Shown here: positions 1 through 64,000 of the stretch, piece after piece | How the letters are laid out: every line of letters starts with the position of its first letter | How positions within the stretch are numbered: the stretch's first letter is position 1 | Assembly: GCF_012726345.1 (NCBI RefSeq) | Contig: NZ_PTXN01000006.1 | Span: forward strand, 1-64,000 | Source of the DNA: Marinomonas sp. UCMA 3892 | GTDB lineage: Bacteria; Pseudomonadota; Gammaproteobacteria; Pseudomonadales; Marinomonadaceae | DNA: 64,000 nt | Direction of reading: 5' to 3' | Position numbers and translations under genes: made by a program | Notes under the pieces: generated by a model | Seen by the model: the letters and a program-made list of their open reading frames with translations, nothing else | Databases searched by the model: none | Told to the model about the DNA's origin: nothing

Positions 1-201
1 CCTCACTTTGGTAGACCAATCCATTTTGCCGTGTTTTCGAAGCCAAGTCAGCACCGTTGATCGGCCTTGGATTCCATAGATCTTTTGAGCTTGCTTATAA
101 GTCATGTCGCCTTTTTCAACGGCCATCACTATCTGTAATTTAAAGCCCATTGTGTAGTCGCGTTGAGTACGCTTGCGTTTGGTATTACTTGGTGTCCCCA
201 T
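1..201 (-). CDS. IS3-family transposase OrfA, N-terminal part
   Basis: Partial gene running off the left window edge. The 67 visible residues start MGTPSNTKRKRTQRDY and continue through a basic helix-turn-helix region (FKLQIVMAVEKGDMTYKQAQ, then a second helix ending in STVLTWLRKHG), the pattern of the DNA-binding OrfA of IS3/IS911-type elements. A good ribosome site (AGGAGA) sits six bases before the ATG. OrfA binds the IS ends, and in this family is normally joined to the DDE catalytic OrfB by frameshifting; OrfB is not in the window. Family assignment is from sequence pattern only. Confidence 0.75.
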   Translation of the reverse strand, partial: MGTPSNTKRKRTQRDYTMGFKLQIVMAVEKGDMTYKQAQKIYGIQGRSTVLTWLRKHGKMDWSTKVR

Positions 202-241
202 AATAGGTCTCCTAGGTGTAAACCTATTTCAGGACGGGACA
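1..241 (-). mobile_element. IS3-family insertion sequence, left-end fragment
   Basis: The right boundary of this element lies at about 241: read on the minus strand it begins TGTCCCGTCCTGAAATAGG, a TG-starting terminal sequence placed 40 bases upstream of the first transposase ORF, as expected for an IS3-family terminal inverted repeat. The rest of the element lies outside the window, so the second inverted repeat and the target-site duplication cannot be checked. Only the first 67 codons of the upstream transposase ORF are present. Element family is inferred from the HTH protein it encodes. Confidence 0.75.
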
Positions 242-250
242 TAGAAAAAC

Positions 251-281
251 AAAAAGCCGAAAATCATATTTTCGGCTTTTT
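251..281 (-). terminator. Intrinsic terminator after aphA
   Basis: Perfect 14-bp inverted repeat (251-264 with 268-281) around a 3-base loop, A-rich on one flank and T-rich on the other, so it can act in both directions. It sits directly downstream of the minus-strand acid phosphatase gene and separates it from the IS end. Confidence 0.85.
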
Positions 282-308
282 GTTTTCTGATACTAATCGA
301 TAGGAAGA

Positions 309-1040
309 TCAGTATTGAGAGTCTTTTAACACTCGTTCGCCATAGATACCATTTTTTGGAATCGGCGTGTAGCTAGAGTTTGCCGCGCGCATCACACGAA
401 TTCCCTCTGCGCCCGCGTCGCGTGCTGAAATAATGTCGCCATCCGCATCACCGTAATAAACTTTGATGTCATTGTCTTTAATGTACTTAGTTTTCGTGTA
501 TTCAGTACGGCTCGATCCCGCAAAAATAACATCGTGCATATCTTTGATATCAAACGTCTTTTTCAAATACTCAGTAGTGAAATTACAATCAGAACCGGTA
601 CGACCTGTGATGAAATAAATGCTATCACCACGTTCTTGGTGCATCGCAATCAACTCTTTGGCAATATTCTTTGGCATGCTGAATGCGTCCCAGCCACAGT
701 TTGCTTTATCCCAAAAGTCTTGATTCGTTAGGTAAGAATAACCATTTGGCGAGAACTCTTGCTGGCCACGATAAAAAACCGGCGTGCTAAACAAGGTCGT
801 ATCATCGATATCAAAACCAACCGCAAAAGGCGCCTTGCCTTGCAGCTCTTTCTGAATATCCGCAACAGAAATCATCTTCACATCCGTTGGCATGCCCGCA
901 GTGGTCATATCAATGGTGGAATAGCCTTTATTAGTGCCAGGTGTTTTTGGGTCTGCGTTAGCAGATAAACTAGCGACACAAGCCAGTACAAGCGTTATCG
1001 AGCGTAGAGTATGGTTCACAGTGTTCCCTATAGGTTTCAT
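309..1040 (-). CDS. aphA: Class B nonspecific acid phosphatase
   Basis: Periplasmic phosphomonoesterase that removes phosphate from nucleotides and other organic esters. The 243-residue protein has a Sec signal peptide (hydrophobic stretch about residues 13-27, ending SANA). The HAD/DDDD-superfamily motif FDIDDT (D77, D79) holds the nucleophile and acid/base. Motif 2 is TGRT (T145-T148), a lysine region follows (K183/K185), and the metal-binding motif is GDADGD (D198, D202). Length is that of the family (about 237 in E. coli). It is a single-gene unit with its own terminator. The upstream ribosome site is weak; the next Met is too far in to keep the signal peptide. Confident of family and function; physiological substrate unknown. 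Confidence 0.93.
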   Translation of the reverse strand: MKPIGNTVNHTLRSITLVLACVASLSANADPKTPGTNKGYSTIDMTTAGMPTDVKMISVADIQKELQGKAPFAVGFDIDDTTLFSTPVFYRGQQEFSPNGYSYLTNQDFWDKANCGWDAFSMPKNIAKELIAMHQERGDSIYFITGRTGSDCNFTTEYLKKTFDIKDMHDVIFAGSSRTEYTKTKYIKDNDIKVYYGDADGDIISARDAGAEGIRVMRAANSSYTPIPKNGIYGERVLKDSQY

Positions 1041-1343
1041 TGTTAATAACTTGCGTATCTTATCGCTAAAAAGTGCGACTTTCTATCACCTTGTTTTGGG
1101 TCAAACTGGAAATTCAAATTTAATCAATACGCATTTTTATAGTCTATAAATCAACGTTAATTTGTTGCAAATATGTTTTTATGATTATTTTAATACGGTT
1201 TTTATAAAACTATTATTTTTTAAATATGGTAATTGATATGGTTGTGGACGTTATTTCGGGAGAACAGAAATATAGTTATGTCTAAGTAAACTCTAGCTGG
1301 AGTTAAAAAGCATAAAATCAGCTCTTATAGAGGAGCAAAAGAA
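1041..1343. other. AT-rich intergenic region between aphA and tcuR
   Basis: No gene of convincing quality. It must hold the divergent aphA promoter and the tcuR promoter, neither of which I can place firmly. The notable content is a 75-base stretch (1131-1205) that is a diverged copy of the promoter and start of the AAA ATPase gene at 11591-11665, listed separately. Confidence 0.5.
1131..1205 (+). repeat. Diverged copy of the AAA ATPase gene start (copy 1)
   Basis: Aligned by eye to 11591-11665 in the same orientation. Shared blocks include atagtct, aaatcaacgt, aatttgttg and tttttatgattattt, giving roughly 85% identity with a two-base indel. The copy includes the ATG and first five or six codons of the ATPase gene (here Met-Ile-Ile-Leu-Ile-Arg) and then runs into a stop within three codons. 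It is either a remnant of a lost second ATPase gene or a recombination scar. The two copies are direct repeats bracketing about 10.4 kb that contain the tcu/tct operon and ileS. Confidence 0.7.
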
Positions 1344-1424
1344 ATGATCAAAAATTCAAAATTTATAAAAAGAAAAATAGAGGTGAAAAAGCTATGGAGC
1401 TTCGGCAACTTAAGTATTTTCTAA
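1344..1424 (+). CDS. Possible 26-residue upstream ORF overlapping the LysR gene start
   Basis: Small reading frame with a strong ribosome site (GAGGAG seven bases before the ATG at 1344) that overlaps the first 31 bases of the LysR gene in another frame and ends at a TAA at 1422-1424. The peptide is very basic (eight lysines and one arginine in 26 residues). It could be a translated leader that sets LysR expression, or simply an AT-rich chance frame. No homolog is recognised, so this is offered on the ribosome site and position alone. Confidence 0.3.
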   Translation: MIKNSKFIKRKIEVKKLWSFGNLSIF

Positions 1425-2320
1425 AAGTAGTAGAATGTGGCAGCTTAGGCAAGGCTGCACTTGAGTTAGATGTCGGAGCTTCTGCGCTAAGTCAACAAAT
1501 AACGAAATTGGAAAACGAACTATCGACTCGCTTGCTTAACCGTACTTCAACGGGAGCACTTCCTACGAGTGCAGGTGTTGCATTTATGCATCATGCTCAA
1601 TTGGCTATACGGCAAGCAGATCAAGCAGTTATTGCTGCTCAAAAAGAGCGTACTAGTGGATATGTCAGTATTGGTATGCCTCCTACTACTGCTACTGTTT
1701 TGGCTTTACCGCTTATTCGAGCCATGAGAGAACGCTACCCCCATATCCATCTTCATATTGTGGAAATGCTATCTGGCCATTTAGAAAATATGCTGAATGC
1801 ACGACAGCTAGATTTATCGATTTTGTTTCATAAAGAGACGGTGCATCGCTGGAGTACAAGGGTTTTGCTTGATGAAGAGCTTTTCTTAATATCATCTCCA
1901 ACAGATTTGGAAGCACCCGCAGGCTCTTCCTCGCTTTATATTAAGGATTTGGCCAATGTAAACCTGATCATGCCTAGTCGGCTACATGGATTGCGTAACA
2001 ACTTAATGGCTGCCTTTGAGAGACATAATATTCATCCGAATATAATCATGGAAATCGATGGGCTTACTCTTCTTATGGACACCGTCCACCAAGGTTTTGG
2101 GGCAACCATTCAACCCGGAGCGGCTGCAGCTCGTTTCGGTGAGAGTGGACTTTGCATACGTCGAATTGAAGATGACCAATTAATTCGCCGAAACTATCTG
2201 GTCAGTCTACCAGATGATGACCTTTCACCAAGTGCGCTGGCTACTCGCGTTATGATAGTTAAAGTGGCTAAAGACTTGGTAAATAGCGGTGCGTGGTCTG
2301 GATCAAACTGGATCGGATAA
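1394..2320 (+). CDS. tcuR: LysR-family regulator of tricarballylate genes
   Basis: 308-residue LysR-type transcription factor. The N-terminal winged helix-turn-helix spans residues 1-60 (MELRQLKYFLKVVECGSLG, then ASALSQQITKLENEL). A periplasmic-binding-protein-like effector domain follows from about residue 90. It is transcribed in the same direction as tcuA and directly precedes it by 141 bases, as TcuR does in the Salmonella tcu locus, where it activates tcuABC in response to tricarballylate. The TcuR name rests on this context; the protein alone only shows LysR membership. The start follows an AGAGGTG ribosome site eight bases upstream. Confidence 0.78.
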   Translation: MELRQLKYFLKVVECGSLGKAALELDVGASALSQQITKLENELSTRLLNRTSTGALPTSAGVAFMHHAQLAIRQADQAVIAAQKERTSGYVSIGMPPTTATVLALPLIRAMRERYPHIHLHIVEMLSGHLENMLNARQLDLSILFHKETVHRWSTRVLLDEELFLISSPTDLEAPAGSSSLYIKDLANVNLIMPSRLHGLRNNLMAAFERHNIHPNIIMEIDGLTLLMDTVHQGFGATIQPGAAAARFGESGLCIRRIEDDQLIRRNYLVSLPDDDLSPSALATRVMIVKVAKDLVNSGAWSGSNWIG

Positions 2321-2326
2321 CCTGAA

Positions 2327-2364
2327 TGTAGCGTTTAAATGTAGTGTTTAATTTTTCTAAACAC
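2327..2364 (+). promoter_or_regulatory. Direct and inverted repeats between tcuR and tcuA
   Basis: Two adjacent 13-base direct repeats (TGTAGCGTTTAAA at 2327-2339 and TGTAGTGTTTAAT at 2340-2352) run into a perfect 7-bp inverted repeat (GTGTTTA at 2344-2350, TAAACAC at 2358-2364). The position, about 100 bases before tcuA, suits a LysR operator controlling tcuA onward. The inverted repeat could instead form a transcript stem-loop; it lacks a T-tract. Confidence 0.4.
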
Positions 2365-2461
2365 CTCCCTAGAAAAGCCCCCTGTCGATGATCTGACTCG
2401 CGTAATAGTATTTCTCTTGATACTGAAAAGCTATGTAGCTTCTCATGCAACAGGAGAGCTT

Positions 2462-3886
2462 ATGATCGATGTTTTGATAATTGGCGGTGGTAATGCCGCT
2501 CTATGCGCAGCCCTTATGGCGTGTGAGGCTGGAGCTAGTGTTCTACTGCTTGAAGCGTCGCCACGCGAGTGGCGTGGTGGTAACTCACAGCACACCCGTA
2601 ACCTCAGGTGTATGCACGATGCTCCCCAAGATGTGCTTGTTGATGCTTATCCGGAAGAAGAATACTGGCAGGACTTGCTAAAGGTAACTGGAGGAAAGAC
2701 CAACGAAGAGTTGGCCCGCTTGGTCATTCGAGAATCGTCTAGCTGTCGTGACTGGATGCGTCAGCACGGTGTCCATTTTCAACCGCCTCTTTCTGGTGCT
2801 TTGCATGTCGCACGTACCAATGCTTTTTTCATGGGAGGGGGGAAAGCTTTGGTTAATGCCTATTATCGAAGCGCTGAGCAGCTGGGTGTTCAAATCCGAT
2901 ACGATGTTCCAGTTGAAGATCTGGAAATTCGAGATGGACGCTTTGTTGCTGCGCTTGTACCTGAGCGAGAAGTTAACGGAACTCGCTTAGCAGCTGAGCG
3001 TATAGAAGCAAAAAGTTGCGTGCTGGCCTCTGGTGGTTTTGAGTCCAATCGAGATTGGTTGCGTGAAGCCTGGGGGATGAATGAGCGTGGAGAATATCCG
3101 TCTGACAATTTTCTGATTCGCGGTACTCGTTTTAATAAGGGAACCCTGCTAAAGCGCATGCTCAGCCTAGGAGCTGACAGTATTGGCGACCCGACCCAAG
3201 CACATATGGTTGCTATAGACGCTCGTGCGCCCCTTTATGATGGAGGGATCTGTACCCGTATCGACTGTGTATCCCTTGGTGTTGTGGTTAATAATGAAGG
3301 CAAGCGATTCTACGATGAGGGCGAAGATTTTTGGCCCAAGCGTTATGCGATATGGGGGCGACTAGTGGCGCAACAGCCTGGCCAGATAGGTTACTCCATT
3401 ATAGACAGCAAAGCAGTTGGCAACTTCATGCCCCCAGTGTTTCCAGGTAACAAAGCCGACTCATTCGAGCAGCTAGCTGACCAACTGGGCCTACCCAGAG
3501 AAACCTTCGTACGTACTATTCAAGAGTACAACAAAGCCTGTCGTCCTGGCTCCTTCAACCACACTGAGCTGGATGATTGTGTTACCGAAGGCATTATCCC
3601 TGCAAAAACACACTGGGCGCGCCCCATCGACACGCCGCCGTTTTATGGCTACGCATTGAGACCTGGGGTGACATTTACCTACTTGGGCCTCAAAACCGAT
3701 AAGACTGCAGCCGTACACTTTGCCGACCAGCCCAGCAAAAACCTGTTTGTAGCAGGTGAAATGATGGCAGGTAATGTACTGGGTATGGGCTATACCGCTG
3801 GTGTTGGTATGTCTATTGGTACAGCGTTTGGCCGCATCGCAGGGCGGAATGCAGCCTTATCCAGCCTAGGCAGATCACCTGCGTAG
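2462..3886 (+). CDS. tcuA: Tricarballylate dehydrogenase, FAD-dependent
   Basis: Oxidises tricarballylate to cis-aconitate, which enters the citrate cycle; electrons leave through TcuB. The 474-residue protein opens with an FAD-binding Rossmann motif (GGGNAALCAA near residues 8-17). Downstream it has the fumarate-reductase/succinate-dehydrogenase flavoprotein pattern, including WRGGNSQHTRNLR, ALHVARTNAFFMGGGKALVNAY, and the C-terminal FAD segment GEMMAGNVLGMGYTAGVGMSIG. A start at ATG 2462 is chosen because AGGAGAG lies just upstream; a TTG 15 codons earlier is possible but has no ribosome site. Length matches Salmonella TcuA (about 467). It is followed 42 bases later by tcuB. Family confident; substrate strongly supported by tcuB and the transporter. 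Confidence 0.92.
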   Translation: MIDVLIIGGGNAALCAALMACEAGASVLLLEASPREWRGGNSQHTRNLRCMHDAPQDVLVDAYPEEEYWQDLLKVTGGKTNEELARLVIRESSSCRDWMRQHGVHFQPPLSGALHVARTNAFFMGGGKALVNAYYRSAEQLGVQIRYDVPVEDLEIRDGRFVAALVPEREVNGTRLAAERIEAKSCVLASGGFESNRDWLREAWGMNERGEYPSDNFLIRGTRFNKGTLLKRMLSLGADSIGDPTQAHMVAIDARAPLYDGGICTRIDCVSLGVVVNNEGKRFYDEGEDFWPKRYAIWGRLVAQQPGQIGYSIIDSKAVGNFMPPVFPGNKADSFEQLADQLGLPRETFVRTIQEYNKACRPGSFNHTELDDCVTEGIIPAKTHWARPIDTPPFYGYALRPGVTFTYLGLKTDKTAAVHFADQPSKNLFVAGEMMAGNVLGMGYTAGVGMSIGTAFGRIAGRNAALSSLGRSPA

Positions 3887-3928
3887 GCTATCTGAATATA
3901 TGACCGCTAGAGAATAAGTGAATTTATC

Positions 3929-5062
3929 ATGAACGCTGAAAGCAATTTGATTCCAGTCTTGAATATTGATGAAGAAGAAGTCAATCGACAGATGCAGATC
4001 TGTAATGCCTGCCGTTATTGTGAAGGCTTCTGTGCCGTTTTCCCTGCTATGACACAGCGCTTGGAATTTGGTAAAGCAGATATACATTATCTGGCCAATT
4101 TATGCCATAACTGCGGAGCGTGTCTGCATGCTTGCCAATATGCTGCTCCACATGAATTTGAGGTCAATATCCCTAAATCCATGGCCAAAGTACGTTTGAA
4201 AACCTATACCGACTATGCATGGCCGCAAAAACTAGGAGGCCTGTATCAGCGCAACGGATTGACACTAGCTTTGTCCAGTGCGTTGGGTCTAGGTCTTTTT
4301 TTGGTTTTGACCTTGCTCATACAAGGAAGCCTGTTTAGTAAAATTGAAGGGGGGGACTTTTATCAAATTTTCCCTCATAACACTCTAGTTACTATGTTTG
4401 GCTCCGTTTTTATTTTTTCTATTCTAGCACTAGTACTTGGGGTAGTTCGCTTCTGGCGCCAAGTCGCACCAAGAGAAAAACTGCAACAAGAGCATGCGCC
4501 AGTACTTATGCAAGTAGGAGAGGCTGCCCTAACACTTAAATACCTAGATGGTGGACATGGTCAAGGGTGCAATAACGAGGACGACGCCTACACCTTAGCC
4601 CGTCGACGCTTTCATCATTTAACCTTTTATGGATTCATGCTCTGTCTATCTGCAACTTCAGTGGCAACTTTGTACCACTATTTTATGGGATGGGAAGCTC
4701 CTTATCCCATCTTTAGTCTACCTGTTATGTTGGGAATTATTGGTGGTTTAGGTTTATTGGTGGGGCCTGCAGGGTTGCTTTACCTCAACTATAAACGACA
4801 TCCAGAGCATGGAGATCAAGCTCAGCGTCCTATGGATCGAGCCTTTATCGTACTTCTATTTATGATCAGTCTGACTGGGCTGCTTTTGCTTGGCTTCAGA
4901 GAATCCACCTTGATGCCACTCATGCTGGCCTTGCATCTAGGTTTTGTGATGGCTTTTTTTCTTACCATGCCATACAGCAAATTTGGACACGGTTTCTACC
5001 GTTGCGCGGCACTGTTTAAGTTTTATCTTGAAACACTAAAAGATAATAAATCCAAGCGCTAA
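3929..5062 (+). CDS. tcuB: Tricarballylate electron-transfer membrane protein
   Basis: 377-residue TcuB/CitB-type protein that reoxidises the FADH2 of TcuA and passes electrons to the quinone pool at the inner membrane. The N-terminal 70 residues carry two cysteine clusters for 4Fe-4S centres: [11 protein letters not shown] (about residues 27-37) and [11 protein letters not shown] (about 60-70). About six hydrophobic segments follow from residue 110 to 365, with conserved histidines ([20 protein letters not shown]) resembling heme-b ligands. The last seven codons fall inside a tandem 23-base duplication. Downstream come the tct transporter genes, probably in the same transcript. Confidence 0.9.
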
Positions 5063-5083
5063 AAGATAATAAATCCAAGCGCT
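5038..5083 (+). repeat. Tandem 23-bp duplication at the tcuB stop codon
   Basis: Two perfect, adjacent copies of a 23-base unit that starts AAAAGATAATAAATCC. Copy 1 (5038-5060) encodes the last residues of TcuB and the start of its stop codon; copy 2 (5061-5083) lies just after the stop and is followed by a partial third copy. It looks like a recent slippage duplication and leaves TcuB intact. Confidence 0.9.
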
Positions 5084-5130
5084 AAAAAATAATAACAGCT
5101 GTTACTTAAACAACAGCAAGGATCAATATA

Positions 5131-6126
5131 ATGAAAATAAAAACAAAACTGGCCGTTGCTACAGCCTCACTTATCATTGGGTTAACCAGCACATTGGGAA
5201 TCGCAGCTGAGCCTTTGATTACTGGAAAAGTTGATTGCATTGCACCTGCAGGTCCAGGTGGCGGTTGGGATTTTACTTGCCGAAGCATTGGCCGATTGCT
5301 GAACAATTTCAGTAATGGAGAAATCACGGTACAGACACTTAACATGCCCGGTGCAGGAGGTGGGGTCGGTTTTGCGCACATGATCACTAAACGTAGAAAT
5401 GATTCTAAAGTGCTCGCTGCAGCCAGTACTGCAACAACTGCTCGCCTAGCACAAAATCAGTTTCCGGGGATGAATTCTGGCATGGTTCGCTGGGTTGGTG
5501 CTATTGGAACTGATCCAGGTATTATTGCTGTAAATAGAGAGTCCGAAATTGATTCCCTAGCAACCCTTATCAAGAAGCTAAAGGAGGACCCAAGCTCAGT
5601 AACATTCGCCGGTGCCAGTGCAATCGGTGGTTGGGATCATTTGAAAATTCTGATGACCGCACATTCTGCAGGCGTTTCCGATCTGAAGCGCATTAAATAC
5701 CTATCTTATAACAATGGTGGCACAGCGGTTACCCAGGTGGTTGGCGGCCATATAGATGTTTTGGTTGGTGTTGCCTCTTCTTCTAAAGGGTTCATTGAGT
5801 CTGGAGACCTCAGACCACTTGCTGTACTTGGGCATAGCCATCTTAGCCCCCCGCTGGACAATATTCCGACCTCTTTCGAACTAGGCTTAGATGTAGAAGC
5901 GAGTAATTGGCGCGGTTTCTATATGCCTAAAGAGGTGTCTGAAGAGGAATACCAGTGGTGGGTCAGCAATCTGAAGGCTGCCAGTCAAACAGACGAATGG
6001 AAACGAACTATGGTTCAAAATGGTCTGGAGCCATTCAGTCTGTTTGGTGAAGAGTTTGATCAATTCGTGAATAAGCAAGTTGAATCCTTAGCTAATATTT
6101 CTAAAGAAATTGGAATTATCAAATGA
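5131..6126 (+). CDS. tctC: Tripartite tricarboxylate transporter, periplasmic binding protein
   Basis: 331-residue TctC-family solute receptor (Bug-type) that captures a tricarboxylate in the periplasm and delivers it to the TctA-TctB membrane complex. A Sec signal peptide covers about residues 1-27 (hydrophobic core ASLIIGLTSTLGI, cleavage near AAE). Characteristic blocks follow: IAPAGPGGGWDFTCRSIG (ligand-carboxylate loop), LNMPGAGGGVGFAH, and GGHIDVLVG near the middle. Its position after tcuAB suggests tricarballylate (or a mix of tricarboxylates) as ligand. The stop overlaps the tctB start by four bases, showing translational coupling. Confidence 0.9.
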   Translation: MKIKTKLAVATASLIIGLTSTLGIAAEPLITGKVDCIAPAGPGGGWDFTCRSIGRLLNNFSNGEITVQTLNMPGAGGGVGFAHMITKRRNDSKVLAAASTATTARLAQNQFPGMNSGMVRWVGAIGTDPGIIAVNRESEIDSLATLIKKLKEDPSSVTFAGASAIGGWDHLKILMTAHSAGVSDLKRIKYLSYNNGGTAVTQVVGGHIDVLVGVASSSKGFIESGDLRPLAVLGHSHLSPPLDNIPTSFELGLDVEASNWRGFYMPKEVSEEEYQWWVSNLKAASQTDEWKRTMVQNGLEPFSLFGEEFDQFVNKQVESLANISKEIGIIK

Positions 6127-6575
6127 TAAATTTGGACCGTATTCTGGGTCTTTTATTGCTGATTCTAGCCGTAGCATACGGTTGGGGAGCATTCAATTTT
6201 CAAGTCGCTTTTGCCGTGCCTGAAAGTGTTGGACCCGCAACCTTTCCTAAAATACTAGCCCTCATCATCGGAGTCTCTAGTTTATACATGCTGGTCAAGC
6301 CAGATTCTCTGGAGGAAGGTATAAGATTCAAGGCATTGCCGGAATTATGTATTGTCCTTGTAGTATTGATACTTTATGTATTCATGATGGAGCCTCTGGG
6401 CTTTGTTTTATCGACATCTTGTATGGTTGCCATATTGTGTTGGCGTATGGGCGTTAAGCCTTTGTACGCAGGACTAACTGGTATTGTCGGCAGCACGCTA
6501 GTGTTTATCTTATTTCACTTCGGGCTGGCGTTACCATTGCCCATTGGTCCTTGGGAGGTAGAATGGAAACTATAG
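6123..6575 (+). CDS. tctB: Tripartite tricarboxylate transporter, small membrane subunit
   Basis: 150-residue TctB-family protein with four hydrophobic segments (about residues 5-22, 40-56, 75-92 and 118-140), the usual size and topology of the small TTT subunit. It overlaps tctC by ATGA and its 3' end overlaps tctA by 13 bases. Sequence conservation in this family is low, so the call leans on topology and on lying exactly between tctC and tctA. Confidence 0.88.
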   Translation: MINLDRILGLLLLILAVAYGWGAFNFQVAFAVPESVGPATFPKILALIIGVSSLYMLVKPDSLEEGIRFKALPELCIVLVVLILYVFMMEPLGFVLSTSCMVAILCWRMGVKPLYAGLTGIVGSTLVFILFHFGLALPLPIGPWEVEWKL

Positions 6576-8068
6576 GCTTATTGATGGATGGTTTTAATAC
6601 GGCTTTAAGCCTTGAAAACTTCCTTTATGCTTTAATTGGCTGCTTTGTTGGTACGTTAATAGGTGCCTTGCCGGGGTTAGGTCCAGCAAATGGCGTTGCT
6701 ATAATGATCCCTTTAGCATTCACACTTGGTCTGCCGCCGGAAACGGCATTGATAATGCTTACATCGGTATATTCTGGGGCCATGTATGGAGGTAGGATTT
6801 CATCAATTCTGCTTAATATCCCCGGTGATGAACCGGCGATGATGACTTGCTTGGATGGTTATCCGATGGCACGTCAGGGCAAGGCTGCCGAAGCCTTGGC
6901 ACTTTCAGCTTTAGCCTCATTTATTGGCAGTTTAGTAGCGACGATTGGTTTAATCTTCCTTGCTCCTATTCTTGCAAGATTTGCCCTCAGCTTTGGAGCT
7001 GCAGAATATTTCGCACTATTTGTGTTGGCATTCGCTACTCTGGGCGGCGTCACGGGTAAAAACCCAGTAAAATCAGTGCTGGCTGCTGGAATTGGTTTAG
7101 CCATAGCAACGATGGGTATTGACCTTTCGACGGGGACTCAACGCTATACCTTTAATGTGCTGGAACTTTTTGAAGGGGTAGATTTTATTGTCGCCATCGT
7201 GGGTCTGTTTGCGATTTCAGAGTTATTGCTCTTCATTGAAGCCAACAAAGGCGCAGCCCCGCGCGGTGAGATTAAAATGAACCCGCTACGTCTGAACTTT
7301 GCAAGCATCCGTCAAATACTGCCAACGTCTTTACGAGGTGGTGTGCTTGGTTTTATCGCAGGTGTTCTACCAGGCGCAGGTGCATCTTTGGGAAGTTTTG
7401 TCAGCTATACCTTAGAGAAACGCATAGTGGGCTCCAAAGGTTTTTTCGGTGAAGGAGACCCACGTGGTATTGCAGCCCCAGAGGCAGGTAATAACGGCGC
7501 TGCTGCTGGGGCCCTAGTGCCAATGCTTACCTTAGGGATACCTGGCAGTGCAACTACAGCAGTTCTTCTGGCCATGTTGGTATCGTTCAATATTACTCCC
7601 GGTCCACTGATGTTTACTCAAAATGCAGACATCGTCTGGGGGGTTATCGCGGCTCTATTGCTGGGTAATATTTTGCTCTTGCTTCTAAACATACCTCTTG
7701 TGGGCATCTTTGTTCGTTTGTTATCAATACCTCCGCGCTATTTGCTACCCATTGTCACCATGGTGGCTTTTGTTGGAGTCTATGCCATCAGCCGATCAGT
7801 GTTTGATCTTTGCTTCATGATTGCGTTTGGTGTTGTCGGCTATATCTTCCGCAAAGCAGAAATCCCACTTGTGCCAATAATTTTAGGCATGCTATTGGGA
7901 CCGGAAATGGAAAAGAACCTACGACATGTGATGCAAATACACGATGGCAACTGGGCAATGCTATGGGGAAGCAGTCTGTCAATTGGACTTTGGTGTATTG
8001 CTGTTGCTGGACTCATCATTCCAGTAATTATTGGCCCTATTATGCGTGCAAGGATAGGCAAACAATAA
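6563..8068 (+). CDS. tctA: Tripartite tricarboxylate transporter, large permease subunit
   Basis: 501-residue TctA-family permease with about 10-12 membrane segments, the transport channel that moves tricarboxylate inward with a cation gradient. Family blocks are plain: LIGALPGLGPANGVAIMIPL near the N terminus, SVYSGAMYGGRISSILLNIPG, and the repeat-half counterpart GVLPGAGASLGSFVSY with AAPEAGNNGAAAGALVPMLTLGIPGS. I use ATG 6563, which follows GGGAGG; the upstream TTG at 6551 would place the ribosome site inside the gene. Last gene of the tcu-tct run, followed by a stem-loop. Confidence 0.93.
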   Translation: METIGLLMDGFNTALSLENFLYALIGCFVGTLIGALPGLGPANGVAIMIPLAFTLGLPPETALIMLTSVYSGAMYGGRISSILLNIPGDEPAMMTCLDGYPMARQGKAAEALALSALASFIGSLVATIGLIFLAPILARFALSFGAAEYFALFVLAFATLGGVTGKNPVKSVLAAGIGLAIATMGIDLSTGTQRYTFNVLELFEGVDFIVAIVGLFAISELLLFIEANKGAAPRGEIKMNPLRLNFASIRQILPTSLRGGVLGFIAGVLPGAGASLGSFVSYTLEKRIVGSKGFFGEGDPRGIAAPEAGNNGAAAGALVPMLTLGIPGSATTAVLLAMLVSFNITPGPLMFTQNADIVWGVIAALLLGNILLLLLNIPLVGIFVRLLSIPPRYLLPIVTMVAFVGVYAISRSVFDLCFMIAFGVVGYIFRKAEIPLVPIILGMLLGPEMEKNLRHVMQIHDGNWAMLWGSSLSIGLWCIAVAGLIIPVIIGPIMRARIGKQ

Positions 8069-8086
8069 GCTAGTTATCTCTTGCTA

Positions 8087-8118
8087 GACTGGAGACCTTG
8101 TTGCGAGGGTCTCCAGTC
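8087..8118 (+). terminator. Stem-loop after tctA
   Basis: Perfect 11-bp inverted repeat (GACTGGAGACC, 8087-8097, with 8108-8118) around a 10-base loop, 18 bases after the tctA stop and between convergent genes. There is no T-tract on either side, so it may be a 3'-end stabilising structure or a factor-assisted terminator rather than a classic intrinsic one. Confidence 0.5.
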
Positions 8119-8192
8119 ATTGCATGTGTGATCATAGATTACACAACTACGAATCTCCGTCATTTAGAGAAATGAAGGCTGACTTATATTTA

Positions 8193-11100
8193 CTATTTAT
8201 TACTTAGCCCAACAATGACTTTGACCATGCCCAGATCGGTCACTAAGGGGCCAATAGACTCAGATAAACTCGTAAAGCGCAGTTTATCTGCCAAGGTTTC
8301 TGTCTTGATGTAATCAAGGTGATGCTGGCACCAATGAGTCAGTACGTCACTCGCTTCGATACTAATGTCGATGCGATCCAACACCTTGTAGCCCTGTTGC
8401 TTACGCATTTTCTGAATGTGGCTGACAATCTCTCGCATGGCGCCTTCTGCCACTAATTCTTCTGTCAGTTCTGGGTCGATGCTGATCGACACAAAACGGT
8501 TGGACGTGGTGTGCGTACCCGCTTTGGCTTGACGATAGACGTTAATCTCTTCTTGGTTAAATACTTGCCCATCCACCTCGATTTGCCCGTGGGTTTCTAG
8601 GTGCTCCAGCTCTTGCTCATTGAGTTGCGCAATACGTGCTGCATAGTGTTTCATCTGCTTGCCAAGGCGTTTGCCTAAAACCGGGAAATTCGCTTTAGCG
8701 TAGAAGTCGATGTAGTCATTTTCCTGTTGGCTAAAGAGTACGTATTTGATGTTCAGCTCGGTTTGAACGTAATTGGTTAAACGGGCGATGTCGTTTAGTA
8801 CCTGAGCCTCTTTATGCAATACGGTCAGCGATTTGAGCGGGGTTTTTAGTTTAATTTTCAAATCGTTACGCAGTTGGCGGCCCATTACCAAGATGTGCTG
8901 AACACGAGCGACACTGGCTTCTAAGTCTTCGTCTTTTAACGCCGCATTTGCTGTGGGGTAGTCGCATAAATGCACAGACTCTGGCCTATCGTTAGCTGAA
9001 AAAGGCAGCAGCTCTTGGTATAGATGTTCCGCAAGGAAGGGCGTAAAAGGTGCCATTAAAGTACCAAATGTATCCAAACAAGAGTACAAAGTGTGATAAG
9101 CCTGTTGTTTGTCTTCATTCATTTCTTTTTGCCAAAAGCGGGCTCGATTCAAACGGATATAGCCATTAGTGAGATCTTCGATAAACTCAAATAGCGCAGG
9201 CACCACGTTGTAGAGATGGTAGGCTTGCATCTCCTGATTGACCTTGGTTGTTAAGGTTTGCAGGCGAGACAATATCCACTGGTCCAAGATGTTATCAGAG
9301 GATTTGTCCGATCCTGAGTCTTGCCATTGATCGATCTCGGCGTAGGTCGAGAAGAAGCGAAAACCATTGAGCCAAGGCAACAAGACCTGACGCACCATAT
9401 CTTGTACGCCCGCATCAGAAAAACGCTGCTCTTCCGCCTTTACCAAGCCTGAGTTAATCAAATATAGACGCAAAGCATCCGCCCCGTAGTGTTCCATCAG
9501 AGTGTCTGGGGGCGTGTAGTTTTTGAAACGCTTGGACATTTTCTTGCCATCTTCCGCCATCACGATGCCATTGACGATAACGTTTTTAAACGCTGGTCGC
9601 CCGAACAAACATTGGCTGAGAACTTGTAAGGTATAAAACCAGCCCCGTGTTTGATCCACCCCTTCTGCGATAAACGCAGCTGGGAAGTTACGTTCAAATT
9701 GCTCTTTATTTTCAAAGGGATAGTGCACTTGTGCATAAGGCATGGCACCGGACTCAAACCAGCAGTCGAATACTTCCGCAATGCGTCGATAGGTGCCTGG
9801 TTCCTCTGGAAGTGAGAAAGTCAGTTCATCAACATGATCACGATGCAAATCGTCGACGGTTACGCCAGTGTAGTTTTTTAACTCTTCTATAGAGCCAAGA
9901 CACAAATGCTTTCCTGTTGTATCGTTTACCCAGATTGGCAGCGGAGTACCCCAATAGCGGTTACGCGATACCGACCAATCGATTGCCCCTTCTAACCATT
10001 TTCCCATGCGGCCTTGTTGGATATGCTCTGGTACCCAATTGATCTGTTCGTTGTTGGCTTGTAGCTCTGCACGCATTTGCTCTACCTTGATGTACCAAGA
10101 GGGCACAGAACGGTAGATGATGGGCGTATCGGAGCGAGGACAAAAAGGATAACTATGGGTGATGGTTTCCTGACGGTACAAAAGATCACGCGCTTTTAAT
10201 GTTTGCATGATAGCTTTATCTGCATCTTTCACATACAAGCTCTTGTAGTCAGTCACTTCATGGGTGAAGCGGCCACGACTGTCCAAAGGGCAAACAGAGG
10301 CATGTAGACCATTGGCTTTGCAGACGCGGTTATCGTCTTCACCAAAGGCAGGTGCCATGTGAACAATGCCTGTACCACTGCCAGTCGAGACAAAATCATC
10401 GGCAAATACTTGGAAAGCACCGGACTCATTCAAGTGGCTAAAATAGGGGAAAAGCGGCTCGTAGTGTTTACCACTCAAGTCTGCTCCCAAAACTTTATCA
10501 AGCACCTCTACATCACGGCCTTTGCACATAGATTCCAGTTGCGCCTCGGCGAGCCAAAGGGTTTTGTTGATAGTGGCATCATGTACTTTGACATAAGGAA
10601 TGTCTGGGCCAACGCACAGGGCAAGATTTGAAGGCAGTGTCCAAGGTGTGGTTGTCCAAGCGGCAAAATAGGCGTCTTCCTCTACGAGTTTAAACAATAC
10701 AGTGACCGCAGGGTCTTGAACTTCCTTGTAGTTAGAACTGGCTTCAAAGTTAGATAATACGGTTTCCAGCTCAGTGGAATAGGCGATAACCTTGTCCCCT
10801 TGGTAGACGAGTCCTTTGTCCCACAGTTGTTTAAAGACCCACCAAACGGACTCCATGTACCAAGGCTCCATGGTGCGATAATCGTTGTCAAAATCTACCC
10901 AGCGGCCAAGGCGCGTGATGGTCTTTTCCCACTCGCTGGCATAACGCTGAACAATGCCACGGCATTCCGCGTTGTAACGGGCGATACCCAGCGATTCAAC
11001 TGCTTCTTTGGCGGACATACCAAGGGATTTATCGATTTCATGCTCGATGGGCAAACCATGACAATCCCAACCAAAACGGCGCTCTACATGGAATCCTTTC

Positions 11101-11363
11101 ATCGTAAAGTAACGCGGGATGATGTCTTTGATGGTTGATGCCACCAGATGACCATGATGGGGCAACCCCGTTGCAAACGGTGGCCCATCGTAAAACACAT
11201 AGTCAGGCTTATGCTTCGAAGCGGCAAGAGAGCGCTTAAAAATCTGTTTGTCCTGCCAAAATGTCAGCACAGCATGTTCAGCATCCACGAACGAAAAACG
11301 CTCGGATGTAGAGGGATTGTCAGCCTCAGGGGCTAAATGCGAAGGGGAGTCTTGAGTACTCAT
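8193..11363 (-). CDS. ileS: Isoleucyl-tRNA synthetase, eukaryote-like type 2
   Basis: Charges tRNA-Ile with isoleucine in the cytoplasm. At 1056 residues it is longer than the usual proteobacterial enzyme (about 940). Its motifs are those of the eukaryote/archaeal-like IleRS2 group: FYDGPPFATGLPHHGHL with HHGH at 69-72 as the HIGH motif, RRFGWDCHGLPIEHEIDK, and KMSKR at 608-612 as the KMSKS motif. The CP1 editing domain lies between, and a long anticodon-binding and C-terminal region follows. IleRS2 enzymes are known to be poorly inhibited by mupirocin; that this one is so is inference. The gene stands alone, and its 5' leader carries a peptide with five consecutive Ile codons plus terminator and antiterminator, so expression should rise when charged tRNA-Ile is scarce. 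Whether the genome also has an IleRS1 cannot be seen here. Confidence 0.95.
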   Translation of the reverse strand: MSTQDSPSHLAPEADNPSTSERFSFVDAEHAVLTFWQDKQIFKRSLAASKHKPDYVFYDGPPFATGLPHHGHLVASTIKDIIPRYFTMKGFHVERRFGWDCHGLPIEHEIDKSLGMSAKEAVESLGIARYNAECRGIVQRYASEWEKTITRLGRWVDFDNDYRTMEPWYMESVWWVFKQLWDKGLVYQGDKVIAYSTELETVLSNFEASSNYKEVQDPAVTVLFKLVEEDAYFAAWTTTPWTLPSNLALCVGPDIPYVKVHDATINKTLWLAEAQLESMCKGRDVEVLDKVLGADLSGKHYEPLFPYFSHLNESGAFQVFADDFVSTGSGTGIVHMAPAFGEDDNRVCKANGLHASVCPLDSRGRFTHEVTDYKSLYVKDADKAIMQTLKARDLLYRQETITHSYPFCPRSDTPIIYRSVPSWYIKVEQMRAELQANNEQINWVPEHIQQGRMGKWLEGAIDWSVSRNRYWGTPLPIWVNDTTGKHLCLGSIEELKNYTGVTVDDLHRDHVDELTFSLPEEPGTYRRIAEVFDCWFESGAMPYAQVHYPFENKEQFERNFPAAFIAEGVDQTRGWFYTLQVLSQCLFGRPAFKNVIVNGIVMAEDGKKMSKRFKNYTPPDTLMEHYGADALRLYLINSGLVKAEEQRFSDAGVQDMVRQVLLPWLNGFRFFSTYAEIDQWQDSGSDKSSDNILDQWILSRLQTLTTKVNQEMQAYHLYNVVPALFEFIEDLTNGYIRLNRARFWQKEMNEDKQQAYHTLYSCLDTFGTLMAPFTPFLAEHLYQELLPFSANDRPESVHLCDYPTANAALKDEDLEASVARVQHILVMGRQLRNDLKIKLKTPLKSLTVLHKEAQVLNDIARLTNYVQTELNIKYVLFSQQENDYIDFYAKANFPVLGKRLGKQMKHYAARIAQLNEQELEHLETHGQIEVDGQVFNQEEINVYRQAKAGTHTTSNRFVSISIDPELTEELVAEGAMREIVSHIQKMRKQQGYKVLDRIDISIEASDVLTHWCQHHLDYIKTETLADKLRFTSLSESIGPLVTDLGMVKVIVGLSNK

Positions 11364-11390
11364 ATCGGCTTCCTGTTAAAACCCAAGAAG

Positions 11391-11423
11391 CAGAAAAAAG
11401 AAACCCGCCTCTTGGGCGGGTTT
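11391..11423 (-). terminator. ileS attenuator terminator
   Basis: On the minus strand, AAACCCGCC (11423-11415) and GGCGGGTTT (11409-11401) form a perfect 9-bp GC-rich stem with a 5-base loop, followed at once by CTTTTTTC. It lies between the Ile-rich leader peptide and ileS, 28 bases before the ileS start codon, and so would end transcription before the gene. The 5' arm can alternatively pair with an upstream segment (see antiterminator). Confidence 0.9.
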
Positions 11424-11486
11424 GCTTTATTTACTCAACAACGAACCCACCACTCCTAGGAATGATGATAATAATTCGTTGCTGAG
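11402..11486 (-). promoter_or_regulatory. Pause hairpin and antiterminator of the ileS leader
   Basis: Three mutually exclusive pairings can be read directly on the minus strand. Segment 1 CTCAGCAACGAA (11486-11475) pairs with segment 2 TTCGTTGTTGAG (11445-11434), 12 pairs with one G-U, bracketing the Ile codons. Segment 2's 5' side GGTGGGTT (11451-11444) pairs with segment 3 AACCCGCC (11422-11415), 8 pairs with one G-U. Segment 3 otherwise forms the terminator with 11409-11402. A ribosome stalled at the Ile codons covers segment 1, frees segment 2 to take segment 3, and blocks the terminator. This is the trp/ilv-type attenuator logic. Confidence 0.85.
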
Positions 11487-11505
11487 TAAGGGATACGTTT
11501 TTCAT
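11431..11505 (-). CDS. Isoleucine leader peptide of ileS (24 residues)
   Basis: Small ORF upstream of ileS. Codons 11-15 are ATT ATT ATC ATC ATT, five isoleucines in a row, within a 24-residue peptide that otherwise holds no Ile. Such a run is the hallmark of a leader peptide whose translation senses charged tRNA-Ile. The stop codon (11431-11433) falls eight bases before the terminator stem. The ribosome site is weak (GAG five bases upstream), and a promoter placed just upstream might give a nearly leaderless message. Function is inferred from the codon run and the competing hairpins; I do not know of a described Ile-codon attenuator for an IleRS2 gene. Confidence 0.88.
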   Translation of the reverse strand: MKNVSLTQQRIIIIIPRSGGFVVE

Positions 11506-11512
11506 AGCTCTA

Positions 11513-11541
11513 TTTTTACCTTTGATCAGAATGACAGTCAA
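11513..11541 (-). promoter_or_regulatory. Candidate sigma-70 promoter of the ileS leader
   Basis: On the minus strand TTGACT (11541-11536) is separated by 17 bases from TAAAAA (11518-11513). A start about seven bases further on would fall close to the leader peptide ATG at 11505, giving a very short or absent 5' UTR. Confidence 0.5.
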
Positions 11542-11590
11542 GTGTGGTTGAGGTATTTATGATTCTCTTAATGATAGGTATCTATTTCGC

Positions 11591-11665
11591 AGCATTTTTT
11601 ATATAGTCTTAAAATCAACGTAAATTTGTTGGAAATGGTTTTTTATGATTATTTCAATGCGGTTT
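11591..11665 (+). repeat. Copy 2 of the AAA-gene-start repeat
   Basis: The functional copy: the last 54 bases upstream of the AAA ATPase gene and its first seven codons. Matches 1131-1205 at about 85% identity by eye, same orientation. Similarity stops after the CGGTTT of codons 6-7 in both directions of comparison. Confidence 0.7.
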
Positions 11666-12829
11666 AGCAATTTTTATAGCTTTGCCCAAGAAGCATCGAT
11701 TAACTTTGCTGTGGGGAAAAAGCCAATCCCATCTGGGTTTGATGTCAACTTGCCTGACATTCGTTTAAACAAAGTGCTTGCTGTAGTTGGGGCAAATGGA
11801 TCCGGTAAGACGCAATTTATAAAACCACTGGTCTTTTTAAGCTGGTTTGCCAGTTCGTCCTTTTTAAAAGGTGATCCTGATAGTGATGTTCCTTTTCAAC
11901 CTCACCGTCTTCACCTTGAGGAAGACACCATGGTTGAAGTCGATTTCTTATTAGACAATCAGACTTATCGGTATCGACTTGTACTTAATAATGAACGTAT
12001 TCAATTCGAAGGTTTGTATGTAAAAACAAGCAGTCAGTTCAGTTACCTATTTAAGCGAGAAAAAAAGGGTGAGACGTTTTCTTTTAAAGAAAAGGGATTT
12101 CCTTTCCCTGCAAATAAGGCGGAAACACTTCGTGATAATGCCTCTCTTTTGTCTGCGGCCTATAGTTACGATATTTTAGAAGCTCGCCCATTTATTGATT
12201 TTTTTAAAAGTGTTGCAAGCAATGTGGCTTATATGGGGCGTAGACATTTCCGATCTGAAGCCTTGTTTCATGCCGCAGAATCGTATGAAAAGTCACCAAG
12301 GCTAAAAGCTCGCATGATCGAAGTAATGGGAATGTTTGATTTAGGGTTGTCTAACGTGGAGATTAAAGCGTTTAAAGCGACGGACAAAGATGGCTCATCT
12401 GAACAACTTTATATGCCTATTGGCATACATCAATCTGCTGATGGAAAAGCGTTTTCCTTACCGTTTTTGGAAGAATCGAGTGGTACGCAATCGGCCTTTG
12501 TAATGTTAGAGCGCCTGTTGACCGTGCTTGAAAACGGCGGTTGCGCTGTGATTGATGAAATCGATAATGACCTACATCCATACTTGATTCCTAAAATCAT
12601 AGAATGGTTTCGCTTTGAACATACTAATCCCCATCAAGCTCAACTCATCTTCACGTGTCACACGCCAGAAGTCCTTAACCGCTTGCAAAAACACCAGATT
12701 TATCTTTGTGAAAAACAGCAACAAATCTCAGATGCATGGCGTTTAGATGAGGTGGTTGGTGTACGAGCTGATGATAATCTCTATGCCAAATATATGGCTG
12801 GAGCACTTGGCGCAGTACCAGAACTGTAA
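11645..12829 (+). CDS. AAA15-type (OLD/RloA-like) ATPase, candidate phage defence
   Basis: 394-residue ABC-like ATPase of the AAA15/AAA21 type that pairs with a TOPRIM partner in many anti-phage systems (RloA/RloB, PARIS AriA/AriB and relatives). It opens MIISMRFSNFYSFAQEA, the typical SMC/RecF-like N-terminal strand. The Walker A GANGSGKT is at 49-56, a signature-like ESSGTQ at 277-282, Walker B AVIDEIDNDLHP at 301-312, and a switch histidine in FTCHTPE (H339). No nuclease domain is fused, so the catalytic part is expected in the next gene, 39 bases downstream. The defence role is inferred from architecture and neighbours, not shown. Confidence 0.78.
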   Translation: MIISMRFSNFYSFAQEASINFAVGKKPIPSGFDVNLPDIRLNKVLAVVGANGSGKTQFIKPLVFLSWFASSSFLKGDPDSDVPFQPHRLHLEEDTMVEVDFLLDNQTYRYRLVLNNERIQFEGLYVKTSSQFSYLFKREKKGETFSFKEKGFPFPANKAETLRDNASLLSAAYSYDILEARPFIDFFKSVASNVAYMGRRHFRSEALFHAAESYEKSPRLKARMIEVMGMFDLGLSNVEIKAFKATDKDGSSEQLYMPIGIHQSADGKAFSLPFLEESSGTQSAFVMLERLLTVLENGGCAVIDEIDNDLHPYLIPKIIEWFRFEHTNPHQAQLIFTCHTPEVLNRLQKHQIYLCEKQQQISDAWRLDEVVGVRADDNLYAKYMAGALGAVPEL

Positions 12830-12868
12830 ACTCTGCAATTAAAAGATGGCTAGCAAAGGAATGACATA

Positions 12869-13330
12869 ATGGCCAAACGTAAACAGATTAGAAAAACAGT
12901 CAGCACATCGCTTCTGGTTGTAGGCGAAGGTGCCGATGATAAAGCTTTTATAGACCACATGAAGCGATTCTTTTGTCCGAGATCTTGTGGTCGAACTGCC
13001 AAAGTGGAAGCGGGGGATGGCGGTTCAGCAGGAAATATTATTCAAAATGCCATTCGTAGTTTTAAAGCTGTTGATTACGACAAACGTTACCTTGTTCTAG
13101 ACTCGGATCTTCCTCCCACTAATGCTGAAATGAAAAAAGCACATCAGAATGGCTACAAGATAATACTTTGGTCATCACAATGCTTAGAAGGTGCATTATT
13201 AGATGTACTTGGAGAGCGGGTGAACGACCATGAAACCAGTCAAGATCTTAAAAAGCGTCTGCATCCACGACTTGATGGTAAACATACCGACATGAATGCC
13301 TACCAAACCCTTTTTCCAGAAGACATCTAA
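12869..13330 (+). CDS. Small TOPRIM/RloB-like protein, partner of the AAA ATPase
   Basis: 153-residue cytoplasmic protein with a TOPRIM-like pattern: VVGEGADDKAFIDHMKR (conserved Glu near residue 20 followed by the acidic pair) and LVLDSDLPP (D-x-D near residue 70), then SSQCLEGALLDVL, comparable to the S-N-P-C-F-E-x-W-L-L block of RloB and DUF4435 proteins. Such proteins act as nucleases or effectors controlled by an AAA15 ATPase. It is shorter than typical RloB (about 200) or AriB (about 300), so it may be a minimal form or have lost its C terminus; the coding frame is intact and ends cleanly. The start follows AAAGGA. Assignment is by motif pattern, moderate confidence. Confidence 0.62.
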   Translation: MAKRKQIRKTVSTSLLVVGEGADDKAFIDHMKRFFCPRSCGRTAKVEAGDGGSAGNIIQNAIRSFKAVDYDKRYLVLDSDLPPTNAEMKKAHQNGYKIILWSSQCLEGALLDVLGERVNDHETSQDLKKRLHPRLDGKHTDMNAYQTLFPEDI

Positions 13331-13405
13331 GCGACCACGGAGAATCAATCTGTAGGATCTGTTAAAAAAGTGTTGCTTGATAAATGATCAGTCGCAAATT
13401 AAAAT

Positions 13406-13421
13406 GACCTTTTATTAGGTC
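13406..13421 (+). promoter_or_regulatory. Inverted repeat upstream of the StbD-like antitoxin gene
   Basis: GACCT-tttatt-AGGTC, perfect 5-bp arms, 18 bases before the antitoxin ATG. Type II antitoxins commonly bind such palindromes to repress their own operon; that role is inferred. Confidence 0.4.
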
Positions 13422-13439
13422 GATTAAAGGTGCTTTAAA

Positions 13440-13688
13440 ATGACTTCTAGAATCCTTTCCGACGTGGCAGCCAGCATTACGGAATTTAAAGCCAACCCAA
13501 TGAAAGTTGCCGCCAGCGCACACGGTAAAGCGGTTGCTGTATTAAATCGCAATGAACCTGCGTTTTACTGTGTCCCTGCCGAAGCGTATGAAGCCTTAAT
13601 GGATAAATTGGAAGATATGGAACTGATAGCACTCGCGAAGGAACGCGCCAATGAAGAAAGTATCTCAGTCAGTCTCGCTGACTTATAA
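13440..13688 (+). CDS. stbD: Phd/YefM (StbD-like) antitoxin
   Basis: 82-residue antitoxin of the Phd/YefM fold. The DNA-binding N-terminal half reads SRILSDVAASITEFKANPMKV and GKAVAVLNRNEPAFYCVPAEAYEAL, the classic Phd pattern, and a shorter toxin-binding C-terminal helix follows. It would neutralise a RelE/StbE-type toxin encoded immediately downstream and repress the operon through the palindrome before the gene. Here the toxin gene is broken, so the antitoxin is an orphan. The ribosome site AAAGGTG is well placed. The symbol is by resemblance to StbD. Confidence 0.82.
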   Translation: MTSRILSDVAASITEFKANPMKVAASAHGKAVAVLNRNEPAFYCVPAEAYEALMDKLEDMELIALAKERANEESISVSLADL

Positions 13689-13710
13689 ACTCGAATTCAA
13701 AGAATCTTAT
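13651..13710 (+). pseudogene. Truncated StbE/RelE-type toxin remnant
   Basis: An ATG at 13651, overlapping the end of the antitoxin gene as in stbDE operons, opens a frame whose residues 10-19 read LTYKLEFKES, the usual start of StbE toxins. After this the sequence loses all toxin similarity; the frame wanders on to a stop at 13804-13806 inside the 3' end of the HEPN gene. Only about the first ten residues of the toxin proper remain and all catalytic residues are missing, so it cannot be active. The break point near 13710 lies beside the stop of the opposing HEPN gene, suggesting that gene's arrival removed the toxin. Confidence 0.65.
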
Positions 13711-13722
13711 GCAGTAGAAAAG

Positions 13723-14775
13723 TTAAAGGCTTTTAAAGTCTTGATCAATATAACAAACATCAATGTAAGTTGTAGTCTTAGGTCTTGTTTTACCGACTAT
13801 ACCTAATGTGTGTTCGGCCTCAACCTTTTTTGAGAACATAATCAAATCATCTTTTGTCTTAAATAGGTTTATATGTTTTAAGATGTTGTGAAGAACATTT
13901 AAAAGAATTTTGTCAGTAAAAAGTAAGTCGTCTAAATTTATACTATCAATTCTTCCTGCATGTACGAAGGCTGACCGTTTTTTATAAATATCTACTATTT
14001 TTTCAGAAAAATTATTTAGTGACCATGCTGTCGTCCACCCAATAAACGCTTCTACTCTCAATGGTAAAGCTGATGAATACGAATCACCCTGTTTAGCTAA
14101 TAGAGTTTCGATGGCAATAACATTCCATAAAAATGCATGCTCAAGTTCAGTGGAAGATTGGCTTTGCCCGGCAAGAATCGCAGCATTTTTAATATCTAGT
14201 TTCCAATTGTCAGAAATAATAGTTGAATCTGAATTTTTTAGTAGCGATAGAAGTTCAAAGAAAAAGTGCTTTTTATGAAATGAAAGCCACCTTTTGTCTA
14301 GTTCTAATGTATGAAATCGTCCCGAGCGGTTGAAGTGTCTCGTAGATGTCAATTTGGTTTTATTCATCGCTAAATATTTTAGACTTCCATTTCGCTTCCC
14401 GTTCGATACGTGTAGAGCCGCATTGCTTCTTCTTCTCCCGTAGCCCAGCTGAGATAAAGAAAGAATAGCTAACTCCTCTTTAACAAACTTTAGGAATTCT
14501 TGTTCTTTTTCAGTTCCAACACCACCGAACGATCCAATTGCATAAACTTCGCTTTCTTCTAAAAGAGTAGGGTCTTTAAATCTTTCTTTGAGTTCTTTTA
14601 TTGTCCAAGGAAAATTAAGCCGTTTTCTGATTCGTTTTAACTTGTCTTTACTAACAAAAGTAATTTTATTAATCGTTAGCTCTTCACCTATTTCTTGAGA
14701 GATACTTAGACCGCTAACAGCTATAACGAATATCCACTGACCTTTTTCATCTACAATTTCTGTAATTGATTTCAT
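13723..14775 (-). CDS. HEPN (Apea-like) domain protein, unknown function
   Basis: 350-residue soluble protein without a signal peptide. The N-terminal 190 residues are not recognised. The C-terminal part (about 205-305) has the alpha-helical pattern of Apea-like HEPN proteins: FLWNVIAIETLLAK, then LPLRVEAFIG, then the RNase motif R-x4-H in KKRSAFVHAG (R267, H272), then a helical DKILLNVLHNILKHI. HEPN proteins with an intact R-x4-6-H are often RNases in anti-phage and toxin-antitoxin systems. It is AT-rich, stands alone, faces the broken toxin, and lies next to an AAA15/TOPRIM pair, all consistent with an island of acquired defence genes. Specific activity not known. Confidence 0.6.
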   Translation of the reverse strand: MKSITEIVDEKGQWIFVIAVSGLSISQEIGEELTINKITFVSKDKLKRIRKRLNFPWTIKELKERFKDPTLLEESEVYAIGSFGGVGTEKEQEFLKFVKEELAILSLSQLGYGRRRSNAALHVSNGKRNGSLKYLAMNKTKLTSTRHFNRSGRFHTLELDKRWLSFHKKHFFFELLSLLKNSDSTIISDNWKLDIKNAAILAGQSQSSTELEHAFLWNVIAIETLLAKQGDSYSSALPLRVEAFIGWTTAWSLNNFSEKIVDIYKKRSAFVHAGRIDSINLDDLLFTDKILLNVLHNILKHINLFKTKDDLIMFSKKVEAEHTLGIVGKTRPKTTTYIDVCYIDQDFKSL

Positions 14776-14846
14776 AAAGTACTGTCCTTGTGGTGGATGA
14801 ATTCAAAATAGCATTATTCTCTAGTGATGGCCTAAATACTAATATT

Positions 14847-16271
14847 CTAGTTCTTCTTCAACCCCAAGTAGTTCTCTATCCCTTTGATCTGGTCTTCCGC
14901 GTGGTGGTTGACGTAGAGCACGGTGGTTTCTTTCCCTTCACAAATTTTTTCTATAAGAGCGAGGACGAGCTGGCGGTTCATGTCGTCTAGGCCAAGGCAA
15001 GGCTCGTCTAGGATCAAGAGTGGTGGGTGCTTCACCATGGCGCGGGCGATGAGTAATAAACGCTGGTCGCCGTAGGAAAGCTTGTTAAAGGGCTGGTCGG
15101 CGCGGTCTGCCATGCCGAGTAGTGCAAGCCATTGGTCGGCGATTTTCTTTTGGTTATCGGTGGATTTGCTGTACATGCCGATGCTGTCGTAGAAACCGGA
15201 AATAATGACGTTTTTACAGCTGGTGCTGACGCGGTATTCCCATTGCAGTGCCGTGGAAACATAGCCGATAAATTGTTTGATTTGCCAAATGCTTTCGCCG
15301 TTGCCACGCTGAAATCCAAAGACGAAAATATCGTTGGTATAACATTGCGGATGATCGCCAGTGATCAAAGATAAAACGCCGGTTTTGCCGCTGCCATTGG
15401 GGCCGCTGAGTTGCCAATGTTGGCCGCGTTCTATGGTCCAATCTAGCTTATCTACAATTACGGTATCGCCGTATTTGATGGTGGCTTGGTTGAGTCTGAC
15501 CAGCGGTTGGTTTGGGTCGAGTGCTGGCAAGGTGTTGGCTGGATCAGCTTCAGGTACTTGTAGGTCTGTGGTTTTTAAATGCAGTAATTGATACAGCTCG
15601 TTAAAGGCACTTTCGTCTTTTTTGTCTACTGTTAGCGCCAGTTCGCCCTTATCTACATAGGCGACATGAGTGATGAAGGTCGGCATTTCATCAAAGCGGT
15701 TGAGCACTAAGATCATAGGAGTGGTGTCTATGATGGAAGCCAGATGCGCTTGCAACATGGCTAGAGTGTCAGCGTCTAAACCATCAAAAGGTTCATCTAA
15801 AATTAATAAATCCGGTTTGCTCGATAGGGCGCGAATTAGCATGACTTTGCGTGTTTCGCCGGTGGAGAGTTTACGAAAGGCGCGGTCGAGCAGTTTGGTC
15901 AAACCAAATTTTTCTACCAAGGCGTGGGCAAGCTCAGGGTCTTGGCAGTTTTCAAAAATCATTTCATGTACAGGCGTGCCGAGAGAAATCACGTCCATGA
16001 TGTCGGCATCGTCTTTTTTCAGCTCTTTGGCAATCAGCTCCGCTTGGGCTTCGAAAGACACTAATCCCACATTTTTTGGCAGACAAGTTACTGTGCCGTT
16101 TTCAATATCGCCAACACCTGCCAGCACAGCAACCAAGGCCGATTTACCCGCACCGTTTGTGCCAGTAATTACCCAATGCTGGTTTGATTCAATCGTCCAG
16201 TTAATATTATTCAGATGAAAGCGCTCATCAAAATTAACGCTCAGATCGACTAAACGGATGGCAGTATCCAT
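14847..16271 (-). CDS. modF: ModF-like duplicated ABC ATPase
   Basis: 474-residue protein with two complete ABC nucleotide-binding domains and no membrane segments, as in ModF/PhrA (about 490 residues in E. coli). Domain 1 has Walker A GTNGAGKS (37-44), signature LSTGETRKV and Walker B LLILDEPFDGLDA. Domain 2 has GPNGSGKT, LSYGDQRLLLIARA and LLILDEPCLGLDD. ModF accompanies the molybdate transporter in enterobacteria, but no modABC gene is near, so a role in molybdate transport is not supported by context. Its start follows AAGGAAT. It is downstream of ilvC but separated by a strong terminator. Confidence 0.8.
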   Translation of the reverse strand: MDTAIRLVDLSVNFDERFHLNNINWTIESNQHWVITGTNGAGKSALVAVLAGVGDIENGTVTCLPKNVGLVSFEAQAELIAKELKKDDADIMDVISLGTPVHEMIFENCQDPELAHALVEKFGLTKLLDRAFRKLSTGETRKVMLIRALSSKPDLLILDEPFDGLDADTLAMLQAHLASIIDTTPMILVLNRFDEMPTFITHVAYVDKGELALTVDKKDESAFNELYQLLHLKTTDLQVPEADPANTLPALDPNQPLVRLNQATIKYGDTVIVDKLDWTIERGQHWQLSGPNGSGKTGVLSLITGDHPQCYTNDIFVFGFQRGNGESIWQIKQFIGYVSTALQWEYRVSTSCKNVIISGFYDSIGMYSKSTDNQKKIADQWLALLGMADRADQPFNKLSYGDQRLLLIARAMVKHPPLLILDEPCLGLDDMNRQLVLALIEKICEGKETTVLYVNHHAEDQIKGIENYLGLKKN

Positions 16272-16315
16272 GAGAGATTCCTTTTCAGAGACTAAAAGCT
16301 AAAAGTAACGCGACA

Positions 16316-16355
16316 AAAAAGCCGAGATTATTTATAGAAACAATCTCGGCTTTTT
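16316..16355 (-). terminator. Intrinsic terminator of ilvC
   Basis: 14-bp perfect inverted repeat (16316-16329 with 16342-16355), GCCGAGATT core, 12-base loop, with the minus strand running into TTTTTTG. It lies 21 bases past the ilvC stop. Confidence 0.9.
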
Positions 16356-16376
16356 GTGTTTAATTTCTAGAAGAAA

Positions 16377-17849
16377 TTAAACAATCTTTTTCATGTCTGC
16401 CATGTGACCACGAAGTACTGCGCCAACAGCTTCTACTGGGTGAGAGCGAAGCGCTTTGTTTACTTCGATCAAGCGAGCGTTGTCTACGCCGTTGTCTTCT
16501 ACAGAAAGACCTTTACCGATAACGTCGGTTTTGATGTCTTTCATGAAGTCAGCCAATAGTGGAACACATGCGTGGTTGTATAGGTAGCAACCGTATTCTG
16601 CTGTATCAGAGATTGTCGCGTTCATTTCGTACAATTTCTTACGAGCAATAGTGTTCGCGATTAGTGGCGTTTCGTGTAGAGACTCGTAGTAAGCCGATTC
16701 AGCAATGATGCCAGCAGCAGTCATAGTTTCGAAAGCAAGCTCAACGCCCGCTTTAACCATAGCAACCATCAAGATACCGTTGTCGAAGAATTCTTGTTCA
16801 GAAATTTCTACATCACCAGCAGGTGTTTTCTCGAAGTTAGTTTCAGCTGTATCTGCACGCCATTGAAGAAGATTTTTATCATCGTTCGCCCAATCTTCCA
16901 TCATAGTTTGAGAGAAGTGACCGCTGATGATGTCATCTTGGTGCTTATTGTACAAAGGACGCATGATTACTTTTAGTTCTTCAGAAAGATCAAATGCTTT
17001 GATCTTAGCTGGGTTAGAAAGACGATCTAGCATGTTAGTCACGCCGCCGTATTTCAATGCTTCAGTGATAGTTTCCCAACCGTATTGGATCAAGCGAGAT
17101 GCGTAACCAGCATCGATGCCTTCTTCAACCATTTTGTCGAAGCAAAGGATAGAACCTGTTTGCAACATACCGCAAAGGATTGTTTGCTCACCCATAAGGT
17201 CAGATTTTACTTCCGCGATGAAAGAAGACATTAAAACGCCTGCTTTGTGACCGCCAGTACCAACTGCGTAAGCTTTTGCTAGCGCAAGACCTTCACCTTT
17301 AGGATCGTTGTCTTCGTGAACTGCGATCAAAGTAGGAACACCGAAACCACGAACGTATTCAGCGCGAACTTCAGAACCTGGGCACTTAGGAGCAACCATG
17401 ATTACAGTCAAATCTTCACGGATTTGCATGCCTTCTTCTACGATGTTGAAACCGTGAGAGTAAGATAGGCAAGCGCCTTCTTTCATAAGAGGCATAACCG
17501 CTTTAACAACAGGTGTGTGTTGCTTATCTGGAGTAAGGTTCAATACAACGTCAGCTGTTGGGATCAATTCTTCGTAAGTGCCAACAACAAAGCCGTTTTC
17601 AGTAGCGTTTTTCCAAGACTGACGTTTTTGAGCAATGGCTTCTGGGCGCAAAGCGTAAGAAACATCTAGGCCAGAGTCACGTAGGTTCAAACCTTGGTTA
17701 AGGCCTTGAGCACCACAACCGATAACAACCATTTTTTTGCCTTTTAGCGCTTCTACGCCGTCTGCAAATTCAGAGCTGTCCATGAAGCGACATTTTGCTA
17801 ATTGAGCTAGTTGCTCGCGTAGCGGCAAAGTATTGAAGTAGTTAGCCAT
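16377..17849 (-). CDS. ilvC: Ketol-acid reductoisomerase, class II
   Basis: NADPH- and Mg-dependent isomeroreductase that makes the dihydroxy-acid precursors of valine, leucine and isoleucine. It is the long (class II) form: 490 residues, matching the 491-residue E. coli enzyme. The nucleotide-binding motif [20 protein letters not shown] is near residue 45, and conserved acidic metal-site segments follow ([11 protein letters not shown]; two duplicated C-terminal knotted domains). I place the start at ATG 17849 (MANYFNTL), eight bases after AAGGTG; a GTG three codons earlier would sit inside that ribosome site. It is divergent from ilvY, the standard arrangement in which IlvY activates ilvC when acetolactate accumulates. 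Confidence 0.96.
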
Positions 17850-17993
17850 GTTAAACACACCTTATTAAATTAATGTATCTGCGATGAAAGCACGCCGATA
17901 TTAAAAATGGATTACACAGTTGCTAAGTCATATTTTGCCTAGCGTCCTGCGAGTAAAGCTAATCTATCTTAATGAAACCTTTTCGTAAATTGA

Positions 17994-18008
17994 TATATTC
18001 GCAATATA
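17994..18008. promoter_or_regulatory. Candidate IlvY operator
   Basis: TATATT-CGC-AATATA, a perfect 6-bp dyad with a 3-base centre, in the 221-base ilvC-ilvY divergent region. It sits 63 bases before ilvY and about 145 bases before ilvC. Its TTgCAATAT-like content resembles known IlvY sites; the call is by position and symmetry. Confidence 0.5.
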
Positions 18009-18070
18009 GTGTCCCATTTTTTGCAAACATGATTTATCCTATTTGAACACTCGGTAACTAAGGTCTCATC

Positions 18071-18964
18071 ATGAACATAAAGACACTCAAGCAATTTCTC
18101 GCCTTGGCTGAAACGCTGAATTTTGGCCGTGCCAGTGATGAATGTCATATTAGTATTTCTGCCATGTCGCGTAATATTCGACATTTGGAAGAGGAGCTTG
18201 GGGTCGCTCTGTTCAATCGTGATAACCGTACTGTGGCGCTAACACAAGAAGGGCAAAAATTTCTTAAATATGCCCGTGATACCAGCCGGCAATGGAACTT
18301 GATTCGTCATGAACTCACGGACAACTCGGATCAACTAAGTGGTGAAATCAGTCTTTATGGATCGGTCACGGCGAGTTACAGCTTTCTGTATGAGTTACTG
18401 CGTCGTTTTCGTATTGCCTATCCAGCAATTGAAATCAAGCTACGTACTGGCGATCCAGAGCATGCAATTGCTCATATTCTGGATGGCAAAGAAGACATTA
18501 CTATTGCTGCGCGTCCGGCGAGTTTGCCACGAGGATTAGCCTTTAAGCCGATTGCGATTTCCCCTTTATTGTTTATTGCTCCTCTTGAGCAACAAGTACC
18601 GAATGTACCAACCGTCACGCCGACCAGCCCTGCAGAGTGGGCAAATATCCCGATGATTTTATCGGAAAGTGGTGTGTCACGAACGCGTGTTGATGAATGG
18701 TTTCGACAGCATGATATTGCACCGCGTATTTATGCCCAAGTGACAGGTAACGAGGCAATCGTGAGTATGGTGAGTTTAGGCTTTGGTATTGGCGTAGTGC
18801 CAAAAATTGTCTTGGATAACAGTCCGCTGGTGGATCGTATAAAGGTGTTAGATGTACAACCTGAGTTGGAACCTTATGACATAGGTTTGTTTGCTTTGAA
18901 GAAAAGTTTAAAGAATCCGCTGGTCGAAGCATTTTGGAATTTGATGGCGGAAGAAGGGGAATGA
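18071..18964 (+). CDS. ilvY: LysR-family activator of ilvC
   Basis: 297-residue LysR regulator. The winged HTH is at residues 1-60 (LKQFLALAETLNFGRASDECHISISAMSRNIRHLEEELG), and the effector domain that senses acetolactate or acetohydroxybutyrate follows. It is divergent from ilvC with a palindrome between them, as in E. coli. The protein body (LFNRDNRTVALTQEG, GDPEHAIAHILDGKEDITIAARP) matches IlvY as I know it. Its 3' end is partly duplicated at 21008-21060 beyond the ABC-F gene. Confidence 0.9.
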   Translation: MNIKTLKQFLALAETLNFGRASDECHISISAMSRNIRHLEEELGVALFNRDNRTVALTQEGQKFLKYARDTSRQWNLIRHELTDNSDQLSGEISLYGSVTASYSFLYELLRRFRIAYPAIEIKLRTGDPEHAIAHILDGKEDITIAARPASLPRGLAFKPIAISPLLFIAPLEQQVPNVPTVTPTSPAEWANIPMILSESGVSRTRVDEWFRQHDIAPRIYAQVTGNEAIVSMVSLGFGIGVVPKIVLDNSPLVDRIKVLDVQPELEPYDIGLFALKKSLKNPLVEAFWNLMAEEGE

Positions 18965-18986
18965 GGTTTTAAATATTTCCATGTTG

Positions 18987-19014
18987 TTGATATTTTGACT
19001 TTCAGAGCTATACT
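18987..19014 (+). promoter_or_regulatory. Candidate sigma-70 promoter for the 26-residue ORF and ABC-F gene
   Basis: TTGATA (18987-18992), 16-base spacer, TATACT (19009-19014). A start near 19021 leaves about 30 bases before the small ORF at 19050, whose ribosome site AAAGGAGG is perfect. Confidence 0.6.
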
Positions 19015-19049
19015 TTTAAATCCAATCAACCTAACAAAGGAGGCTACCG

Positions 19050-19130
19050 ATGCAAATAATTGCATATAAATGTGAATTAGATTTCGCATTTCATCTTGGT
19101 GATCCACGCTCAGCGCAAATTTGTTGTTAA
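19050..19130 (+). CDS. 26-residue ORF, possible leader peptide of the ABC-F gene
   Basis: A short frame with the best ribosome site in this region (AAAGGAGG, six bases before the ATG) and a good promoter 36 bases upstream, so translation is very likely. The peptide starts MQIIAYKCELDF and ends Ile-Cys-Cys; it has no clear membrane segment and I do not recognise it. It lies 106 bases before an ABC-F gene, with a stem-loop between. Leader peptides of this size control antibiotic-resistance ABC-F genes in other bacteria by ribosome stalling, so such a role is plausible. A stand-alone small protein is the alternative. Confidence 0.55.
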   Translation: MQIIAYKCELDFAFHLGDPRSAQICC

Positions 19131-19131
19131 C

Positions 19132-19203
19132 GCACAGATTTCGCTGATATTACTATTCTGAACTGATACAAAACGTCTGAACATTGTCAGTGCTCATCTG
19201 TGC
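19132..19203 (+). promoter_or_regulatory. Stem-loop between the 26-residue ORF and the ABC-F gene
   Basis: GCACAGAT (19132-19139) and ATCTGTGC (19196-19203) form a perfect 8-bp outer stem, with an inner CTGAT/GTCAG pairing, starting two bases after the small ORF's stop. It is followed by ATATCTTTTTGATATTTT, a T-rich stretch that could make it an imperfect terminator. Its placement is that of an attenuator; alternative pairings with the ORF itself were not found by eye. Confidence 0.4.
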
Positions 19204-19236
19204 ATATCTTTTTGATATTTTGCGCATAGGTGACTC

Positions 19237-21000
19237 ATGTCTTTAATTTCTGTTATTGAATTATCTTATCAAGCGGGTAGTAAGCACCTGTTTGAGTCTT
19301 TATCTTTTTCTATTGAATCTGGTGATCGCATTGGTCTTGTTGGTCATAATGGTTGCGGCAAATCCACTCTGTTAAAACTCCTTCTGGGGGAACTCACCCT
19401 TGATAGTGGTCAGTTACATCGGCAACGTGGGCTTAAAATTGGGCTGGTTGAGCAATTTTTAGCGCCTGAGCTAGAAATGATTTCAGCTTATCAAGCCGTG
19501 CTGGATACTATGCCTATAGAGGAACAAGTCATTCGCGGTTATCAAGTGGATACCTTGCTGCAACAGCTTGGTTTTGACGATGCCATTTTGCAACGCCCCT
19601 TAAGTACCCTCAGTGGTGGCCAGAAAAACCTCGTGTTATTCGCTAGAGCCGTCATACAAGAACCTGAATTATTGTTGCTTGATGAACCAGGCAACCATAT
19701 GGACGGTAAAGCCATGTATTTCTTAAAACGTTACTTGAGCTTACCGGATGTGCCCTCATTTTTGATGATCTCTCATGATCGTGATCTATTGGACTCGGTG
19801 ACACAACGGACCTTATGGTTACGTGATGAGCGCTGTTATGCCTTTCACCTTCCTTACTCACAAGCGAAAGATGCACTGGCTGATCAGGATGAAGCTGCCC
19901 GAAAAACACGGGAAGCGGAAGAAAAAGAGATCGACAAATTAAAGAGCAGCGCCAAGCGATTAGCCACTTGGGGCCAAGTCTACGATAACGAAGATTTAGC
20001 CCGCAAAGCCAAATCGATGGAAAAACGCATCGATAAACTGGAAATCAATAAAACCTTTGTCACTCAAGGGTCGGGGTTATCGTTAAAAGTGGATAGTGAG
20101 TTTTTAAAAACCAAACAAGTTTTTATTTTTGAAAACGAAACGATTGCTAGCCCTGACGGACGCCCACTATTTCGCACTGCCGATTTGAACTTACGACCTG
20201 GTGATCGTGTTGCTTTGTTGGGGATGAATGGCAGTGGTAAATCCAGCTGTATTGAGCATTTAATGGCTGTGTACCAACGAGAGATTGGTGAGCAGAGTGC
20301 AACTCGATTTAATCCCAATGTGCGCATTGGCTATTTCGACCAAGAACTAGAGCAGTTCAATGTGGAACTAGGCATAGCCGATTGGGTTCGACAAAACTGC
20401 AGTGCCAGCCAAGAAGAAATTCGGCGAATCTTGATTCAATGGGGCTTTCCTTATATTGATCATGGCCGGCGTGTCAATGTACTCAGCGGTGGTGAACGGG
20501 CGCGTATTTTGTTGCTAACGTTTATGCTAGATCAACCAAACTTGCTGATCATGGATGAACCGACCAACCATATTGACTTACAAGGCAAGGAAGAGTTGGA
20601 GTCCGATTTAACGCAAGAGGGGGTGTCCTTATTGTTTACCTCTCATGACCAGCGCTTTATCCAAAATATAGCGACGCGTTTTTGGTGGATTCACGATGGC
20701 CAGCTGGTTGAACTGCACGATAGTGATGTCTATTTCGCCTCTCAGGGTAGTGAACTGGGCAGTGAATCCAGAGACAAGCTGCAAGAAATTACTCAGCCCA
20801 ATGTATCCCAAGGTGAGTCGATCGACATAGAAACCATGATGGACGATGAACGAATATTGGAACGTATTTGTGAGCTGGAACAATTGTTGGCAGATGATCT
20901 CGCTCGTAAAGCCAAGCGTCAAAAGCCTGCTAAGCAAAAACAATGGCGGGATGAGCTAAATCAATTGAGTCAGCAGTTTGAAAGGATGCTTAATCGTTAG
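19237..21000 (+). CDS. ABC-F family ATPase
   Basis: 587-residue soluble protein with two ABC domains joined by a charged linker (about residues 215-280), the layout of ABC-F translation factors that bind the ribosomal E site. Domain 1 has Walker A GHNGCGKS, signature LSGGQKNLV and DEPGNHMDG. Domain 2 has GMNGSGKS, LSGGERARI and DEPTNHIDL. The C-terminal 60 residues are a charged, probably coiled-coil tail rich in Gln/Glu/Lys, as in Uup-like members. Domain 1's Walker B continuation is DEPGNH rather than DEPTNH. It may be a housekeeping factor (Uup/YheS type) or confer ribosome protection; sequence alone does not decide. It appears to have been placed between ilvY and a fragment of the ilvY 3' end. 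Confidence 0.85.
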   Translation: MSLISVIELSYQAGSKHLFESLSFSIESGDRIGLVGHNGCGKSTLLKLLLGELTLDSGQLHRQRGLKIGLVEQFLAPELEMISAYQAVLDTMPIEEQVIRGYQVDTLLQQLGFDDAILQRPLSTLSGGQKNLVLFARAVIQEPELLLLDEPGNHMDGKAMYFLKRYLSLPDVPSFLMISHDRDLLDSVTQRTLWLRDERCYAFHLPYSQAKDALADQDEAARKTREAEEKEIDKLKSSAKRLATWGQVYDNEDLARKAKSMEKRIDKLEINKTFVTQGSGLSLKVDSEFLKTKQVFIFENETIASPDGRPLFRTADLNLRPGDRVALLGMNGSGKSSCIEHLMAVYQREIGEQSATRFNPNVRIGYFDQELEQFNVELGIADWVRQNCSASQEEIRRILIQWGFPYIDHGRRVNVLSGGERARILLLTFMLDQPNLLIMDEPTNHIDLQGKEELESDLTQEGVSLLFTSHDQRFIQNIATRFWWIHDGQLVELHDSDVYFASQGSELGSESRDKLQEITQPNVSQGESIDIETMMDDERILERICELEQLLADDLARKAKRQKPAKQKQWRDELNQLSQQFERMLNR

Positions 21001-21007
21001 TGAATAA

Positions 21008-21060
21008 AAGTGTGAAGAATCTGCTGGTAAAGTATTTTGGAATTTGATGGAAGAAGAGGC
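21008..21060 (+). pseudogene. Degenerate copy of the ilvY 3' end
   Basis: This stretch matches the last codons of ilvY (18904-18958) at about 80% by eye: AAGAAT-C-GCTGGT, then AGTATTTTGGAATTTGATGG against AGCATTTTGGAATTTGATGG, and a trailing AAGAAG. One- and two-base deletions put it out of frame. It therefore looks like a leftover of a duplicated ilvY end, now beyond the ABC-F gene and running into that gene's terminator. Confidence 0.65.
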
Positions 21061-21083
21061 ACCGTAGTGCCTCTTCTCTTTTT
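21052..21083 (+). terminator. Intrinsic terminator of the ABC-F gene
   Basis: AGAAGAGGCAC (21052-21062) and GTGCCTCTTCT (21067-21077) form a perfect 11-bp stem with a 4-base loop, followed by CTTTTT. Confidence 0.9.
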
Positions 21084-21107
21084 GCTGTGTAAGATGGAAA
21101 GCTTATT

Positions 21108-22151
21108 TTACTTCCAACCACCTTGGTCCATTAATTTAACGGCTTGACGATTATTTTCACCCAACACGCTTAAAGACACTTTGTCGGCCTTGAACTCACC
21201 AAACGTTGCTAAGCTTTTAGGTGGCGCTACGCCTTCGATCACTGCGTATTCGTTATTCACGTTGGCGTACCATTCTTGGCTTTGTTTATTGGTTAAGAAG
21301 TCAATAAGCTGTTTTGCATTGTCTTTGTTTTTCGCGGATGCGGTGATGCCAATACCGCTGACATTCACATGAGCGCCACGTTCGTTGTCAGCTTGGTTGG
21401 GCCAGAACATTTTTAATTTATCAAAAACTGCACGCTCATCTGCTTTATCGCTTAAACCTAAGCGACCAAAATAATAGGTATTTGCTATGGCAATGTCACA
21501 AACTCCCGCTGCTGCGGCTTTTATCTGATCCGTATCACCACCAGCTGGTGGGCGAGCAAAGTTGGCAACTAAACCTTTAATCCATTCAAGAGTTTGTTTT
21601 TCACCGTTTGCATCTATCATTGAAGCAACCAGCGATTGGTTGTAAATATTGTTTGAAGAACGGATGCAGATTTTACCTTTCCATTTAGGATCGGCTAGAT
21701 CTTCATAAGTTGATAAGTCGGCAGCGGACACGGTCTCAGGATTATAAAGAATAACGCGAGCACGTTGAGAAAGGCCGTACCAGTAACCTTCGCGGTCTTT
21801 TAGGTGTTCAGGCACGACTTTGTTTAGATTATCAGTTTCAAACGGCTGAAGCACGCCTGCTTCTTTTGCTCGGTATAATCGTCCCGCATCAACAGTGATA
21901 AATACATCGGCTGGGCTGGCGTTACCCTCTGATTGCAGGCGGCTTAACAAAGCGTCTGCACTACCAGTAACCAGATTTACTTTGACATTGTTTTCTTTTG
22001 CATAGATGTCTAGCAAAGGTTTAATAAGCGCTTCGCTGCGAGCTGAGTAAATATTAACCTCGCCACTTGCTTGAACGGACGTACTGCTAAAAGCAAGTAA
22101 TGATGTTGCGCTAGCTAAGGTTATTAGAGATGTTTTTGTTGGACGTTTCAT
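21108..22151 (-). CDS. Ferric-iron ABC transporter substrate-binding protein
   Basis: 347-residue FbpA/FutA-type periplasmic receptor for Fe3+. The signal peptide covers about residues 1-28 (core LITLASATSLLAFSS, cleavage after VQA). The mature protein begins with EVNIYSARSEALIKPLLDIY, the family's opening strand with the iron-ligand Tyr, and has the double-tyrosine motif IANTYYFGRLG (two further Tyr ligands) and SQRARVILYNPE. It would hand iron to an FbpB/FbpC-type importer, but no permease or ATPase gene is adjacent. The start follows AGGAACC. No clear Fur box was found in the 118 bases upstream of it. Confidence 0.87.
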   Translation of the reverse strand: MKRPTKTSLITLASATSLLAFSSTSVQASGEVNIYSARSEALIKPLLDIYAKENNVKVNLVTGSADALLSRLQSEGNASPADVFITVDAGRLYRAKEAGVLQPFETDNLNKVVPEHLKDREGYWYGLSQRARVILYNPETVSAADLSTYEDLADPKWKGKICIRSSNNIYNQSLVASMIDANGEKQTLEWIKGLVANFARPPAGGDTDQIKAAAAGVCDIAIANTYYFGRLGLSDKADERAVFDKLKMFWPNQADNERGAHVNVSGIGITASAKNKDNAKQLIDFLTNKQSQEWYANVNNEYAVIEGVAPPKSLATFGEFKADKVSLSVLGENNRQAVKLMDQGGWK

Positions 22152-22269
22152 TACGGGTTCCTATCTATAGTATTTAAGTCGGGACTAACAAGGAGTACTT
22201 CGCTATAGACAGACGGTAATGGAAATCGTTCCTGTTTTAAATCGTATTTTTAATAATTTTTTGTATGTA

Positions 22270-23493
22270 TTACTGAAATACCGGACAAACGCAATTTCTT
22301 CCGTCTGATTTTGCTTCGTACAATGCCTTGTCTACCATGTCGAGGGCGCTTTCTAGGTCTGTAGTTGGGGCTAATTCAATAACACCAGCAGACAGTGTGA
22401 TGTGTACTGATTGTTGATTGATTAAGAAAGTATGAGTCGCCATGCCTTTACATAATCTCTCTGCGGTTTTTAGGGCGTTTTGTATATCTGTATCTCGCAT
22501 TAAAATATAGAACTCTTCGCCTCCAACACGAAATAAAGTGTCTGTGGTGCGTAACTGGCTTTGTAGCCAATTAGCGATTAATTGTAATGCTTGATCGCCT
22601 CCGCCATGACCAAATTTGTCGTTGATTTTTTTGAAAAAATCCACATCCAACGTCATTAAGCTAAGTTTTTTTTCTGAGTGTTTTCGTTTATCGAACTCGT
22701 CATGAATAATGAGATTAAACTCTCTACGATTTGACGTTCCGGTTAAGGGGTCTGTGCGAGTAGCTTTATCTAGCTGTCGGATTAATTGGTTGCGCTCGGT
22801 AACGTCTAGCATAACGCCAACTTGCCCTAAAGCTTGACCGTCAGATTTTGTAAAGACGGCTTTATTGAATTCAATTTCATGAATAGAGCCATTGCAGAGC
22901 TGTACCTCTGCTTCATAGCGTTGAGTACCGCCTTGGGCTAATAATTTATAGTCTGCTTCATAATATTTATCGGCAAGATGTTTGGGAGCGATATCATAAA
23001 CAGAATGCCCGATAATATCTTCTTGAGCGCGCCCTATAAATTGGCAAAATGCGGTATTACACCCTCGGTATATATGTAGGTGATCTTTGAAAAATATCGG
23101 GGCTGGAATGGCATTTATGATGACTTGTAACATGTCATCTTCAGCTTGATGAGAAGGGGTTAAAGTAAAATTTGAGAGCTCAGATATTAGCCAAGCAGCA
23201 ATATGTTCGTCATCAAGCGCAAAACAGTTTGCTACCCCTTTTTGTATCCATGTAATGCTACGCTCTAAGTTCCATTCGTCGAGGATAACTATGGTCTTTC
23301 TGGATGCTAAAAGAGGCCAGTCAGATGCTTTTATATCTTTTTCTGCAAGTAATACAATAGATAGAAAAGGTGACTGATCAATGCTTTGTACGGCTTGCCA
23401 TTCAATAGATTGCACATATTTTGACAAGAGTGTTTGTAATTGTGCCTTCCTTGATGCTAGCTGAGGTGAAAAATATAAAATAGAAGGCGTCAT
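22270..23493 (-). CDS. Diguanylate cyclase with PAS domain
   Basis: 407-residue soluble protein. The N-terminal 110 residues have a receiver-like strand/helix rhythm (SILYFSPQLASRKAQL, then IVLLAE, TIVILDE, KGVANCFALDD) but no recognisable phospho-acceptor Asp, so this part may be a degenerate receiver. A PAS domain occupies about 120-235 (AIPAPIFFKDHLHIYRGCNTAFCQFIGR, and the PAC end VGVMLDVTERNQL). The C-terminal GGDEF domain starts DPLTGTSNRREF, with active site GGEEF. An RTTD inhibitory site is exactly five residues before it, so c-di-GMP product inhibition is expected. It makes c-di-GMP from two GTP. ATG 23493 is preferred over a GTG two codons upstream. Confidence 0.9.
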   Translation of the reverse strand: MTPSILYFSPQLASRKAQLQTLLSKYVQSIEWQAVQSIDQSPFLSIVLLAEKDIKASDWPLLASRKTIVILDEWNLERSITWIQKGVANCFALDDEHIAAWLISELSNFTLTPSHQAEDDMLQVIINAIPAPIFFKDHLHIYRGCNTAFCQFIGRAQEDIIGHSVYDIAPKHLADKYYEADYKLLAQGGTQRYEAEVQLCNGSIHEIEFNKAVFTKSDGQALGQVGVMLDVTERNQLIRQLDKATRTDPLTGTSNRREFNLIIHDEFDKRKHSEKKLSLMTLDVDFFKKINDKFGHGGGDQALQLIANWLQSQLRTTDTLFRVGGEEFYILMRDTDIQNALKTAERLCKGMATHTFLINQQSVHITLSAGVIELAPTTDLESALDMVDKALYEAKSDGRNCVCPVFQ

Positions 23494-23635
23494 TGGCACT
23501 CATGTTGGTTTATTTATTGATCAATATCGTCTCACAGGTGAGTGGGAAACTCTGTAAAAAAATGTAGGAGTTTTAAGAACCTATGTTTGTATCTTATGGT
23601 GATGTTGTAACAAAGAAAGGTAGATATTGCAGGCG

Positions 23636-23678
23636 TAAAAAAGCGCCTAACCATTTCATTTAATAAATGGATAGGCGC
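23636..23678 (-). terminator. Intrinsic terminator of the chemoreceptor gene
   Basis: On the minus strand GCGCCTA (23678-23672) pairs with TAGGCGC (23649-23643), with an extra CCATTT/AAATGG inner stem; the transcript then runs into TTTTTTA. It is about 50 bases past the chemoreceptor stop codon. Confidence 0.8.
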
Positions 23679-23703
23679 ATAGAGGATTAATATGGTTGAT
23701 ATT

Positions 23704-23750
23704 AAAGCTTAAAGAAGCTTAAAGAAGCTTAAAGAAGCTTAAAGAAGCTT
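23704..23750 (-). repeat. Tandem 10-bp repeat at the 3' end of the chemoreceptor gene
   Basis: Four perfect copies of AAAGAAGCTT (23711-23750 on the plus strand) preceded by a partial copy. The repeats span the last codons and the stop of the chemoreceptor gene. Because 10 is not a multiple of three, gain or loss of units downstream of the stop is silent, but changes within the coding part would alter the C-terminal residues. Confidence 0.92.
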
Positions 23751-25345
23751 AATTGCTGCTGCACATCGACGCTGCTTTCAGCCATGTTAAGCCCTGAGCG
23801 TTTGGCCATTTCAGCGCTTTCTTTTGTTAAGCTTTGCACCTCGTGCATTTTTTTGGTGATGTCTTCCGATACTTCTGTTTGCTCTTCGATGGATTGAGCT
23901 ATGTGTTGAGCTTGCGCTGAAATTCGTTCAATGCCTGTTAAAATGTTGCCAGTGAGTTCGTTGGTTTTTTCAACTTGTTCTCTAGACGAGTCGACTAGTT
24001 TTAAGCTGATTTCCATACGGTTGACCGCTTGGCCACTGGCAGTACTAAGTTGAGCTAAGAGTGTTTCAATTTCATTCACGCTGTCTTGTGAACGTTGTGC
24101 TAGTGTTCGAACTTCGTCCGCCACAACGGCGAATCCTCGGCCTTGTTCGCCTGCGCGAGCTGCTTCAATAGCGGCGTTTAAGGCTAGTAAATTGGTTTGC
24201 TCCGCGATACTACGAATAACATCTAAGATGGTTTCTATGTTGGTTGTTTCTTGGCGTAGCTGAGTAACAACTGTTCCTGTTTCTTTTAAGGAGCCAACTA
24301 GCTGGTTTATTGCGTCTAAGGTTCCGTTTGCTGTGGTTAAACTGCTCTGTGCAACAGTGCGAATATCATTGGCGGCGTCGGCTGATTGTTGAGTGTTGTC
24401 AGCAATGGTGCGGTTATTAGCGGACATTTGATCTAGTGCCACAACCACTTGAGTGGTGTTGTCCATAATGTGAACAGAATATTCGCTTACCTCTTGGTTT
24501 ACCTTTAATACTTCTTGGCTATTTTCATTTACTTTGTTTACTGAACTAAGAACACCAGCAATGACAGAGCGTAGATTTTTCGCAGAGGTATTAATGGCAT
24601 TACCAAGTTCAGCAATTTCATCGCTTCCTGACACTTGAACTGGCTTATTAAGGTGGCCTTGTGCCATATTTTGTGCGGCGTTACGAACTGCCAAAATACC
24701 ACGTACTATGTTGTTGGATATCAAGTAGCTAAGTGTTATGGAGATAACCAGTGCGATTAAGATAGAAATCCAAAAGCCGATTTCAATTTCTGCAATAAGA
24801 CTTTCCGTTTGTTTTTTTGCTTCAATAACTTCGGTGTTTGTCTTGTCTGTTAGCAGCGCGAAGTATGTCATCAGGTCATTGTACGAGCCGATGAAAGCAG
24901 AAAATACGGGAAAGGGCGCTTTGTTATCGGCCGAATTCTCCATCGCGCTGACGAAAGCTTTTGTTTTACTTTGAAAATTATTAAGCAGTGTTTGCAGCTT
25001 TCTAGATTCGTCGGATTTATCAGAAAGACCTTTGTTAAGCTCATTAATAAGAGACGGTGTTGTGTTGTAGCTTTTTGAGATAGCTTCTAAATAACCTGGG
25101 ATTTGCTGGTCGAGTGATAGTAGATAAGCAATCTGTAAACCTCGGACATTTAGGACGATATTAACCTGTGCTTCTTTCACTCGCTCTAAATTGAGCGAAA
25201 CATTGTGGTTTTCTTCATAGAATCGGTCAAAGCGATTAGCTAATTCTGTACTTTTTGCTTTTATTAAACTTAGCGCGACCAAAAATATAATGATGATAGA
25301 TAAAATGAGAGTGATGAATTTCGCTTTTACGGATAAATTGTTCAT
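23729..25345 (-). CDS. Methyl-accepting chemotaxis protein
   Basis: 538-residue transmembrane chemoreceptor. TM1 is about residues 9-27 ([19 protein letters not shown]), then a helical periplasmic sensor of about 160 residues, TM2 about 190-212 ([19 protein letters not shown]), a HAMP domain about 213-265 ([30 protein letters not shown]), then the long signalling coiled coil. The hairpin tip [38 protein letters not shown] is seen around residue 385-420 and contacts CheA/CheW. There is no C-terminal CheR-binding pentapeptide; the tail is made by a 10-bp tandem repeat. Ligand unknown. It is divergent from sotB. Confidence 0.95.
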
Positions 25346-25627
25346 GCTGGTTCCTTCAACGTTGATGGATTATCTCGCGTGATCTTAGTGCAAATTTGTG
25401 CGTTATTTTAGTGCGTAGTTTGTATGGCATTTTCCATAAAAAATCAAAGTAATTCTTCTTAAAGAAAGATTATTTGATAAGGGCGAAGGTTATGTTTAGA
25501 TTTTCTAAATTGATCAGAGCTAGTATTGAGATAACTATCAATAAACATCCATATTTCGCTATTCCGTTATGCTTAAAAAAGTGGACAATAGCGGTCTTTC
25601 TTGTCGCTCACATTCCTGCAGGTCATC

Positions 25628-26824
25628 ATGATATCAATTCCTTCTACTGAGGATACGGCTTCTCGCCGTGTTCAATACTTGCGCGTTTTTGTGCTGGGCT
25701 TCAGTGCTTTTATTTTTAACACCACAGAATTTGTTCCTGTGGGGTTGTTGTCGGATATTGCGCAAAGCTTTTCGATTCCACCTGCTCAAGTTGGATGGAT
25801 GCTGACTGTCTATGCGTGGATAGTGGCTCTCATGTCGCTGCCAATGATGTTGTTAACACGTAAGTTAGAGCGTAAGACGTTATTGCTAGGTCTGTTTGCT
25901 TTGTTTATTGCTAGCCATATTTTGACGGTAGTGGCGTGGAATTTTACGACTTTGTTGGTAAGCCGTATTGGGATTGCTTTTGCCCATGCGGTGTTTTGGT
26001 CGATTACCGCTTCCATTGCAATTCGTGTTGCGCCGCAAGGGAAACATACCTTTGCGCTAAGTGTACTGGCAACGGGAACCGGTTTGGCGATGGTACTTGG
26101 TGTACCTGTGGGTCGTATTATTGGTCAACTCCTGGGGTGGCGAACCACTTTTGCCGTTATTGCGATCATTGCATTAATCATCATGTTAGCCATGTATCGT
26201 TTATTGCCTAATTTGCCTAGCTTGTTTTCAGGCTCTCTTAGTAAAGTGCCAGAAGTATTTCGCAATAAAGTATTGCTAGTCATGTATTTGTTTATCTTTA
26301 TGATTTTCTCTGCTCATTACACGGCTTACAGTTACATAGAGCCTTTTTTGAAAGAGATTGGTTCTGCAAGTGGTCAATTCACCACGTTGGTATTATTGCT
26401 ATTTGGTATGGCGGGAATTATCGGAAGTGTGCTGTTTAGCTACTTCGGTGAAAGAGCAAATACCTTGATGTTGGTTTCCAGTATCGTCATTGCATCCTTG
26501 TGTATGAGTGCTTTGTATTTTGTTGCGCCAACTGGCTCTTTGTTGATTACCTGTGTTCTTCTGTGGGGCGCATCGCTGATGATTATTGGCCTGAGTATGC
26601 AGATACGAGTGCTGAAAGTAGATGATACTGCCGCAGATATTATTATGTCTTTGTATTCTGGCATTATAAATTTGGGTATTGGTGCAGGTGCTCTGATTGG
26701 TAATCAGGTCATTCAATTTGTTGGCTTGGGTAGTGTCGGCTTTACTGGTGCTATTCTAGGTGTCTGTGCTCTAGTGGTGATTGTGGCGCTATTAAAACGT
26801 ATTGGTAAGCCTATCTCTGTATAG
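25628..26824 (+). CDS. sotB: Sugar efflux transporter, MFS
   Basis: 398-residue major-facilitator protein with 12 membrane segments. The opening FVLGFSAFIFNTTEFVPVGLLSDIAQSF and YAWIVALMSLPMMLLTRKLERK closely resemble E. coli SotB/YdeA (396 residues), which exports arabinose and other sugars. Other matching blocks are SRIGIAFAHAVFWSITASIAIR, HYTAYSYIEPF and GIGAGALIGNQV. I use ATG 25628; a TTG nine codons upstream is less likely. A CGCTATT/AATAGCG inverted repeat (25557-25563 and 25587-25593) lies just upstream and could be an operator. Substrate not determinable here. Confidence 0.88.
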   Translation: MISIPSTEDTASRRVQYLRVFVLGFSAFIFNTTEFVPVGLLSDIAQSFSIPPAQVGWMLTVYAWIVALMSLPMMLLTRKLERKTLLLGLFALFIASHILTVVAWNFTTLLVSRIGIAFAHAVFWSITASIAIRVAPQGKHTFALSVLATGTGLAMVLGVPVGRIIGQLLGWRTTFAVIAIIALIIMLAMYRLLPNLPSLFSGSLSKVPEVFRNKVLLVMYLFIFMIFSAHYTAYSYIEPFLKEIGSASGQFTTLVLLLFGMAGIIGSVLFSYFGERANTLMLVSSIVIASLCMSALYFVAPTGSLLITCVLLWGASLMIIGLSMQIRVLKVDDTAADIIMSLYSGIINLGIGAGALIGNQVIQFVGLGSVGFTGAILGVCALVVIVALLKRIGKPISV

Positions 26825-26844
26825 AGTTATTTGTGAGTATTGTT

Positions 26845-26874
26845 AAGTACAGATACGGCGGTGTATCTGTACTT
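26845..26874. terminator. Bidirectional stem-loop between sotB and the diguanylate cyclase
   Basis: Perfect 12-bp inverted repeat (AAGTACAGATAC at 26845-26856 with 26863-26874), 6-base loop, placed between convergent genes. T-tracts are weak on both strands, so termination may be partial. Confidence 0.6.
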
Positions 26875-26883
26875 AGTTTAAAT

Positions 26884-28554
26884 TCAGTTAATGTTATCAA
26901 TATGAGTGGATTGATTCCGACCTTGGGTTTTTGAGTGGTAAAGTGCAATATCAGCACTTTTCATTAATGTATCTGCGTTGGCTTTTCCATTTTTAACTTT
27001 AGTTACAATACCTATACTTACCGTGATGGCGTCTGCTATCTTGCTCGTTTTATGCTCTATGTTTATTAACCCAATTACTTGTTTCATTTGCTGAGCAATT
27101 ACTTCGGCTTGCTGTGCGTTTGTATTTGGAAGAATGACTACAAACTCTTCTCCACCATAGCGAGCAACCAAATCGGTTTTTTTGTTAATGATACTTTCGA
27201 GTGACGAGGCAATTTTTTGTAATGCTTCATCGCCGTTGATATGGCCATAGGTGTCGTTGTATTGTTTAAAGTAGTCGACATCTATTAGTAGAATGGATAG
27301 GTCGTACTTGCTACTTTTGTCTGATGATAATTCAACTAACAAGCGCTGATCAAACGCTCGTCTGTTCGCAATATTGGTCAAACCGTCTGTGAGAGATAAG
27401 CTCTCCAAGCGGCGTGTTTGCATATTAATCGTGTTTGAGAATTCATCAAAAGCCTGAAATAACTCATCAATCTCATCCCTATTTGATGGAAGGTTGTGTG
27501 AGCCTTTGGTCATTAGGTTAATTTTTTGAGTTAAGGTTCGTAAGCGCTTAACCGCATAACTATAAAGTCCTAATGTCGCAATGATCATTGTGGATAATAA
27601 AATAAAACCACAAATGAACCATATTTTCTGCGTCGTCATTCCTTGTGCTAGTGACGCTATTTTGTCATTTAAATTGTTGTATTCAATCAGGGACTGTTGG
27701 TTCGTTATGTTGCTATAGTCGCTGATCATATTGTGGATGAAATGCTCGCGCCCACGAGTTCTACCGATAATTCGAAGATAATCTGCCTGTTGTTCTGCAA
27801 GGTTCTCAGGGGCTGAAAGAATGTATCTTAGATCAGTATTAATCTGTTTAACTTGTTTTTTTAATGGGGCTGAAAAGCTCGCTGAAATCTTATCCATGTT
27901 CTGTAAATTGAGTTCAAGTAAGCGATGTATCTCTTGTAAATCACTTAATCGTTCAATGTTTTCTATTTTATAAGCAAATGAGAGTGTTTGTAATAAAGCA
28001 ATCTGCCATTGCGTAAAATAGGTTTGCTCTACTGGTAAGATATTGGCTGTTTGATTTATTTGATCTGCTTCAATTTTTAGTTTCCATACTTTTTTTAAGT
28101 TAACTTTTATTTTATAGGCTAAGTCTAGTTTTTGATCAATTAGAACGTTGAGGTGCTTGGTTTCCTCTTGAATGGCTTTGAGCAACATGGTGACAGTTTG
28201 GTTATCGGTTACTTTGTTGGTTTCATTTTCTAGTGCTTGGAGCTTTTCTGTTACCTCTAATTCGGCAATTCTTCTTTCGGCTGGTGTTGTTGCAGAGGTT
28301 AAGGACTCAAGTGCAGACATCAATTCACCTGATTTTAACGCGCTTCTAGTGGCATTATTCATCGCAGGAATAGTGTTGAGAGTTAAATCCTTAAGTATGG
28401 ATTGAGTTTGCTCTAACCTCGTTTGTAATACATACCCAACGCTAACAAAGAGCAATAAACCAATAACTAGCAATATGCCCAGTTGTTTTACTAAGCTTAA
28501 TCGCCGATTGTTACTTGTCTTTGAAAGTAGGTGAAATAGCGGTTTGCTGTTCAT
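26884..28554 (-). CDS. Transmembrane diguanylate cyclase with periplasmic sensor
   Basis: 556-residue inner-membrane protein. TM1 is about residues 26-46 (LGILLVIGLLLFVSVGYVL). A periplasmic helical sensor of about 260 residues follows, then TM2 about 306-326 (FICGFILLSTMIIATLGLYSYA), a HAMP-like linker, and a C-terminal GGDEF domain starting DGLTNIANRRAF with the active site GGEEF. The inhibitory-site position reads KKTD, so the Arg of RxxD is replaced by Lys and product inhibition may be weakened. The gene starts two bases after the stop of the upstream UshA-like gene, so the two are one transcriptional and probably functional unit: the UshA-like periplasmic protein could present ligand to this sensor. 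Confidence 0.9.
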   Translation of the reverse strand: MNSKPLFHLLSKTSNNRRLSLVKQLGILLVIGLLLFVSVGYVLQTRLEQTQSILKDLTLNTIPAMNNATRSALKSGELMSALESLTSATTPAERRIAELEVTEKLQALENETNKVTDNQTVTMLLKAIQEETKHLNVLIDQKLDLAYKIKVNLKKVWKLKIEADQINQTANILPVEQTYFTQWQIALLQTLSFAYKIENIERLSDLQEIHRLLELNLQNMDKISASFSAPLKKQVKQINTDLRYILSAPENLAEQQADYLRIIGRTRGREHFIHNMISDYSNITNQQSLIEYNNLNDKIASLAQGMTTQKIWFICGFILLSTMIIATLGLYSYAVKRLRTLTQKINLMTKGSHNLPSNRDEIDELFQAFDEFSNTINMQTRRLESLSLTDGLTNIANRRAFDQRLLVELSSDKSSKYDLSILLIDVDYFKQYNDTYGHINGDEALQKIASSLESIINKKTDLVARYGGEEFVVILPNTNAQQAEVIAQQMKQVIGLINIEHKTSKIADAITVSIGIVTKVKNGKANADTLMKSADIALYHSKTQGRNQSTHIDNIN

Positions 28555-28556
28555 GT

Positions 28557-30065
28557 TTAATTTTCTACCGCTAGATTTTTTAGGCGCCTATCAATTTTAG
28601 GTGCAATGACTTTTTCCTGATGAATTTCAACGCTCATGATGTCTGATAGGGTTAAGCCGGTGGTTTGTTTATAAGTCAGTGCTTTGCTGTTTTTAAACAT
28701 AGTAAATCCATCACCGCCATTTATTAGATAGTCGAGCGAAACAACTTTATAGATTTGTTCAGGTTGTAGTGGGTGTTTATTGAATGTAACAGAAATCAGG
28801 CGTTCACCTATTGGTTTTGCTGAGTCATAAGTTACTTCTACCCCGGCAACTTGTAAAAATTGGCCACTTTGTGATTCTAATTTGCTGAAGCCATGCTCTA
28901 GTGCGTCCATTATTTGTTGCCCGGTTGCTTCTATTAACTGGACGGTATTGCGATATGGCAGCATAGCGCGAATGTCTCTTACTGTAAGAGGCGACCCTGC
29001 TTGGAGTATTTTTTCACTTCGAAATGCACCACTATTTAGAAGAGCTATTTGAGCACCGGTAAAATCTTTTAATGTGTCTGTGACCAAATTAGCAAAGCCA
29101 TTTTCAGAAGTACGTAGTACCTTTCGTTGTAAATTTATTTGAGTATCTGTTTTACCTATTACTTCGTTTAGTAATGAACTGAGCCTGTTATCGTATTCTT
29201 CTTCTAGCTGCAATACTGCAGGTTTTGCAGAAAGAGACGTTAAATCGACATTGGTCTTTTCGATGACCAAACTATTATGAGGATTATCTTGCTGCCAGGT
29301 CAGTTGAATAACCGCAGCGTCCTTCTTTTTAGTCAGTACAAGATTATTTTGGTGTCGAGGGGCGTTTATTAAATGAGCATTAGAGTGGAAGTTTTGATCC
29401 TCAAGAAGAGCAAGATCAATGATGCCTTGTTCCAATAGTTGGTTAATAACAGGAGAAAAAGTGGAGTAATGTAAAACAATTAAGTCTACATTTTGTTTCC
29501 TAAGTAATTTAGCTATTTCCAAGACTGCTTGTTGTGGCGGTGTAATTACTAGTCTTTTTGTTGGGTACTTTTCCGTAACAGTTGGATCCAAGATGGAAAT
29601 GAATCCTAGTTTCACCTCACCTTGTTTTAGCAAAGTATAGGCCTCAATACCTTCTGGTGATTGCTTGGTGATGGGGTCATATAAGTTGCTTGATACTATT
29701 GGGAAAGCAGCTTCATAGGTACGTAATATCAGTTCATCTTCTTGATAGCTAAACTCTCGCTTCGAAACACCCATCGCATTAGGTTCTAGGCTGTTAAGAA
29801 CATCTATTATATGGGCTCCTCTGTCCATCGAGGATAGCATGCTTGGTCCTAAGCTTTCCCCACCAAAAATGAAAAACGTACTGGTACTTTTTTCTCTATA
29901 ATCATCAATCAGAGTTGCTAACTGAGCATAGCTGCCATTTTTTGTATCGTTAATTGTCGACATTTCGGCATCAAAAATAATGGTTGCTTGTTTCTCTGCA
30001 AAAGCACTGTTTTGAGCAAAAAAAGTCAGCATAGTGAGTAGTTTTACAATAGTTAGATAGCGCAT
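28557..30065 (-). CDS. 5'-nucleotidase/UshA-like protein with a lost metal site
   Basis: 502-residue exported protein (signal peptide about residues 1-24, ending SAFA). It has the UshA/5'-nucleotidase two-domain plan. In the N-terminal metallophosphatase domain every usual ligand motif is altered: ND-x-H is AEMS (about 33-36), GGD is GGE (68-70), GNHEFD is SKREFS (about 101-106), LTH-x-G is HYSTF (about 199-203), and the GGHTH loop is LEDQN (about 220-224). The C-terminal domain (about 310-475), which binds nucleotide, stays family-like: ENGFANLVTDTLK, LLNSGAFRSEKI, LPYRNTVQLIEATGQQI, SGQFLQVAGVEV and LINGGDGFTMF. So it is probably a pseudoenzyme that still binds ligand. It is co-transcribed with the transmembrane diguanylate cyclase two bases downstream. 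ATG 30065 is used; a GTG five codons earlier is possible. Confidence 0.8.
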   Translation of the reverse strand: MRYLTIVKLLTMLTFFAQNSAFAEKQATIIFDAEMSTINDTKNGSYAQLATLIDDYREKSTSTFFIFGGESLGPSMLSSMDRGAHIIDVLNSLEPNAMGVSKREFSYQEDELILRTYEAAFPIVSSNLYDPITKQSPEGIEAYTLLKQGEVKLGFISILDPTVTEKYPTKRLVITPPQQAVLEIAKLLRKQNVDLIVLHYSTFSPVINQLLEQGIIDLALLEDQNFHSNAHLINAPRHQNNLVLTKKKDAAVIQLTWQQDNPHNSLVIEKTNVDLTSLSAKPAVLQLEEEYDNRLSSLLNEVIGKTDTQINLQRKVLRTSENGFANLVTDTLKDFTGAQIALLNSGAFRSEKILQAGSPLTVRDIRAMLPYRNTVQLIEATGQQIMDALEHGFSKLESQSGQFLQVAGVEVTYDSAKPIGERLISVTFNKHPLQPEQIYKVVSLDYLINGGDGFTMFKNSKALTYKQTTGLTLSDIMSVEIHQEKVIAPKIDRRLKNLAVEN

Positions 30066-30374
30066 TTTGAATGTGTTCACCCACTGCTCATGTTATTTCG
30101 TTTTTGATAAATGTTTTATATCTACTTTGCTTAAAGTAAATCTGTTTAGCTGTGTTATTTGCTGATTTTTACATAACAGACTGTGTATGTCGCTATCAAA
30201 AAATGTCTGATCATCACAGCTGACGCTCAAGTGGTTAAGTCTCTTCAAAAAATTAGGTTTTATATCCTAACTTTTACCGTATCTAACTATGCTAATATTT
30301 ATGCTCATTGCTGGGATTGATTTCTATTCCTTTTGTCCTAGCTTTAGTTGTACAACACCTATCAAGAACCCTCT

Positions 30375-31733
30375 ATGTTTAATTGGATAAATGTCTCTAT
30401 GACACGGAAAATAAGCAGCCTGTCTTTTGTTCTCTTATCGTTTCTCTTTGTGGTGATTCTTTATTCAACGTATCAGACTCAAAAAATCTACCAAGAAATG
30501 CAAGAAGTCGCGGAGATTGATATTCCACTTTCTGAAGTCATTGCAGATATTGAAATTTTGCAGCTTAAACAGCATTTATTGATGGAAGGAATTCGGCTGC
30601 AAGGTGATGCTTTTTTTGCTGATGAAGTATTGCAGACAAAAAGTGTTAAAGGCTTTGATGAGTTTAGTCAGCTGCTATCTGCGCAGCTTGACAAGAGTCT
30701 TAGCATACTTCGTGCAGGTATGACATTCGGCAGTATACGTATCAAAGTAGAAGACCACCAATCCTTAATTCAACAAATAAGCTCGCTGCACAGTCATAGA
30801 ATCGGTTTTGAAAGCTTATTCTCTAGGTTTTTGAATAAAGGCGAAGAGCACTATTCAGTATCGTGGGATGAGCTAGAAAAACAAGATGATTTATTAGATT
30901 CTCAAGCTGATGAATTGCTTGTGAATATTGACCAACTCACGATGACGGTCGCAGCAACAGTAGAAAAACAAGAACGTAATTTTATGGTTGTGAATGCCAT
31001 ATTAGGTCTATCAGCTTTTGCTATTGGCGGCTATTTAACCCTTTATACGATTGTGTCTTTTCGTCAGAAAGTAGGTTCATTACGTGGTCAGATAGAGTCT
31101 TTGCATCGTTCAATTTCTCCTGATGAAAGTAACGATGGGACGCGTAATAAAGGTTCTGATGAATTGGATCAGTTGGAAAAAGACTTAAAGATTCTAATGG
31201 CACGTTTCTCGTTGGAAAAAGATAATCGTGACGAAGTTGAAACTCAGCTGATTGAGTTAGCTACGCGAGATAAGCTAACTGGTGCGTTTAATCGTCATAA
31301 ATGGGACGAACAAATCAAAGATGAACTCGCTCTTGCTAATCGTGGACATCATTTTAGTTTGATTTTGTTGGATGTTGATCATTTTAAGAAAATCAACGAT
31401 GCCCATGGGCATGACGTTGGTGATAACGTACTCAAATTACTGGTTAATACCTTGCGAAAACGCCTGCGTGAAACAGACATGTTGTTCAGGATCGGTGGTG
31501 AGGAATTTGCTGTATTACTAAGAGATACAAATTGTGAAGATGCTGGAGTATTGGCTGAACAGTTACGCAAGAAGATTGAAACTTTGAATGAAGGTGGCAT
31601 GCCGTCGTTTACCATCAGTTTAGGTGTGACTGATTATCAAGATTTTGATGATCAGAGTCGTATCGTAAAACGCGCTGATATCTTACTCTATGAGGCCAAA
31701 GGAGCTGGACGAAATCGAGTTATGATCGGCTAA
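30375..31733 (+). CDS. Transmembrane diguanylate cyclase, tandem copy 1
   Basis: 452-residue inner-membrane GGDEF protein. TM1 is about residues 17-34, a periplasmic helical domain of about 150 residues rich in Gln and Asp follows, TM2 is about 200-220 (NAILGLSAFAIGGYLTLYTIV), then a coiled linker, then GGDEF starting DKLTGAFNRHKW with active site GGEEF and an RETD inhibitory site five residues before it. The ATG at 30375 is chosen because the paralog 41 bases downstream starts with the same MFNW and has the same preceding TATCAAGAA. It makes c-di-GMP; signal unknown. Confidence 0.92.
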   Translation: MFNWINVSMTRKISSLSFVLLSFLFVVILYSTYQTQKIYQEMQEVAEIDIPLSEVIADIEILQLKQHLLMEGIRLQGDAFFADEVLQTKSVKGFDEFSQLLSAQLDKSLSILRAGMTFGSIRIKVEDHQSLIQQISSLHSHRIGFESLFSRFLNKGEEHYSVSWDELEKQDDLLDSQADELLVNIDQLTMTVAATVEKQERNFMVVNAILGLSAFAIGGYLTLYTIVSFRQKVGSLRGQIESLHRSISPDESNDGTRNKGSDELDQLEKDLKILMARFSLEKDNRDEVETQLIELATRDKLTGAFNRHKWDEQIKDELALANRGHHFSLILLDVDHFKKINDAHGHDVGDNVLKLLVNTLRKRLRETDMLFRIGGEEFAVLLRDTNCEDAGVLAEQLRKKIETLNEGGMPSFTISLGVTDYQDFDDQSRIVKRADILLYEAKGAGRNRVMIG

Positions 31734-31774
31734 CTTTTAGCTTTATTCATGCAACATTTATCAAGAAGCTTTAT

Positions 31775-33133
31775 ATGTTTAATTGGTTAAATATATCTAT
31801 GACGCGAAAAATTAGCAGTTTGTCGTTTATTCTTTTGTCATTTTTATTTGTAGTGATTTTTTATTCTGCTTATCAATCTCAGCGTATCTATAAAGAAATG
31901 CATGAGGTAGCAGAAATTGATGTACCGCTCTCTGAAGTAATGGCAGACATCGAAATGTTGCAGCTTAAGCAGCATTTATTGATGGAGAGTATTCGCCAGC
32001 AAGGTGATGCTTTTTTTGCTAATAAATCCATGCAAGCGAAAAGCGTAAAAGGTTTTGATGAATTTAGTGCACAGCTTGCAGCTCAGTTAGATAAGTCTGC
32101 GGAAATACTTCGTACAGGTCTTGGTTTTGGTAGCGTAAGAATTAAACTACTTGACCATAAGGCTTTGATTGAACAAATTAACCTTCTGCACCAACATCGA
32201 ATGAGTTTTGATCGTCTTGTAGATGATTTTCTAGAGCAGGATAAACAAGGATTTTCAACAGCTTGGCAAATACTAGAACAGCAGGATAAAGATTTAGATG
32301 CTCAGGCAGATGAGATGCTCAGAAAAATTGACCAGTTAACCATGAATGTTTCGGCAACGGTTGAAAGCCAAGAACGTCATTTTGTGATTATGAATGCTAT
32401 TTTGGGGGTATCTGCTTTTGGTATTGGCACGTATCTAACCTTGTATATCATCATTACTTTTCGTAAACGAATTTGGTCACTGCGTGGGCAGATAGAGACA
32501 TTGCATCGTTCTATTGTTATCGAACATGATAACGCCTCGTTCAACTACAAAGGCTTAGATGAACTTGATGAATTAGAGACAGACTTAAAGGCTTTAGTTG
32601 GGCAGTTTTCGAAAGAAATGAGTAATCGACATAAAGTCGAAACTCAGTTGATTGAGCTCGCAACACGAGATAAGTTGACTGGCACCTTTAATCGCCACAA
32701 ATGGGACGAGCAAATTAAAGATGAACTTGCGCTGGCGAATCGCGGCCATCATTTTAGTTTAATCTTGTTAGATGTCGATCATTTCAAAAAAATCAACGAC
32801 GGCTTTGGCCATGATGTTGGTGATAATGTGCTCAAATTACTGGTTAACACGTTGCGGAAGCGCCTGCGTGAAACCGATGTATTGTTTAGAATAGGTGGTG
32901 AAGAATTCGCCATATTACTAAGAGATACTAACCTCAAAGATGCTGGTGTATTGGCAGAGCAGCTACGCAAGAAGATTAACCTTCTGAATGAAAACGGTAT
33001 GCCTCCATTCACCATTAGCTTGGGAGTGACCGATTACCAAGATTTTGATGATCAGACTCGGATTGTAAAACGCGCCGATATACTACTGTATGAGGCTAAA
33101 GGCGCTGGACGTAATCGAGTAGTCGTTGGTTAG
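31775..33133 (+). CDS. Transmembrane diguanylate cyclase, tandem copy 2
   Basis: 452-residue paralog of the preceding gene, exactly the same length and architecture. The membrane-proximal N terminus (MFNWLNISMTRKISSLSF) and the GGDEF domain (GGEEF, RETD) are nearly identical to copy 1. The periplasmic domain has diverged clearly, for instance FLEQDKQGFSTAWQILEQQ against FLNKGEEHYSVSWDELEKQ. This fits duplication followed by a change of sensed signal with a conserved output. Its stop overlaps the convergent AlkC gene's stop by four bases. No phosphodiesterase (EAL/HD-GYP) gene lies in the window. Confidence 0.92.
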   Translation: MFNWLNISMTRKISSLSFILLSFLFVVIFYSAYQSQRIYKEMHEVAEIDVPLSEVMADIEMLQLKQHLLMESIRQQGDAFFANKSMQAKSVKGFDEFSAQLAAQLDKSAEILRTGLGFGSVRIKLLDHKALIEQINLLHQHRMSFDRLVDDFLEQDKQGFSTAWQILEQQDKDLDAQADEMLRKIDQLTMNVSATVESQERHFVIMNAILGVSAFGIGTYLTLYIIITFRKRIWSLRGQIETLHRSIVIEHDNASFNYKGLDELDELETDLKALVGQFSKEMSNRHKVETQLIELATRDKLTGTFNRHKWDEQIKDELALANRGHHFSLILLDVDHFKKINDGFGHDVGDNVLKLLVNTLRKRLRETDVLFRIGGEEFAILLRDTNLKDAGVLAEQLRKKINLLNENGMPPFTISLGVTDYQDFDDQTRIVKRADILLYEAKGAGRNRVVVG

Positions 33134-34251
33134 TCTATTGATAAAAAGAAACTATTTTTGGCAATGGATTGACCATTAATAAGAATCTCTACCTCATGTA
33201 GGCCGTCATAATACACTCGGGTGGTGATGGCCTTGAAAGGGTGTTTCTTACTCATGGATAGACTTTTTCCAGCCAGTAACGTGGCTTTTTTCCACTTAAA
33301 TACCTTAGGTGTTGTTTTACCGTTTTTCTTTTGGTGATGAATGACGTAATCGATCATTAAGCTTTGATTGCTTTCGCTGGTGGATTCTATTGATAGTGAA
33401 AATTCCAAATTGCCATTCAATTTCACCTGCTCTTCATGGATTTCCAACTTAATACTGCCTAACTTTGGTTTACCATAACCGAATACTTCTAGTGCCTTCT
33501 GGTTACCTTGTTTTAATAAGGTTCTACAAGCATGGCGAATCAGCTTCTGACGGTTTATATCCGCGCCTTGCATCCACTTTTTGGCGATATCTGCTACAAG
33601 GTCAGGGTGATCCTTGGCAATGTCATTTAGATTATTCGCAACTGAGCGACGTACGTATTCTTCTGGATCGTCTTTAAGCGCTTCAAGTAATTTAATTACG
33701 GGTGTTGGATTCTGAATAAAACTTGGTAACTGCATGGCCCAAGGCAAGCGTGGTCGAGTACCTTCTGAAATTAAACGTCGTACATGCTTGTTGTCATCTT
33801 TGAGCCAGTTTTTGAGGGTGTTAAGCGTTTCTTCTGGAGAGGCCTGTAAGAAAAAACGAATGCTAAATTCGGAGGTAAAACGACGCGTCATGGCATTTAA
33901 CAAAATCATGGATAGATCATGATGCGCAAGGCCATGTATTCCCACGTAATCGCCCATTGGCATAATCGCCCAACCAGAAATACCATCACTCTCTGTTGCT
34001 GGTTTTTCTTTTGATTCTGGTGCTAAAGCGGCGAGTAAAATTTGCCCAGCGTGTTCGAAATCATTTGGCAAATAATGACTCATGGCAGCGGTGATTTGTT
34101 GTGAGCGGGCCTTTAGTTCTAACTCTTCAAGTTGATCGCATGATGCATCAATAAAACCTTGTTTATCGAAGTCTTTCCAATGACGATGAAAATGTTTTGC
34201 CATCGCGTTAATAACGCTGTGGTTGAAGAGGTTTTTAAAGGGTTCTGTCAT
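33130..34251 (-). CDS. alkC: DNA alkylation repair protein, AlkC type
   Basis: 373-residue HEAT-repeat DNA glycosylase that removes N-alkylated bases such as 3-methyladenine without base flipping. The N-terminal 270 residues are alpha-helical repeats (FIDASCDQLEELELKARSQQ, FSIRFFLQASPEETL, KHVRRLISEGTRPRLPWA, EYVRRSVANNLNDIAKDHPD). The last 100 residues are beta-rich (KLEIHEEQVKLNGNLEFSLSI to the end), matching the C-terminal Ig-like domain of AlkC-alpha proteins, which bind DNA. The combination supports AlkC rather than AlkD. Start follows AGGAAG. A single gene, convergent with the diguanylate cyclase. Confidence 0.82.
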   Translation of the reverse strand: MTEPFKNLFNHSVINAMAKHFHRHWKDFDKQGFIDASCDQLEELELKARSQQITAAMSHYLPNDFEHAGQILLAALAPESKEKPATESDGISGWAIMPMGDYVGIHGLAHHDLSMILLNAMTRRFTSEFSIRFFLQASPEETLNTLKNWLKDDNKHVRRLISEGTRPRLPWAMQLPSFIQNPTPVIKLLEALKDDPEEYVRRSVANNLNDIAKDHPDLVADIAKKWMQGADINRQKLIRHACRTLLKQGNQKALEVFGYGKPKLGSIKLEIHEEQVKLNGNLEFSLSIESTSESNQSLMIDYVIHHQKKNGKTTPKVFKWKKATLLAGKSLSMSKKHPFKAITTRVYYDGLHEVEILINGQSIAKNSFFLSID

Positions 34252-34526
34252 ACGTTAATCTTCCTGAGCGATGGGCAACAGCGTAACCTTATCATCGCTT
34301 AATGTCAGTTATTGTCAGTGGAAAAATAACTTAATTCAACTGAATATTGTTTCAATGAATCATCGAGATACCCTTGTTTGCTTTGCTTAAATGGCAAGGA
34401 TATTATCTCAAAACTCTTCTTTTTAGATGTCTTCATAAAGATTAGTATCTTTAAACTTCATCTCGTCAAAGGTGACGGTGAATCTTATAAGAACGGAATC
34501 GGATAAAAATAACGAGAGCTAATAAT

Positions 34527-35774
34527 ATGAACTTTTTTACAGAACTGTTTTCTTCTGTTTTTGATCGCCGTTATCGCAAAGCACGATCGAATGAAGAGGA
34601 TAATCGAACAGTAAAAGCCATGTGTCAGGATTTACTTACTCGTCATGGTGAAGTATCTGGAGGCGCATTAGCGAGAAATATTCTCGATCGTTATGATCAA
34701 ATGTCCAGCGATGAAAAGCGTGAATTATTTGAATTTATGACTCACGGTTTAGAAGTGGTTACTGATGAAGTGATTACCGCTTTGACAGAATATCAAAAGC
34801 AACCAAGCAAGCAGACTTATAAGGCCTTTGCCTCGGCTTGTGAGCCAAAACGACAAGAACTTATTCGTCGCTTTAACCAAGTTCCTGGCGCTACGCCAAA
34901 ATTGGTGAAAATGCGTGAAGACTTATTAAAAGCCACTAAAGAAGATGCCTCATTAGGGATTTTAGACGTTGATTTTAACCATCTATTCACTTCCTGGTTT
35001 AATCGTGGCTTTTTGGTGCTACGTCCAATTAATTGGGACAGTCCTGCCAGTATTTTGGAAAAAATCATAGCTTATGAAGCGGTGCACGCCATTGATAGCT
35101 GGGATGATTTACGCCAACGACTAAAGCCTTCAGATCGTCGTTGTTATGGCTTTTTTCATCCTTCTATGGCGGACGACCCATTAATTTTTGTTGAGGTCGC
35201 ATTAACCAAAGGTACTCCGAGCTCCATACAATCTTTGTTGACGACCGACCGAGAGATAATTGAAGCAGACGAAGCTGACACCGCAGTTTTCTATTCTATT
35301 TCTAACTGCCAGCCTGGGTTAGCGGGGATATCGTTTGGTAATTTCCTCATCAAACAAGTTGCTGCCAACCTTGCTAGAGACCTCGACAATCTAAATACCT
35401 TTGTGACTCTGTCTCCTATTCCAGGTTTGGCTAAGTGGGCTAATAGCGCTGGAATGGGGGCTTTAGGGCAGGGTAAAGACCAAGCTTTAGCTGCTTATTA
35501 TCTGCTGAATGCTAAGCGTCCTGATGGTAAACCTTTAGATCCTGTTACGCGTTTTCATCTCGGTAATGGCGCGATGATTCAAGCTGTGCATGCCGATGCA
35601 GACGTTTCGTCAAACGGCTTGAAACAGTCAAACGGAGCCATGGTAAATTATTTATACGACTTAGCTCAGGTTTCCAAAAATCACGAACAGTTCGTCACGG
35701 AACAAAAAGTAGTGGCATCGGATGCGGTACATGCGTTGAGTGCTTCTATCGCAACTAGAAAAAAAGGAGAATAA
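34527..35774 (+). CDS. matA: Malonyl-CoA decarboxylase
   Basis: 415-residue MCD-family enzyme that converts malonyl-CoA to acetyl-CoA and CO2. An N-terminal helical domain (about 1-150) is followed by the acetyltransferase-fold catalytic domain with YEAVHAIDSWDDLRQRL, RRCYGFFHPSMADDPLIFVEVALTKG (the catalytic His/Ser region) and FYSISNCQPGLAGISFGNFLIKQV. Length fits bacterial MCDs. It lies two bases upstream of matB, so malonate is first activated by MatB and then decarboxylated here. Ribosome site GAGAG is modest. The 275-base upstream gap shows no clear operator. Confidence 0.94.
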   Translation: MNFFTELFSSVFDRRYRKARSNEEDNRTVKAMCQDLLTRHGEVSGGALARNILDRYDQMSSDEKRELFEFMTHGLEVVTDEVITALTEYQKQPSKQTYKAFASACEPKRQELIRRFNQVPGATPKLVKMREDLLKATKEDASLGILDVDFNHLFTSWFNRGFLVLRPINWDSPASILEKIIAYEAVHAIDSWDDLRQRLKPSDRRCYGFFHPSMADDPLIFVEVALTKGTPSSIQSLLTTDREIIEADEADTAVFYSISNCQPGLAGISFGNFLIKQVAANLARDLDNLNTFVTLSPIPGLAKWANSAGMGALGQGKDQALAAYYLLNAKRPDGKPLDPVTRFHLGNGAMIQAVHADADVSSNGLKQSNGAMVNYLYDLAQVSKNHEQFVTEQKVVASDAVHALSASIATRKKGE

Positions 35775-35776
35775 TA

Positions 35777-37291
35777 ATGACAAACCCACTATACGATCGC
35801 TTATTTGGTAAGCATAAAGGCAAAGCATCGGTTTTTTTACAACAGCCTGATGGCTCTACTATGACTCATAATGAGTTTCTTGAATTGGCCTCGCAATATG
35901 CCCATGCATTGGTTCAGTTAGGTTTGCAGCCTGATGATTGTCTAGCGGTACAAATTGCTAAGTCTCCTCAAGCCTTAGCCGTGTATGCAGCCTGTGCACA
36001 AGTAGGTGTTGTTTTCTTGCCATTGAATACGGCTTACACCGCGGATGAAGTATCTTACTTTGTCGAAGACAGTCGAGCAAAAGTGCTACTTTGTGACGAG
36101 AAACAAGCCGCCGCACTGCAACCTGTGGCCGACGCTTGTGGCGCTATATTAAAAACGCTAAACGAAGATGGTTCCGGCGAGTTTTCTGTATTAGCTCAAG
36201 CTATGCCAACGGCGTTTGATACTGTACCTCGTGAAGAGGATGATTTAGCTTCTTTCCTCTATACCTCAGGTACGACTGGGCGTTCAAAAGGGGCGATGTT
36301 GACTCATGGTAACTTGTTATCCAACTCTCAAGCACTTGCCGATGAATGGCGTTTTACTGAGCAAGATGTTCTGCTCCACGCACTTCCTATTTTCCATACT
36401 CATGGTTTGTTTGTTGCGACAAACGTGTCATTGACTGCGGGTAGCAAAATCATTTTCTTGCCAAAGTTTGATCTTGATATCATGTTGGATTTGATGCCTC
36501 AGGCGACCGTTATGATGGGGGTTCCAACTTTTTACACACGTTTATTGAGTGATCCTCGTTTTACCAAAGAACTTGCGCAGCCTATGCGTTTGTTTATTTC
36601 TGGTAGCGCGCCTTTGTTAGCCGATACTCATGTTGAGTTTGAAGAACGAACTGGGCATCGCATTTTGGAACGTTATGGCATGACGGAAACCAATATGAAT
36701 ACCTCTAATCCTTATGACGGGGAGCGTCGTGCAGGTACTGTTGGTCTTCCTCTACCGGGAACCGAGGTGAAAATTACTGATATGGATACTGGCGAAACGT
36801 TACCTCAGGGTGAAATTGGCCAGATTGAGGTACGTGGACCTAATGTCTTTAAAGGCTATTGGCAAATGCCAGAAAAAACAGCTGAAGAGCTGCGTGAAGA
36901 TGGTTTCTTTATTACTGGAGACCTAGGGCTTATCGATCAAGATGGCTATGTTCATATCGTTGGACGCAATAAAGACCTCATTATCTCTGGCGGCTACAAT
37001 ATTTATCCAAAAGAGTTGGAGTTATTGCTCGACGAAGAAGAAGGTGTATTAGAGAGTGCCGTGATTGGTGTGCCACATGCAGATTTTGGTGAAACGGTTG
37101 TTGCCGTTTTAATTGCAAAACCAGGTGTGACGCTAGATTTAGAGTCGATAGAGAAAAATATTGCTCAGACTTTGGCGCGTTTTAAGCAACCGAAGAAGTT
37201 TGTTGTTATCGATGAGCTGCCAAGAAATACGATGGGCAAAGTACAGAAAAATCTATTGCGAGATCAGTTCGGGCATCTATTCGCAGCATAA
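35777..37291 (+). CDS. matB: Malonyl-CoA synthetase
   Basis: 504-residue acyl-adenylate-forming ligase that makes malonyl-CoA from malonate, CoA and ATP. The P-loop motif YTSGTTGRSKGAMLTHGNL is near residue 165-183, followed by the adenylate motif ERYGMTETNMNTSNPY, the hinge region TGDLGLIDQDGYVHIVGRNKDLIISGG and the catalytic lysine segment PRNTMGKVQKN near the C terminus. Size and pairing with MatA match the rhizobial matAB operon, in which MatC imports malonate; no MatC-like transporter is adjacent here. Followed by a strong terminator. Confidence 0.95.
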   Translation: MTNPLYDRLFGKHKGKASVFLQQPDGSTMTHNEFLELASQYAHALVQLGLQPDDCLAVQIAKSPQALAVYAACAQVGVVFLPLNTAYTADEVSYFVEDSRAKVLLCDEKQAAALQPVADACGAILKTLNEDGSGEFSVLAQAMPTAFDTVPREEDDLASFLYTSGTTGRSKGAMLTHGNLLSNSQALADEWRFTEQDVLLHALPIFHTHGLFVATNVSLTAGSKIIFLPKFDLDIMLDLMPQATVMMGVPTFYTRLLSDPRFTKELAQPMRLFISGSAPLLADTHVEFEERTGHRILERYGMTETNMNTSNPYDGERRAGTVGLPLPGTEVKITDMDTGETLPQGEIGQIEVRGPNVFKGYWQMPEKTAEELREDGFFITGDLGLIDQDGYVHIVGRNKDLIISGGYNIYPKELELLLDEEEGVLESAVIGVPHADFGETVVAVLIAKPGVTLDLESIEKNIAQTLARFKQPKKFVVIDELPRNTMGKVQKNLLRDQFGHLFAA

Positions 37292-37305
37292 AGAAAATCT
37301 CCCTT

Positions 37306-37330
37306 GGTGGCACATTGTGCCACCTTTTTT
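37306..37330 (+). terminator. Intrinsic terminator of matAB
   Basis: Perfect 8-bp stem GGTGGCAC/GTGCCACC (37306-37313 and 37317-37324) with a 3-base loop, followed by six T. Confidence 0.93.
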
Positions 37331-37603
37331 ATTGGTAATGTCAGGTTAAGCCAGTTATTGATGGGCTTTGGTGTTACCATGGCCTGTCTTCGCACTGATC
37401 CACACCCCGTAATGGACGCCTACTTTTGCAAGATTGGATGTCCCTCTCAGACCACTTCGTATCTTTTATACATCAGCAGTATTAATAATAATTCTAACGA
37501 CATTTAACAGATCTAAACCAGTTTATTGGCGTGGTTGATCACGCGTTTGTGAACTCAAACAAGTTTATATTTTTATTAAATTCTTTATTAAAAAGGAAAC
37601 AGT
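37331..37603. other. Intergenic region between matB and the AlaDH/PNT-family gene
   Basis: No gene is supported; the frames here are short and overlap the terminator. It must contain the promoter of the gene at 37604, which has a clear ribosome site (AAAAGGAAAC). I see no strong operator or RNA structure. Confidence 0.5.
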
Positions 37604-38752
37604 ATGAGTCAACTAACTTTTGGCGTGATCGGTACATCTAGAAAAACAGATGAGCGACGTTATCCTATCCATCCGGAGCATTTAGCTCGCATTCCTGAAT
37701 ATCTTCGTCATCGCTTAATTTTTGAAGAAGGCTACGGTGCAGCGTTTAATATTTCTGACGACGAGATTGCAGCACAAACCGGCGGCATTGCCACACGCCA
37801 TGAAATACTTGCCGATATTGGTGCTGTAATTATAGCCAAACCGGTATTGGCCGATTTAGAAGAATTACGCGAAGGCGGCATTTTGTGGGGTTATGTTCAT
37901 TGCGTGCAACAACGGGAGATTACCCAAGCGGCACTAAATCGCAAGCTCACCTTGATTGCTTTCGAAGACATGTTTGTCTGGTCTCCAACGGGACAAGTTG
38001 GTCGTCATACCTTTTATAAAAACAACGAAATGGCCGGTTATTGTGCGGTGATTCATGCCTTGCAGTTAAAAGGCATCGACGGACATTATGGCAACCAGCG
38101 TAAAGTGGTTATTTTTAGCTTTGGAGCAGTAAGTCGCGGTGCGATTTATGCGCTTAAAGCCCACGGATTTCGTGATATCACCATTTGTATTCAGCGACCA
38201 GACCATGAAGTACGTGAAGAAGTACTTGATTGTCATTATGTAAAAGTACGCGAAGGAGAAAAAGGTGAAGCGCGCATGGTGGTGGTTGAACACGACGGCA
38301 CGATTCGTCCTTTGACTGAGCTGATTGGTGAAACGGATATTATCGTGAATGGTACTTTCCAAGAAACAGATCATCCGACCAATTTTATTATCGAATCCGA
38401 AGCGGCATCGTTGAAACCAAATTGTTTAATCATTGATGTCAGCTGTGACGAAGGCATGGGCTTTTTCTTTGCCAAGCCGACTAGCTTCCAAGAGCCGATG
38501 TTTCAGTACAACACTATCGATTATTATGCTGTCGATCATACGCCAAGCTACTTATGGGAAAGCGCCACGCGCTCGATTTCTGCCGCCTTGATTGTCTACT
38601 TAGAAAACGTCTTAGAAGGCCGCGAGCATTGGCAGCAAAACGAAACTATTCGCCGAGCGATAAACATCGATGAAGGCGTGATTAAAAATCCGCTGATTTT
38701 ATCCTTTCAACATCGGGAAATTACACCTCCTTATGCCGCGCTAACGGCGTAA
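37604..38752 (+). CDS. Alanine dehydrogenase/PNT-family dehydrogenase, carboxyethylornithine-synthase-like
   Basis: 382-residue NAD(P)-dependent enzyme. The N-terminal catalytic lobe begins TFGVIGTSRKTDERRYPIHPEHL, the AlaDH/PNT pattern with Arg and Lys binding a 2-oxo acid. The nucleotide-binding lobe runs from about residue 160 (RKVVIFSFGAVSRGAIYALKAHGF), and the C-terminal lobe has SYLWESATRSISAALI. This is the arrangement of N5-(carboxyethyl)ornithine synthase, which condenses pyruvate with ornithine, though that enzyme is about 310 residues; a lysine/ornithine opine-type dehydrogenase or a plain amino-acid dehydrogenase remains possible. The gene stands alone. Family clear, substrate not. 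Confidence 0.75.
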   Translation: MSQLTFGVIGTSRKTDERRYPIHPEHLARIPEYLRHRLIFEEGYGAAFNISDDEIAAQTGGIATRHEILADIGAVIIAKPVLADLEELREGGILWGYVHCVQQREITQAALNRKLTLIAFEDMFVWSPTGQVGRHTFYKNNEMAGYCAVIHALQLKGIDGHYGNQRKVVIFSFGAVSRGAIYALKAHGFRDITICIQRPDHEVREEVLDCHYVKVREGEKGEARMVVVEHDGTIRPLTELIGETDIIVNGTFQETDHPTNFIIESEAASLKPNCLIIDVSCDEGMGFFFAKPTSFQEPMFQYNTIDYYAVDHTPSYLWESATRSISAALIVYLENVLEGREHWQQNETIRRAINIDEGVIKNPLILSFQHREITPPYAALTA

Positions 38753-38774
38753 ATAGAACAAGGCAAAAAAACAA

Positions 38775-38812
38775 ACAGCCAATATTCCGGTGTGAGATGG
38801 AAGCTTGGCTGT
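38775..38812. terminator. Stem-loop between convergent genes
   Basis: ACAGCCAA (38775-38782) and TTGGCTGT (38805-38812), perfect 8-bp arms, 22-base loop, between convergent genes. No T-tract on the plus side; on the minus side the stem is followed by TTGTTTTTTTGCC, which could serve the operon ending at 38853. Confidence 0.5.
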
Positions 38813-38852
38813 GATGGCTTTCTGTCATTTTATTGGTAAACAGGAGTGTCCT

Positions 38853-39488
38853 TTATAGCTTCTGATTTACCTTTTCCATCAAGGCATCCACTTCTTTGTG
38901 GCGGCCAATATCTGCGATAGGACGAGTTGGTCTAGGAGCGGCTTTTTGGGCTTTTTCTAGGTGTTGTTTCGCGCCTTCATAGTCACCATCGTCGTATAAA
39001 AACTCTGCAAGGAAGTAGTTACTGTCGATGCTAGTCGGGTTAAGTTTGTAAGACTGCACCAGTAATTCTTTGGCCTTTTTGTCGCTACCAAAGCCAATCG
39101 GCCAACCTGGCACTTTATGATAAAGCACGCCTAAGCTTGTCATAGCGGAACCCGATAAAGCACTAGGGTTAATCGTAATAGCGTCTTCGAATGACTTTTT
39201 CGCCGCTTTCGCTAAAGATAACGCACCTAATCCGCCTTTTGCACCCGCAGTGCTCGATTGAATAATACCAAGCCAAATCAGATCGTCTGGATTGTTCGGT
39301 TCTGCATTAACCAGTTCCTGCGCTTTGATCGCAAGGTCGTTAAACGCTGCTTCTTTGGCATCGTCTTCCATTTGATAGTTAATTTGCGCCCAACGCTGTT
39401 GAATCTCTAACAAACTAGAGGTGCCAGCGGCCCAAGTAGAGGAAACTAAGCCGAGAGTGAGTAGGCTAGCAGTAATAAATGATTTCAT
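38853..39488 (-). CDS. Exported TPR-repeat protein, last gene of the hemolysin-family operon
   Basis: 211-residue protein with a signal peptide (about residues 1-20, ending TWA) and several tetratricopeptide-like repeats (LVNAEPNNPDDLIWLGIIQ, DAITINPSALSGSAMTSLGVLYH, SYKLNPTSIDSNYFLAEFLYDDGDYEGAKQHLEKA). Such periplasmic TPR proteins act as scaffolds. Its start overlaps the SDR gene's stop (TCATGA on the coding strand), so it belongs to the same operon as the ligase and oxidase genes upstream. It may help assemble or export the pathway product at the membrane; this is inference. Confidence 0.72.
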   Translation of the reverse strand: MKSFITASLLTLGLVSSTWAAGTSSLLEIQQRWAQINYQMEDDAKEAAFNDLAIKAQELVNAEPNNPDDLIWLGIIQSSTAGAKGGLGALSLAKAAKKSFEDAITINPSALSGSAMTSLGVLYHKVPGWPIGFGSDKKAKELLVQSYKLNPTSIDSNYFLAEFLYDDGDYEGAKQHLEKAQKAAPRPTRPIADIGRHKEVDALMEKVNQKL

Positions 39489-40324
39489 GATAATACCTCT
39501 TGTGCGGTTTGCTCGACGTCTTTTTCACGACGTAGAAAGCGTTTAATAATGGGAAGTTTTTTAAACAGAGCTTTGTCCACAATATGTGGAAAAGCACCGT
39601 TGATTTTGACAAAGAGCTTTTCAGGAAAACCGACAAACAGTCTGGCGTGACCTTTTTCAAGTTGTTGAATAAGGGCGTTAGCAACGCTCTCTGGTGAATC
39701 TACGCTATTGCCCAGGGCTTTGTTCATCGCCATTGCTTGATCGCTGTTAATGCTGGTGGCGGTTGCTCGTGGCGCAAAGTAACTAACATGGACATTCGTA
39801 TCTGCTAATTCACGGTACAAGGCTTCAGTAAAACCTCGTAGACCAAATTTGCTGGCGCAGTAAATCGATTGTCCAGCGAAACCTATGCTGCCAAACGCTG
39901 AGCCAACATTGATCACGTATGACGGTGCTGGTTGCTGTTGATCGGCTTTTTGCAACAAAGGCAGTAATTCTTGAATAAGTAGAATTGGTGCTAATAAGTT
40001 GATTTCTAAGGTGTCTACAATGACGGTTTCTTCTGTCTCTTCCAGTAAAGAGAACTGCCCAACGCCTGCGTTATTAATCAACATACTGATTGCGTTCAAT
40101 TCAGCCATGCGGCAGATTTTTTCACGGCCTTGTATTGTGGTGATGTCTGCCACGAGTATCTTATGTTCGCCAGTCAAAGAGTCGTTAAGTTGTTGCAAGC
40201 GAGATTCACTTCGACCTTGCAGTATCAAGCTTACCCCTTTGTTGGCTAAGGCTTTCGCGATGGCTTGGCCTATACCGCCCGTCGCGCCAGTTAATAAACA
40301 GGTTTGTTGTTGCCATTGCATCAT
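39485..40324 (-). CDS. Short-chain dehydrogenase/reductase
   Basis: 279-residue classical SDR. The cofactor motif TGATGGIG is at 12-19, NNAG at 84-87, catalytic Ser about 142 and YCASK (Y155, K159). The C-terminal segment has fatty-acyl-processing SDR character, with a basic patch near the end (KKLPIIKRFLRREKD) that could bind membrane. It is fourth in the tight run of genes from the hemolysin-family gene to the TPR gene. A reductase for a keto or aldehyde intermediate made by the diiron enzyme or the ligase is a reasonable guess; substrate unknown. Confidence 0.85.
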   Translation of the reverse strand: MMQWQQQTCLLTGATGGIGQAIAKALANKGVSLILQGRSESRLQQLNDSLTGEHKILVADITTIQGREKICRMAELNAISMLINNAGVGQFSLLEETEETVIVDTLEINLLAPILLIQELLPLLQKADQQQPAPSYVINVGSAFGSIGFAGQSIYCASKFGLRGFTEALYRELADTNVHVSYFAPRATATSINSDQAMAMNKALGNSVDSPESVANALIQQLEKGHARLFVGFPEKLFVKINGAFPHIVDKALFKKLPIIKRFLRREKDVEQTAQEVLS

Positions 40325-40331
40325 GCTTCTC

Positions 40332-41003
40332 CTATGCCGCGTCGGCTTGAGCTGCTGTATTGTCTAGCTCGCGGAAAATATTGGCGTAAAGTTTGAAAAA
40401 CATTTTTGCACTGTGAATGATCTGATCTTGTTCGTTTTTGTCAGTGATTTTATTCATCAGGTTTTCAAAGAAGACGATGTGTTCTTGATCCAATGAGCCA
40501 TGTGAACGCAAGTAGCTAAAGGCATTCGCAGGTAAGTCGAGTTTGTTTTTGATTTGTTCTGCAGCGTTATCAGCTAAGGCAATGCTGGTGCCTTCAAGCA
40601 CGAAAACCATGCCGAAAAAACGCAATGGATTGATACGATTTACTGCGTCGTAGGCGTACGCTACCATTAATTCTGTTGCCGCTGCTGGCAGGCTTCTGCG
40701 TACGGTTTCTTTGTCCGCACCACAGGCTGCGATGTCGTTTAGGATCCATTCTTGATGGCCCATTTCTTCTTCAATGTATTCGCCAACAGCTTCCCGTAGC
40801 CATTCTTTTTCTTCCGGTAAACGACTACCTACCGCCATCAATAATGGCACTGTGTGTTTGACGTGGTGATAAGCCTGGGTCAAAAAATCGATGTAGTTTT
40901 CTAAGGTGATTTGGCCATGGAAACAGCGTTGGATAATAGGTGATGTCACCAAATACTGTCTTTCAGCTAGGGTTTCTTGTTGTAGGCGTTGATAAAGTGT
41001 CAT
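40332..41003 (-). CDS. Heme-oxygenase-like diiron oxidase (TenA-like fold)
   Basis: 223-residue all-helical protein of the iron-containing redox / heme-oxygenase-like diiron oxidase superfamily. Candidate metal ligands: E79 and H83 (in EEEMGHQEW), E137 (FVLEGTS), H168, D172 and H175 (SHGSLDQEH), in the spacing typical of these enzymes, which include the fatty-acid-decarboxylating UndA. The TenA thiaminase active-site pattern is not seen, so thiamine salvage is unlikely. It overlaps the ligase gene by ATGA. An oxidative step on an acyl substrate is the simplest reading. Confidence 0.75.
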   Translation of the reverse strand: MTLYQRLQQETLAERQYLVTSPIIQRCFHGQITLENYIDFLTQAYHHVKHTVPLLMAVGSRLPEEKEWLREAVGEYIEEEMGHQEWILNDIAACGADKETVRRSLPAAATELMVAYAYDAVNRINPLRFFGMVFVLEGTSIALADNAAEQIKNKLDLPANAFSYLRSHGSLDQEHIVFFENLMNKITDKNEQDQIIHSAKMFFKLYANIFRELDNTAAQADAA

Positions 41004-42496
41004 AGTGATTCTCCAAATGCGGTGTTTAATTGTGAAAAAGTGTCTTGGTATAAGGGTTCAATTTGGCCGGCAAAGTGCGCCAGAATTTTGTCGCGAATCG
41101 GTTTTCCTGTAGCGGTGACCATGCCCGGAATGCTCATCAATGGCTGCGCTAGTGGAAGCCAAGTGCCAATGCGGGCGTAATCTGGTAGTTGCTGATTGAC
41201 CATTGAAATCACTTGTTGGATCTGGTCTTCAGTGATGTGCGCTGCAGCAGGGCTGAGTAATGCGCCGCAATAAGGTTTTGCTTCACCAAACACTAATGCT
41301 TCGCGGAAATAACCCGTCGCCATGAGCTCGGCTTCTACCCATTCTGGTGACAAGTTGCGACCAAAAGAATTAATAATGATGTTCTTCTGGCGACCATTAA
41401 TATTCAGAAAAGCGTTTGTTAAGCTGACTAAGTCTCCAGTACGAACTTCTTGTGGATAAAAGCTTTCTGGTTGATTTAGGTAACCAAGGAAAAGGTTGCC
41501 AGTGATTACCAATTCTCCTTGCTCAATATGTAATTGATTATGGGGCAACACGGCTCCGGCAGAGGCTTGGTCTTCTTGCGCAGGTGTATTTAATGACACC
41601 ACAGACGCGCATTCAGACAGGCCGTAACCTTGATAAACAGGGAGACCAAGAGCGTGTGCTTTTTGCACCAACCCTGCAGCGACTTTTCCGCCGCCGACAG
41701 CGATAAATTTTAAGGACTGTGGAGGCTTCCAACCTTGCTGACAGGCGCCGACAAACAGCGAAAGCAGCTCTGGTACTAAAATCAAACTGGTTGGTTGTTG
41801 TTGGCTGATCAGTGCTAGTAATTGTTGCGGTTGAGCCAAACGGCTGCCACTAAAACCACGTTCTTCTTGGCTTGCCAAAACAATGGTGCCGCCAACTAAA
41901 AGAGGCGCATAAATCCCCGCGATATTTTCTAACAAAGTCGCCAACGGCAATAAACACAAATGACGAACGTCTTGAAGTGCTACTGCTTCAGCAAGAGAGT
42001 GAGCGACATTTAATTGTGCTTCGTTACTCAAACAAACGCCTTTCGGGCTGCCTGTAGTGCCAGATGTAAAGGTGATTTTATTTGTCCCTGTTGGAATCAC
42101 CGGCTCGTTTTTTACTGCTAAACGAGAGATGAAAACACCATCAAATGGGCTATCCGTCGCATCATTGTTAGCTGGGCTGTTCCTATCACTGGGGCTATTT
42201 TTGTCTTGTGTTAGCATCAATTCGATGCCGCTTTCATTAAGCAAGTGAGCCGTTTGTTGAGGGCTGAAAAAGCTCGGTACTGGCACACAACAAAGCTCTG
42301 CGTCTTGGCATGCTAGGTCAAACAACACCCATTCAATGGTGTTATCCATGGCGATAGCAACGCGAGAGACTTGTTGCTCTATCAGCCAGTTTTTACGAGC
42401 TGTCACGGCATCGGCTAGCGCTTGATAGGTTAACTGTTTGTCTTGTTGTACCAGGGCGATTTTATTTGCCCATTCTGGTGAAGAGAAATACCACAT
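41000..42496 (-). CDS. Acyl-adenylate-forming ligase (fatty acyl-CoA/ACP synthetase-like)
   Basis: 498-residue ANL-superfamily enzyme that activates a carboxylic acid with ATP. The P-loop TFTSGTTGSPKGVCLSNEAQ is near residue 145, followed by the adenylate motif GYGLSECASVVSLN and the hinge NGRQKNIIINSFGRNLSPEWVEAEL. The C-terminal lysine region is ATGKPIRDKI. It is shorter than long-chain acyl-CoA synthetases, and a membrane anchor is absent. Start ATG 42496 follows AAGGAA and shares one base with the stop of the hemolysin-family gene. Role in the operon: supply activated acyl to the diiron enzyme and SDR. Confidence 0.88.
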   Translation of the reverse strand: MWYFSSPEWANKIALVQQDKQLTYQALADAVTARKNWLIEQQVSRVAIAMDNTIEWVLFDLACQDAELCCVPVPSFFSPQQTAHLLNESGIELMLTQDKNSPSDRNSPANNDATDSPFDGVFISRLAVKNEPVIPTGTNKITFTSGTTGSPKGVCLSNEAQLNVAHSLAEAVALQDVRHLCLLPLATLLENIAGIYAPLLVGGTIVLASQEERGFSGSRLAQPQQLLALISQQQPTSLILVPELLSLFVGACQQGWKPPQSLKFIAVGGGKVAAGLVQKAHALGLPVYQGYGLSECASVVSLNTPAQEDQASAGAVLPHNQLHIEQGELVITGNLFLGYLNQPESFYPQEVRTGDLVSLTNAFLNINGRQKNIIINSFGRNLSPEWVEAELMATGYFREALVFGEAKPYCGALLSPAAAHITEDQIQQVISMVNQQLPDYARIGTWLPLAQPLMSIPGMVTATGKPIRDKILAHFAGQIEPLYQDTFSQLNTAFGESL

Positions 42497-43179
42497 TATG
42501 CGTTCCTTAGCTGCTGCAATAGGTGTTGGAAATTTGCTTGAACAAGATCCATTAAGGCTTCTAATTCAGGTTGCTGCAGTGCTAGTGCGACTGCTTTTTT
42601 TACGTCCAAAAACATGACTTTGGGGTTGTTGTCGTAATAACTGCCCCATTGAGTGCCGTCATTTTTTAGCAAATTAGGGTTTGCATCGGCTAAAAAGGTG
42701 AGTGGCAGTTTTAGTTTTCCCAGTAGCTGGCGCACCTTATCTGTACCGGCAAAAACCAAATAATTCACCTCAGAAAGGTATAGACCCATCACTACCGTCA
42801 TTAATAAGGGCAAGGTAAAGCGCTGGTTTTGACTATAGAGATTACCCAACTCTGCAACACAGGTGCGCTTGGTCCAGATGCCGTGTTTTTCTAGGCTCTC
42901 GGTGATTGAAACTGGCAAATATTGTTCGACAAATAATGGCTGAGTGCCGCGACGAACGCCCATCACTGCTCTTAAACCCTGTGCTTTAATACCAAACAGA
43001 ATCGGCATGAAAGTGTTCACATCCGCTTGGTATTTTTTCGCAAAACCGTCTTTGACAAAAGTTTCTAAATCCCGTCGAGCGTAACCGTCTGCATTAGCAG
43101 CAACAAACTCATAGGGCATGGTTGGGGTGGCGACAATGGTTCGCTCTTTGTTGGTCTGTAATGAATCTGAATGCTGCAT
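42496..43179 (-). CDS. Thermostable-hemolysin-family protein
   Basis: 227-residue protein of the T_hemolysin family, named after Vibrio parahaemolyticus delta-VPH. Family features are DGYARRDLETFVKDGFAKKYQADVNTFMPILFG, LFVEQYLPVSI, and the motif CVAELGNLYS near the middle. The family resembles acyl-/acetyl-transferases in secondary structure, and the hemolysis activity of this group is poorly founded, so an acyl transfer or autoinducer-like synthesis role is at least as likely; that is inference. First gene of the five-gene operon. I place the start at ATG 43179, with GAGGTG nine bases upstream. Confidence 0.8.
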   Translation of the reverse strand: MQHSDSLQTNKERTIVATPTMPYEFVAANADGYARRDLETFVKDGFAKKYQADVNTFMPILFGIKAQGLRAVMGVRRGTQPLFVEQYLPVSITESLEKHGIWTKRTCVAELGNLYSQNQRFTLPLLMTVVMGLYLSEVNYLVFAGTDKVRQLLGKLKLPLTFLADANPNLLKNDGTQWGSYYDNNPKVMFLDVKKAVALALQQPELEALMDLVQANFQHLLQQLRNA

Positions 43180-43191
43180 AGTGAAAAACAC

Positions 43192-43605
43192 CTCAATTTG
43201 TATAGCTTCAGATTAGAGACTTAGAATTAAGAAAAACTTACGTCGAAAAAGTATTTTATTAATAATAAAAAAAAAGTGTTTTGCGTGATTATTAATAAAT
43301 AAATCTTTAAATATCAGATTCTTATATTATATTTTTGATTTTTTCGAAGAGCCTTGGAGCCTTAAGAAAAGTACTTTCCTTAAGGATGCTTAATAAAGCA
43401 CATGGAAAATTAAGTGGTTGGAGTTAGCTAGGTTTAGACGCATGGGCAAGAAGTTATCGGGAGTGTTTTATTGTTTTAAATAGGTCACTTGCTTTGCCTA
43501 AAATGCATGGATACCTTCGAATTATTTCGCTTTTTCGATGCCTTTTTGAGGCTTAACATCGTTTTAATTTAATTACGATGTGAATAACTCACTAAGAAGG
43601 TATGG
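43192..43605. other. AT-rich intergenic region upstream of the hemolysin-family operon and amidase
   Basis: No gene is supported. It is the divergent promoter region for the five-gene operon (minus) and the amidase-dsdA pair (plus). The minus-proximal 130 bases are extremely AT-rich (runs of TATTAATAATAAAAAAA), suiting H-NS-like silencing. A near-perfect 26-bp palindrome lies at 43360-43385. Confidence 0.5.
43360..43385. promoter_or_regulatory. 26-bp palindrome in the divergent promoter region
   Basis: CCTTAAG at 43360-43366 and CTTAAGG ending at 43385, with AAAGTACTTT at the centre; one mismatched pair in 26 bases. It could be a regulator site for either flank or a terminator-like hairpin, although no T-tract follows. 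Confidence 0.45.
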
Positions 43606-45093
43606 ATGGAAGCTTGTGATCTAAATGCAGCCGAAGCGCGTCGATTGATGGCGCAAAAGTCATTGTCTGTTATGGAGTTGGCGCAAAGCTGTATTACGCG
43701 AATGAATGCAGTGAATCATGCGGTGAATGCAATTGTTGCTTGTGATCCAGATGATCTAATGGCACAAGCTAAGCGAGCTCAAAAAGCCATTGATAAAGGC
43801 GAGCCGTTGGGCGTGTTGCATGGTTTACCATTAAGCGTGAAAGATATGGTTGATCTAACGGGATTCCCAACGACATTCGGCAGTACTATTTATAAAGATA
43901 ATATGGCTACATCTGATGACCCAATGGTCGCGCAGTTACGCCAAGCAGGCGCTTTGCCGCTTGGTAAAGCCAATAATCCGGAATGGAGTGCGGGTGGCAA
44001 TACACGCAATGCTGTTTATGGTGCGACGGCGAACCCGTTTGATGTGACTCGTTCGGCGGCCGGATCTTCTGGCGGCTCGGCGGTGGCGTTGGCTTGCGGC
44101 ATGACCCCATTAGCAACCGGATCGGATACAGGCGGCAGCTTGCGTAATCCAGCGGCCTTTTGTGGCGTGGTTGGCTTTCGTCCTTCTCCGGGTGTGGTGC
44201 CGGGACATAGTCGGCCTATCGGTTTAATTCCTCTACCAACCAATGGACCGATGGCGCGTTCTGTTGAAGATGTTGGCTTGATGTTATCACAGATGATTCG
44301 TCCTGATCGTCGTGATCCTTGGGTCTCTGTGGTGGAGGGCGTTGGGCAACACAATGCCGATGCTTATCATCACTTACCGGACTTTGATCTGAGTAGCGCT
44401 AAAGTGGCTTTTACCAACGACTTTGGCTTTGCTATGACAGAAAATCTGATCAAAGAATCCTTTCAAGAAAAAATCGACAAGTTTGGTTCTGTATTCGCTC
44501 AATGTGACAATGCGCATCCTAATTGCGACAACGCCGATCATATTTTTGCTGTGTTAAGAGCGCTTAACTTTTCTGGTCACCATCGCGATTTGTCCCACAA
44601 ATACCCAGATCAAATGGGGCCAAATATTTTGATGAATATTGAAGAAGGCGAGTCATACAGCGCATTGGATGTAGTGAGTGCGCTAAACAAACAAACCATG
44701 ATGTATCGAGCGTGGCAGATATTTTTCGAAGAATACGACTTTATCCTTGCGCCAACCACGACCATTAGCCCACGTGATTGGCATGAACTTTACCCAGAGC
44801 AGATTGATGGCAAGCCGACACAAAGCTATTATCACTGGCTTTCTATGGCGTATGCTTCGACCTTAACAGGTCATCCGTCCGTGACTCTGCCAGTGGGCCG
44901 AGACAAAAACAACATGCCGTTTGGTTTGCAAATTATTGGTCGACGAGGCGACGATTTATCCACCTTGGCGTTTGCCAAATCGTTAGAAGCCTTGTTGGAA
45001 AAAACACCTGATCTCGCGCGCCCAAGAGTCGATATCGCCATGTTGTCTCGTTTGCCAGCGTTGAAAAATACAGACGGTTTTATGGGGTTCTAA
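43606..45093 (+). CDS. Amidase, amidase-signature family
   Basis: 495-residue amidase-signature hydrolase that cleaves an amide to acid and ammonia. The catalytic triad is visible: Lys79 (SVKDMVD), cis-Ser154 (GSSGGSAVALACG) and nucleophile Ser178 (GSDTGGSLRNPAAFCG), with the characteristic 24-residue spacing between the serines. No signal peptide, so cytoplasmic. It precedes the D-serine ammonia-lyase gene by 29 bases and a peptide importer operon nearby, suggesting an amide of a D-amino acid or a peptide amide as substrate. Start ATG 43606 after AGAAGG. Confidence 0.9.
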   Translation: MEACDLNAAEARRLMAQKSLSVMELAQSCITRMNAVNHAVNAIVACDPDDLMAQAKRAQKAIDKGEPLGVLHGLPLSVKDMVDLTGFPTTFGSTIYKDNMATSDDPMVAQLRQAGALPLGKANNPEWSAGGNTRNAVYGATANPFDVTRSAAGSSGGSAVALACGMTPLATGSDTGGSLRNPAAFCGVVGFRPSPGVVPGHSRPIGLIPLPTNGPMARSVEDVGLMLSQMIRPDRRDPWVSVVEGVGQHNADAYHHLPDFDLSSAKVAFTNDFGFAMTENLIKESFQEKIDKFGSVFAQCDNAHPNCDNADHIFAVLRALNFSGHHRDLSHKYPDQMGPNILMNIEEGESYSALDVVSALNKQTMMYRAWQIFFEEYDFILAPTTTISPRDWHELYPEQIDGKPTQSYYHWLSMAYASTLTGHPSVTLPVGRDKNNMPFGLQIIGRRGDDLSTLAFAKSLEALLEKTPDLARPRVDIAMLSRLPALKNTDGFMGF

Positions 45094-45122
45094 TTTATCG
45101 AAATCTTTCATGGAGTATTTAA

Positions 45123-46460
45123 GTGACTGACTATATTTCTCGTCCTGTTGTGCAGTCGCTCATTGCGTTGCAGGAAATTACTTGGTTTAACCCCAAAAAA
45201 ATGCGGTTTGATGAAGTGCAATCTAAGCTGTCTCTGCAAATGTCAGACATGCTCGATGCCTCTGATCGACTCACGCGCTTTGCACCTTATCTTGCCAAAG
45301 TCTTTCCAGAAACGGCGGTTACTAACGGCATCATCGAATCTGAGTTAAAGGCCATTCCTGCTATGCAGCTTGCCTTGTCTGATTCGCTGAATCTGGAAAT
45401 TCCCGGGCGTTTATTGATGAAGTGTGACAATCAATTACCGATTGCTGGCTCTATTAAAGCTCGTGGTGGCATATATGAAGTTTTGTTGCATGCAGAGCGC
45501 TTGGTATTGTCGAATGGCGTGTTAAAAACCAGTGATGACTATCGAAATTTCGATTCAGAGCGTTTTCGAGAGCTGTTTTCAAAGCATCAAATTGTGGTCG
45601 GTTCAACTGGAAACCTTGGTTTAAGCATTGGCATTATAAGCGCCAAATTGGGCTTTGATGTCACGGTTCACATGTCGTCTGATGCCCGTGAATGGAAAAA
45701 AGCCTTGCTAAAAAGTAAAGGCGTCAATGTCGTTGAACATACTGCTGATTATGGAGTGGCAGTGGAACAAGGTCGACAGGAAGCCATGCAAAAGGATACG
45801 GCGTATTTTATCGATGATGAAGATTCCAAGTCATTGTTTTTAGGCTACAGCGTAGCGGCATTACGCTTGCAAAAACAGCTGGTCGAGCAGGGTATTGTCG
45901 TCGATAAAGATCATCCCTTGTTTGTCTACTTGCCTTGTGGTGTCGGCGGCGCGCCAGGAGGTATCACCTTTGGCCTGAAACAGGTGTTTGGTGATCATGT
46001 GCATTGTTTTTTTGCCGAACCTACGCATTCTCCTTGCATGGTGTTAGGAATGGAAACAGCTTTGCATAACGGCATTTCGGTACAAGAACTGGGTATCGAT
46101 AACCAAACCTGTGCCGATGGTTTAGCCGTTGGCCGACCTTCAGCTTTTGTTGGCCCAATGATGGATTCATTGCTCAGCGGTGTTTATACCGTCTCTGATG
46201 ACAATATGTATCGTCATTTAGCCATGCTGGTGGATGCTGAAGGTATTCCCGTAGAACCGTCTGGCGCAGCTGGTGCAAGCGGTGTGCTGCGAATTCTAAT
46301 CGAAGGACATGATTACCTAACTGCTCACCAACTGGACGATAAAATGTCTCAAGCGACTCACATCATCTGGGCAACGGGTGGTGATATGGTGCCGGAAGAA
46401 GAAAGAAAAGCCTATTATGAGAAAGGTAAGGCTCTCTTGGAAAAGGATAGGGGTTTCTAG
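45123..46460 (+). CDS. dsdA: D-serine ammonia-lyase
   Basis: 445-residue PLP enzyme that deaminates D-serine to pyruvate and ammonia, as in E. coli DsdA (442). The PLP lysine is K112 in [14 protein letters not shown]. Phosphate-binding glycines follow ([31 protein letters not shown] is the cofactor-binding loop). It starts with GTG after a GGAG site. Neighbours are the amidase and a peptide transporter with two peptidases, so D-serine is probably released from imported peptides, though a direct uptake gene (dsdX/cycA) is absent. A terminator follows. Confidence 0.94.
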
Positions 46461-46492
46461 AAAAAAGCACAGCATTATTGTTTTGATGAATT

Positions 46493-46522
46493 GAGCCAAA
46501 GATCGTCTTCGGCTCTTTTTTT
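46493..46522 (+). terminator. Intrinsic terminator of dsdA
   Basis: GAGCC (46493-46497) and GGCTC (46511-46515) with an inner AGA/TCT, followed by seven T. Confidence 0.85.
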
Positions 46523-46559
46523 ATATCTTAAAAATTGAAAGTAGTGCTGAGTCTATGTC

Positions 46560-47480
46560 TTAGATGCTTTTTTCATTCTGCATTTTTTCGATCATGTAAT
46601 CCAAAAATACTCTTGCTGCAGCGGGCAAGGTTCGGCCTGATAGGGTTTGAACTTCAATGTTTCGGATGTCCATCCCTCTATCTCGAATCGGGATAGCGAC
46701 CAATTCGCTGCTGGATAGTTGATGACGTATGGAAATTTCCCCCGCAAGATGAACACCGCCGTCATAGGTCGTAAAGCGGTTTAAGGTTGCCATATTGTTG
46801 GATACTAAAACGGGATCGAACAGCAAATTTAAACGGCTACAGCAGATATCAAATAGCTGTCTGACTGTGGTGCTTTCTTCTGGTAGAGCTATTGGGTATG
46901 GCTGTAATTGGGCTAAGGAGATGCTTTTTTTGTTAGCTAATGGGTGATTTGGATTTACTACAGCGAGGATAGGAGAAGGTTGTCTATAGGCGACTTGAAT
47001 GTCTTTGGCTGGAGATAAACTTAATGTTACTCCTATGTCGGCATCGCCATGGCTAACGCGTCGTGATACTTCACCTGGAGAGCTGACATTGATCTGAAAA
47101 TGAATACCGTCATGCTGTTTTCGAAAACTGGCAATGCTACGAGGCAAAAACTCCATCGCAAAACCTTCCGAACAAGAAATTTTCACATGGCCTCGATTAA
47201 GACCTTCCAAAGCCGCAATTTCCGATACAATCCTGTCCGATTCTAGTGCGTTTTTACGAGCGTAAACTGCTAGCATTTCACCTGCTGCACTCAATTCCAT
47301 TCCTCGTGGGCGGCGCTCAAATAAGGTTGTATTGAGAATATCTTCTAGATTATTTATCTGCCTGCTTATCGCGCTTGCTGCTACATTTAAGTGCAAAGAA
47401 GCTTCGCTTATCGATCCATATCTTGCGACCTCTAAAAAATAGCGTAACGCGGTATCTTGTAATCTTAATGCGGCTTCCAT
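46560..47480 (-). CDS. LysR-family regulator of the peptide-uptake operon
   Basis: 306-residue LysR regulator from ATG 47480, preceded by AGGA. A start 30 codons further upstream would add a low-complexity basic tail with no ribosome site and is rejected. The HTH is at residues 10-70 (TALRYFLEVARYGSISEASLHLNVAASAISRQINNLED) and the effector domain runs from about 95 on. It is divergent from the peptide transporter genes, 207 bases away, and is the likely regulator of that operon. Effector unknown. Confidence 0.85.
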   Translation of the reverse strand: MEAALRLQDTALRYFLEVARYGSISEASLHLNVAASAISRQINNLEDILNTTLFERRPRGMELSAAGEMLAVYARKNALESDRIVSEIAALEGLNRGHVKISCSEGFAMEFLPRSIASFRKQHDGIHFQINVSSPGEVSRRVSHGDADIGVTLSLSPAKDIQVAYRQPSPILAVVNPNHPLANKKSISLAQLQPYPIALPEESTTVRQLFDICCSRLNLLFDPVLVSNNMATLNRFTTYDGGVHLAGEISIRHQLSSSELVAIPIRDRGMDIRNIEVQTLSGRTLPAAARVFLDYMIEKMQNEKSI

Positions 47481-47564
47481 CGTGTTTTTCCTGCATTTTA
47501 ACGAATATTGGCGATTTTTATTAGATTTTATCTTTTTTATCATTTCGCCATAGTCATGCTTTTT

Positions 47565-47603
47565 TGGCAATGATTCTTTGCATTTTTTTTAATTGTGGCA
47601 ATG
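47565..47603. promoter_or_regulatory. Two TGGCAATG direct repeats in the dpp promoter region
   Basis: TGGCAATG occurs at 47565-47572 and 47596-47603, 31 bases apart (about three helical turns), between the divergent LysR gene and the transporter genes. Candidate LysR contact sites; weak evidence. Confidence 0.3.
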
Positions 47604-47687
47604 GTGTTTTTTGCATAATGTGAATAAAAAAATGAAAGTTGCAATGCATGAATATCATATTAAAAAAAATGTAAAAGGAACGAAACG

Positions 47688-49262
47688 ATGAAAAAATTCA
47701 GTCATAACCATTTTACTCGACGTCATGTATTAGACCGCGCTCCACGTCGAACGCTGGTCAGTGCCCTTATAGCTTGCTCTTTGGTTAGTGTGTCAGCGCC
47801 AGCACTGGCCAATAAAGCGAATGATACTTTGGTGTATGCCGTGGGACTTGAGCCGGAAAACGTCAGTCCTTATCACAACAATGTGAGGGAAGGTATTATC
47901 CTGTCTCATCTTGCTTGGGATACGTTGATTCATCGAGACATGGAAACTGGCGAATATCAGCCTTTGTTAGCGACCAGCTGGAAATGGGAAGATCCAACGC
48001 ATTTGCTTTTTACTTTACGTAAGGGCGTCACTTTCCAAAATGGCGATGCTTTCAGTGCGGCGGATGTGGCTTTTACTTTTAATTATGTTACGTCTCCTGA
48101 ATCTAAAATCGTTACCCGTCAAAACGTCGATTGGATTGACCATGCTGAGCAAGTAGATGAATACACTGTACGTTTGGTGCTAAAGAAACCTTTCCCCGCG
48201 GCATTGGAATACTTGTCTGGCCCAACGCCTATTTATCCTGAAAAATATTTTAAGTCGGTTGGTATTGAAGGCTATGCCAAAGCACCTATTGGTACAGGCC
48301 CTTATAAAATCACTGAAGTACTAAGTGGTGAAGGCGCGAACCTAGAACGCTATGAAGGCTACTTTGAAGGTGGTCCGATTAAAAAACCTGCCATCGGAAA
48401 AATTCAATTCAAAGTTATTCCTGATCCCGATGCTCGTCTTGCTCAGCTGATGACCGGCGGTGTGGATTGGACATGGCGTGTACCGTCCGATCAGGCGGAT
48501 GAAATGAAAATGATGCCAAATTTGGAAGTAATTAGTTCCGAAACTATGCGAGTTGGCTATTTGGCTATGGATACCAGCAGCGAAGCTCTAAAAGATTCGC
48601 CATTCCACAATAAGCTAGTTCGTGAGGCAGTGAACCACGCGATTAATCGTGATGCGCTAGCGAATGAATTAGTTCGTGGCGGCAGTCGTGCCATTTATAC
48701 GCCGTGTTTCCCTTCCCAGTTTGGTTGTGATGTGTCCGCAGCGAAAAAATTCGACTATAACCCAACCAAAGCGAAAGCCTTGCTTGCAGAAGCTGGTTAC
48801 CCAAATGGTTTCAAAACTGATTTTTATGCTTACCGAGATATGGATTTAGCTGAGGCTGTTCTAGGTAACCTTCGAGCTGTTGGTATCACTGCTAAAATGC
48901 ACATGTTGACCTATGCAGCATTGCGCAAAGAGCAGCGTTCAGGAAACGTTCCATTGGCTTTCCAAACATGGGGTTCTTATTCTGTGAACGATGCTTCCGC
49001 CATGACCAGCGTTTATTTTAATGGTGGCGCGGATGACATGAACCATGACAAAGAGGTGATAGCTTTAGTCAATGCAGCGGATACCAACGTTGACCCTGAA
49101 ATTCGTAAAAAGAATTACAGTGAAGCGATTAAGAAAATTACTGAAGAGGCTTATTGGGCGCCAATGTTTTCTTATTCAAGTAATTACGCCTTCAGTAAAG
49201 AGTTGAACTTCACACCTTACCCTGATGAATTACCGCGCTTTGTAGAATCAAGCTGGAAGTAA
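47688..49262 (+). CDS. Peptide ABC transporter substrate-binding protein
   Basis: 524-residue family-5 solute receptor (DppA/OppA-like). The long signal peptide ends near residue 42 (LIACSLVSVSAPALANK). Family blocks are LVYAVGLEPENVSPYH, EYQPLLATSWKWEDPTHLLFTLRKGVTFQNGDAFSAADVAFTFNY and NHAINRDALANELVRGG. It binds short peptides (or related amides) in the periplasm and delivers them to the permeases encoded next. The ribosome site AAAAGGAAC is well placed. Ligand not determined by sequence. Confidence 0.9.
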   Translation: MKKFSHNHFTRRHVLDRAPRRTLVSALIACSLVSVSAPALANKANDTLVYAVGLEPENVSPYHNNVREGIILSHLAWDTLIHRDMETGEYQPLLATSWKWEDPTHLLFTLRKGVTFQNGDAFSAADVAFTFNYVTSPESKIVTRQNVDWIDHAEQVDEYTVRLVLKKPFPAALEYLSGPTPIYPEKYFKSVGIEGYAKAPIGTGPYKITEVLSGEGANLERYEGYFEGGPIKKPAIGKIQFKVIPDPDARLAQLMTGGVDWTWRVPSDQADEMKMMPNLEVISSETMRVGYLAMDTSSEALKDSPFHNKLVREAVNHAINRDALANELVRGGSRAIYTPCFPSQFGCDVSAAKKFDYNPTKAKALLAEAGYPNGFKTDFYAYRDMDLAEAVLGNLRAVGITAKMHMLTYAALRKEQRSGNVPLAFQTWGSYSVNDASAMTSVYFNGGADDMNHDKEVIALVNAADTNVDPEIRKKNYSEAIKKITEEAYWAPMFSYSSNYAFSKELNFTPYPDELPRFVESSWK

Positions 49263-49377
49263 TTAGTAAGACGCTTACTACTTTGTGGTAAGCGTCGCTA
49301 GTTTGAACCCTTGCTCCTGTGTCTAGTGATTAAAGGTACAAAGGTTCAAAGTCACAAAGGTGTTTGTGAGGTTTTTT

Positions 49378-50295
49378 ATGTTGGTATTTATATTTCGTCG
49401 ATTACTGGTGGCGTTGAGTGTGGCAATCACTGTGTCTATCGTGAGCTTTATGTTGCTGCATTTGTCTGGTGATTTGGCTATTTCGATTGCTGGACCTGAG
49501 TCTACCGCTGAACAGGTGGAGCAAATCAGAATCGATTTTGGTTTGGATAAACCGATGGTTTATCAATACTTTGACTGGCTATGGTCAGCTGTTCAATTGG
49601 ATTTTGGTCGCTCTTATTATTTTCAAGATACCGTAATGTCACTGATTAGTGATCGTTTACCGATAACGCTAACACTAGGTGGTTTGGCGTTAGGATTAGC
49701 AACGGTAATTGCCATCCCTCTTGGTGTGATTGCTGCTATTAAGCAAGATACTTGGATCGATCGCTTGGCGTTGACCATTGCGGTTATTGGTCAAGCTATG
49801 CCGAGTTTTTGGTTTGGTTTAACTCTGATTGTGGTGTTTGCGGTGAACTTGCATTGGTTACCTGCTGGCGGTAATGAGACATGGCAGCACTTTGTTTTAC
49901 CTGCTATTGCTTTGGGCTATTACGCCATGCCAGCCATGATGCGCTTAACGCGTACCGGCATGCTGGAAGTATTGAATTCTGACTACATTCGTACCGCTCG
50001 TTCTAAAGGTTTGAATGAATCTTCTGTCATCTTTAAACATGCTTTGCGCAATGCGGTAATTCCTGTTGTGGCCTTGGCGGCGGTCGAATTGGGTTTTATG
50101 TTAGGCGGCTCGGTGGTTATCGAATCGGTGTTTTCTTTAAAAGGTTTAGGGCAGCTCGCGTGGGATGCGATCACCCGTAATGACTATCCAGTGGTGCAAG
50201 CTGTGGTGTTGATTATTGCGGTGTTTTATATCCTGTTAACTTTTTTAGCTGATGTGATCAACGCCATGCTTGATCCACGTTTGCGTGTTCGCTGA
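49378..50295 (+). CDS. Peptide ABC transporter permease, DppB type
   Basis: 305-residue inner-membrane permease. Six predicted membrane segments, with the cytoplasmic EAA-type coupling loop DYIRTARSKGLNESSVIFKHALRNAVIPV near residue 205-235. It pairs with the DppC-type permease, 10 bases downstream. I use ATG 49378, six bases after GAGG; a GTG at 49360 lies in frame but lacks a ribosome site. Confidence 0.92.
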   Translation: MLVFIFRRLLVALSVAITVSIVSFMLLHLSGDLAISIAGPESTAEQVEQIRIDFGLDKPMVYQYFDWLWSAVQLDFGRSYYFQDTVMSLISDRLPITLTLGGLALGLATVIAIPLGVIAAIKQDTWIDRLALTIAVIGQAMPSFWFGLTLIVVFAVNLHWLPAGGNETWQHFVLPAIALGYYAMPAMMRLTRTGMLEVLNSDYIRTARSKGLNESSVIFKHALRNAVIPVVALAAVELGFMLGGSVVIESVFSLKGLGQLAWDAITRNDYPVVQAVVLIIAVFYILLTFLADVINAMLDPRLRVR

Positions 50296-50305
50296 GGTGT
50301 CTACT

Positions 50306-51223
50306 ATGTCTGATTCTACTTCTACTGTTTCAACCGCTCCTAGCGCAAATACCTTTTTGCCTGTGGTTCCTGAGTGGCGCCGAATGATGAATCGCTTCTT
50401 GGGTCACCGTGGTTTGTTAATGGGCTCAATTATTCTTGGTCTGATTGGGGTGCTGGCGATATTAGCGCCTTGGTTGGCACCTCATGATCCTTATTTACAA
50501 AATATTTCTCAGCGCATGATCCCACCTGTTTGGCACGAAAAAGGCTCTTGGGAACATATCTTTGGCACCGATAAATTAGGCCGAGATTACCTAAGTCGCT
50601 TGCTTTACGGGGCGCGAATTTCGCTGACGATTGGTTTGTCCGCAGCACTTATTTCTGGGCTGATTGGTACGACTTTGGGTGTTCTGGCTGGCTATTTCGG
50701 TGGCCGAGTTGATGCAGTAATCAGCTACATCATTACCACGCGTTTGGCTATGCCGGTTGTTCTTGTGGCTTTAGCTATGTCTGCTTTGGTGGGTGGTTCC
50801 TTGCAAATGGTGATCATCTTATTGGGGTTGTTGTTATGGGATAGATTTGCGGTGGTGGCGCGCTCCACGACTCAGCAATTGCGGGATGCTGAATTCATAG
50901 CTTCGGCCAAAGTACTAGGTGCTTCAACAACTTACATACTAGTACGGGAATTATTACCTAATATTTTAAGCGCGTTGATTGTTGTTATGACCTTGGAAAT
51001 GGCGCATGCAATATTGCTAGAAGCGACTTTGTCCTTTTTAGGATTGGGTGTTCAGCCGCCAATGCCATCTTGGGGATTAATGATCTCGGAAGGCAAAGCA
51101 TACATGTTTTTCAAAACTTGGGTCATTGCGATTCCCGGCATTGCGCTGATGGTGTTGGTATTGGCGATTAATTTAGTGGGTGACGGTTTGCGTGATATGA
51201 ACGCACCAGAAGGCCGGAATTGA
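50306..51223 (+). CDS. Peptide ABC transporter permease, DppC type
   Basis: 305-residue inner-membrane permease, second half of the channel. A cytoplasmic N-terminal tail is followed by TM1 (GLLMGSIILGLIGVLAILAPWLAP), a periplasmic segment with HIFGTDKLGRDYLSRLLYGAR, a characteristic DppC block, and a coupling loop near FIASAKVLGASTTYILVRELLPN. Start at ATG 50306 (MSDSTS) follows GAGGTG; the frame extends upstream into dppB, but without a ribosome site. Confidence 0.92.
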   Translation: MSDSTSTVSTAPSANTFLPVVPEWRRMMNRFLGHRGLLMGSIILGLIGVLAILAPWLAPHDPYLQNISQRMIPPVWHEKGSWEHIFGTDKLGRDYLSRLLYGARISLTIGLSAALISGLIGTTLGVLAGYFGGRVDAVISYIITTRLAMPVVLVALAMSALVGGSLQMVIILLGLLLWDRFAVVARSTTQQLRDAEFIASAKVLGASTTYILVRELLPNILSALIVVMTLEMAHAILLEATLSFLGLGVQPPMPSWGLMISEGKAYMFFKTWVIAIPGIALMVLVLAINLVGDGLRDMNAPEGRN

Positions 51224-51239
51224 GACCAGAGGAGACATC

Positions 51240-52238
51240 ATGAAACGAATACTCGATGTGAAAAACTTACAAGTCAGTCTGCCAACGCCAAATGGCGATT
51301 TGCGAGCTGTGCGTGGTATCGATTTACATGTAAATAAAGGTGAAATGCTCTGTATCGTAGGGGAATCTGGTTGTGGTAAATCCATGACTTCTATGGCGCT
51401 GATGGGCTTATTGCCGAAGCGAGCTGAAGTGACCGCCGAGGCAATGCAATTTGACGGTATGGATTTATTATCCTTATCGAAAAAAGAGCGCAATCAAGTG
51501 CGCGGCATGCGTATGTCGATGATTTTTCAAGAGCCGATGACCTCTCTTAATCCTTCTTATACGTTAGGTAATCAACTTTGCGAAGGCATTATCAAGCACA
51601 AAGGGCTCAGCAAAGACGAAGCCAAAAAACGCGCAGTGTATTTATTGGAACGTGCCGGTGTGCCGTATCCAGAAAAGCGTTTAGATCAGTATCCACATCA
51701 ATTGTCTGGTGGTTTACGTCAACGAGTGATGATCGCCATGGCGCTGATGTGCGAGCCAGACTTGATCATCGCGGATGAACCAACCACGGCACTAGATGTG
51801 ACAATTCAAGCACAGATATTACGTTTGATTCGTGAACTTCAGCAAGAATTTGGCACCGCCGTTATTTTTATCACTCATGACCTTGGTGTGGTCGCACGCA
51901 TTGCCGATCGTGTGGCGGTGATGTACGCCGGACAAGTAGTAGAAACGGCTTCTGCGCAAGACTTGTTTTCTGATCCACAGCATCCTTATACCAAAGGGTT
52001 GCTCAACTGCATTCCTGTTCCTGGTAAAACCTTACCTGGTAGTCATTTGGAGTCTATTCCAGGTGTGGTGCCAAGCCTGATTGGCGAATTAAAGGGCTGT
52101 GCTTTTGAAAACCGTTGTAGTGCCTCTATTGGAGAGTGTTGTTACCGTTCGCCTAGCTTGGAAAATCACCTAGGTTCAGAAAATCATCAAGTACGTTGTT
52201 CTATTGCTACAGCGTCGTCATGTCGGGAGGCGGTGTAA
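51240..52238 (+). CDS. Peptide ABC transporter ATPase, DppD type
   Basis: 332-residue ABC ATPase. Walker A GESGCGKS is near residue 42, signature LSGGLRQRV near 155, and Walker B LIIADEPTTALDV. The C-terminal oligopeptide-transporter domain contains the cysteine-rich segment GCAFENRCSASIGECC that binds a 4Fe-4S cluster in this family. It energises peptide uptake with the DppF-type ATPase, whose start overlaps its stop codon (TAATG). Confidence 0.93.
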   Translation: MKRILDVKNLQVSLPTPNGDLRAVRGIDLHVNKGEMLCIVGESGCGKSMTSMALMGLLPKRAEVTAEAMQFDGMDLLSLSKKERNQVRGMRMSMIFQEPMTSLNPSYTLGNQLCEGIIKHKGLSKDEAKKRAVYLLERAGVPYPEKRLDQYPHQLSGGLRQRVMIAMALMCEPDLIIADEPTTALDVTIQAQILRLIRELQQEFGTAVIFITHDLGVVARIADRVAVMYAGQVVETASAQDLFSDPQHPYTKGLLNCIPVPGKTLPGSHLESIPGVVPSLIGELKGCAFENRCSASIGECCYRSPSLENHLGSENHQVRCSIATASSCREAV

Positions 52239-53071
52239 TGTCAGAATATGCTTTGGAGTTATCAAATTTGTCGCGCCATTTTTATCTCAAAAATGGCGCT
52301 TTCAAAGAACCTACATTACTGAAAGCGGTAGACGGCATTTCGTTACGTATTCGTCCCGGCGAAACTTTAGGTTTGGTTGGCGAATCAGGCTGCGGGAAAA
52401 GTACCTTGGCGAAAATGATTCTAGGTTTATTAGAGCCTACTAATGGCGACGTATTGATTAATGATAAGGCGAGAGGATCAAGTTCTCGTTTATTGATGTC
52501 TCGTCAGCTTCAACCGATTTTTCAAGATCCTTATTCCTCTTTGAATCCACGTAAAACTATTGAGCAAATTATTCGTTTGCCATTGCAGCTACATAAAATT
52601 GGCGATGCTAAAAGCCAGCAAAAAGCCGTGAAAGACATCAGCGATTTGGTGGGGTTGCCTGAGCGGTTATTAAAAAATTATCCGGGGCAATTGTCAGGTG
52701 GTCAGCGTCAACGTGTTGCTATTGCTCGAGCCTTGATTTTAAAACCTAGCATTTTGGTGTGCGATGAGCCGACTTCGGCGCTAGATGTGTCCGTTCAGGC
52801 ACAAATTCTTAACTTATTGATGGATCTGAAAAAAGAGCTAGGACTGACGTACTTATTTATCAGTCATAACCTTGGTGTGGTTGAGCATTTGGTGGATCGA
52901 GTGGCTGTGATGTATCGCGGGAAAATTGTCGAGCAGGGCACCCGAGAACAAATCTTTCAAAATGCACAACATCCTTATACACAAGCTTTGTTGTCTTCCG
53001 TTTTAACACCAGAGCCCGCTCTAGGTTTGCCTGAAGTGTTGGACTCTAGTGCATGGGATAAGGCTTCGTAA
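52238..53071 (+). CDS. Peptide ABC transporter ATPase, DppF type
   Basis: 277-residue ABC ATPase. Walker A GESGCGKS is near residue 52, signature LSGGQRQRV near 155 and Walker B LVCDEPTSALDV. It is shorter than typical DppF (about 330) because the C-terminal oligopeptide-transporter cysteine domain is missing; the protein ends soon after QHPYTQALLSSVLTPEPALG. Start ATG 52238 follows GGGAGG and overlaps the previous stop by one base. Confidence 0.92.
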   Translation: MSEYALELSNLSRHFYLKNGAFKEPTLLKAVDGISLRIRPGETLGLVGESGCGKSTLAKMILGLLEPTNGDVLINDKARGSSSRLLMSRQLQPIFQDPYSSLNPRKTIEQIIRLPLQLHKIGDAKSQQKAVKDISDLVGLPERLLKNYPGQLSGGQRQRVAIARALILKPSILVCDEPTSALDVSVQAQILNLLMDLKKELGLTYLFISHNLGVVEHLVDRVAVMYRGKIVEQGTREQIFQNAQHPYTQALLSSVLTPEPALGLPEVLDSSAWDKAS

Positions 53072-53129
53072 TTTTTTTAATTTTTAAGGGCCACTTTAGG
53101 CTGCTTTTTATTTTACTTAAGGAGATAAC

Positions 53130-54545
53130 ATGAGTCGTCAATCCACCATTCAAGGTGCGGAGTCTTATTTTGATTCCGGTGCCTTTTTCACGGCCTTAGA
53201 GCAACGTGTTAGCGTACACAGTGAAAGCCAGAACCACGATGCCTTTGATCAATTACATGCTTATTTGCAAGACATTATTATGCCCGAACTTGCTGCATTG
53301 GGCTTTCAATCACGTATTGTTGCCAATCCAGTTACCGAAGCAACACAGCCTGGCTCTTGGCCATTTCTGATTGCCGAACGAATCGAAGATCCAACCCAAC
53401 TGACGTTGCTGACTTATGGTCATGGCGACGTTGTGCGCGGCTATGACGATCAATGGAAAGCTGGATTATCGCCATGGAAAGTAGTGGTAGATGGCGACCG
53501 TTGGTATGGACGTGGAACGGCGGATAATAAAGGCCAGCACACTATCAATTTTGCTGCGTTGAAGCAGGTTATTGATGCGAAAGAAGGTAAACTAGGCTTT
53601 AACGTTAAAGTGATTTTAGAAATGGGTGAAGAAGCCGGCTCACCTGGATTGGCTGAGCTTTGTGAACTGCATAAAGAGGAACTAGCGGCAGATTTGTTTA
53701 TTGCGTCCGATGGTCCAAGATTAAGTGCTGAGCACCCGACAATTTTCCTCGGTTCTCGAGGAGGATTTAGTTTTGATTTAAAAGTGCTGTTGCGTGATGG
53801 TGCTCATCATTCAGGCAATTGGGGGGGCTTATTGAGCAACGCTGGTACACGCTTGGCCCATGCTTGGGCTTCCATGGTGGATGCCAAAGGTAAGATTCTT
53901 GTCAAAGGCTTGTTGCCTGCGCGCTTGCCTGAATCGGTTCGTGCTGCTTTAAAAGACATTCCTGTGGGCGAAGGCGCAAATAGCCCAGCCATTGATCTGA
54001 ATTGGGGTGAACCAGATTTAACCCCTGCCGAGCGTGTGTTCGCGTGGAACACTTTGGAAATGTTGGCGTGCAAAACAGGTAATCCAGATATGCCTGTAAA
54101 TGCTATTCCCGGTTACGCTAGCGCTCATTGTCAGCTGCGTTTTGTGGTAGAAAGCGACAGCCAAAACTTTTTAAAACATATTCGTGACCATCTTGATCAT
54201 CATGGTTTTAGCGATGTTGAAGTTACTGATAGTGGTCATATCATGGAGGCTACGCGTCTTGATCCTGAAGATCCTTGGGTGGATTGGGCGTTGGGTTCAC
54301 TTGCTCAAACTACTGGTAAGAAACCTGTGTTACTACCTAATTTAGGTGGTTCGCTGCCAAACGACGTGTTTGCCAATATTCTTAATTTACCTACCGTTTG
54401 GGTGCCGCATTCGTACCCAGCATGCAGTCAACATGCGCCAAATGAACACGTTCTAGCGCCAGTGTGTCGTGAAGCCTTACAGATAATGACGGGACTTTTT
54501 TGGGATTTATCCGAACAAGGCTCATCAATTCAGGCCAAACGTTAA
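53130..54545 (+). CDS. M20-family peptidase
   Basis: 471-residue zinc-dependent M20 peptidase (dipeptidase/CPG2 group), cytoplasmic. Metal-ligand blocks are TYGHGDVVRGYDDQW (His and nearby), GTADNKGQHTINF (bridging Asp), EMGEEAGSPGL (catalytic Glu and metal Glu) and a late His in SQHAPNEHV. Between them lies the lid/dimerisation domain. It would cleave peptides brought in by the ABC importer 58 bases upstream. Ribosome site AAGGAG. It is followed 10 bases later by a second M20 gene of a different subfamily. Confidence 0.88.
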   Translation: MSRQSTIQGAESYFDSGAFFTALEQRVSVHSESQNHDAFDQLHAYLQDIIMPELAALGFQSRIVANPVTEATQPGSWPFLIAERIEDPTQLTLLTYGHGDVVRGYDDQWKAGLSPWKVVVDGDRWYGRGTADNKGQHTINFAALKQVIDAKEGKLGFNVKVILEMGEEAGSPGLAELCELHKEELAADLFIASDGPRLSAEHPTIFLGSRGGFSFDLKVLLRDGAHHSGNWGGLLSNAGTRLAHAWASMVDAKGKILVKGLLPARLPESVRAALKDIPVGEGANSPAIDLNWGEPDLTPAERVFAWNTLEMLACKTGNPDMPVNAIPGYASAHCQLRFVVESDSQNFLKHIRDHLDHHGFSDVEVTDSGHIMEATRLDPEDPWVDWALGSLAQTTGKKPVLLPNLGGSLPNDVFANILNLPTVWVPHSYPACSQHAPNEHVLAPVCREALQIMTGLFWDLSEQGSSIQAKR

Positions 54546-54555
54546 GGAGAGCATA

Positions 54556-55773
54556 ATGACATTATCGACAGCAAAAAAGGTAAGCAATAGTGCACTTGCA
54601 CCTTATGCGGATTTACTCTGTGACTGGTTGGCGACACAAGAAGACGAGATGATCCAGTGTCTACAGGAATTAGTCGATACCGACTCGAACAGCTATGACA
54701 AAGACGGTGTTGATGCGGCAGGAAAGCTGATGGCGTCTTGGTTAGAAGCTGATGGTATCGAATGTCGATGGCATAAGTCTGTTAGCTCTGGCGATGTATT
54801 GGAAGCACGTATTGCTTCTGGATTTGATAAAAAAGACGCACAGCCTGCTATTTATCTGATGGGGCATAGGGACACAGTTTTTCCCAAAGGAACGACGGCA
54901 ACGCGAGGTTTTACTCGTGACGGCATGACGGCGTTTGGGCCTGGCGTAGCTGACATGAAATCTGGCTTGGTATTGAATTGCTTCGTTTTAAGAGGTTTGC
55001 AGTATCTGTTGAATAACTCTGATCTCACCGAATTGCCTCATCCCGTTGTTGGCTTGTTCACTGGTGATGAAGAAATTGGCTCGCCAGAAGGTCGACACGT
55101 TATTCAGCAAATGGTTAAGGGCGCAAAAGCCGTATTCAATGCAGAACCTGGTCGTATTAGTGGCAATGTTGTGTCGGCCCGAAAAGGCGGTGCGAGCTTT
55201 GAAATTTTAGTCAAAGGCAAAGCTGCTCACTCTGGTGTAAATCACGCTGATGGAGCCAGCGCTATTGGTGGCTTGGCTCTGATCATCACTGAGCTGCATG
55301 CGTTGACTAATTACGAAACTGGTGTAACGACCAATGTTGGTTTAATTAGCGGTGGTATGTCTTCCAATACTGTGGCTTCAGATGCCACGGCCAAATTGGA
55401 TTTACGCTATATCACCAAAGACCAAATGGACGAAACTATAGACGCAATTCAGGCTATTGTTGATAGGCCTAGATTGAACGGCGTGACCGCTTCTGTGCGA
55501 TTGATATCGGCGTTCCATCCTTTTGAATCAAGCATGAGCGATGTCTTATTGGCACACTATCAAAAACAAGCAGAGTCACTGGGGTTTACCGTAGAAGGGG
55601 AATTCACTGGTGGTTGTTCGGATGCTGGTTTTACTTCGTCAATGGGCGTTCCGACCTTATGTGGAACAGGACCCGTAGGCGCAAAAATGCATACTGATGG
55701 TGAGCTTTGTTTGTTGGATACCTTTGTGCCTCGTACTCAAGCTGTTGCTAAGAGTGTGTTGCTTCTGCCGTAA
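54556..55773 (+). CDS. M20-family peptidase, glutamate-carboxypeptidase-like
   Basis: 405-residue M20 peptidase, about 65 residues shorter than its upstream neighbour and only distantly similar. Metal-site blocks are YLMGHRDTVFPKG, GPGVADMKSGLVL, FTGDEEIGSPEGRH and, at the C terminus, CGTGPVGAKMHTDGE. This pattern is that of carboxypeptidase G2-like and aminoacylase-like enzymes that release an amino acid from a peptide or N-acyl amino acid. With the first M20 enzyme it gives the operon two successive hydrolytic steps. Ribosome site AAGGAGAG. A terminator follows. Confidence 0.88.
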   Translation: MTLSTAKKVSNSALAPYADLLCDWLATQEDEMIQCLQELVDTDSNSYDKDGVDAAGKLMASWLEADGIECRWHKSVSSGDVLEARIASGFDKKDAQPAIYLMGHRDTVFPKGTTATRGFTRDGMTAFGPGVADMKSGLVLNCFVLRGLQYLLNNSDLTELPHPVVGLFTGDEEIGSPEGRHVIQQMVKGAKAVFNAEPGRISGNVVSARKGGASFEILVKGKAAHSGVNHADGASAIGGLALIITELHALTNYETGVTTNVGLISGGMSSNTVASDATAKLDLRYITKDQMDETIDAIQAIVDRPRLNGVTASVRLISAFHPFESSMSDVLLAHYQKQAESLGFTVEGEFTGGCSDAGFTSSMGVPTLCGTGPVGAKMHTDGELCLLDTFVPRTQAVAKSVLLLP

Positions 55774-55829
55774 AAGCTGGAAAAAGCATTTTAGTCATTA
55801 AATTATCGAGTGTAGTTTATTTTATCTAT

Positions 55830-55857
55830 AAAAAGGCTTCCACTGGGAAGCCTTTTT
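55830..55857. terminator. Bidirectional intrinsic terminator
   Basis: AAAAAGGCTTCC (55830-55841) and GGAAGCCTTTTT (55846-55857), perfect 12-bp stem, 4-base loop. It lies between the plus-strand peptidase operon and the minus-strand gene ending at 55976, and both strands have T runs. The rest of 55774-55975 holds no supported gene. Confidence 0.93.
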
Positions 55858-55975
55858 AATGCGTTAGTCTTTGGTATTCCATCCATCAAGATATAGAGTT
55901 TTTTCAGTGCTGAAATAGGTACATATAGTAACTGTTGTAAGTGAATCAATTAATAAGATTCGTCTTTTGGATTTA

Positions 55976-56383
55976 TCAGCACAAGTTACTTGTCTCGTTG
56001 TGGGTCTGTAGTAACCCTTTGGCAATCTCCATAGCTGCATCTTGTGACGATGCAAGAATCAAAGGATAGCCCCAGAACTTGGAAAATACTTCCGCGAATG
56101 CTTTAAATCCCAAACGTTTGGCGGCGTTGGGCTCAATTAGAATCATGGCGATAACCAGTTTGCGAAGTTCTGCTTTGTTTTTTTTCATCCAGAGCGAAGT
56201 GCGTTTCTTTTCTTCCTTAGAGTGTTCGTGATCGCCTGTCGGAGCCGAGTTGCTTAGCAGGACAAAGGGTTCGCCCCGCTGCAAGTTGGCTTCGAACTCA
56301 TCGAAATCTTTTTGAGAGTCTTGTCCTGGTTTATGGTCGAGACTTATCCAAACGAATGGAAACTGTGAACTATTCATTGACAT
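55976..56383 (-). CDS. Unknown small protein of the iron-receptor locus
   Basis: 135-residue cytoplasmic protein, not recognised. It has alternating strands and helices (FPFVWISLDHKPGQ; FVLLSNSAPTGDHEHSKEEKKRTSLWMKKNKAELRKLVIAMILIEPNAAKRLGFKAFAEVFSKFWGYPLILASSQDAAMEIAKGLL) and no membrane segment or signal. Start ATG 56383 has AGGAGT six bases before it. It lies nine bases from the four-TM protein gene and downstream of the TonB receptor gene, all on the minus strand, so it probably belongs to an iron-regulated operon. Function not inferable. Confidence 0.7.
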   Translation of the reverse strand: MSMNSSQFPFVWISLDHKPGQDSQKDFDEFEANLQRGEPFVLLSNSAPTGDHEHSKEEKKRTSLWMKKNKAELRKLVIAMILIEPNAAKRLGFKAFAEVFSKFWGYPLILASSQDAAMEIAKGLLQTHNETSNLC

Positions 56384-56392
56384 AATGTACTC

Positions 56393-56785
56393 CTATTTTT
56401 TCAATGCTCGCCAAGTGGCTACCATGGCACAGACACCAGGCAGCGTGATGAAGAAGAGAGCTGAGAATGTGACATGAGCACCATCTCGCATTCCGTCAAC
56501 TATGCCTCCTAGTGTGTTTAACGCAACAAGCAGGGTGCCGATAATGAGCGCCAACCATTGAGATTTTGTGGTGCCAATCAGGGTAAGTAGAACTGTTACA
56601 ATCCAAGTTCCATAGTAGGCGGAAAACATCCACAGCATATTGGTTTCGAACGTGATGTTTGGGCCTTTACCTTGTGCAATCACATAGTCATTGAGGAAGA
56701 AAAATAACTGTAGTGTCACAAAGAGGACAGCACCAACGGCGGTTGTTAACCAAAATAATGTGATTCTATTTGCTTCTTTATTCAT
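56393..56785 (-). CDS. Small four-TM membrane protein of the iron-receptor locus
   Basis: 130-residue inner-membrane protein with four hydrophobic segments (about residues 10-32, 52-75, 78-98 and 103-125), separated by short loops. No family is recognised with confidence. Start ATG 56785, after AAAGGT, is preferred to an ATG five codons upstream that lacks a ribosome site. It lies between the TonB receptor gene and the unknown protein gene, with 30 and 9 bases of spacing, consistent with one operon. It may support siderophore or heme handling, but this is only context. Confidence 0.7.
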   Translation of the reverse strand: MNKEANRITLFWLTTAVGAVLFVTLQLFFFLNDYVIAQGKGPNITFETNMLWMFSAYYGTWIVTVLLTLIGTTKSQWLALIIGTLLVALNTLGGIVDGMRDGAHVTFSALFFITLPGVCAMVATWRALKK

Positions 56786-56815
56786 CTTAATACCTTTCAT
56801 TATTGTGGGTTGTGG

Positions 56816-58924
56816 TTAAAATTTTGCGGTTATCCCCAGCCAGTAGCGTCGGGCGTCTTCGACAAATCCATATTTGTTGTAGCTAATTCTTTGATTTGCT
56901 AGGTTATAAATGGCAGCGCGCAAGCTGAGAGTCTGGTTGATCTCGTAGTTGGCACCTATGTCGAATGTAGTAAACGAAGGTGATTCGACAGGGGATAGCA
57001 GTTGAGCTGTACCGCCAACGTTGTCACTGTCTTTACCGCGATAAGCTAAGCGAGCCCAAGTCGTTAATTCGTCTGTTGGCTGGTAATTTAGCGTACTGGT
57101 GAGTTGGTGACGTGGTAGCTTGTTTAAGGGTTTTCCCTTGTAAAGACCTGACTCTTGTTTGGAGTAGGTGAAGGTGTAGCTGTTATCCCATGTGATGTTC
57201 GATGATAAAGGCAGGCCTAAACTGGCTTCAACACCACGAGTGATGGCCTTGTCTACGTTTGCGTAGGTGAGGGAGTTTGTGCCGCTTGGTGCTGCCGTAC
57301 ATCTAGTATTACAAGCAACAGTGGTTATCTTGTCCTCAAATTTGTTGTTGAATAAGGTTAGTCCGCCGGTTACGCCATTGTTACTGTATAGAATGCCGAT
57401 TTCCTGACTGAGAGATTTTTCAGGTTTTAAATCTTCATTGCCATAAATATTACCGAGGCCACTGGCTGATGCGTAGCCACTGGCTACTTTTGTCATATCT
57501 GGTGATTTGAAGCCAGAAGTCACGCCGCCTTTTAATGTCCATTGCGGTGTTATTCCCCAAACACCATAAACACGAGGGCTCCAATGATGACCGTAACGGT
57601 TATCGTCGTCGAGACGAGCACCTGCAGTTAATGTAAAAGTGTCCGTTAAATACCAATCATCTTCTGCAAATAGGGAATTCTGCTTACGGGTAATATCGTA
57701 TTGATTTGTCACACGATTCGAAAAGCTGTCGTGTAACTTATTGTGTCGGCTTCCACCACCGACTGTGACGAGATGATCTTCCAGTGGCATCGCCAAGGAA
57801 GTACGAAATTCGGTATTTTTTAAGCGAACATCTTGTGAGGAAACATTGAAGGTTTCCTGCTGAACATAGGTTTCTGATGTTCCTAGCGTCCAACGTCCTG
57901 TATGTGATAGCGAGAAGCGGTCAACATCTACCTTTTTATCATAGGGGGTCGCGCAGCCGAAATAAGAATAGGTGGCGCAGTTTGGGTCGATACTTTTGCC
58001 CGGTTCTTGTGTAACACGCTGTTCTGTATGATTTGCTGCAAAAATTATGTCGTGGTCTGGTGTCGGTGTCAGTGCGAGTTTTGCTGTGATGTTGTTGCGT
58101 TTACTATCGCGATAGCCATTGTAAATATCATCTTCGTCACGCTTAGAATATTGACCATAGAGTTGTAATCCGAGCAGGTCTTGCTTGATTGGGCCTGTTA
58201 GGAAAAAACTGCCCTGATTGGCATTTCCAGATTGGGAATTCTCCTGTAATAATGCGTCCGTACTCACTTCGCCGCTCCATTCTTTGGCGACCTTACGAGT
58301 GATAATGTTGATGACCCCACCCATGGCATCGGCACCATATAATGAAGACATTGGACCACGCACTATTTCGATACGTTCAATTGCTGAGATGGGTGGTGTC
58401 CATGCATTCATCTGGCCGAGGCCGTCAGAAAGCCGACTTGTTTCACGCGAATCGGTACGTTTACCATCGATCAGAGTCAGTGTGTAAGCAGAGCTCATGC
58501 CTCGAATACTAATTTCTTTATGATCACTCCCACCCGTTGTGGTTAATCCAGGAATAGAAGAAAGTGCGTCTGCAAGATCACGGTAAGGTTTACTTTCTAG
58601 TTCTTCGCGAGTAATAACACTTATCGAAGCTGGCGCATCGTTAATATCTTGTGCTACACCGCCTGGTGATGCAGTTACAACAATGCCTGTTAGATCAACA
58701 GATGAATCCTGAGTCTTTTGAGTATTGTTTAGAGATGTTGCATCATCCGCAAAGGCATTCTGTGTGCTAACGGATATACCTGAGGCAATCATGACGCCTA
58801 ATGAGAGAGAGCGGCCAAGTCGTAAGACATTTTGATGCGATGTTTGGGAGTATTTGAGAGGCTGCGACATAACAGACAAGGTTTGTCGTGCAGCTGGTGT
58901 ATTGGGTGAAATAGAATTTTTCAT
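56816..58924 (-). CDS. TonB-dependent outer-membrane siderophore receptor
   Basis: 702-residue receptor (CirA/FepA type) that imports a ferric siderophore through the outer membrane using TonB energy. After the signal peptide (hydrophobic core SLGVMIASGISV, cleavage after AFA) comes the TonB box region VDLTGIVVTASPGG. The plug domain follows (DINDAPASISVITREELESKPYRDLADALSSIPG, ISIRGMSSAYTLTLIDGKR, IERIEIVRGPMSSLYGADAMGGVINIITRK). The rest is a 22-strand barrel ending in an aromatic residue (WLGITAKF). Start is uncertain: ATG 58924 (MKNSIS) is chosen since a Fur-box-like sequence ends just upstream; a later Met (MSQPL) also fits. Ligand not determined. Confidence 0.88.
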   Translation of the reverse strand: MKNSISPNTPAARQTLSVMSQPLKYSQTSHQNVLRLGRSLSLGVMIASGISVSTQNAFADDATSLNNTQKTQDSSVDLTGIVVTASPGGVAQDINDAPASISVITREELESKPYRDLADALSSIPGLTTTGGSDHKEISIRGMSSAYTLTLIDGKRTDSRETSRLSDGLGQMNAWTPPISAIERIEIVRGPMSSLYGADAMGGVINIITRKVAKEWSGEVSTDALLQENSQSGNANQGSFFLTGPIKQDLLGLQLYGQYSKRDEDDIYNGYRDSKRNNITAKLALTPTPDHDIIFAANHTEQRVTQEPGKSIDPNCATYSYFGCATPYDKKVDVDRFSLSHTGRWTLGTSETYVQQETFNVSSQDVRLKNTEFRTSLAMPLEDHLVTVGGGSRHNKLHDSFSNRVTNQYDITRKQNSLFAEDDWYLTDTFTLTAGARLDDDNRYGHHWSPRVYGVWGITPQWTLKGGVTSGFKSPDMTKVASGYASASGLGNIYGNEDLKPEKSLSQEIGILYSNNGVTGGLTLFNNKFEDKITTVACNTRCTAAPSGTNSLTYANVDKAITRGVEASLGLPLSSNITWDNSYTFTYSKQESGLYKGKPLNKLPRHQLTSTLNYQPTDELTTWARLAYRGKDSDNVGGTAQLLSPVESPSFTTFDIGANYEINQTLSLRAAIYNLANQRISYNKYGFVEDARRYWLGITAKF

Positions 58925-58929
58925 TAAAA

Positions 58930-58944
58930 TGATACTCATTCTTA
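58930..58944 (-). promoter_or_regulatory. Fur-box-like site upstream of the TonB receptor gene
   Basis: Plus strand TGATACTCATTCTTA, fitting the 7-1-7 Fur consensus TGATAAT-n-ATTATCA at 11 of 14 positions. Directly before the receptor start; iron repression is expected. Confidence 0.65.
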
Positions 58945-58996
58945 TTTGTGATGAGTCATTTAACAATATTTCGATTCTTGCCGGATAGCGAGTATT

Positions 58997-59023
58997 GGCC
59001 AACTTATTGTTCATTTCGGCCAA
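58997..59023. promoter_or_regulatory. Candidate AraC-family operator, GGCCAA repeats 21 bp apart
   Basis: GGCCAA occurs at 58997-59002 and again at 59018-59023, exactly 21 bases (two helical turns) apart, and a third time at 59150-59155 near the araC-type gene start. Same-face direct repeats at this spacing are typical of AraC-family binding. Confidence 0.45.
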
Positions 59024-59183
59024 TTGTTGTGAGTTTTATCAAATTCACCGTATTGTGAAGTAAGTTAGCCGAGTTTCTAGTACTAACGTTTTCATATGAA
59101 AGACGTTCGTGTTCTTTTTGGGAAATTTGACTATAGTTATTTTCAATTAGGCCAAATTTCTGACTGGGTATTTTGTATTGACA

Positions 59184-60029
59184 ATGAAGACTGCGAAAGC
59201 CGATTTGATGGTGAATAAAACTAAAGACGTGGATGAAGTCCCGCGTAATGTTGTTGCTTTGAGTGCCACCTCTGTCACCAAAGATTGGGAGTTTGCGCGG
59301 CACCAGCACCGAAAGGCGCAATTGATTTATTCTGTTCGCGGCATAATTCGATGTGAAGTTGAGGATGGTGTTTGGATTGTACCTCCACTGTGCGCGGTCT
59401 GGATTCCTGGAGACTTACTGCATTCGGCTCGTGGCTCTGGCGAATGTTATTGCTTGTTTGTTGAACCTGCAGCCGTCGAGAATCTGCCTAAAACCTGCTG
59501 TACCATTTCTGTGTCTCCACTTTTGCGAGAGTTGCTTTTAAGGGCAACAGAGATTCCAGAATTGTATGCTTTGGGCGGCAGTGAGGAGCGTTTGATTGCG
59601 ACTTTGCTAGACGAATTAGTCATGGCTCAGGTAGAGGATTTTTACTTCCCAATGCCGAGAGACCCAAGGTTACGTCAATTGGCCGACATGTTATTAGCCG
59701 ATCCCGCCGAAAAGATTACAAAAGGAGATTGGGCCTCTCGCATCGGCATGAGCGAGAGAAGTATGAGCCGATATATGTCTTCCGAAGTCGGCATGAGTTT
59801 TGGTCGCTGGCGTCGACAACTTCATGTAATGATTGCTCTTCAGCGCTTGAGCAAAGGAGAAAGCGTGCAAGTGGTGGCGCTGGAATTAGGTTATGAGAAT
59901 GCCAGTGGTTTTGTCACCATGTTCCGCAAGGTGGTTGGCAAGCCACCCGCAAGATACCTTTTCGAACGGACAACATTAGAAACGGCCAGCGTGCCTACGA
60001 TAATCCTTCCAGACCATGGGGAAGCTTAA
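59184..60029 (+). CDS. AraC-family regulator of the iron-receptor operon
   Basis: 281-residue transcription factor. An N-terminal cupin-type sensing domain has FARHQHRKAQLIYSVRGIIRCEVEDGVWIVPPLCAVWIPGDLLHSARG. The C-terminal double HTH is at about 180-275, with SRIGMSERSMSRYMSSEVGMSFGRWRRQLHVMIALQRLSKGESVQVVALELGYENASGFVTMFRKVVG. It is divergent from the TonB receptor operon, and probably activates it on ligand binding through the GGCCAA repeats. Start ATG 59184 has no clear ribosome site; another in-frame ATG at 59208 is possible. Closed by a terminator. Confidence 0.85.
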   Translation: MKTAKADLMVNKTKDVDEVPRNVVALSATSVTKDWEFARHQHRKAQLIYSVRGIIRCEVEDGVWIVPPLCAVWIPGDLLHSARGSGECYCLFVEPAAVENLPKTCCTISVSPLLRELLLRATEIPELYALGGSEERLIATLLDELVMAQVEDFYFPMPRDPRLRQLADMLLADPAEKITKGDWASRIGMSERSMSRYMSSEVGMSFGRWRRQLHVMIALQRLSKGESVQVVALELGYENASGFVTMFRKVVGKPPARYLFERTTLETASVPTIILPDHGEA

Positions 60030-60036
60030 GGATCAA

Positions 60037-60084
60037 AAACCTCTATCAACAATCATTCACTTTGATGCTTGTTGATAGAGGTTT
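60037..60084 (+). terminator. Stem-loop terminator of the AraC-type gene
   Basis: AAACCTCTATCAACAA (60037-60052) and its complement at 60069-60084, perfect 16-bp stem with a 16-base loop, followed by GGTTTTG. T-tract short but the stem is very strong. Confidence 0.75.
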
Positions 60085-60193
60085 GGTTTTGTCTATTTTG
60101 AGCATCCAGTCATCTGTTTTCTGCTTTGTTGCGTATAGCTTGTAGTGTAAAAGTTAATAATATTCGTTCCTGATAAGACAATAAGGAGATTAT

Positions 60194-60859
60194 ATGATTA
60201 CGGTTCATCACTTAGAGAATTCCCGCTCTCAGCGTATTTTATGGTTGTTAGAAGAGCTTGGGCTTGAATACGAAATTGTGGAGTATAAGCGTGACCCTGA
60301 AACCGCTTCTGGTCCTGAATCTTTGAAAAAAGTACACCCGCTGGGTAAGTCTCCGGTTATTACCGATGGGGATTTAACCGTGGCTGAGTCCGGAGCGATT
60401 ATTGAATATTTATTAGATCAATATGATACGGAAAAGCGCTTGAGACCGACGGATGGTAAAGCCTTATTGGATTACCGTTATTGGTTGCATTTTGCTGAAG
60501 GCTCTTTGATGCCTTTGTTAGTGATGAAGTTGGTGATGATGAAGGTGCCACAAAGTCCGATGCCTTTCTTTATCAAACCCATTGCGAAAGCGATCACGAG
60601 TAAAATCCAAGATAAATTCATCACGCCACGTATTACTCCTCAAATGCAGTTTATTGAAAAAACTTTGGGTGAGCATACGTGGTTTGTCGGTGAGGAATTA
60701 ACTGCTGCAGACATTCAGATGAGTTTTCCATTGCAAGCATCGAGCACACGCATGGACTTGTCTAAATATCCGAATATTGCGCGTTTTATCAAGCAAGTAG
60801 AAGCGGTGCCAGCTTATCAACAAGCTTTAGCAAAAGGTGGTGCTTTTACTACTTTGTAG
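60194..60859 (+). CDS. Glutathione S-transferase
   Basis: 221-residue cytosolic GST that conjugates glutathione to electrophiles or acts as a peroxidase. The thioredoxin-like N-terminal domain (1-85) contains HHLENSRSQRILWLLEELGLEYE with a catalytic Ser candidate in the ENSRSQR loop. The cis-Pro segment is GKSPVITDGDLTVAESGAIIEYLLD (glutathione-binding Glu-Ser). The C-terminal domain is all-helical with LTAADIQMSFP. Ribosome site AAGGAG. It stands alone between two iron loci; no co-transcribed gene. Confidence 0.92.
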   Translation: MITVHHLENSRSQRILWLLEELGLEYEIVEYKRDPETASGPESLKKVHPLGKSPVITDGDLTVAESGAIIEYLLDQYDTEKRLRPTDGKALLDYRYWLHFAEGSLMPLLVMKLVMMKVPQSPMPFFIKPIAKAITSKIQDKFITPRITPQMQFIEKTLGEHTWFVGEELTAADIQMSFPLQASSTRMDLSKYPNIARFIKQVEAVPAYQQALAKGGAFTTL

Positions 60860-60945
60860 TCTCTTTTTAAAGTATTACTTACATCAAACTAGAGTTGATT
60901 CTTCATAATAGTCTTTAGTTTGATGTTTAAATATCTTTCATTTAT

Positions 60946-60960
60946 TGATATTCATTCTCA
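60946..60960 (+). promoter_or_regulatory. Fur-box-like site upstream of fecI
   Basis: TGATATTCATTCTCA, 12 of 14 consensus positions of the 7-1-7 Fur model, 60 bases before fecI. Indicates iron-repressed transcription of the sigma factor gene. Confidence 0.65.
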
Positions 60961-61019
60961 TTTATTGTACTTTTCTGCTTCTAAAATATATTTTTATTAA
61001 AATGAGGTTGAACGGTTCA

Positions 61020-61538
61020 ATGAATCCTGAGCGTCAAAAATCTCAACAGGTTGGTGAGCTTTATGCTGAGCATAGCTCATGGCTCACTGGATGGATTCGT
61101 AGCCGCCTTGGCTGTCATGAATTGGCAGCAGATATTGCACAAGATACTTTTGTGCGATTGCTTAAAAGACCGAAATACTTTTCTAATATGGGCGAAGCCA
61201 GAGCTTTTTTGAGCACCATTGCCAAAGGCTTGTATATCGATCACTGGCGGCGTAAGCAGGTCGAGCAGGCTTGGTTGGAGTCTTTAGCCCATTGCGACGA
61301 AGAGTTTGTGCCTTCAGCAGAACATTCAGCCTCTATGATTGAATTGCTTTGCGAACTAGACGCGATGATCGCTAAGTTACCTAAAAAAGTGGCAAATACG
61401 CTTATCTTGTCTCAACTCCATGGTTTGACCTACCGAGAAATTGCCGAACGTTTGTCCGTATCAGAGCGCATGGTGAAGCGCTATATGGCACAGGCGATGT
61501 TGCAATGTCTTTTGTTTAAATCCGATCGGTCTCTTTAG
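61020..61538 (+). CDS. fecI: FecI-type extracytoplasmic-function sigma factor
   Basis: 172-residue iron-responsive ECF sigma factor. Region 2 is AEHSSWLTGWIRSRLGCHELAADIAQDTFVRLLKRPK with FLSTIAKGLYIDHWRRK (-10 recognition). Region 4 is LCELDAMIAKLPKKVANTLILSQLHGLTYREIAERLSVSERMVKRYMAQAML (-35 recognition). It directs transcription of the receptor operon when FecR signals ligand. Start ATG 61020 is the best fit to the family N terminus although its ribosome site is distant; an ATG at 61002 adds six residues. A Fur-box-like site lies just upstream. Confidence 0.9.
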   Translation: MNPERQKSQQVGELYAEHSSWLTGWIRSRLGCHELAADIAQDTFVRLLKRPKYFSNMGEARAFLSTIAKGLYIDHWRRKQVEQAWLESLAHCDEEFVPSAEHSASMIELLCELDAMIAKLPKKVANTLILSQLHGLTYREIAERLSVSERMVKRYMAQAMLQCLLFKSDRSL

Positions 61539-61543
61539 ATTTT

Positions 61544-62530
61544 ATGGCATCTTCCCAACCTGCAAATTATGTTCATTTAGAAGCCGCTGCCGAATGGTTT
61601 GCTGTGCTGGCTGATAAGCCTGTTTCTGAAGCCAGTCAACTTGCTTGGCAGCAGTGGTTAAACGAAGATGAAGCGCATCGTAAAGCATGGCAGCAAGTTG
61701 AGTCAGTTGGCACTATGTTTTCCTCTTTTCAAGATGATAAATCTCAGCAATCGGCAAGCTATGTTTTAGACAATACTAGTTTAATTAATCGTCGTCAGTT
61801 GATGAAAGGCGTGCTAGGAGTGACTGGTGTTGCTGCATTAGGCTGGATTGGCTGGAGCGAAACATCATTACCAAGAATAGCGTCAGCTTGGATGGCTGAT
61901 TTTCATACTCAAGTTGGACAGGTGTCGGCCTACGATTTAGAGGATGGTACTAAGATCTGGCTGAATACCAATAGTGCAATGAATCGATCCAATGGCCGTG
62001 ATTATCGAGGTTTGTCTCTCGTGACGGGAGAAATCTTGGTACAAACTAAAGCCTCTTCAGACAGCCGCGCTTTTTCTGTTTCCTGTGCTCATGGCGTTAT
62101 ACGCTCTGGTGTAGACAAAACTCGTTTTTGTGTACGCCAACTATCGGATAAACAAACTGTTCTAGCGGTTTATGAAGGGGCTGTTTCCCTTGCGCTTTTG
62201 GATTCTCAGTTGTCTAAGACGCTGTATGTTGGCCAAGAAGTCGTTTTTAACGCTCAGTCTATATCTGATACTCAGCCAGCTTCTTTGCTTTATGAGTCTT
62301 GGCGTAATGGGTTATTAATTGTTGAAGATATGCCGCTAGCAAATTTTATGGCAGAAATAGGTCGTTATCATTATGTCCATTTCAATCTTGATCCTAGTTT
62401 AGCGGACTTGCGTGTTGTGGGGACTTTTCCTACTCACGATATGGATCTTGTGCTTTCTATGTTATCTAAATCTTTTCCTATTCGTATAAAGCATCCATTG
62501 CCTTGGTGGGTGGGCATTTCCGCAGCTTAG
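61544..62530 (+). CDS. fecR: FecR-type anti-sigma regulator
   Basis: 328-residue inner-membrane regulator. The cytoplasmic N-terminal part (DUF4880-like, about 1-60: HLEAAAEWFAVLADKPVSEASQLAWQQWLNEDEAHRKAWQQV) contacts FecI. One membrane helix is about residues 87-103 (KGVLGVTGVAALGWIGW). The periplasmic FecR domain runs from about 110, including YDLEDGTKIWLNTNSAMNRSN and GLSLVTGEILVQT, and ends with a secretin-like lobe (GRYHYVHFNLDPSLADLRVVGTFPT). It receives the signal from the receptor's N-terminal domain and activates FecI. Five bases after fecI. Confidence 0.92.
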   Translation: MASSQPANYVHLEAAAEWFAVLADKPVSEASQLAWQQWLNEDEAHRKAWQQVESVGTMFSSFQDDKSQQSASYVLDNTSLINRRQLMKGVLGVTGVAALGWIGWSETSLPRIASAWMADFHTQVGQVSAYDLEDGTKIWLNTNSAMNRSNGRDYRGLSLVTGEILVQTKASSDSRAFSVSCAHGVIRSGVDKTRFCVRQLSDKQTVLAVYEGAVSLALLDSQLSKTLYVGQEVVFNAQSISDTQPASLLYESWRNGLLIVEDMPLANFMAEIGRYHYVHFNLDPSLADLRVVGTFPTHDMDLVLSMLSKSFPIRIKHPLPWWVGISAA

Positions 62531-62604
62531 TGTTCAGTGGAATTTATTTTCAAAGTATTTTTAAAAAACATTTTTTTTCATGTCCCTTTCTTCGTTTACG
62601 TTCG

Positions 62605-62633
62605 GTAATAGTAATAAGAAATATTATTATTAC
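62605..62633 (+). promoter_or_regulatory. Inverted repeat before the STN-type receptor start
   Basis: GTAATAGTAATA (62605-62616) and TATTATTATTAC (62622-62633), 12-bp arms with one mismatch around a 5-base loop, ending one base before the ribosome site GGAG. It could hide the ribosome site in a hairpin or be an AT-rich protein-binding site. Confidence 0.45.
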
Positions 62634-62642
62634 GGAGTTTAT

Positions 62643-64000
62643 ATGGCCCTTGCTTGTTCACTTAAGCGACGAAAGAATGCTCGTACCGCTTTGTCATTGC
62701 TTTTCGCTAATACGTTACTTGCTGGTGGCGTTGGTATGATGTTTAGCTCAGTAACTTATGCAGAAGCTGCAGCATCAGAGACACATTATTACAACATTCC
62801 TGCAGGGCCTTTATCTAAGGCGATTAATGCATTTGCTGCCGTATCAGGTATGTATTTAGGTGGCAACAGTGAGCTTCTTAAAAGTAAAAATACGCAGGGT
62901 TTTGTAGGTGAATACTCTGCCGGACAAGCGCTGGATTTATTGTTAATCGGTACAGGTTTGTCATATGAAGCAGGGGAAGGTAGAAGTATCGTTCTTATTG
63001 ATACTGAGTCTGTTTCTGAAGGTGAGAATGGCATCACCATGTCAACGCTATTGGTTCAGGGTAGACAGAATAAGGTAGAAGCTGGTGTTCAGGTTATTGG
63101 TCAAAACGAAATTGAATCGATGGCTGGTGCGAATGAAAACTTAACGGATTTGTTAAAAGGCAATGGTAGTGTCCGTTTTAGCCGTTCATCAAGCTCTTCT
63201 GCTAATAGTGCGACTATGCGTCCCGACGAAGTTTCTATTAATGGACAATCTCATTATCAAAATTTATTCGTTATCGATGGAATGAGTGCAAATAATGACT
63301 TAAATCCTGGAAACTCCGAAGACTCTTATACCAATCCGATCAGTCCTACTAGCTTAAGTATGCTATCTGGGAGTTCTTCTCAAAGCTTTTATATCGATCC
63401 TAGTGCTCTTGAGTCTGTTGAGGTATATGACTCAAATGTTCCTGTCGAGTTTGGTGGTTTTATGGGTGGGGTCGTGTCATCAAAGTTAAAGCGCTACGAC
63501 AGTGACAACTATACATCTATTAAATACGCGATTTCAAAAGATGATTGGGACGAAATGCATGTTGATGACGACCTTGCCGAGGACTACGAAGATGGTGATT
63601 CTCTGGCCGGTGAATATACACCCGAGTATCTTAAGCAGCGATATACAATAACTGGTGCGCAAGGATTAAGTGAAAAATTAGGCTTGACGTATACCGCTTC
63701 TAGAGCCAACTCTAATTTCGCTCAAGTGTATGATAAACGAGTGAAAACAAAGTATTCCGACGTCAATTTCGGGCATCAAGGAATAGAGTATGATGATACA
63801 GTCGATAATATTATGCTGCGCTTTGATTATCGAGTGAACAGTAACTTGAACATCGGCTCATCTATAATGTATGCGAATCGTCATCATGATGGGTTAACAA
63901 GTGCAACATTTGATTCTGCATTTATAAAATCCCATAAAGCGGTAGGAATCAATACTGATATTGAGTACAAAGCCACGAATGGACGGTTACTGACGACGTT
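62643..64000 (+). CDS. STN-domain TonB-dependent receptor (FecA type), N-terminal part
   Basis: 452 visible codons; the gene runs off the right window edge. A signal peptide spans residues 1-41 (core SLLFANTLLAGGVGMMFSS, ending TYAEA). A secretin/TonB N-terminal (STN) signalling domain follows at about 48-118 (YYNIPAGPLSKAINAFAAVSGMYLGGNSELL, GEYSAGQALDLLLIGTGLSYEAG). This domain talks to FecR, matching the fecI-fecR genes immediately upstream. The plug follows (VIGQNEIESMAGANENLTDLL, EVSINGQSHYQNLFVIDGM, IDPSALESVEVYDSNVPVEFGGFMGGVV), then barrel strands begin. The plug is longer than usual, with acidic stretches (DDDLAEDYEDGD). It imports an iron chelate and signals its presence. Confidence 0.93.
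   Translation, partial: MALACSLKRRKNARTALSLLFANTLLAGGVGMMFSSVTYAEAAASETHYYNIPAGPLSKAINAFAAVSGMYLGGNSELLKSKNTQGFVGEYSAGQALDLLLIGTGLSYEAGEGRSIVLIDTESVSEGENGITMSTLLVQGRQNKVEAGVQVIGQNEIESMAGANENLTDLLKGNGSVRFSRSSSSSANSATMRPDEVSINGQSHYQNLFVIDGMSANNDLNPGNSEDSYTNPISPTSLSMLSGSSSQSFYIDPSALESVEVYDSNVPVEFGGFMGGVVSSKLKRYDSDNYTSIKYAISKDDWDEMHVDDDLAEDYEDGDSLAGEYTPEYLKQRYTITGAQGLSEKLGLTYTASRANSNFAQVYDKRVKTKYSDVNFGHQGIEYDDTVDNIMLRFDYRVNSNLNIGSSIMYANRHHDGLTSATFDSAFIKSHKAVGINTDIEYKATNGRLLTT

Follow-up and report, generated by a model that had tools for sequence, protein, structure and literature searches.

Background

What controls a second isoleucyl-tRNA synthetase (IleRS) gene in a genome that already holds one? 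The question is raised by a locus of Marinomonas sp. UCMA 3892, lying within the 64,000-nucleotide stretch of DNA that was analysed as a whole and that we refer to as the window. At this locus a eukaryote-like IleRS gene, ileS2, is preceded by a short open reading frame (ORF) with a run of isoleucine codons and by sequences able to form alternative stems, an arrangement that an initial annotation had described as a complete ribosome-mediated attenuator. Leader-peptide attenuation is a textbook mechanism for the control of biosynthetic operons. Attenuated aminoacyl-tRNA synthetases are represented by few cases to our knowledge, pheST among them.

With a switch of this kind the amount of a spare IleRS, which has seemingly spread horizontally, would depend directly on the charging of tRNA-Ile, and the cell would be able to respond simply and inducibly to IleRS inhibitors. 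An Rfam family listed as a small RNA (sRNA) would also gain a function and, the switch being shared, there would be a starting point for three gene families whose role is unclear (FlaR-like, DUF4440 and GNAT).

Results

ileS2 and the other isoleucyl-tRNA synthetase of the genome

The gene behind the switch, ileS2 (8193 to 11363, minus strand), encodes a eukaryote-like isoleucine--tRNA ligase of 1056 amino acids in which both the HHGH and the KMSKR motifs are present. Its product scores 960 bits against TIGR00392 (cutoff 621) and is the second IleRS of the genome, a separate ileS1 (940 amino acids; 31 % identity to the ileS2 product) being located elsewhere. Among the special NCBIfam models the product is most like the MupA/MupB type, with 752 bits to MupB and 740 bits to MupA, both below the exception cutoffs of 1900 that these models carry. 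The initial annotation had called the gene a type-2 IleRS, and the similarity to MupA/MupB over the housekeeping enzyme, at these sub-cutoff scores, agrees with that assignment. The IleRS2 of M. spartinae is 96 % identical to the window protein. The hyper-resistant form of IleRS2, characterized by a swapped GXHH motif in place of HXGH (PMC10485003), was ruled out for the window protein, which has the canonical HHGH.

Two genes adjoining ileS2, at 11645-12829 and 12869-13330 on the plus strand, resemble the AbiLi/AbiLii phage-defence pair (PADLOC, 244 and 71 bits). The first gene of this pair also adjoins ileS2 at locus L167 and was not seen within 1500 bases of ileS2 at the five remaining Marinomonas loci, a variability that suggests a variable, island-like place for ileS2. 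Further on, a PhdYefM-type antitoxin gene (13440-13688, plus strand) has no clear toxin gene after it; at another Marinomonas locus (L170) a similar antitoxin gene stands beside ileS2 and is followed by a 103-aa ORF, a possible toxin.

An isoleucine-rich leader ORF and three exclusive stems

All coordinates of the switch refer to the minus strand. The predicted leader ORF of 24 codons runs from an ATG at 11505 to a TAA at 11431 and encodes the peptide MKNVSLTQQRIIIIIPRSGGFVVE; its codons 11 to 15 (11461-11475; ATT ATT ATC ATC ATT) are five consecutive isoleucine codons, the putative regulatory codons of the switch. A predicted leader promoter occupies 11512-11541, with TTGACT at 11541-11536 and either TAAAAA at 11518-11513 or AAAAAT at 11517-11512. 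With AAAAAT and an 18-nt spacer this promoter has 9 of 12 matches, which as a pattern is not above chance, and promoter-like sites between 11340 and 11700 show no excess over chance (2 against 1.3 expected). An in-frame TTG at 11541 falls within the promoter-like TTGACT.

The leader RNA can adopt three alternative stems. Hairpin 1:2, the predicted pause or protector hairpin (11431-11489), consists of an outer stem of 16 pairs (11489-11474 with 11446-11431) and an inner stem of 9 pairs (11468-11460 with 11455-11447), the 5′ strand of the inner stem lying almost wholly inside the isoleucine codons. Segment 2 (GGTGGGTT, 11444-11451) is the 5′ strand of the antiterminator and forms 8 pairs (11451-11444 with 11422-11415) with segment 3 (AACCCGCC, 11415-11422), which serves as the 3′ strand of this helix and also contributes to the 5′ arm of the terminator. 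The intrinsic terminator (11394-11423) is made of a 9-bp stem (11423-11415 with 11409-11401), a single C and a tract of six T (11399-11394). The feature proposed in the initial annotation is confirmed where it had been placed: the 24-residue leader with its isoleucine run at codons 11-15, the 8-pair antiterminator and the 9-pair terminator with six T are all found, with the detail that a C precedes the T tract. Its pause hairpin of 12 pairs is a real stem that had been drawn too short, the outer stem extending to 16 pairs, and the 9-pair inner stem had been missed.

The switch at this locus is not a product of chance. The 151-nt stretch has a folding z score of -5.3, with none of 200 shuffles equally stable, and among 1561 short ORFs in the window (8-45 codons, both strands) the leader ORF is the only one with at least four consecutive isoleucine codons. 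Terminator-like sites between 11340 and 11700 number 3 against 0.2 expected, counting both strands and including the inner stem as one of the three.

Conservation of the switch before ileS2

At least 80 ileS2 loci were gathered, 51 of 80 having been viewed earlier with looser criteria, and fixed criteria were applied to the upstream regions of 45; adding the window and three Marinomonas loci gives a scored set of 49. An isoleucine-rich leader ORF with a GGTGGG/CCCGCC/GGCGGG switch is present in 21 of these upstream regions (19 found by script, L051 and L061 by eye) and the other 28 are without it. The positives come from Marinomonas, Veronia nyctiphanis, Vibrio sonorensis, Vibrio albus, Natronospirillum and several Pseudomonadales and gammaproteobacterial metagenome-assembled genomes (MAGs). 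The diverged leaders of Vibrio, Veronia, Natronospirillum and the MAGs encode different peptides and keep both the isoleucine-rich codons and the switch.

Among the 48 Marinomonas genomes sampled ileS2 occurs in 7, and a near-identical leader precedes it in all 7; absence of the isoleucine run or of the stems from close relatives, named in the initial annotation as evidence against an attenuator, is not the case. The genes within 1500 bases on either side of ileS2 differ at most of these loci, and near-identical leaders within differing flanks would fit a mobile unit.

A quick IleRS2 tree of 48 rows places all 18 attenuator-positive rows in one clade of 31 rows (SH-aLRT 90) and implies at least five changes of attenuator state, a count that is blind to gain versus loss. 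Our own reading is that the attenuator is an old feature of this ileS2 clade and has been lost several times. ileS1 was found, with an identity of at least 58 %, in 7 of the 34 genomes searched. Sixteen of the genomes searched bear the attenuator (L047 left out): ileS1 was found in 5 and not found in 11, although incompleteness of the MAGs could hide some copies. For many of these genomes, then, the IleRS under the switch would be the only one found, and in Marinomonas, Vibrio/Veronia and Natronospirillum it would be a second IleRS. The ileS2 of the Marinomonas and Vibrio/Veronia genomes looks to have spread horizontally. Two further loci, from Pseudoalteromonas luteoviolacea and a Vibrio (L060 and L066), have closely similar ileS2 genes that share their start region and sit on short branches, with ileS1 present and the attenuator absent, perhaps reflecting the recent transfer of another ileS2 lineage.

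Leader anatomy and covariation

The geometry of the switch was analysed over 55 leaders encoding 50 distinct peptides, located before ileS2 (21), flaR-like genes (20), ilvA (7), DUF4440 genes (6) and cimA (1). The ileS2 positives were chosen for isoleucine-rich ORFs, and selection by eye among Rfam matches supplied the remaining 34 leaders, so that the isoleucine statistics are not selection-free. Under this selection, isoleucine takes up 179 of the 250 codons located 13-27 nt upstream of segment 2 in the 50 distinct leaders, and the other two frames of this key stretch are biased as well (Leu/Ser and Tyr/His), as they would be for any ATT/ATC repeat. Over whole leaders the isoleucine codons are ATT (146), ATC (68) and ATA (20).

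At least two isoleucine codons precede segment 2 by 13 nt or more in 54 of the 55 leaders, a distance at which a stalled ribosome leaves segment 2 free. Relative to segment 2 the stop codon falls at -8 to +18 nt, again in 54 of 55, so that a ribosome terminating there covers the segment wholly or in part. The outlier in both counts is L051, whose segment 2 is ambiguous.

The distance from the first base of TTGA[CT] to the chosen start codon is 34-37 nt in 46 of the 55 leaders, and the remaining 9 have no TTGA[CT] within 45 nt. The start codons are our own choice: another in-frame start exists upstream in 20 of the 55 (several being the TTG of TTGAC itself), and 6 have a further Met among residues 2-9. 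Combined with normal sigma-70 spacing, a distance of 34-37 nt would put the start of the transcript on the ATG. The leader ORF is probably leaderless, with the predicted transcription start within 1-2 nt of its ATG.

The region before the terminator has a z score below -2 in 35 of the 55 leaders, while 20 fail to reach this value, and the outer stem beats shuffles at the 0.05 level in 11 of 55. The cores of segment 2, arm 3 and arm 4 read GGTGGG/CCCGCC/GGCGGG in 39 leaders, GGTGGG/CCCACC/GGTGGG in 6 and GGCGGG/CCCGCC/GGCGGG in 6, with four others. Covariation was assessed on alignment A1, which holds 38 of the 55 leaders; the 17 omitted are mostly near-duplicates and include L051. In the 1:2 and terminator stems, both-side changes occur in 8 of 19 pairs and 21 cells, against a shuffle mean of 6.7 (none of 500 shuffles as high) and 2-5 pairs with 5-14 cells in slid controls; these compensatory changes include some in the inner stem of hairpin 1:2. 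For the 2:3 helix, 91.7 % of cells are paired, compared with 37-55 % when slid; its core is almost invariant, and its covariation accordingly does not exceed that of shuffles. The structure that RNAalifold itself proposes has double changes in 4 of 13 pairs for the 38 leaders and in 1 of 15 consensus pairs for the 16 ileS2 leaders, and the covariation of the ileS2 leaders alone is too weak to argue from. Of the compensatory changes that the initial annotation had proposed to look for in all three stems, those in hairpin 1:2 and the terminator are present, and those in the antiterminator are not.

The element belongs to Rfam family RF00624 (P9)

The initial annotation had missed that the element is a member of an existing Rfam family, RF00624 (P9), annotated as an sRNA. 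The match (11400-11478, minus strand) spans model positions 1-74 of 74 at 53.7 bits (gathering score 43), and RF00624 is the sole Rfam family above gathering in the window. In the source genome the ileS2 leader is the only match, at E 0.001, both of RF00624 and of R1, a model of our own. T-box control was ruled out, no T-box being found among 26 Rfam matches up to E 5 between 11300 and 11700.

RF00624 found matches in 15 of 38 genomes of relatives (8 over the cut-off), 20 of 369 genomes of the class (4 over) and 47 of 390 of the order (16 over). All loci from the relatives and class searches were read, along with 21 new ones from the order search; around 20 weak matches of the order search had no locus and stand outside the counts. 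The three top genomes (82.8-86.3 bits; family code f16, which we infer to be Pseudomonadaceae) have ilvA as the next gene, behind leaders such as MTSTVLRCQPSIITAIPYLAG. Altogether ilvA lies behind the element at 7 loci, recognized at L126, L135 and L142 by NCBIfam (two over a cutoff) and at L127, L128, L129 and L137 by eye. cimA lies behind it at L144, where the element scores 36 bits (below gathering) and the protein, cut at the end of the locus, is under the model cutoff. ilvA and cimA both act at early steps of isoleucine synthesis, and their presence downstream elsewhere is an independent pointer to isoleucine; with elements before such genes, some of them below gathering, P9 looks like a mislabelled isoleucine attenuator.

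Other kinds of gene recur behind the element. A FlaR-like P-loop kinase gene follows it at 20 loci (L001, L006-L013, L015, L028, L132, L134, L136, L138-L141, L143, L145); in the 5 that were checked the best NCBIfam match is PRK08118, always far below cutoff. A DUF4440/SgcJ-like (SnoaL-like) gene follows at 6 loci (L025-L027, L130, L131, L133), with TIGR02246 matched in the 2 checked; the DUF4440 leaders end, for example, in LIITIIPNEWWVF and QIITTIAPMVG. One Marinomonas genome (G019) has two members of the family, L001 before a FlaR-like gene and L016 before ileS2.

Class-wide, R1 matches 14 of 369 genomes at E ≤0.001, with leaders that are clear by eye in 5 (G000, G047, G089, G215, G385); the same 5 are clear by eye among the 20 genomes matched by RF00624, together with L043 (G311). 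This last locus (about 1390-1630) has a weak RF00624 match of 28.2 bits, and its leader MAPHSTASIIRILHGKAG precedes a P-loop kinase-like ORF; it is likely a further family member, kept outside all counts. R1 also found L163 (from 1642), where a GNAT gene lies behind an isoleucine-containing leader; in NCBIfam this GNAT best matches the acetyltransferase portion of 'ileS_w_GNAT' (63 bits, a score far under cutoff), which hints at a tie between GNAT and IleRS. Apart from L043, the weak RF00624 matches L014, L017, L018, L029-L045 and L146 have no isoleucine-rich leader by eye or by scan, and no isoleucine leader accompanies the R1 matches L154-L157, L159, L160 and L162 (read) or L161 and L164 (by scan alone). 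L158 shows, by eye, a thr-type leader before a thrA-like gene. L163 is outside the 55-leader set, and the leaders of L158 and L163 end beyond the range covered by the final scan and were missed there.

Discussion

A proposed mechanism

We conclude that the element is very probably a ribosome-mediated transcription attenuator of the trp/his/pheST kind that senses charged tRNA-Ile and controls ileS2 in cis. It combines a leader in which the regulatory codon is frequent, 1:2, 2:3 and 3:4 stems that exclude one another, and the stall and stop geometry of such attenuators. The nascent window leader was folded with arm 4 unmade and the ribosome masked. The probability of the 2:3 helix, P(2:3), is 0 without a ribosome and 0 with a ribosome at the stop codon; it rises to 0.84-1.0 per pair for a stall at Ile1, Ile3 or Ile4 and to 0.82-0.97 in 7 of 8 pairs for a stall at Ile5. 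The proposal that stalling on isoleucine frees the antiterminator is thus supported by modelled folding of nascent RNA. In the complete leader at equilibrium the terminator is preferred in every state, with P(3:4) of 0.78 to 1.0 when the ribosome is stalled, so the decision would have to fall during transcription, the antiterminator being kinetically trapped. Textbook attenuators likewise decide during transcription.

The switch would operate as follows. Transcription would start at or beside the leader ATG. With plentiful Ile-tRNA(Ile), the ribosome would pass the isoleucine codons, reach the stop codon and cover segment 2; arms 3 and 4 would then pair and RNA polymerase would halt before ileS2. 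Without translation, hairpin 1:2 would retain segment 2 and the terminator would form too. When Ile-tRNA(Ile) is scarce, through isoleucine starvation or inhibition of IleRS1, the ribosome would stall at the isoleucine codons and open hairpin 1:2, and the freed segment 2 would pair with segment 3 before arm 4 is made, allowing transcription to enter ileS2. In Marinomonas and the Vibrio/Veronia genomes, where ileS2 is a second IleRS that bears marks of horizontal spread, the switch would bring up a spare enzyme once the housekeeping synthetase fails.

A wider picture is conceivable, although we lean slightly against it as a whole. The leaderless isoleucine attenuator filed as P9 may define a gammaproteobacterial regulon for isoleucine and IleRS stress (ilvA, cimA, IleRS2 and three small enzymes, namely the FlaR-like P-loop kinase, the DUF4440 protein and the GNAT acetyltransferase), and in Marinomonas and Vibrio may accompany a mobile ileS2 module that is raised only on inhibition of the housekeeping IleRS, for example by a natural antibiotic.

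Alternative explanations

The leader could instead sense through its nascent peptide or through a general slow-down of translation, with a hydrophobic RIIIIP-stop peptide stalling on a drug or ligand. TnaC and Erm leaders are the models for such behaviour, and many flaR-type leaders do end in RIIIIP-stop or RIITIIP-stop, with Pro just before the stop codon. However, Arg, Pro and the position of the stop vary in the diverged ileS2 and ilvA leaders while isoleucine richness and spacing persist, and the downstream genes ilvA, cimA and ileS2 are all tied to isoleucine; we regard peptide-based stalling as improbable. Slightly less probable again is a stand-alone sRNA P9 acting in trans, for which the terminator would be a 3′ end and both the leader ORF and the position before ileS2 would be secondary. 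In-frame isoleucine codons, their spacing to segment 2 and the 2:3 helix are needs of an attenuator and not of an sRNA, and the counted elements sit just upstream of a same-strand gene of few recurring kinds. This has to be set against the Rfam listing of RF00624 as type Gene, 'Pseudomonas sRNA P9', and against the precedent of rnTrpL from Sinorhizobium, an attenuator RNA for which an additional action in trans of the terminated form is recorded (PMC7298713). Given the in-frame isoleucine codons and the isoleucine genes downstream, we reject a plain sRNA as the main role of the RF00624 element; a trans role in addition to attenuation could exist.

Hardly credible, finally, is a chance isoleucine run before the ordinary terminator of an upstream transcript. 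Such runs arise easily in AT-rich DNA, a CCCGCC/GGCGGG stem followed by a T tract is a frequent form of terminator, and most weak RF00624 and R1 matches outside these gene families do resemble plain terminators. Yet one ORF among the 1561 short ORFs of the window has such a run, and the arrangement recurs with fixed geometry in 55 leaders and 50 distinct peptides. We retain ribosome-mediated attenuation as the most probable explanation of the locus.

Comparison with known systems

Among the closest known systems is RF00624 itself. The family consensus contains AUU AUU AUU ACC GCC AUU CCU (Ile-Ile-Ile-Thr-Ala-Ile-Pro) and a GGCGGG / CCCGCC / GGCGGG arrangement; the gene downstream is ilvA in the top-scoring genomes and ileS2 here. 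The portion of the Rfam entry available to us names no leader ORF or cis role. In E. coli pheST a Phe-rich leader peptide and alternative stems regulate an aminoacyl-tRNA synthetase. The ileS2 element is alike in placing a leader of cognate residues on a synthetase and unlike in that pheST uses Phe codons and concerns another synthetase. T-boxes, which bind tRNA directly, occur on ileS in Firmicutes as well as in Actinobacteria. In Actinobacteria the T-box on ileS is predicted to act on translation (PMC1262725). The T-box serves the same gene function and senses tRNA-Ile charging, as the switch described here would, but has no leader ORF. Bacilli offer a further parallel: His leader peptides are predicted to control an extra hisS paralogue and hisZ, Bacillus hisS having long been known to be under T-box control (PMC2965389). 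There too a duplicated synthetase has a leader peptide, but in Firmicutes and for histidine (PMC2965389).

In the literature searched, whose coverage is limited and limits any claim of novelty likewise, we found no report of an isoleucine attenuator on a proteobacterial ileS or on Pseudomonas ilvA. Term searches of the available text of two IleRS2 papers returned no mention of regulation, T-box or inducibility (PMC10485003) and none of attenuation or T-box (PMC4861432). The attenuator RNA of Sinorhizobium, rnTrpL/peTrpL, has its 5′ end at the ATG of the leader ORF and is leaderless like the predicted ileS2 leader, while differing as a Trp leader on the trp operon of an alphaproteobacterium (PMC7298713). 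In its mechanism the switch before ileS2 does not depart from ordinary ribosome-mediated attenuation. The features that appear new are its position on ileS2, its identity with P9, an isoleucine regulon sharing it, a leaderless leader in gammaproteobacteria and its spread together with a second IleRS.
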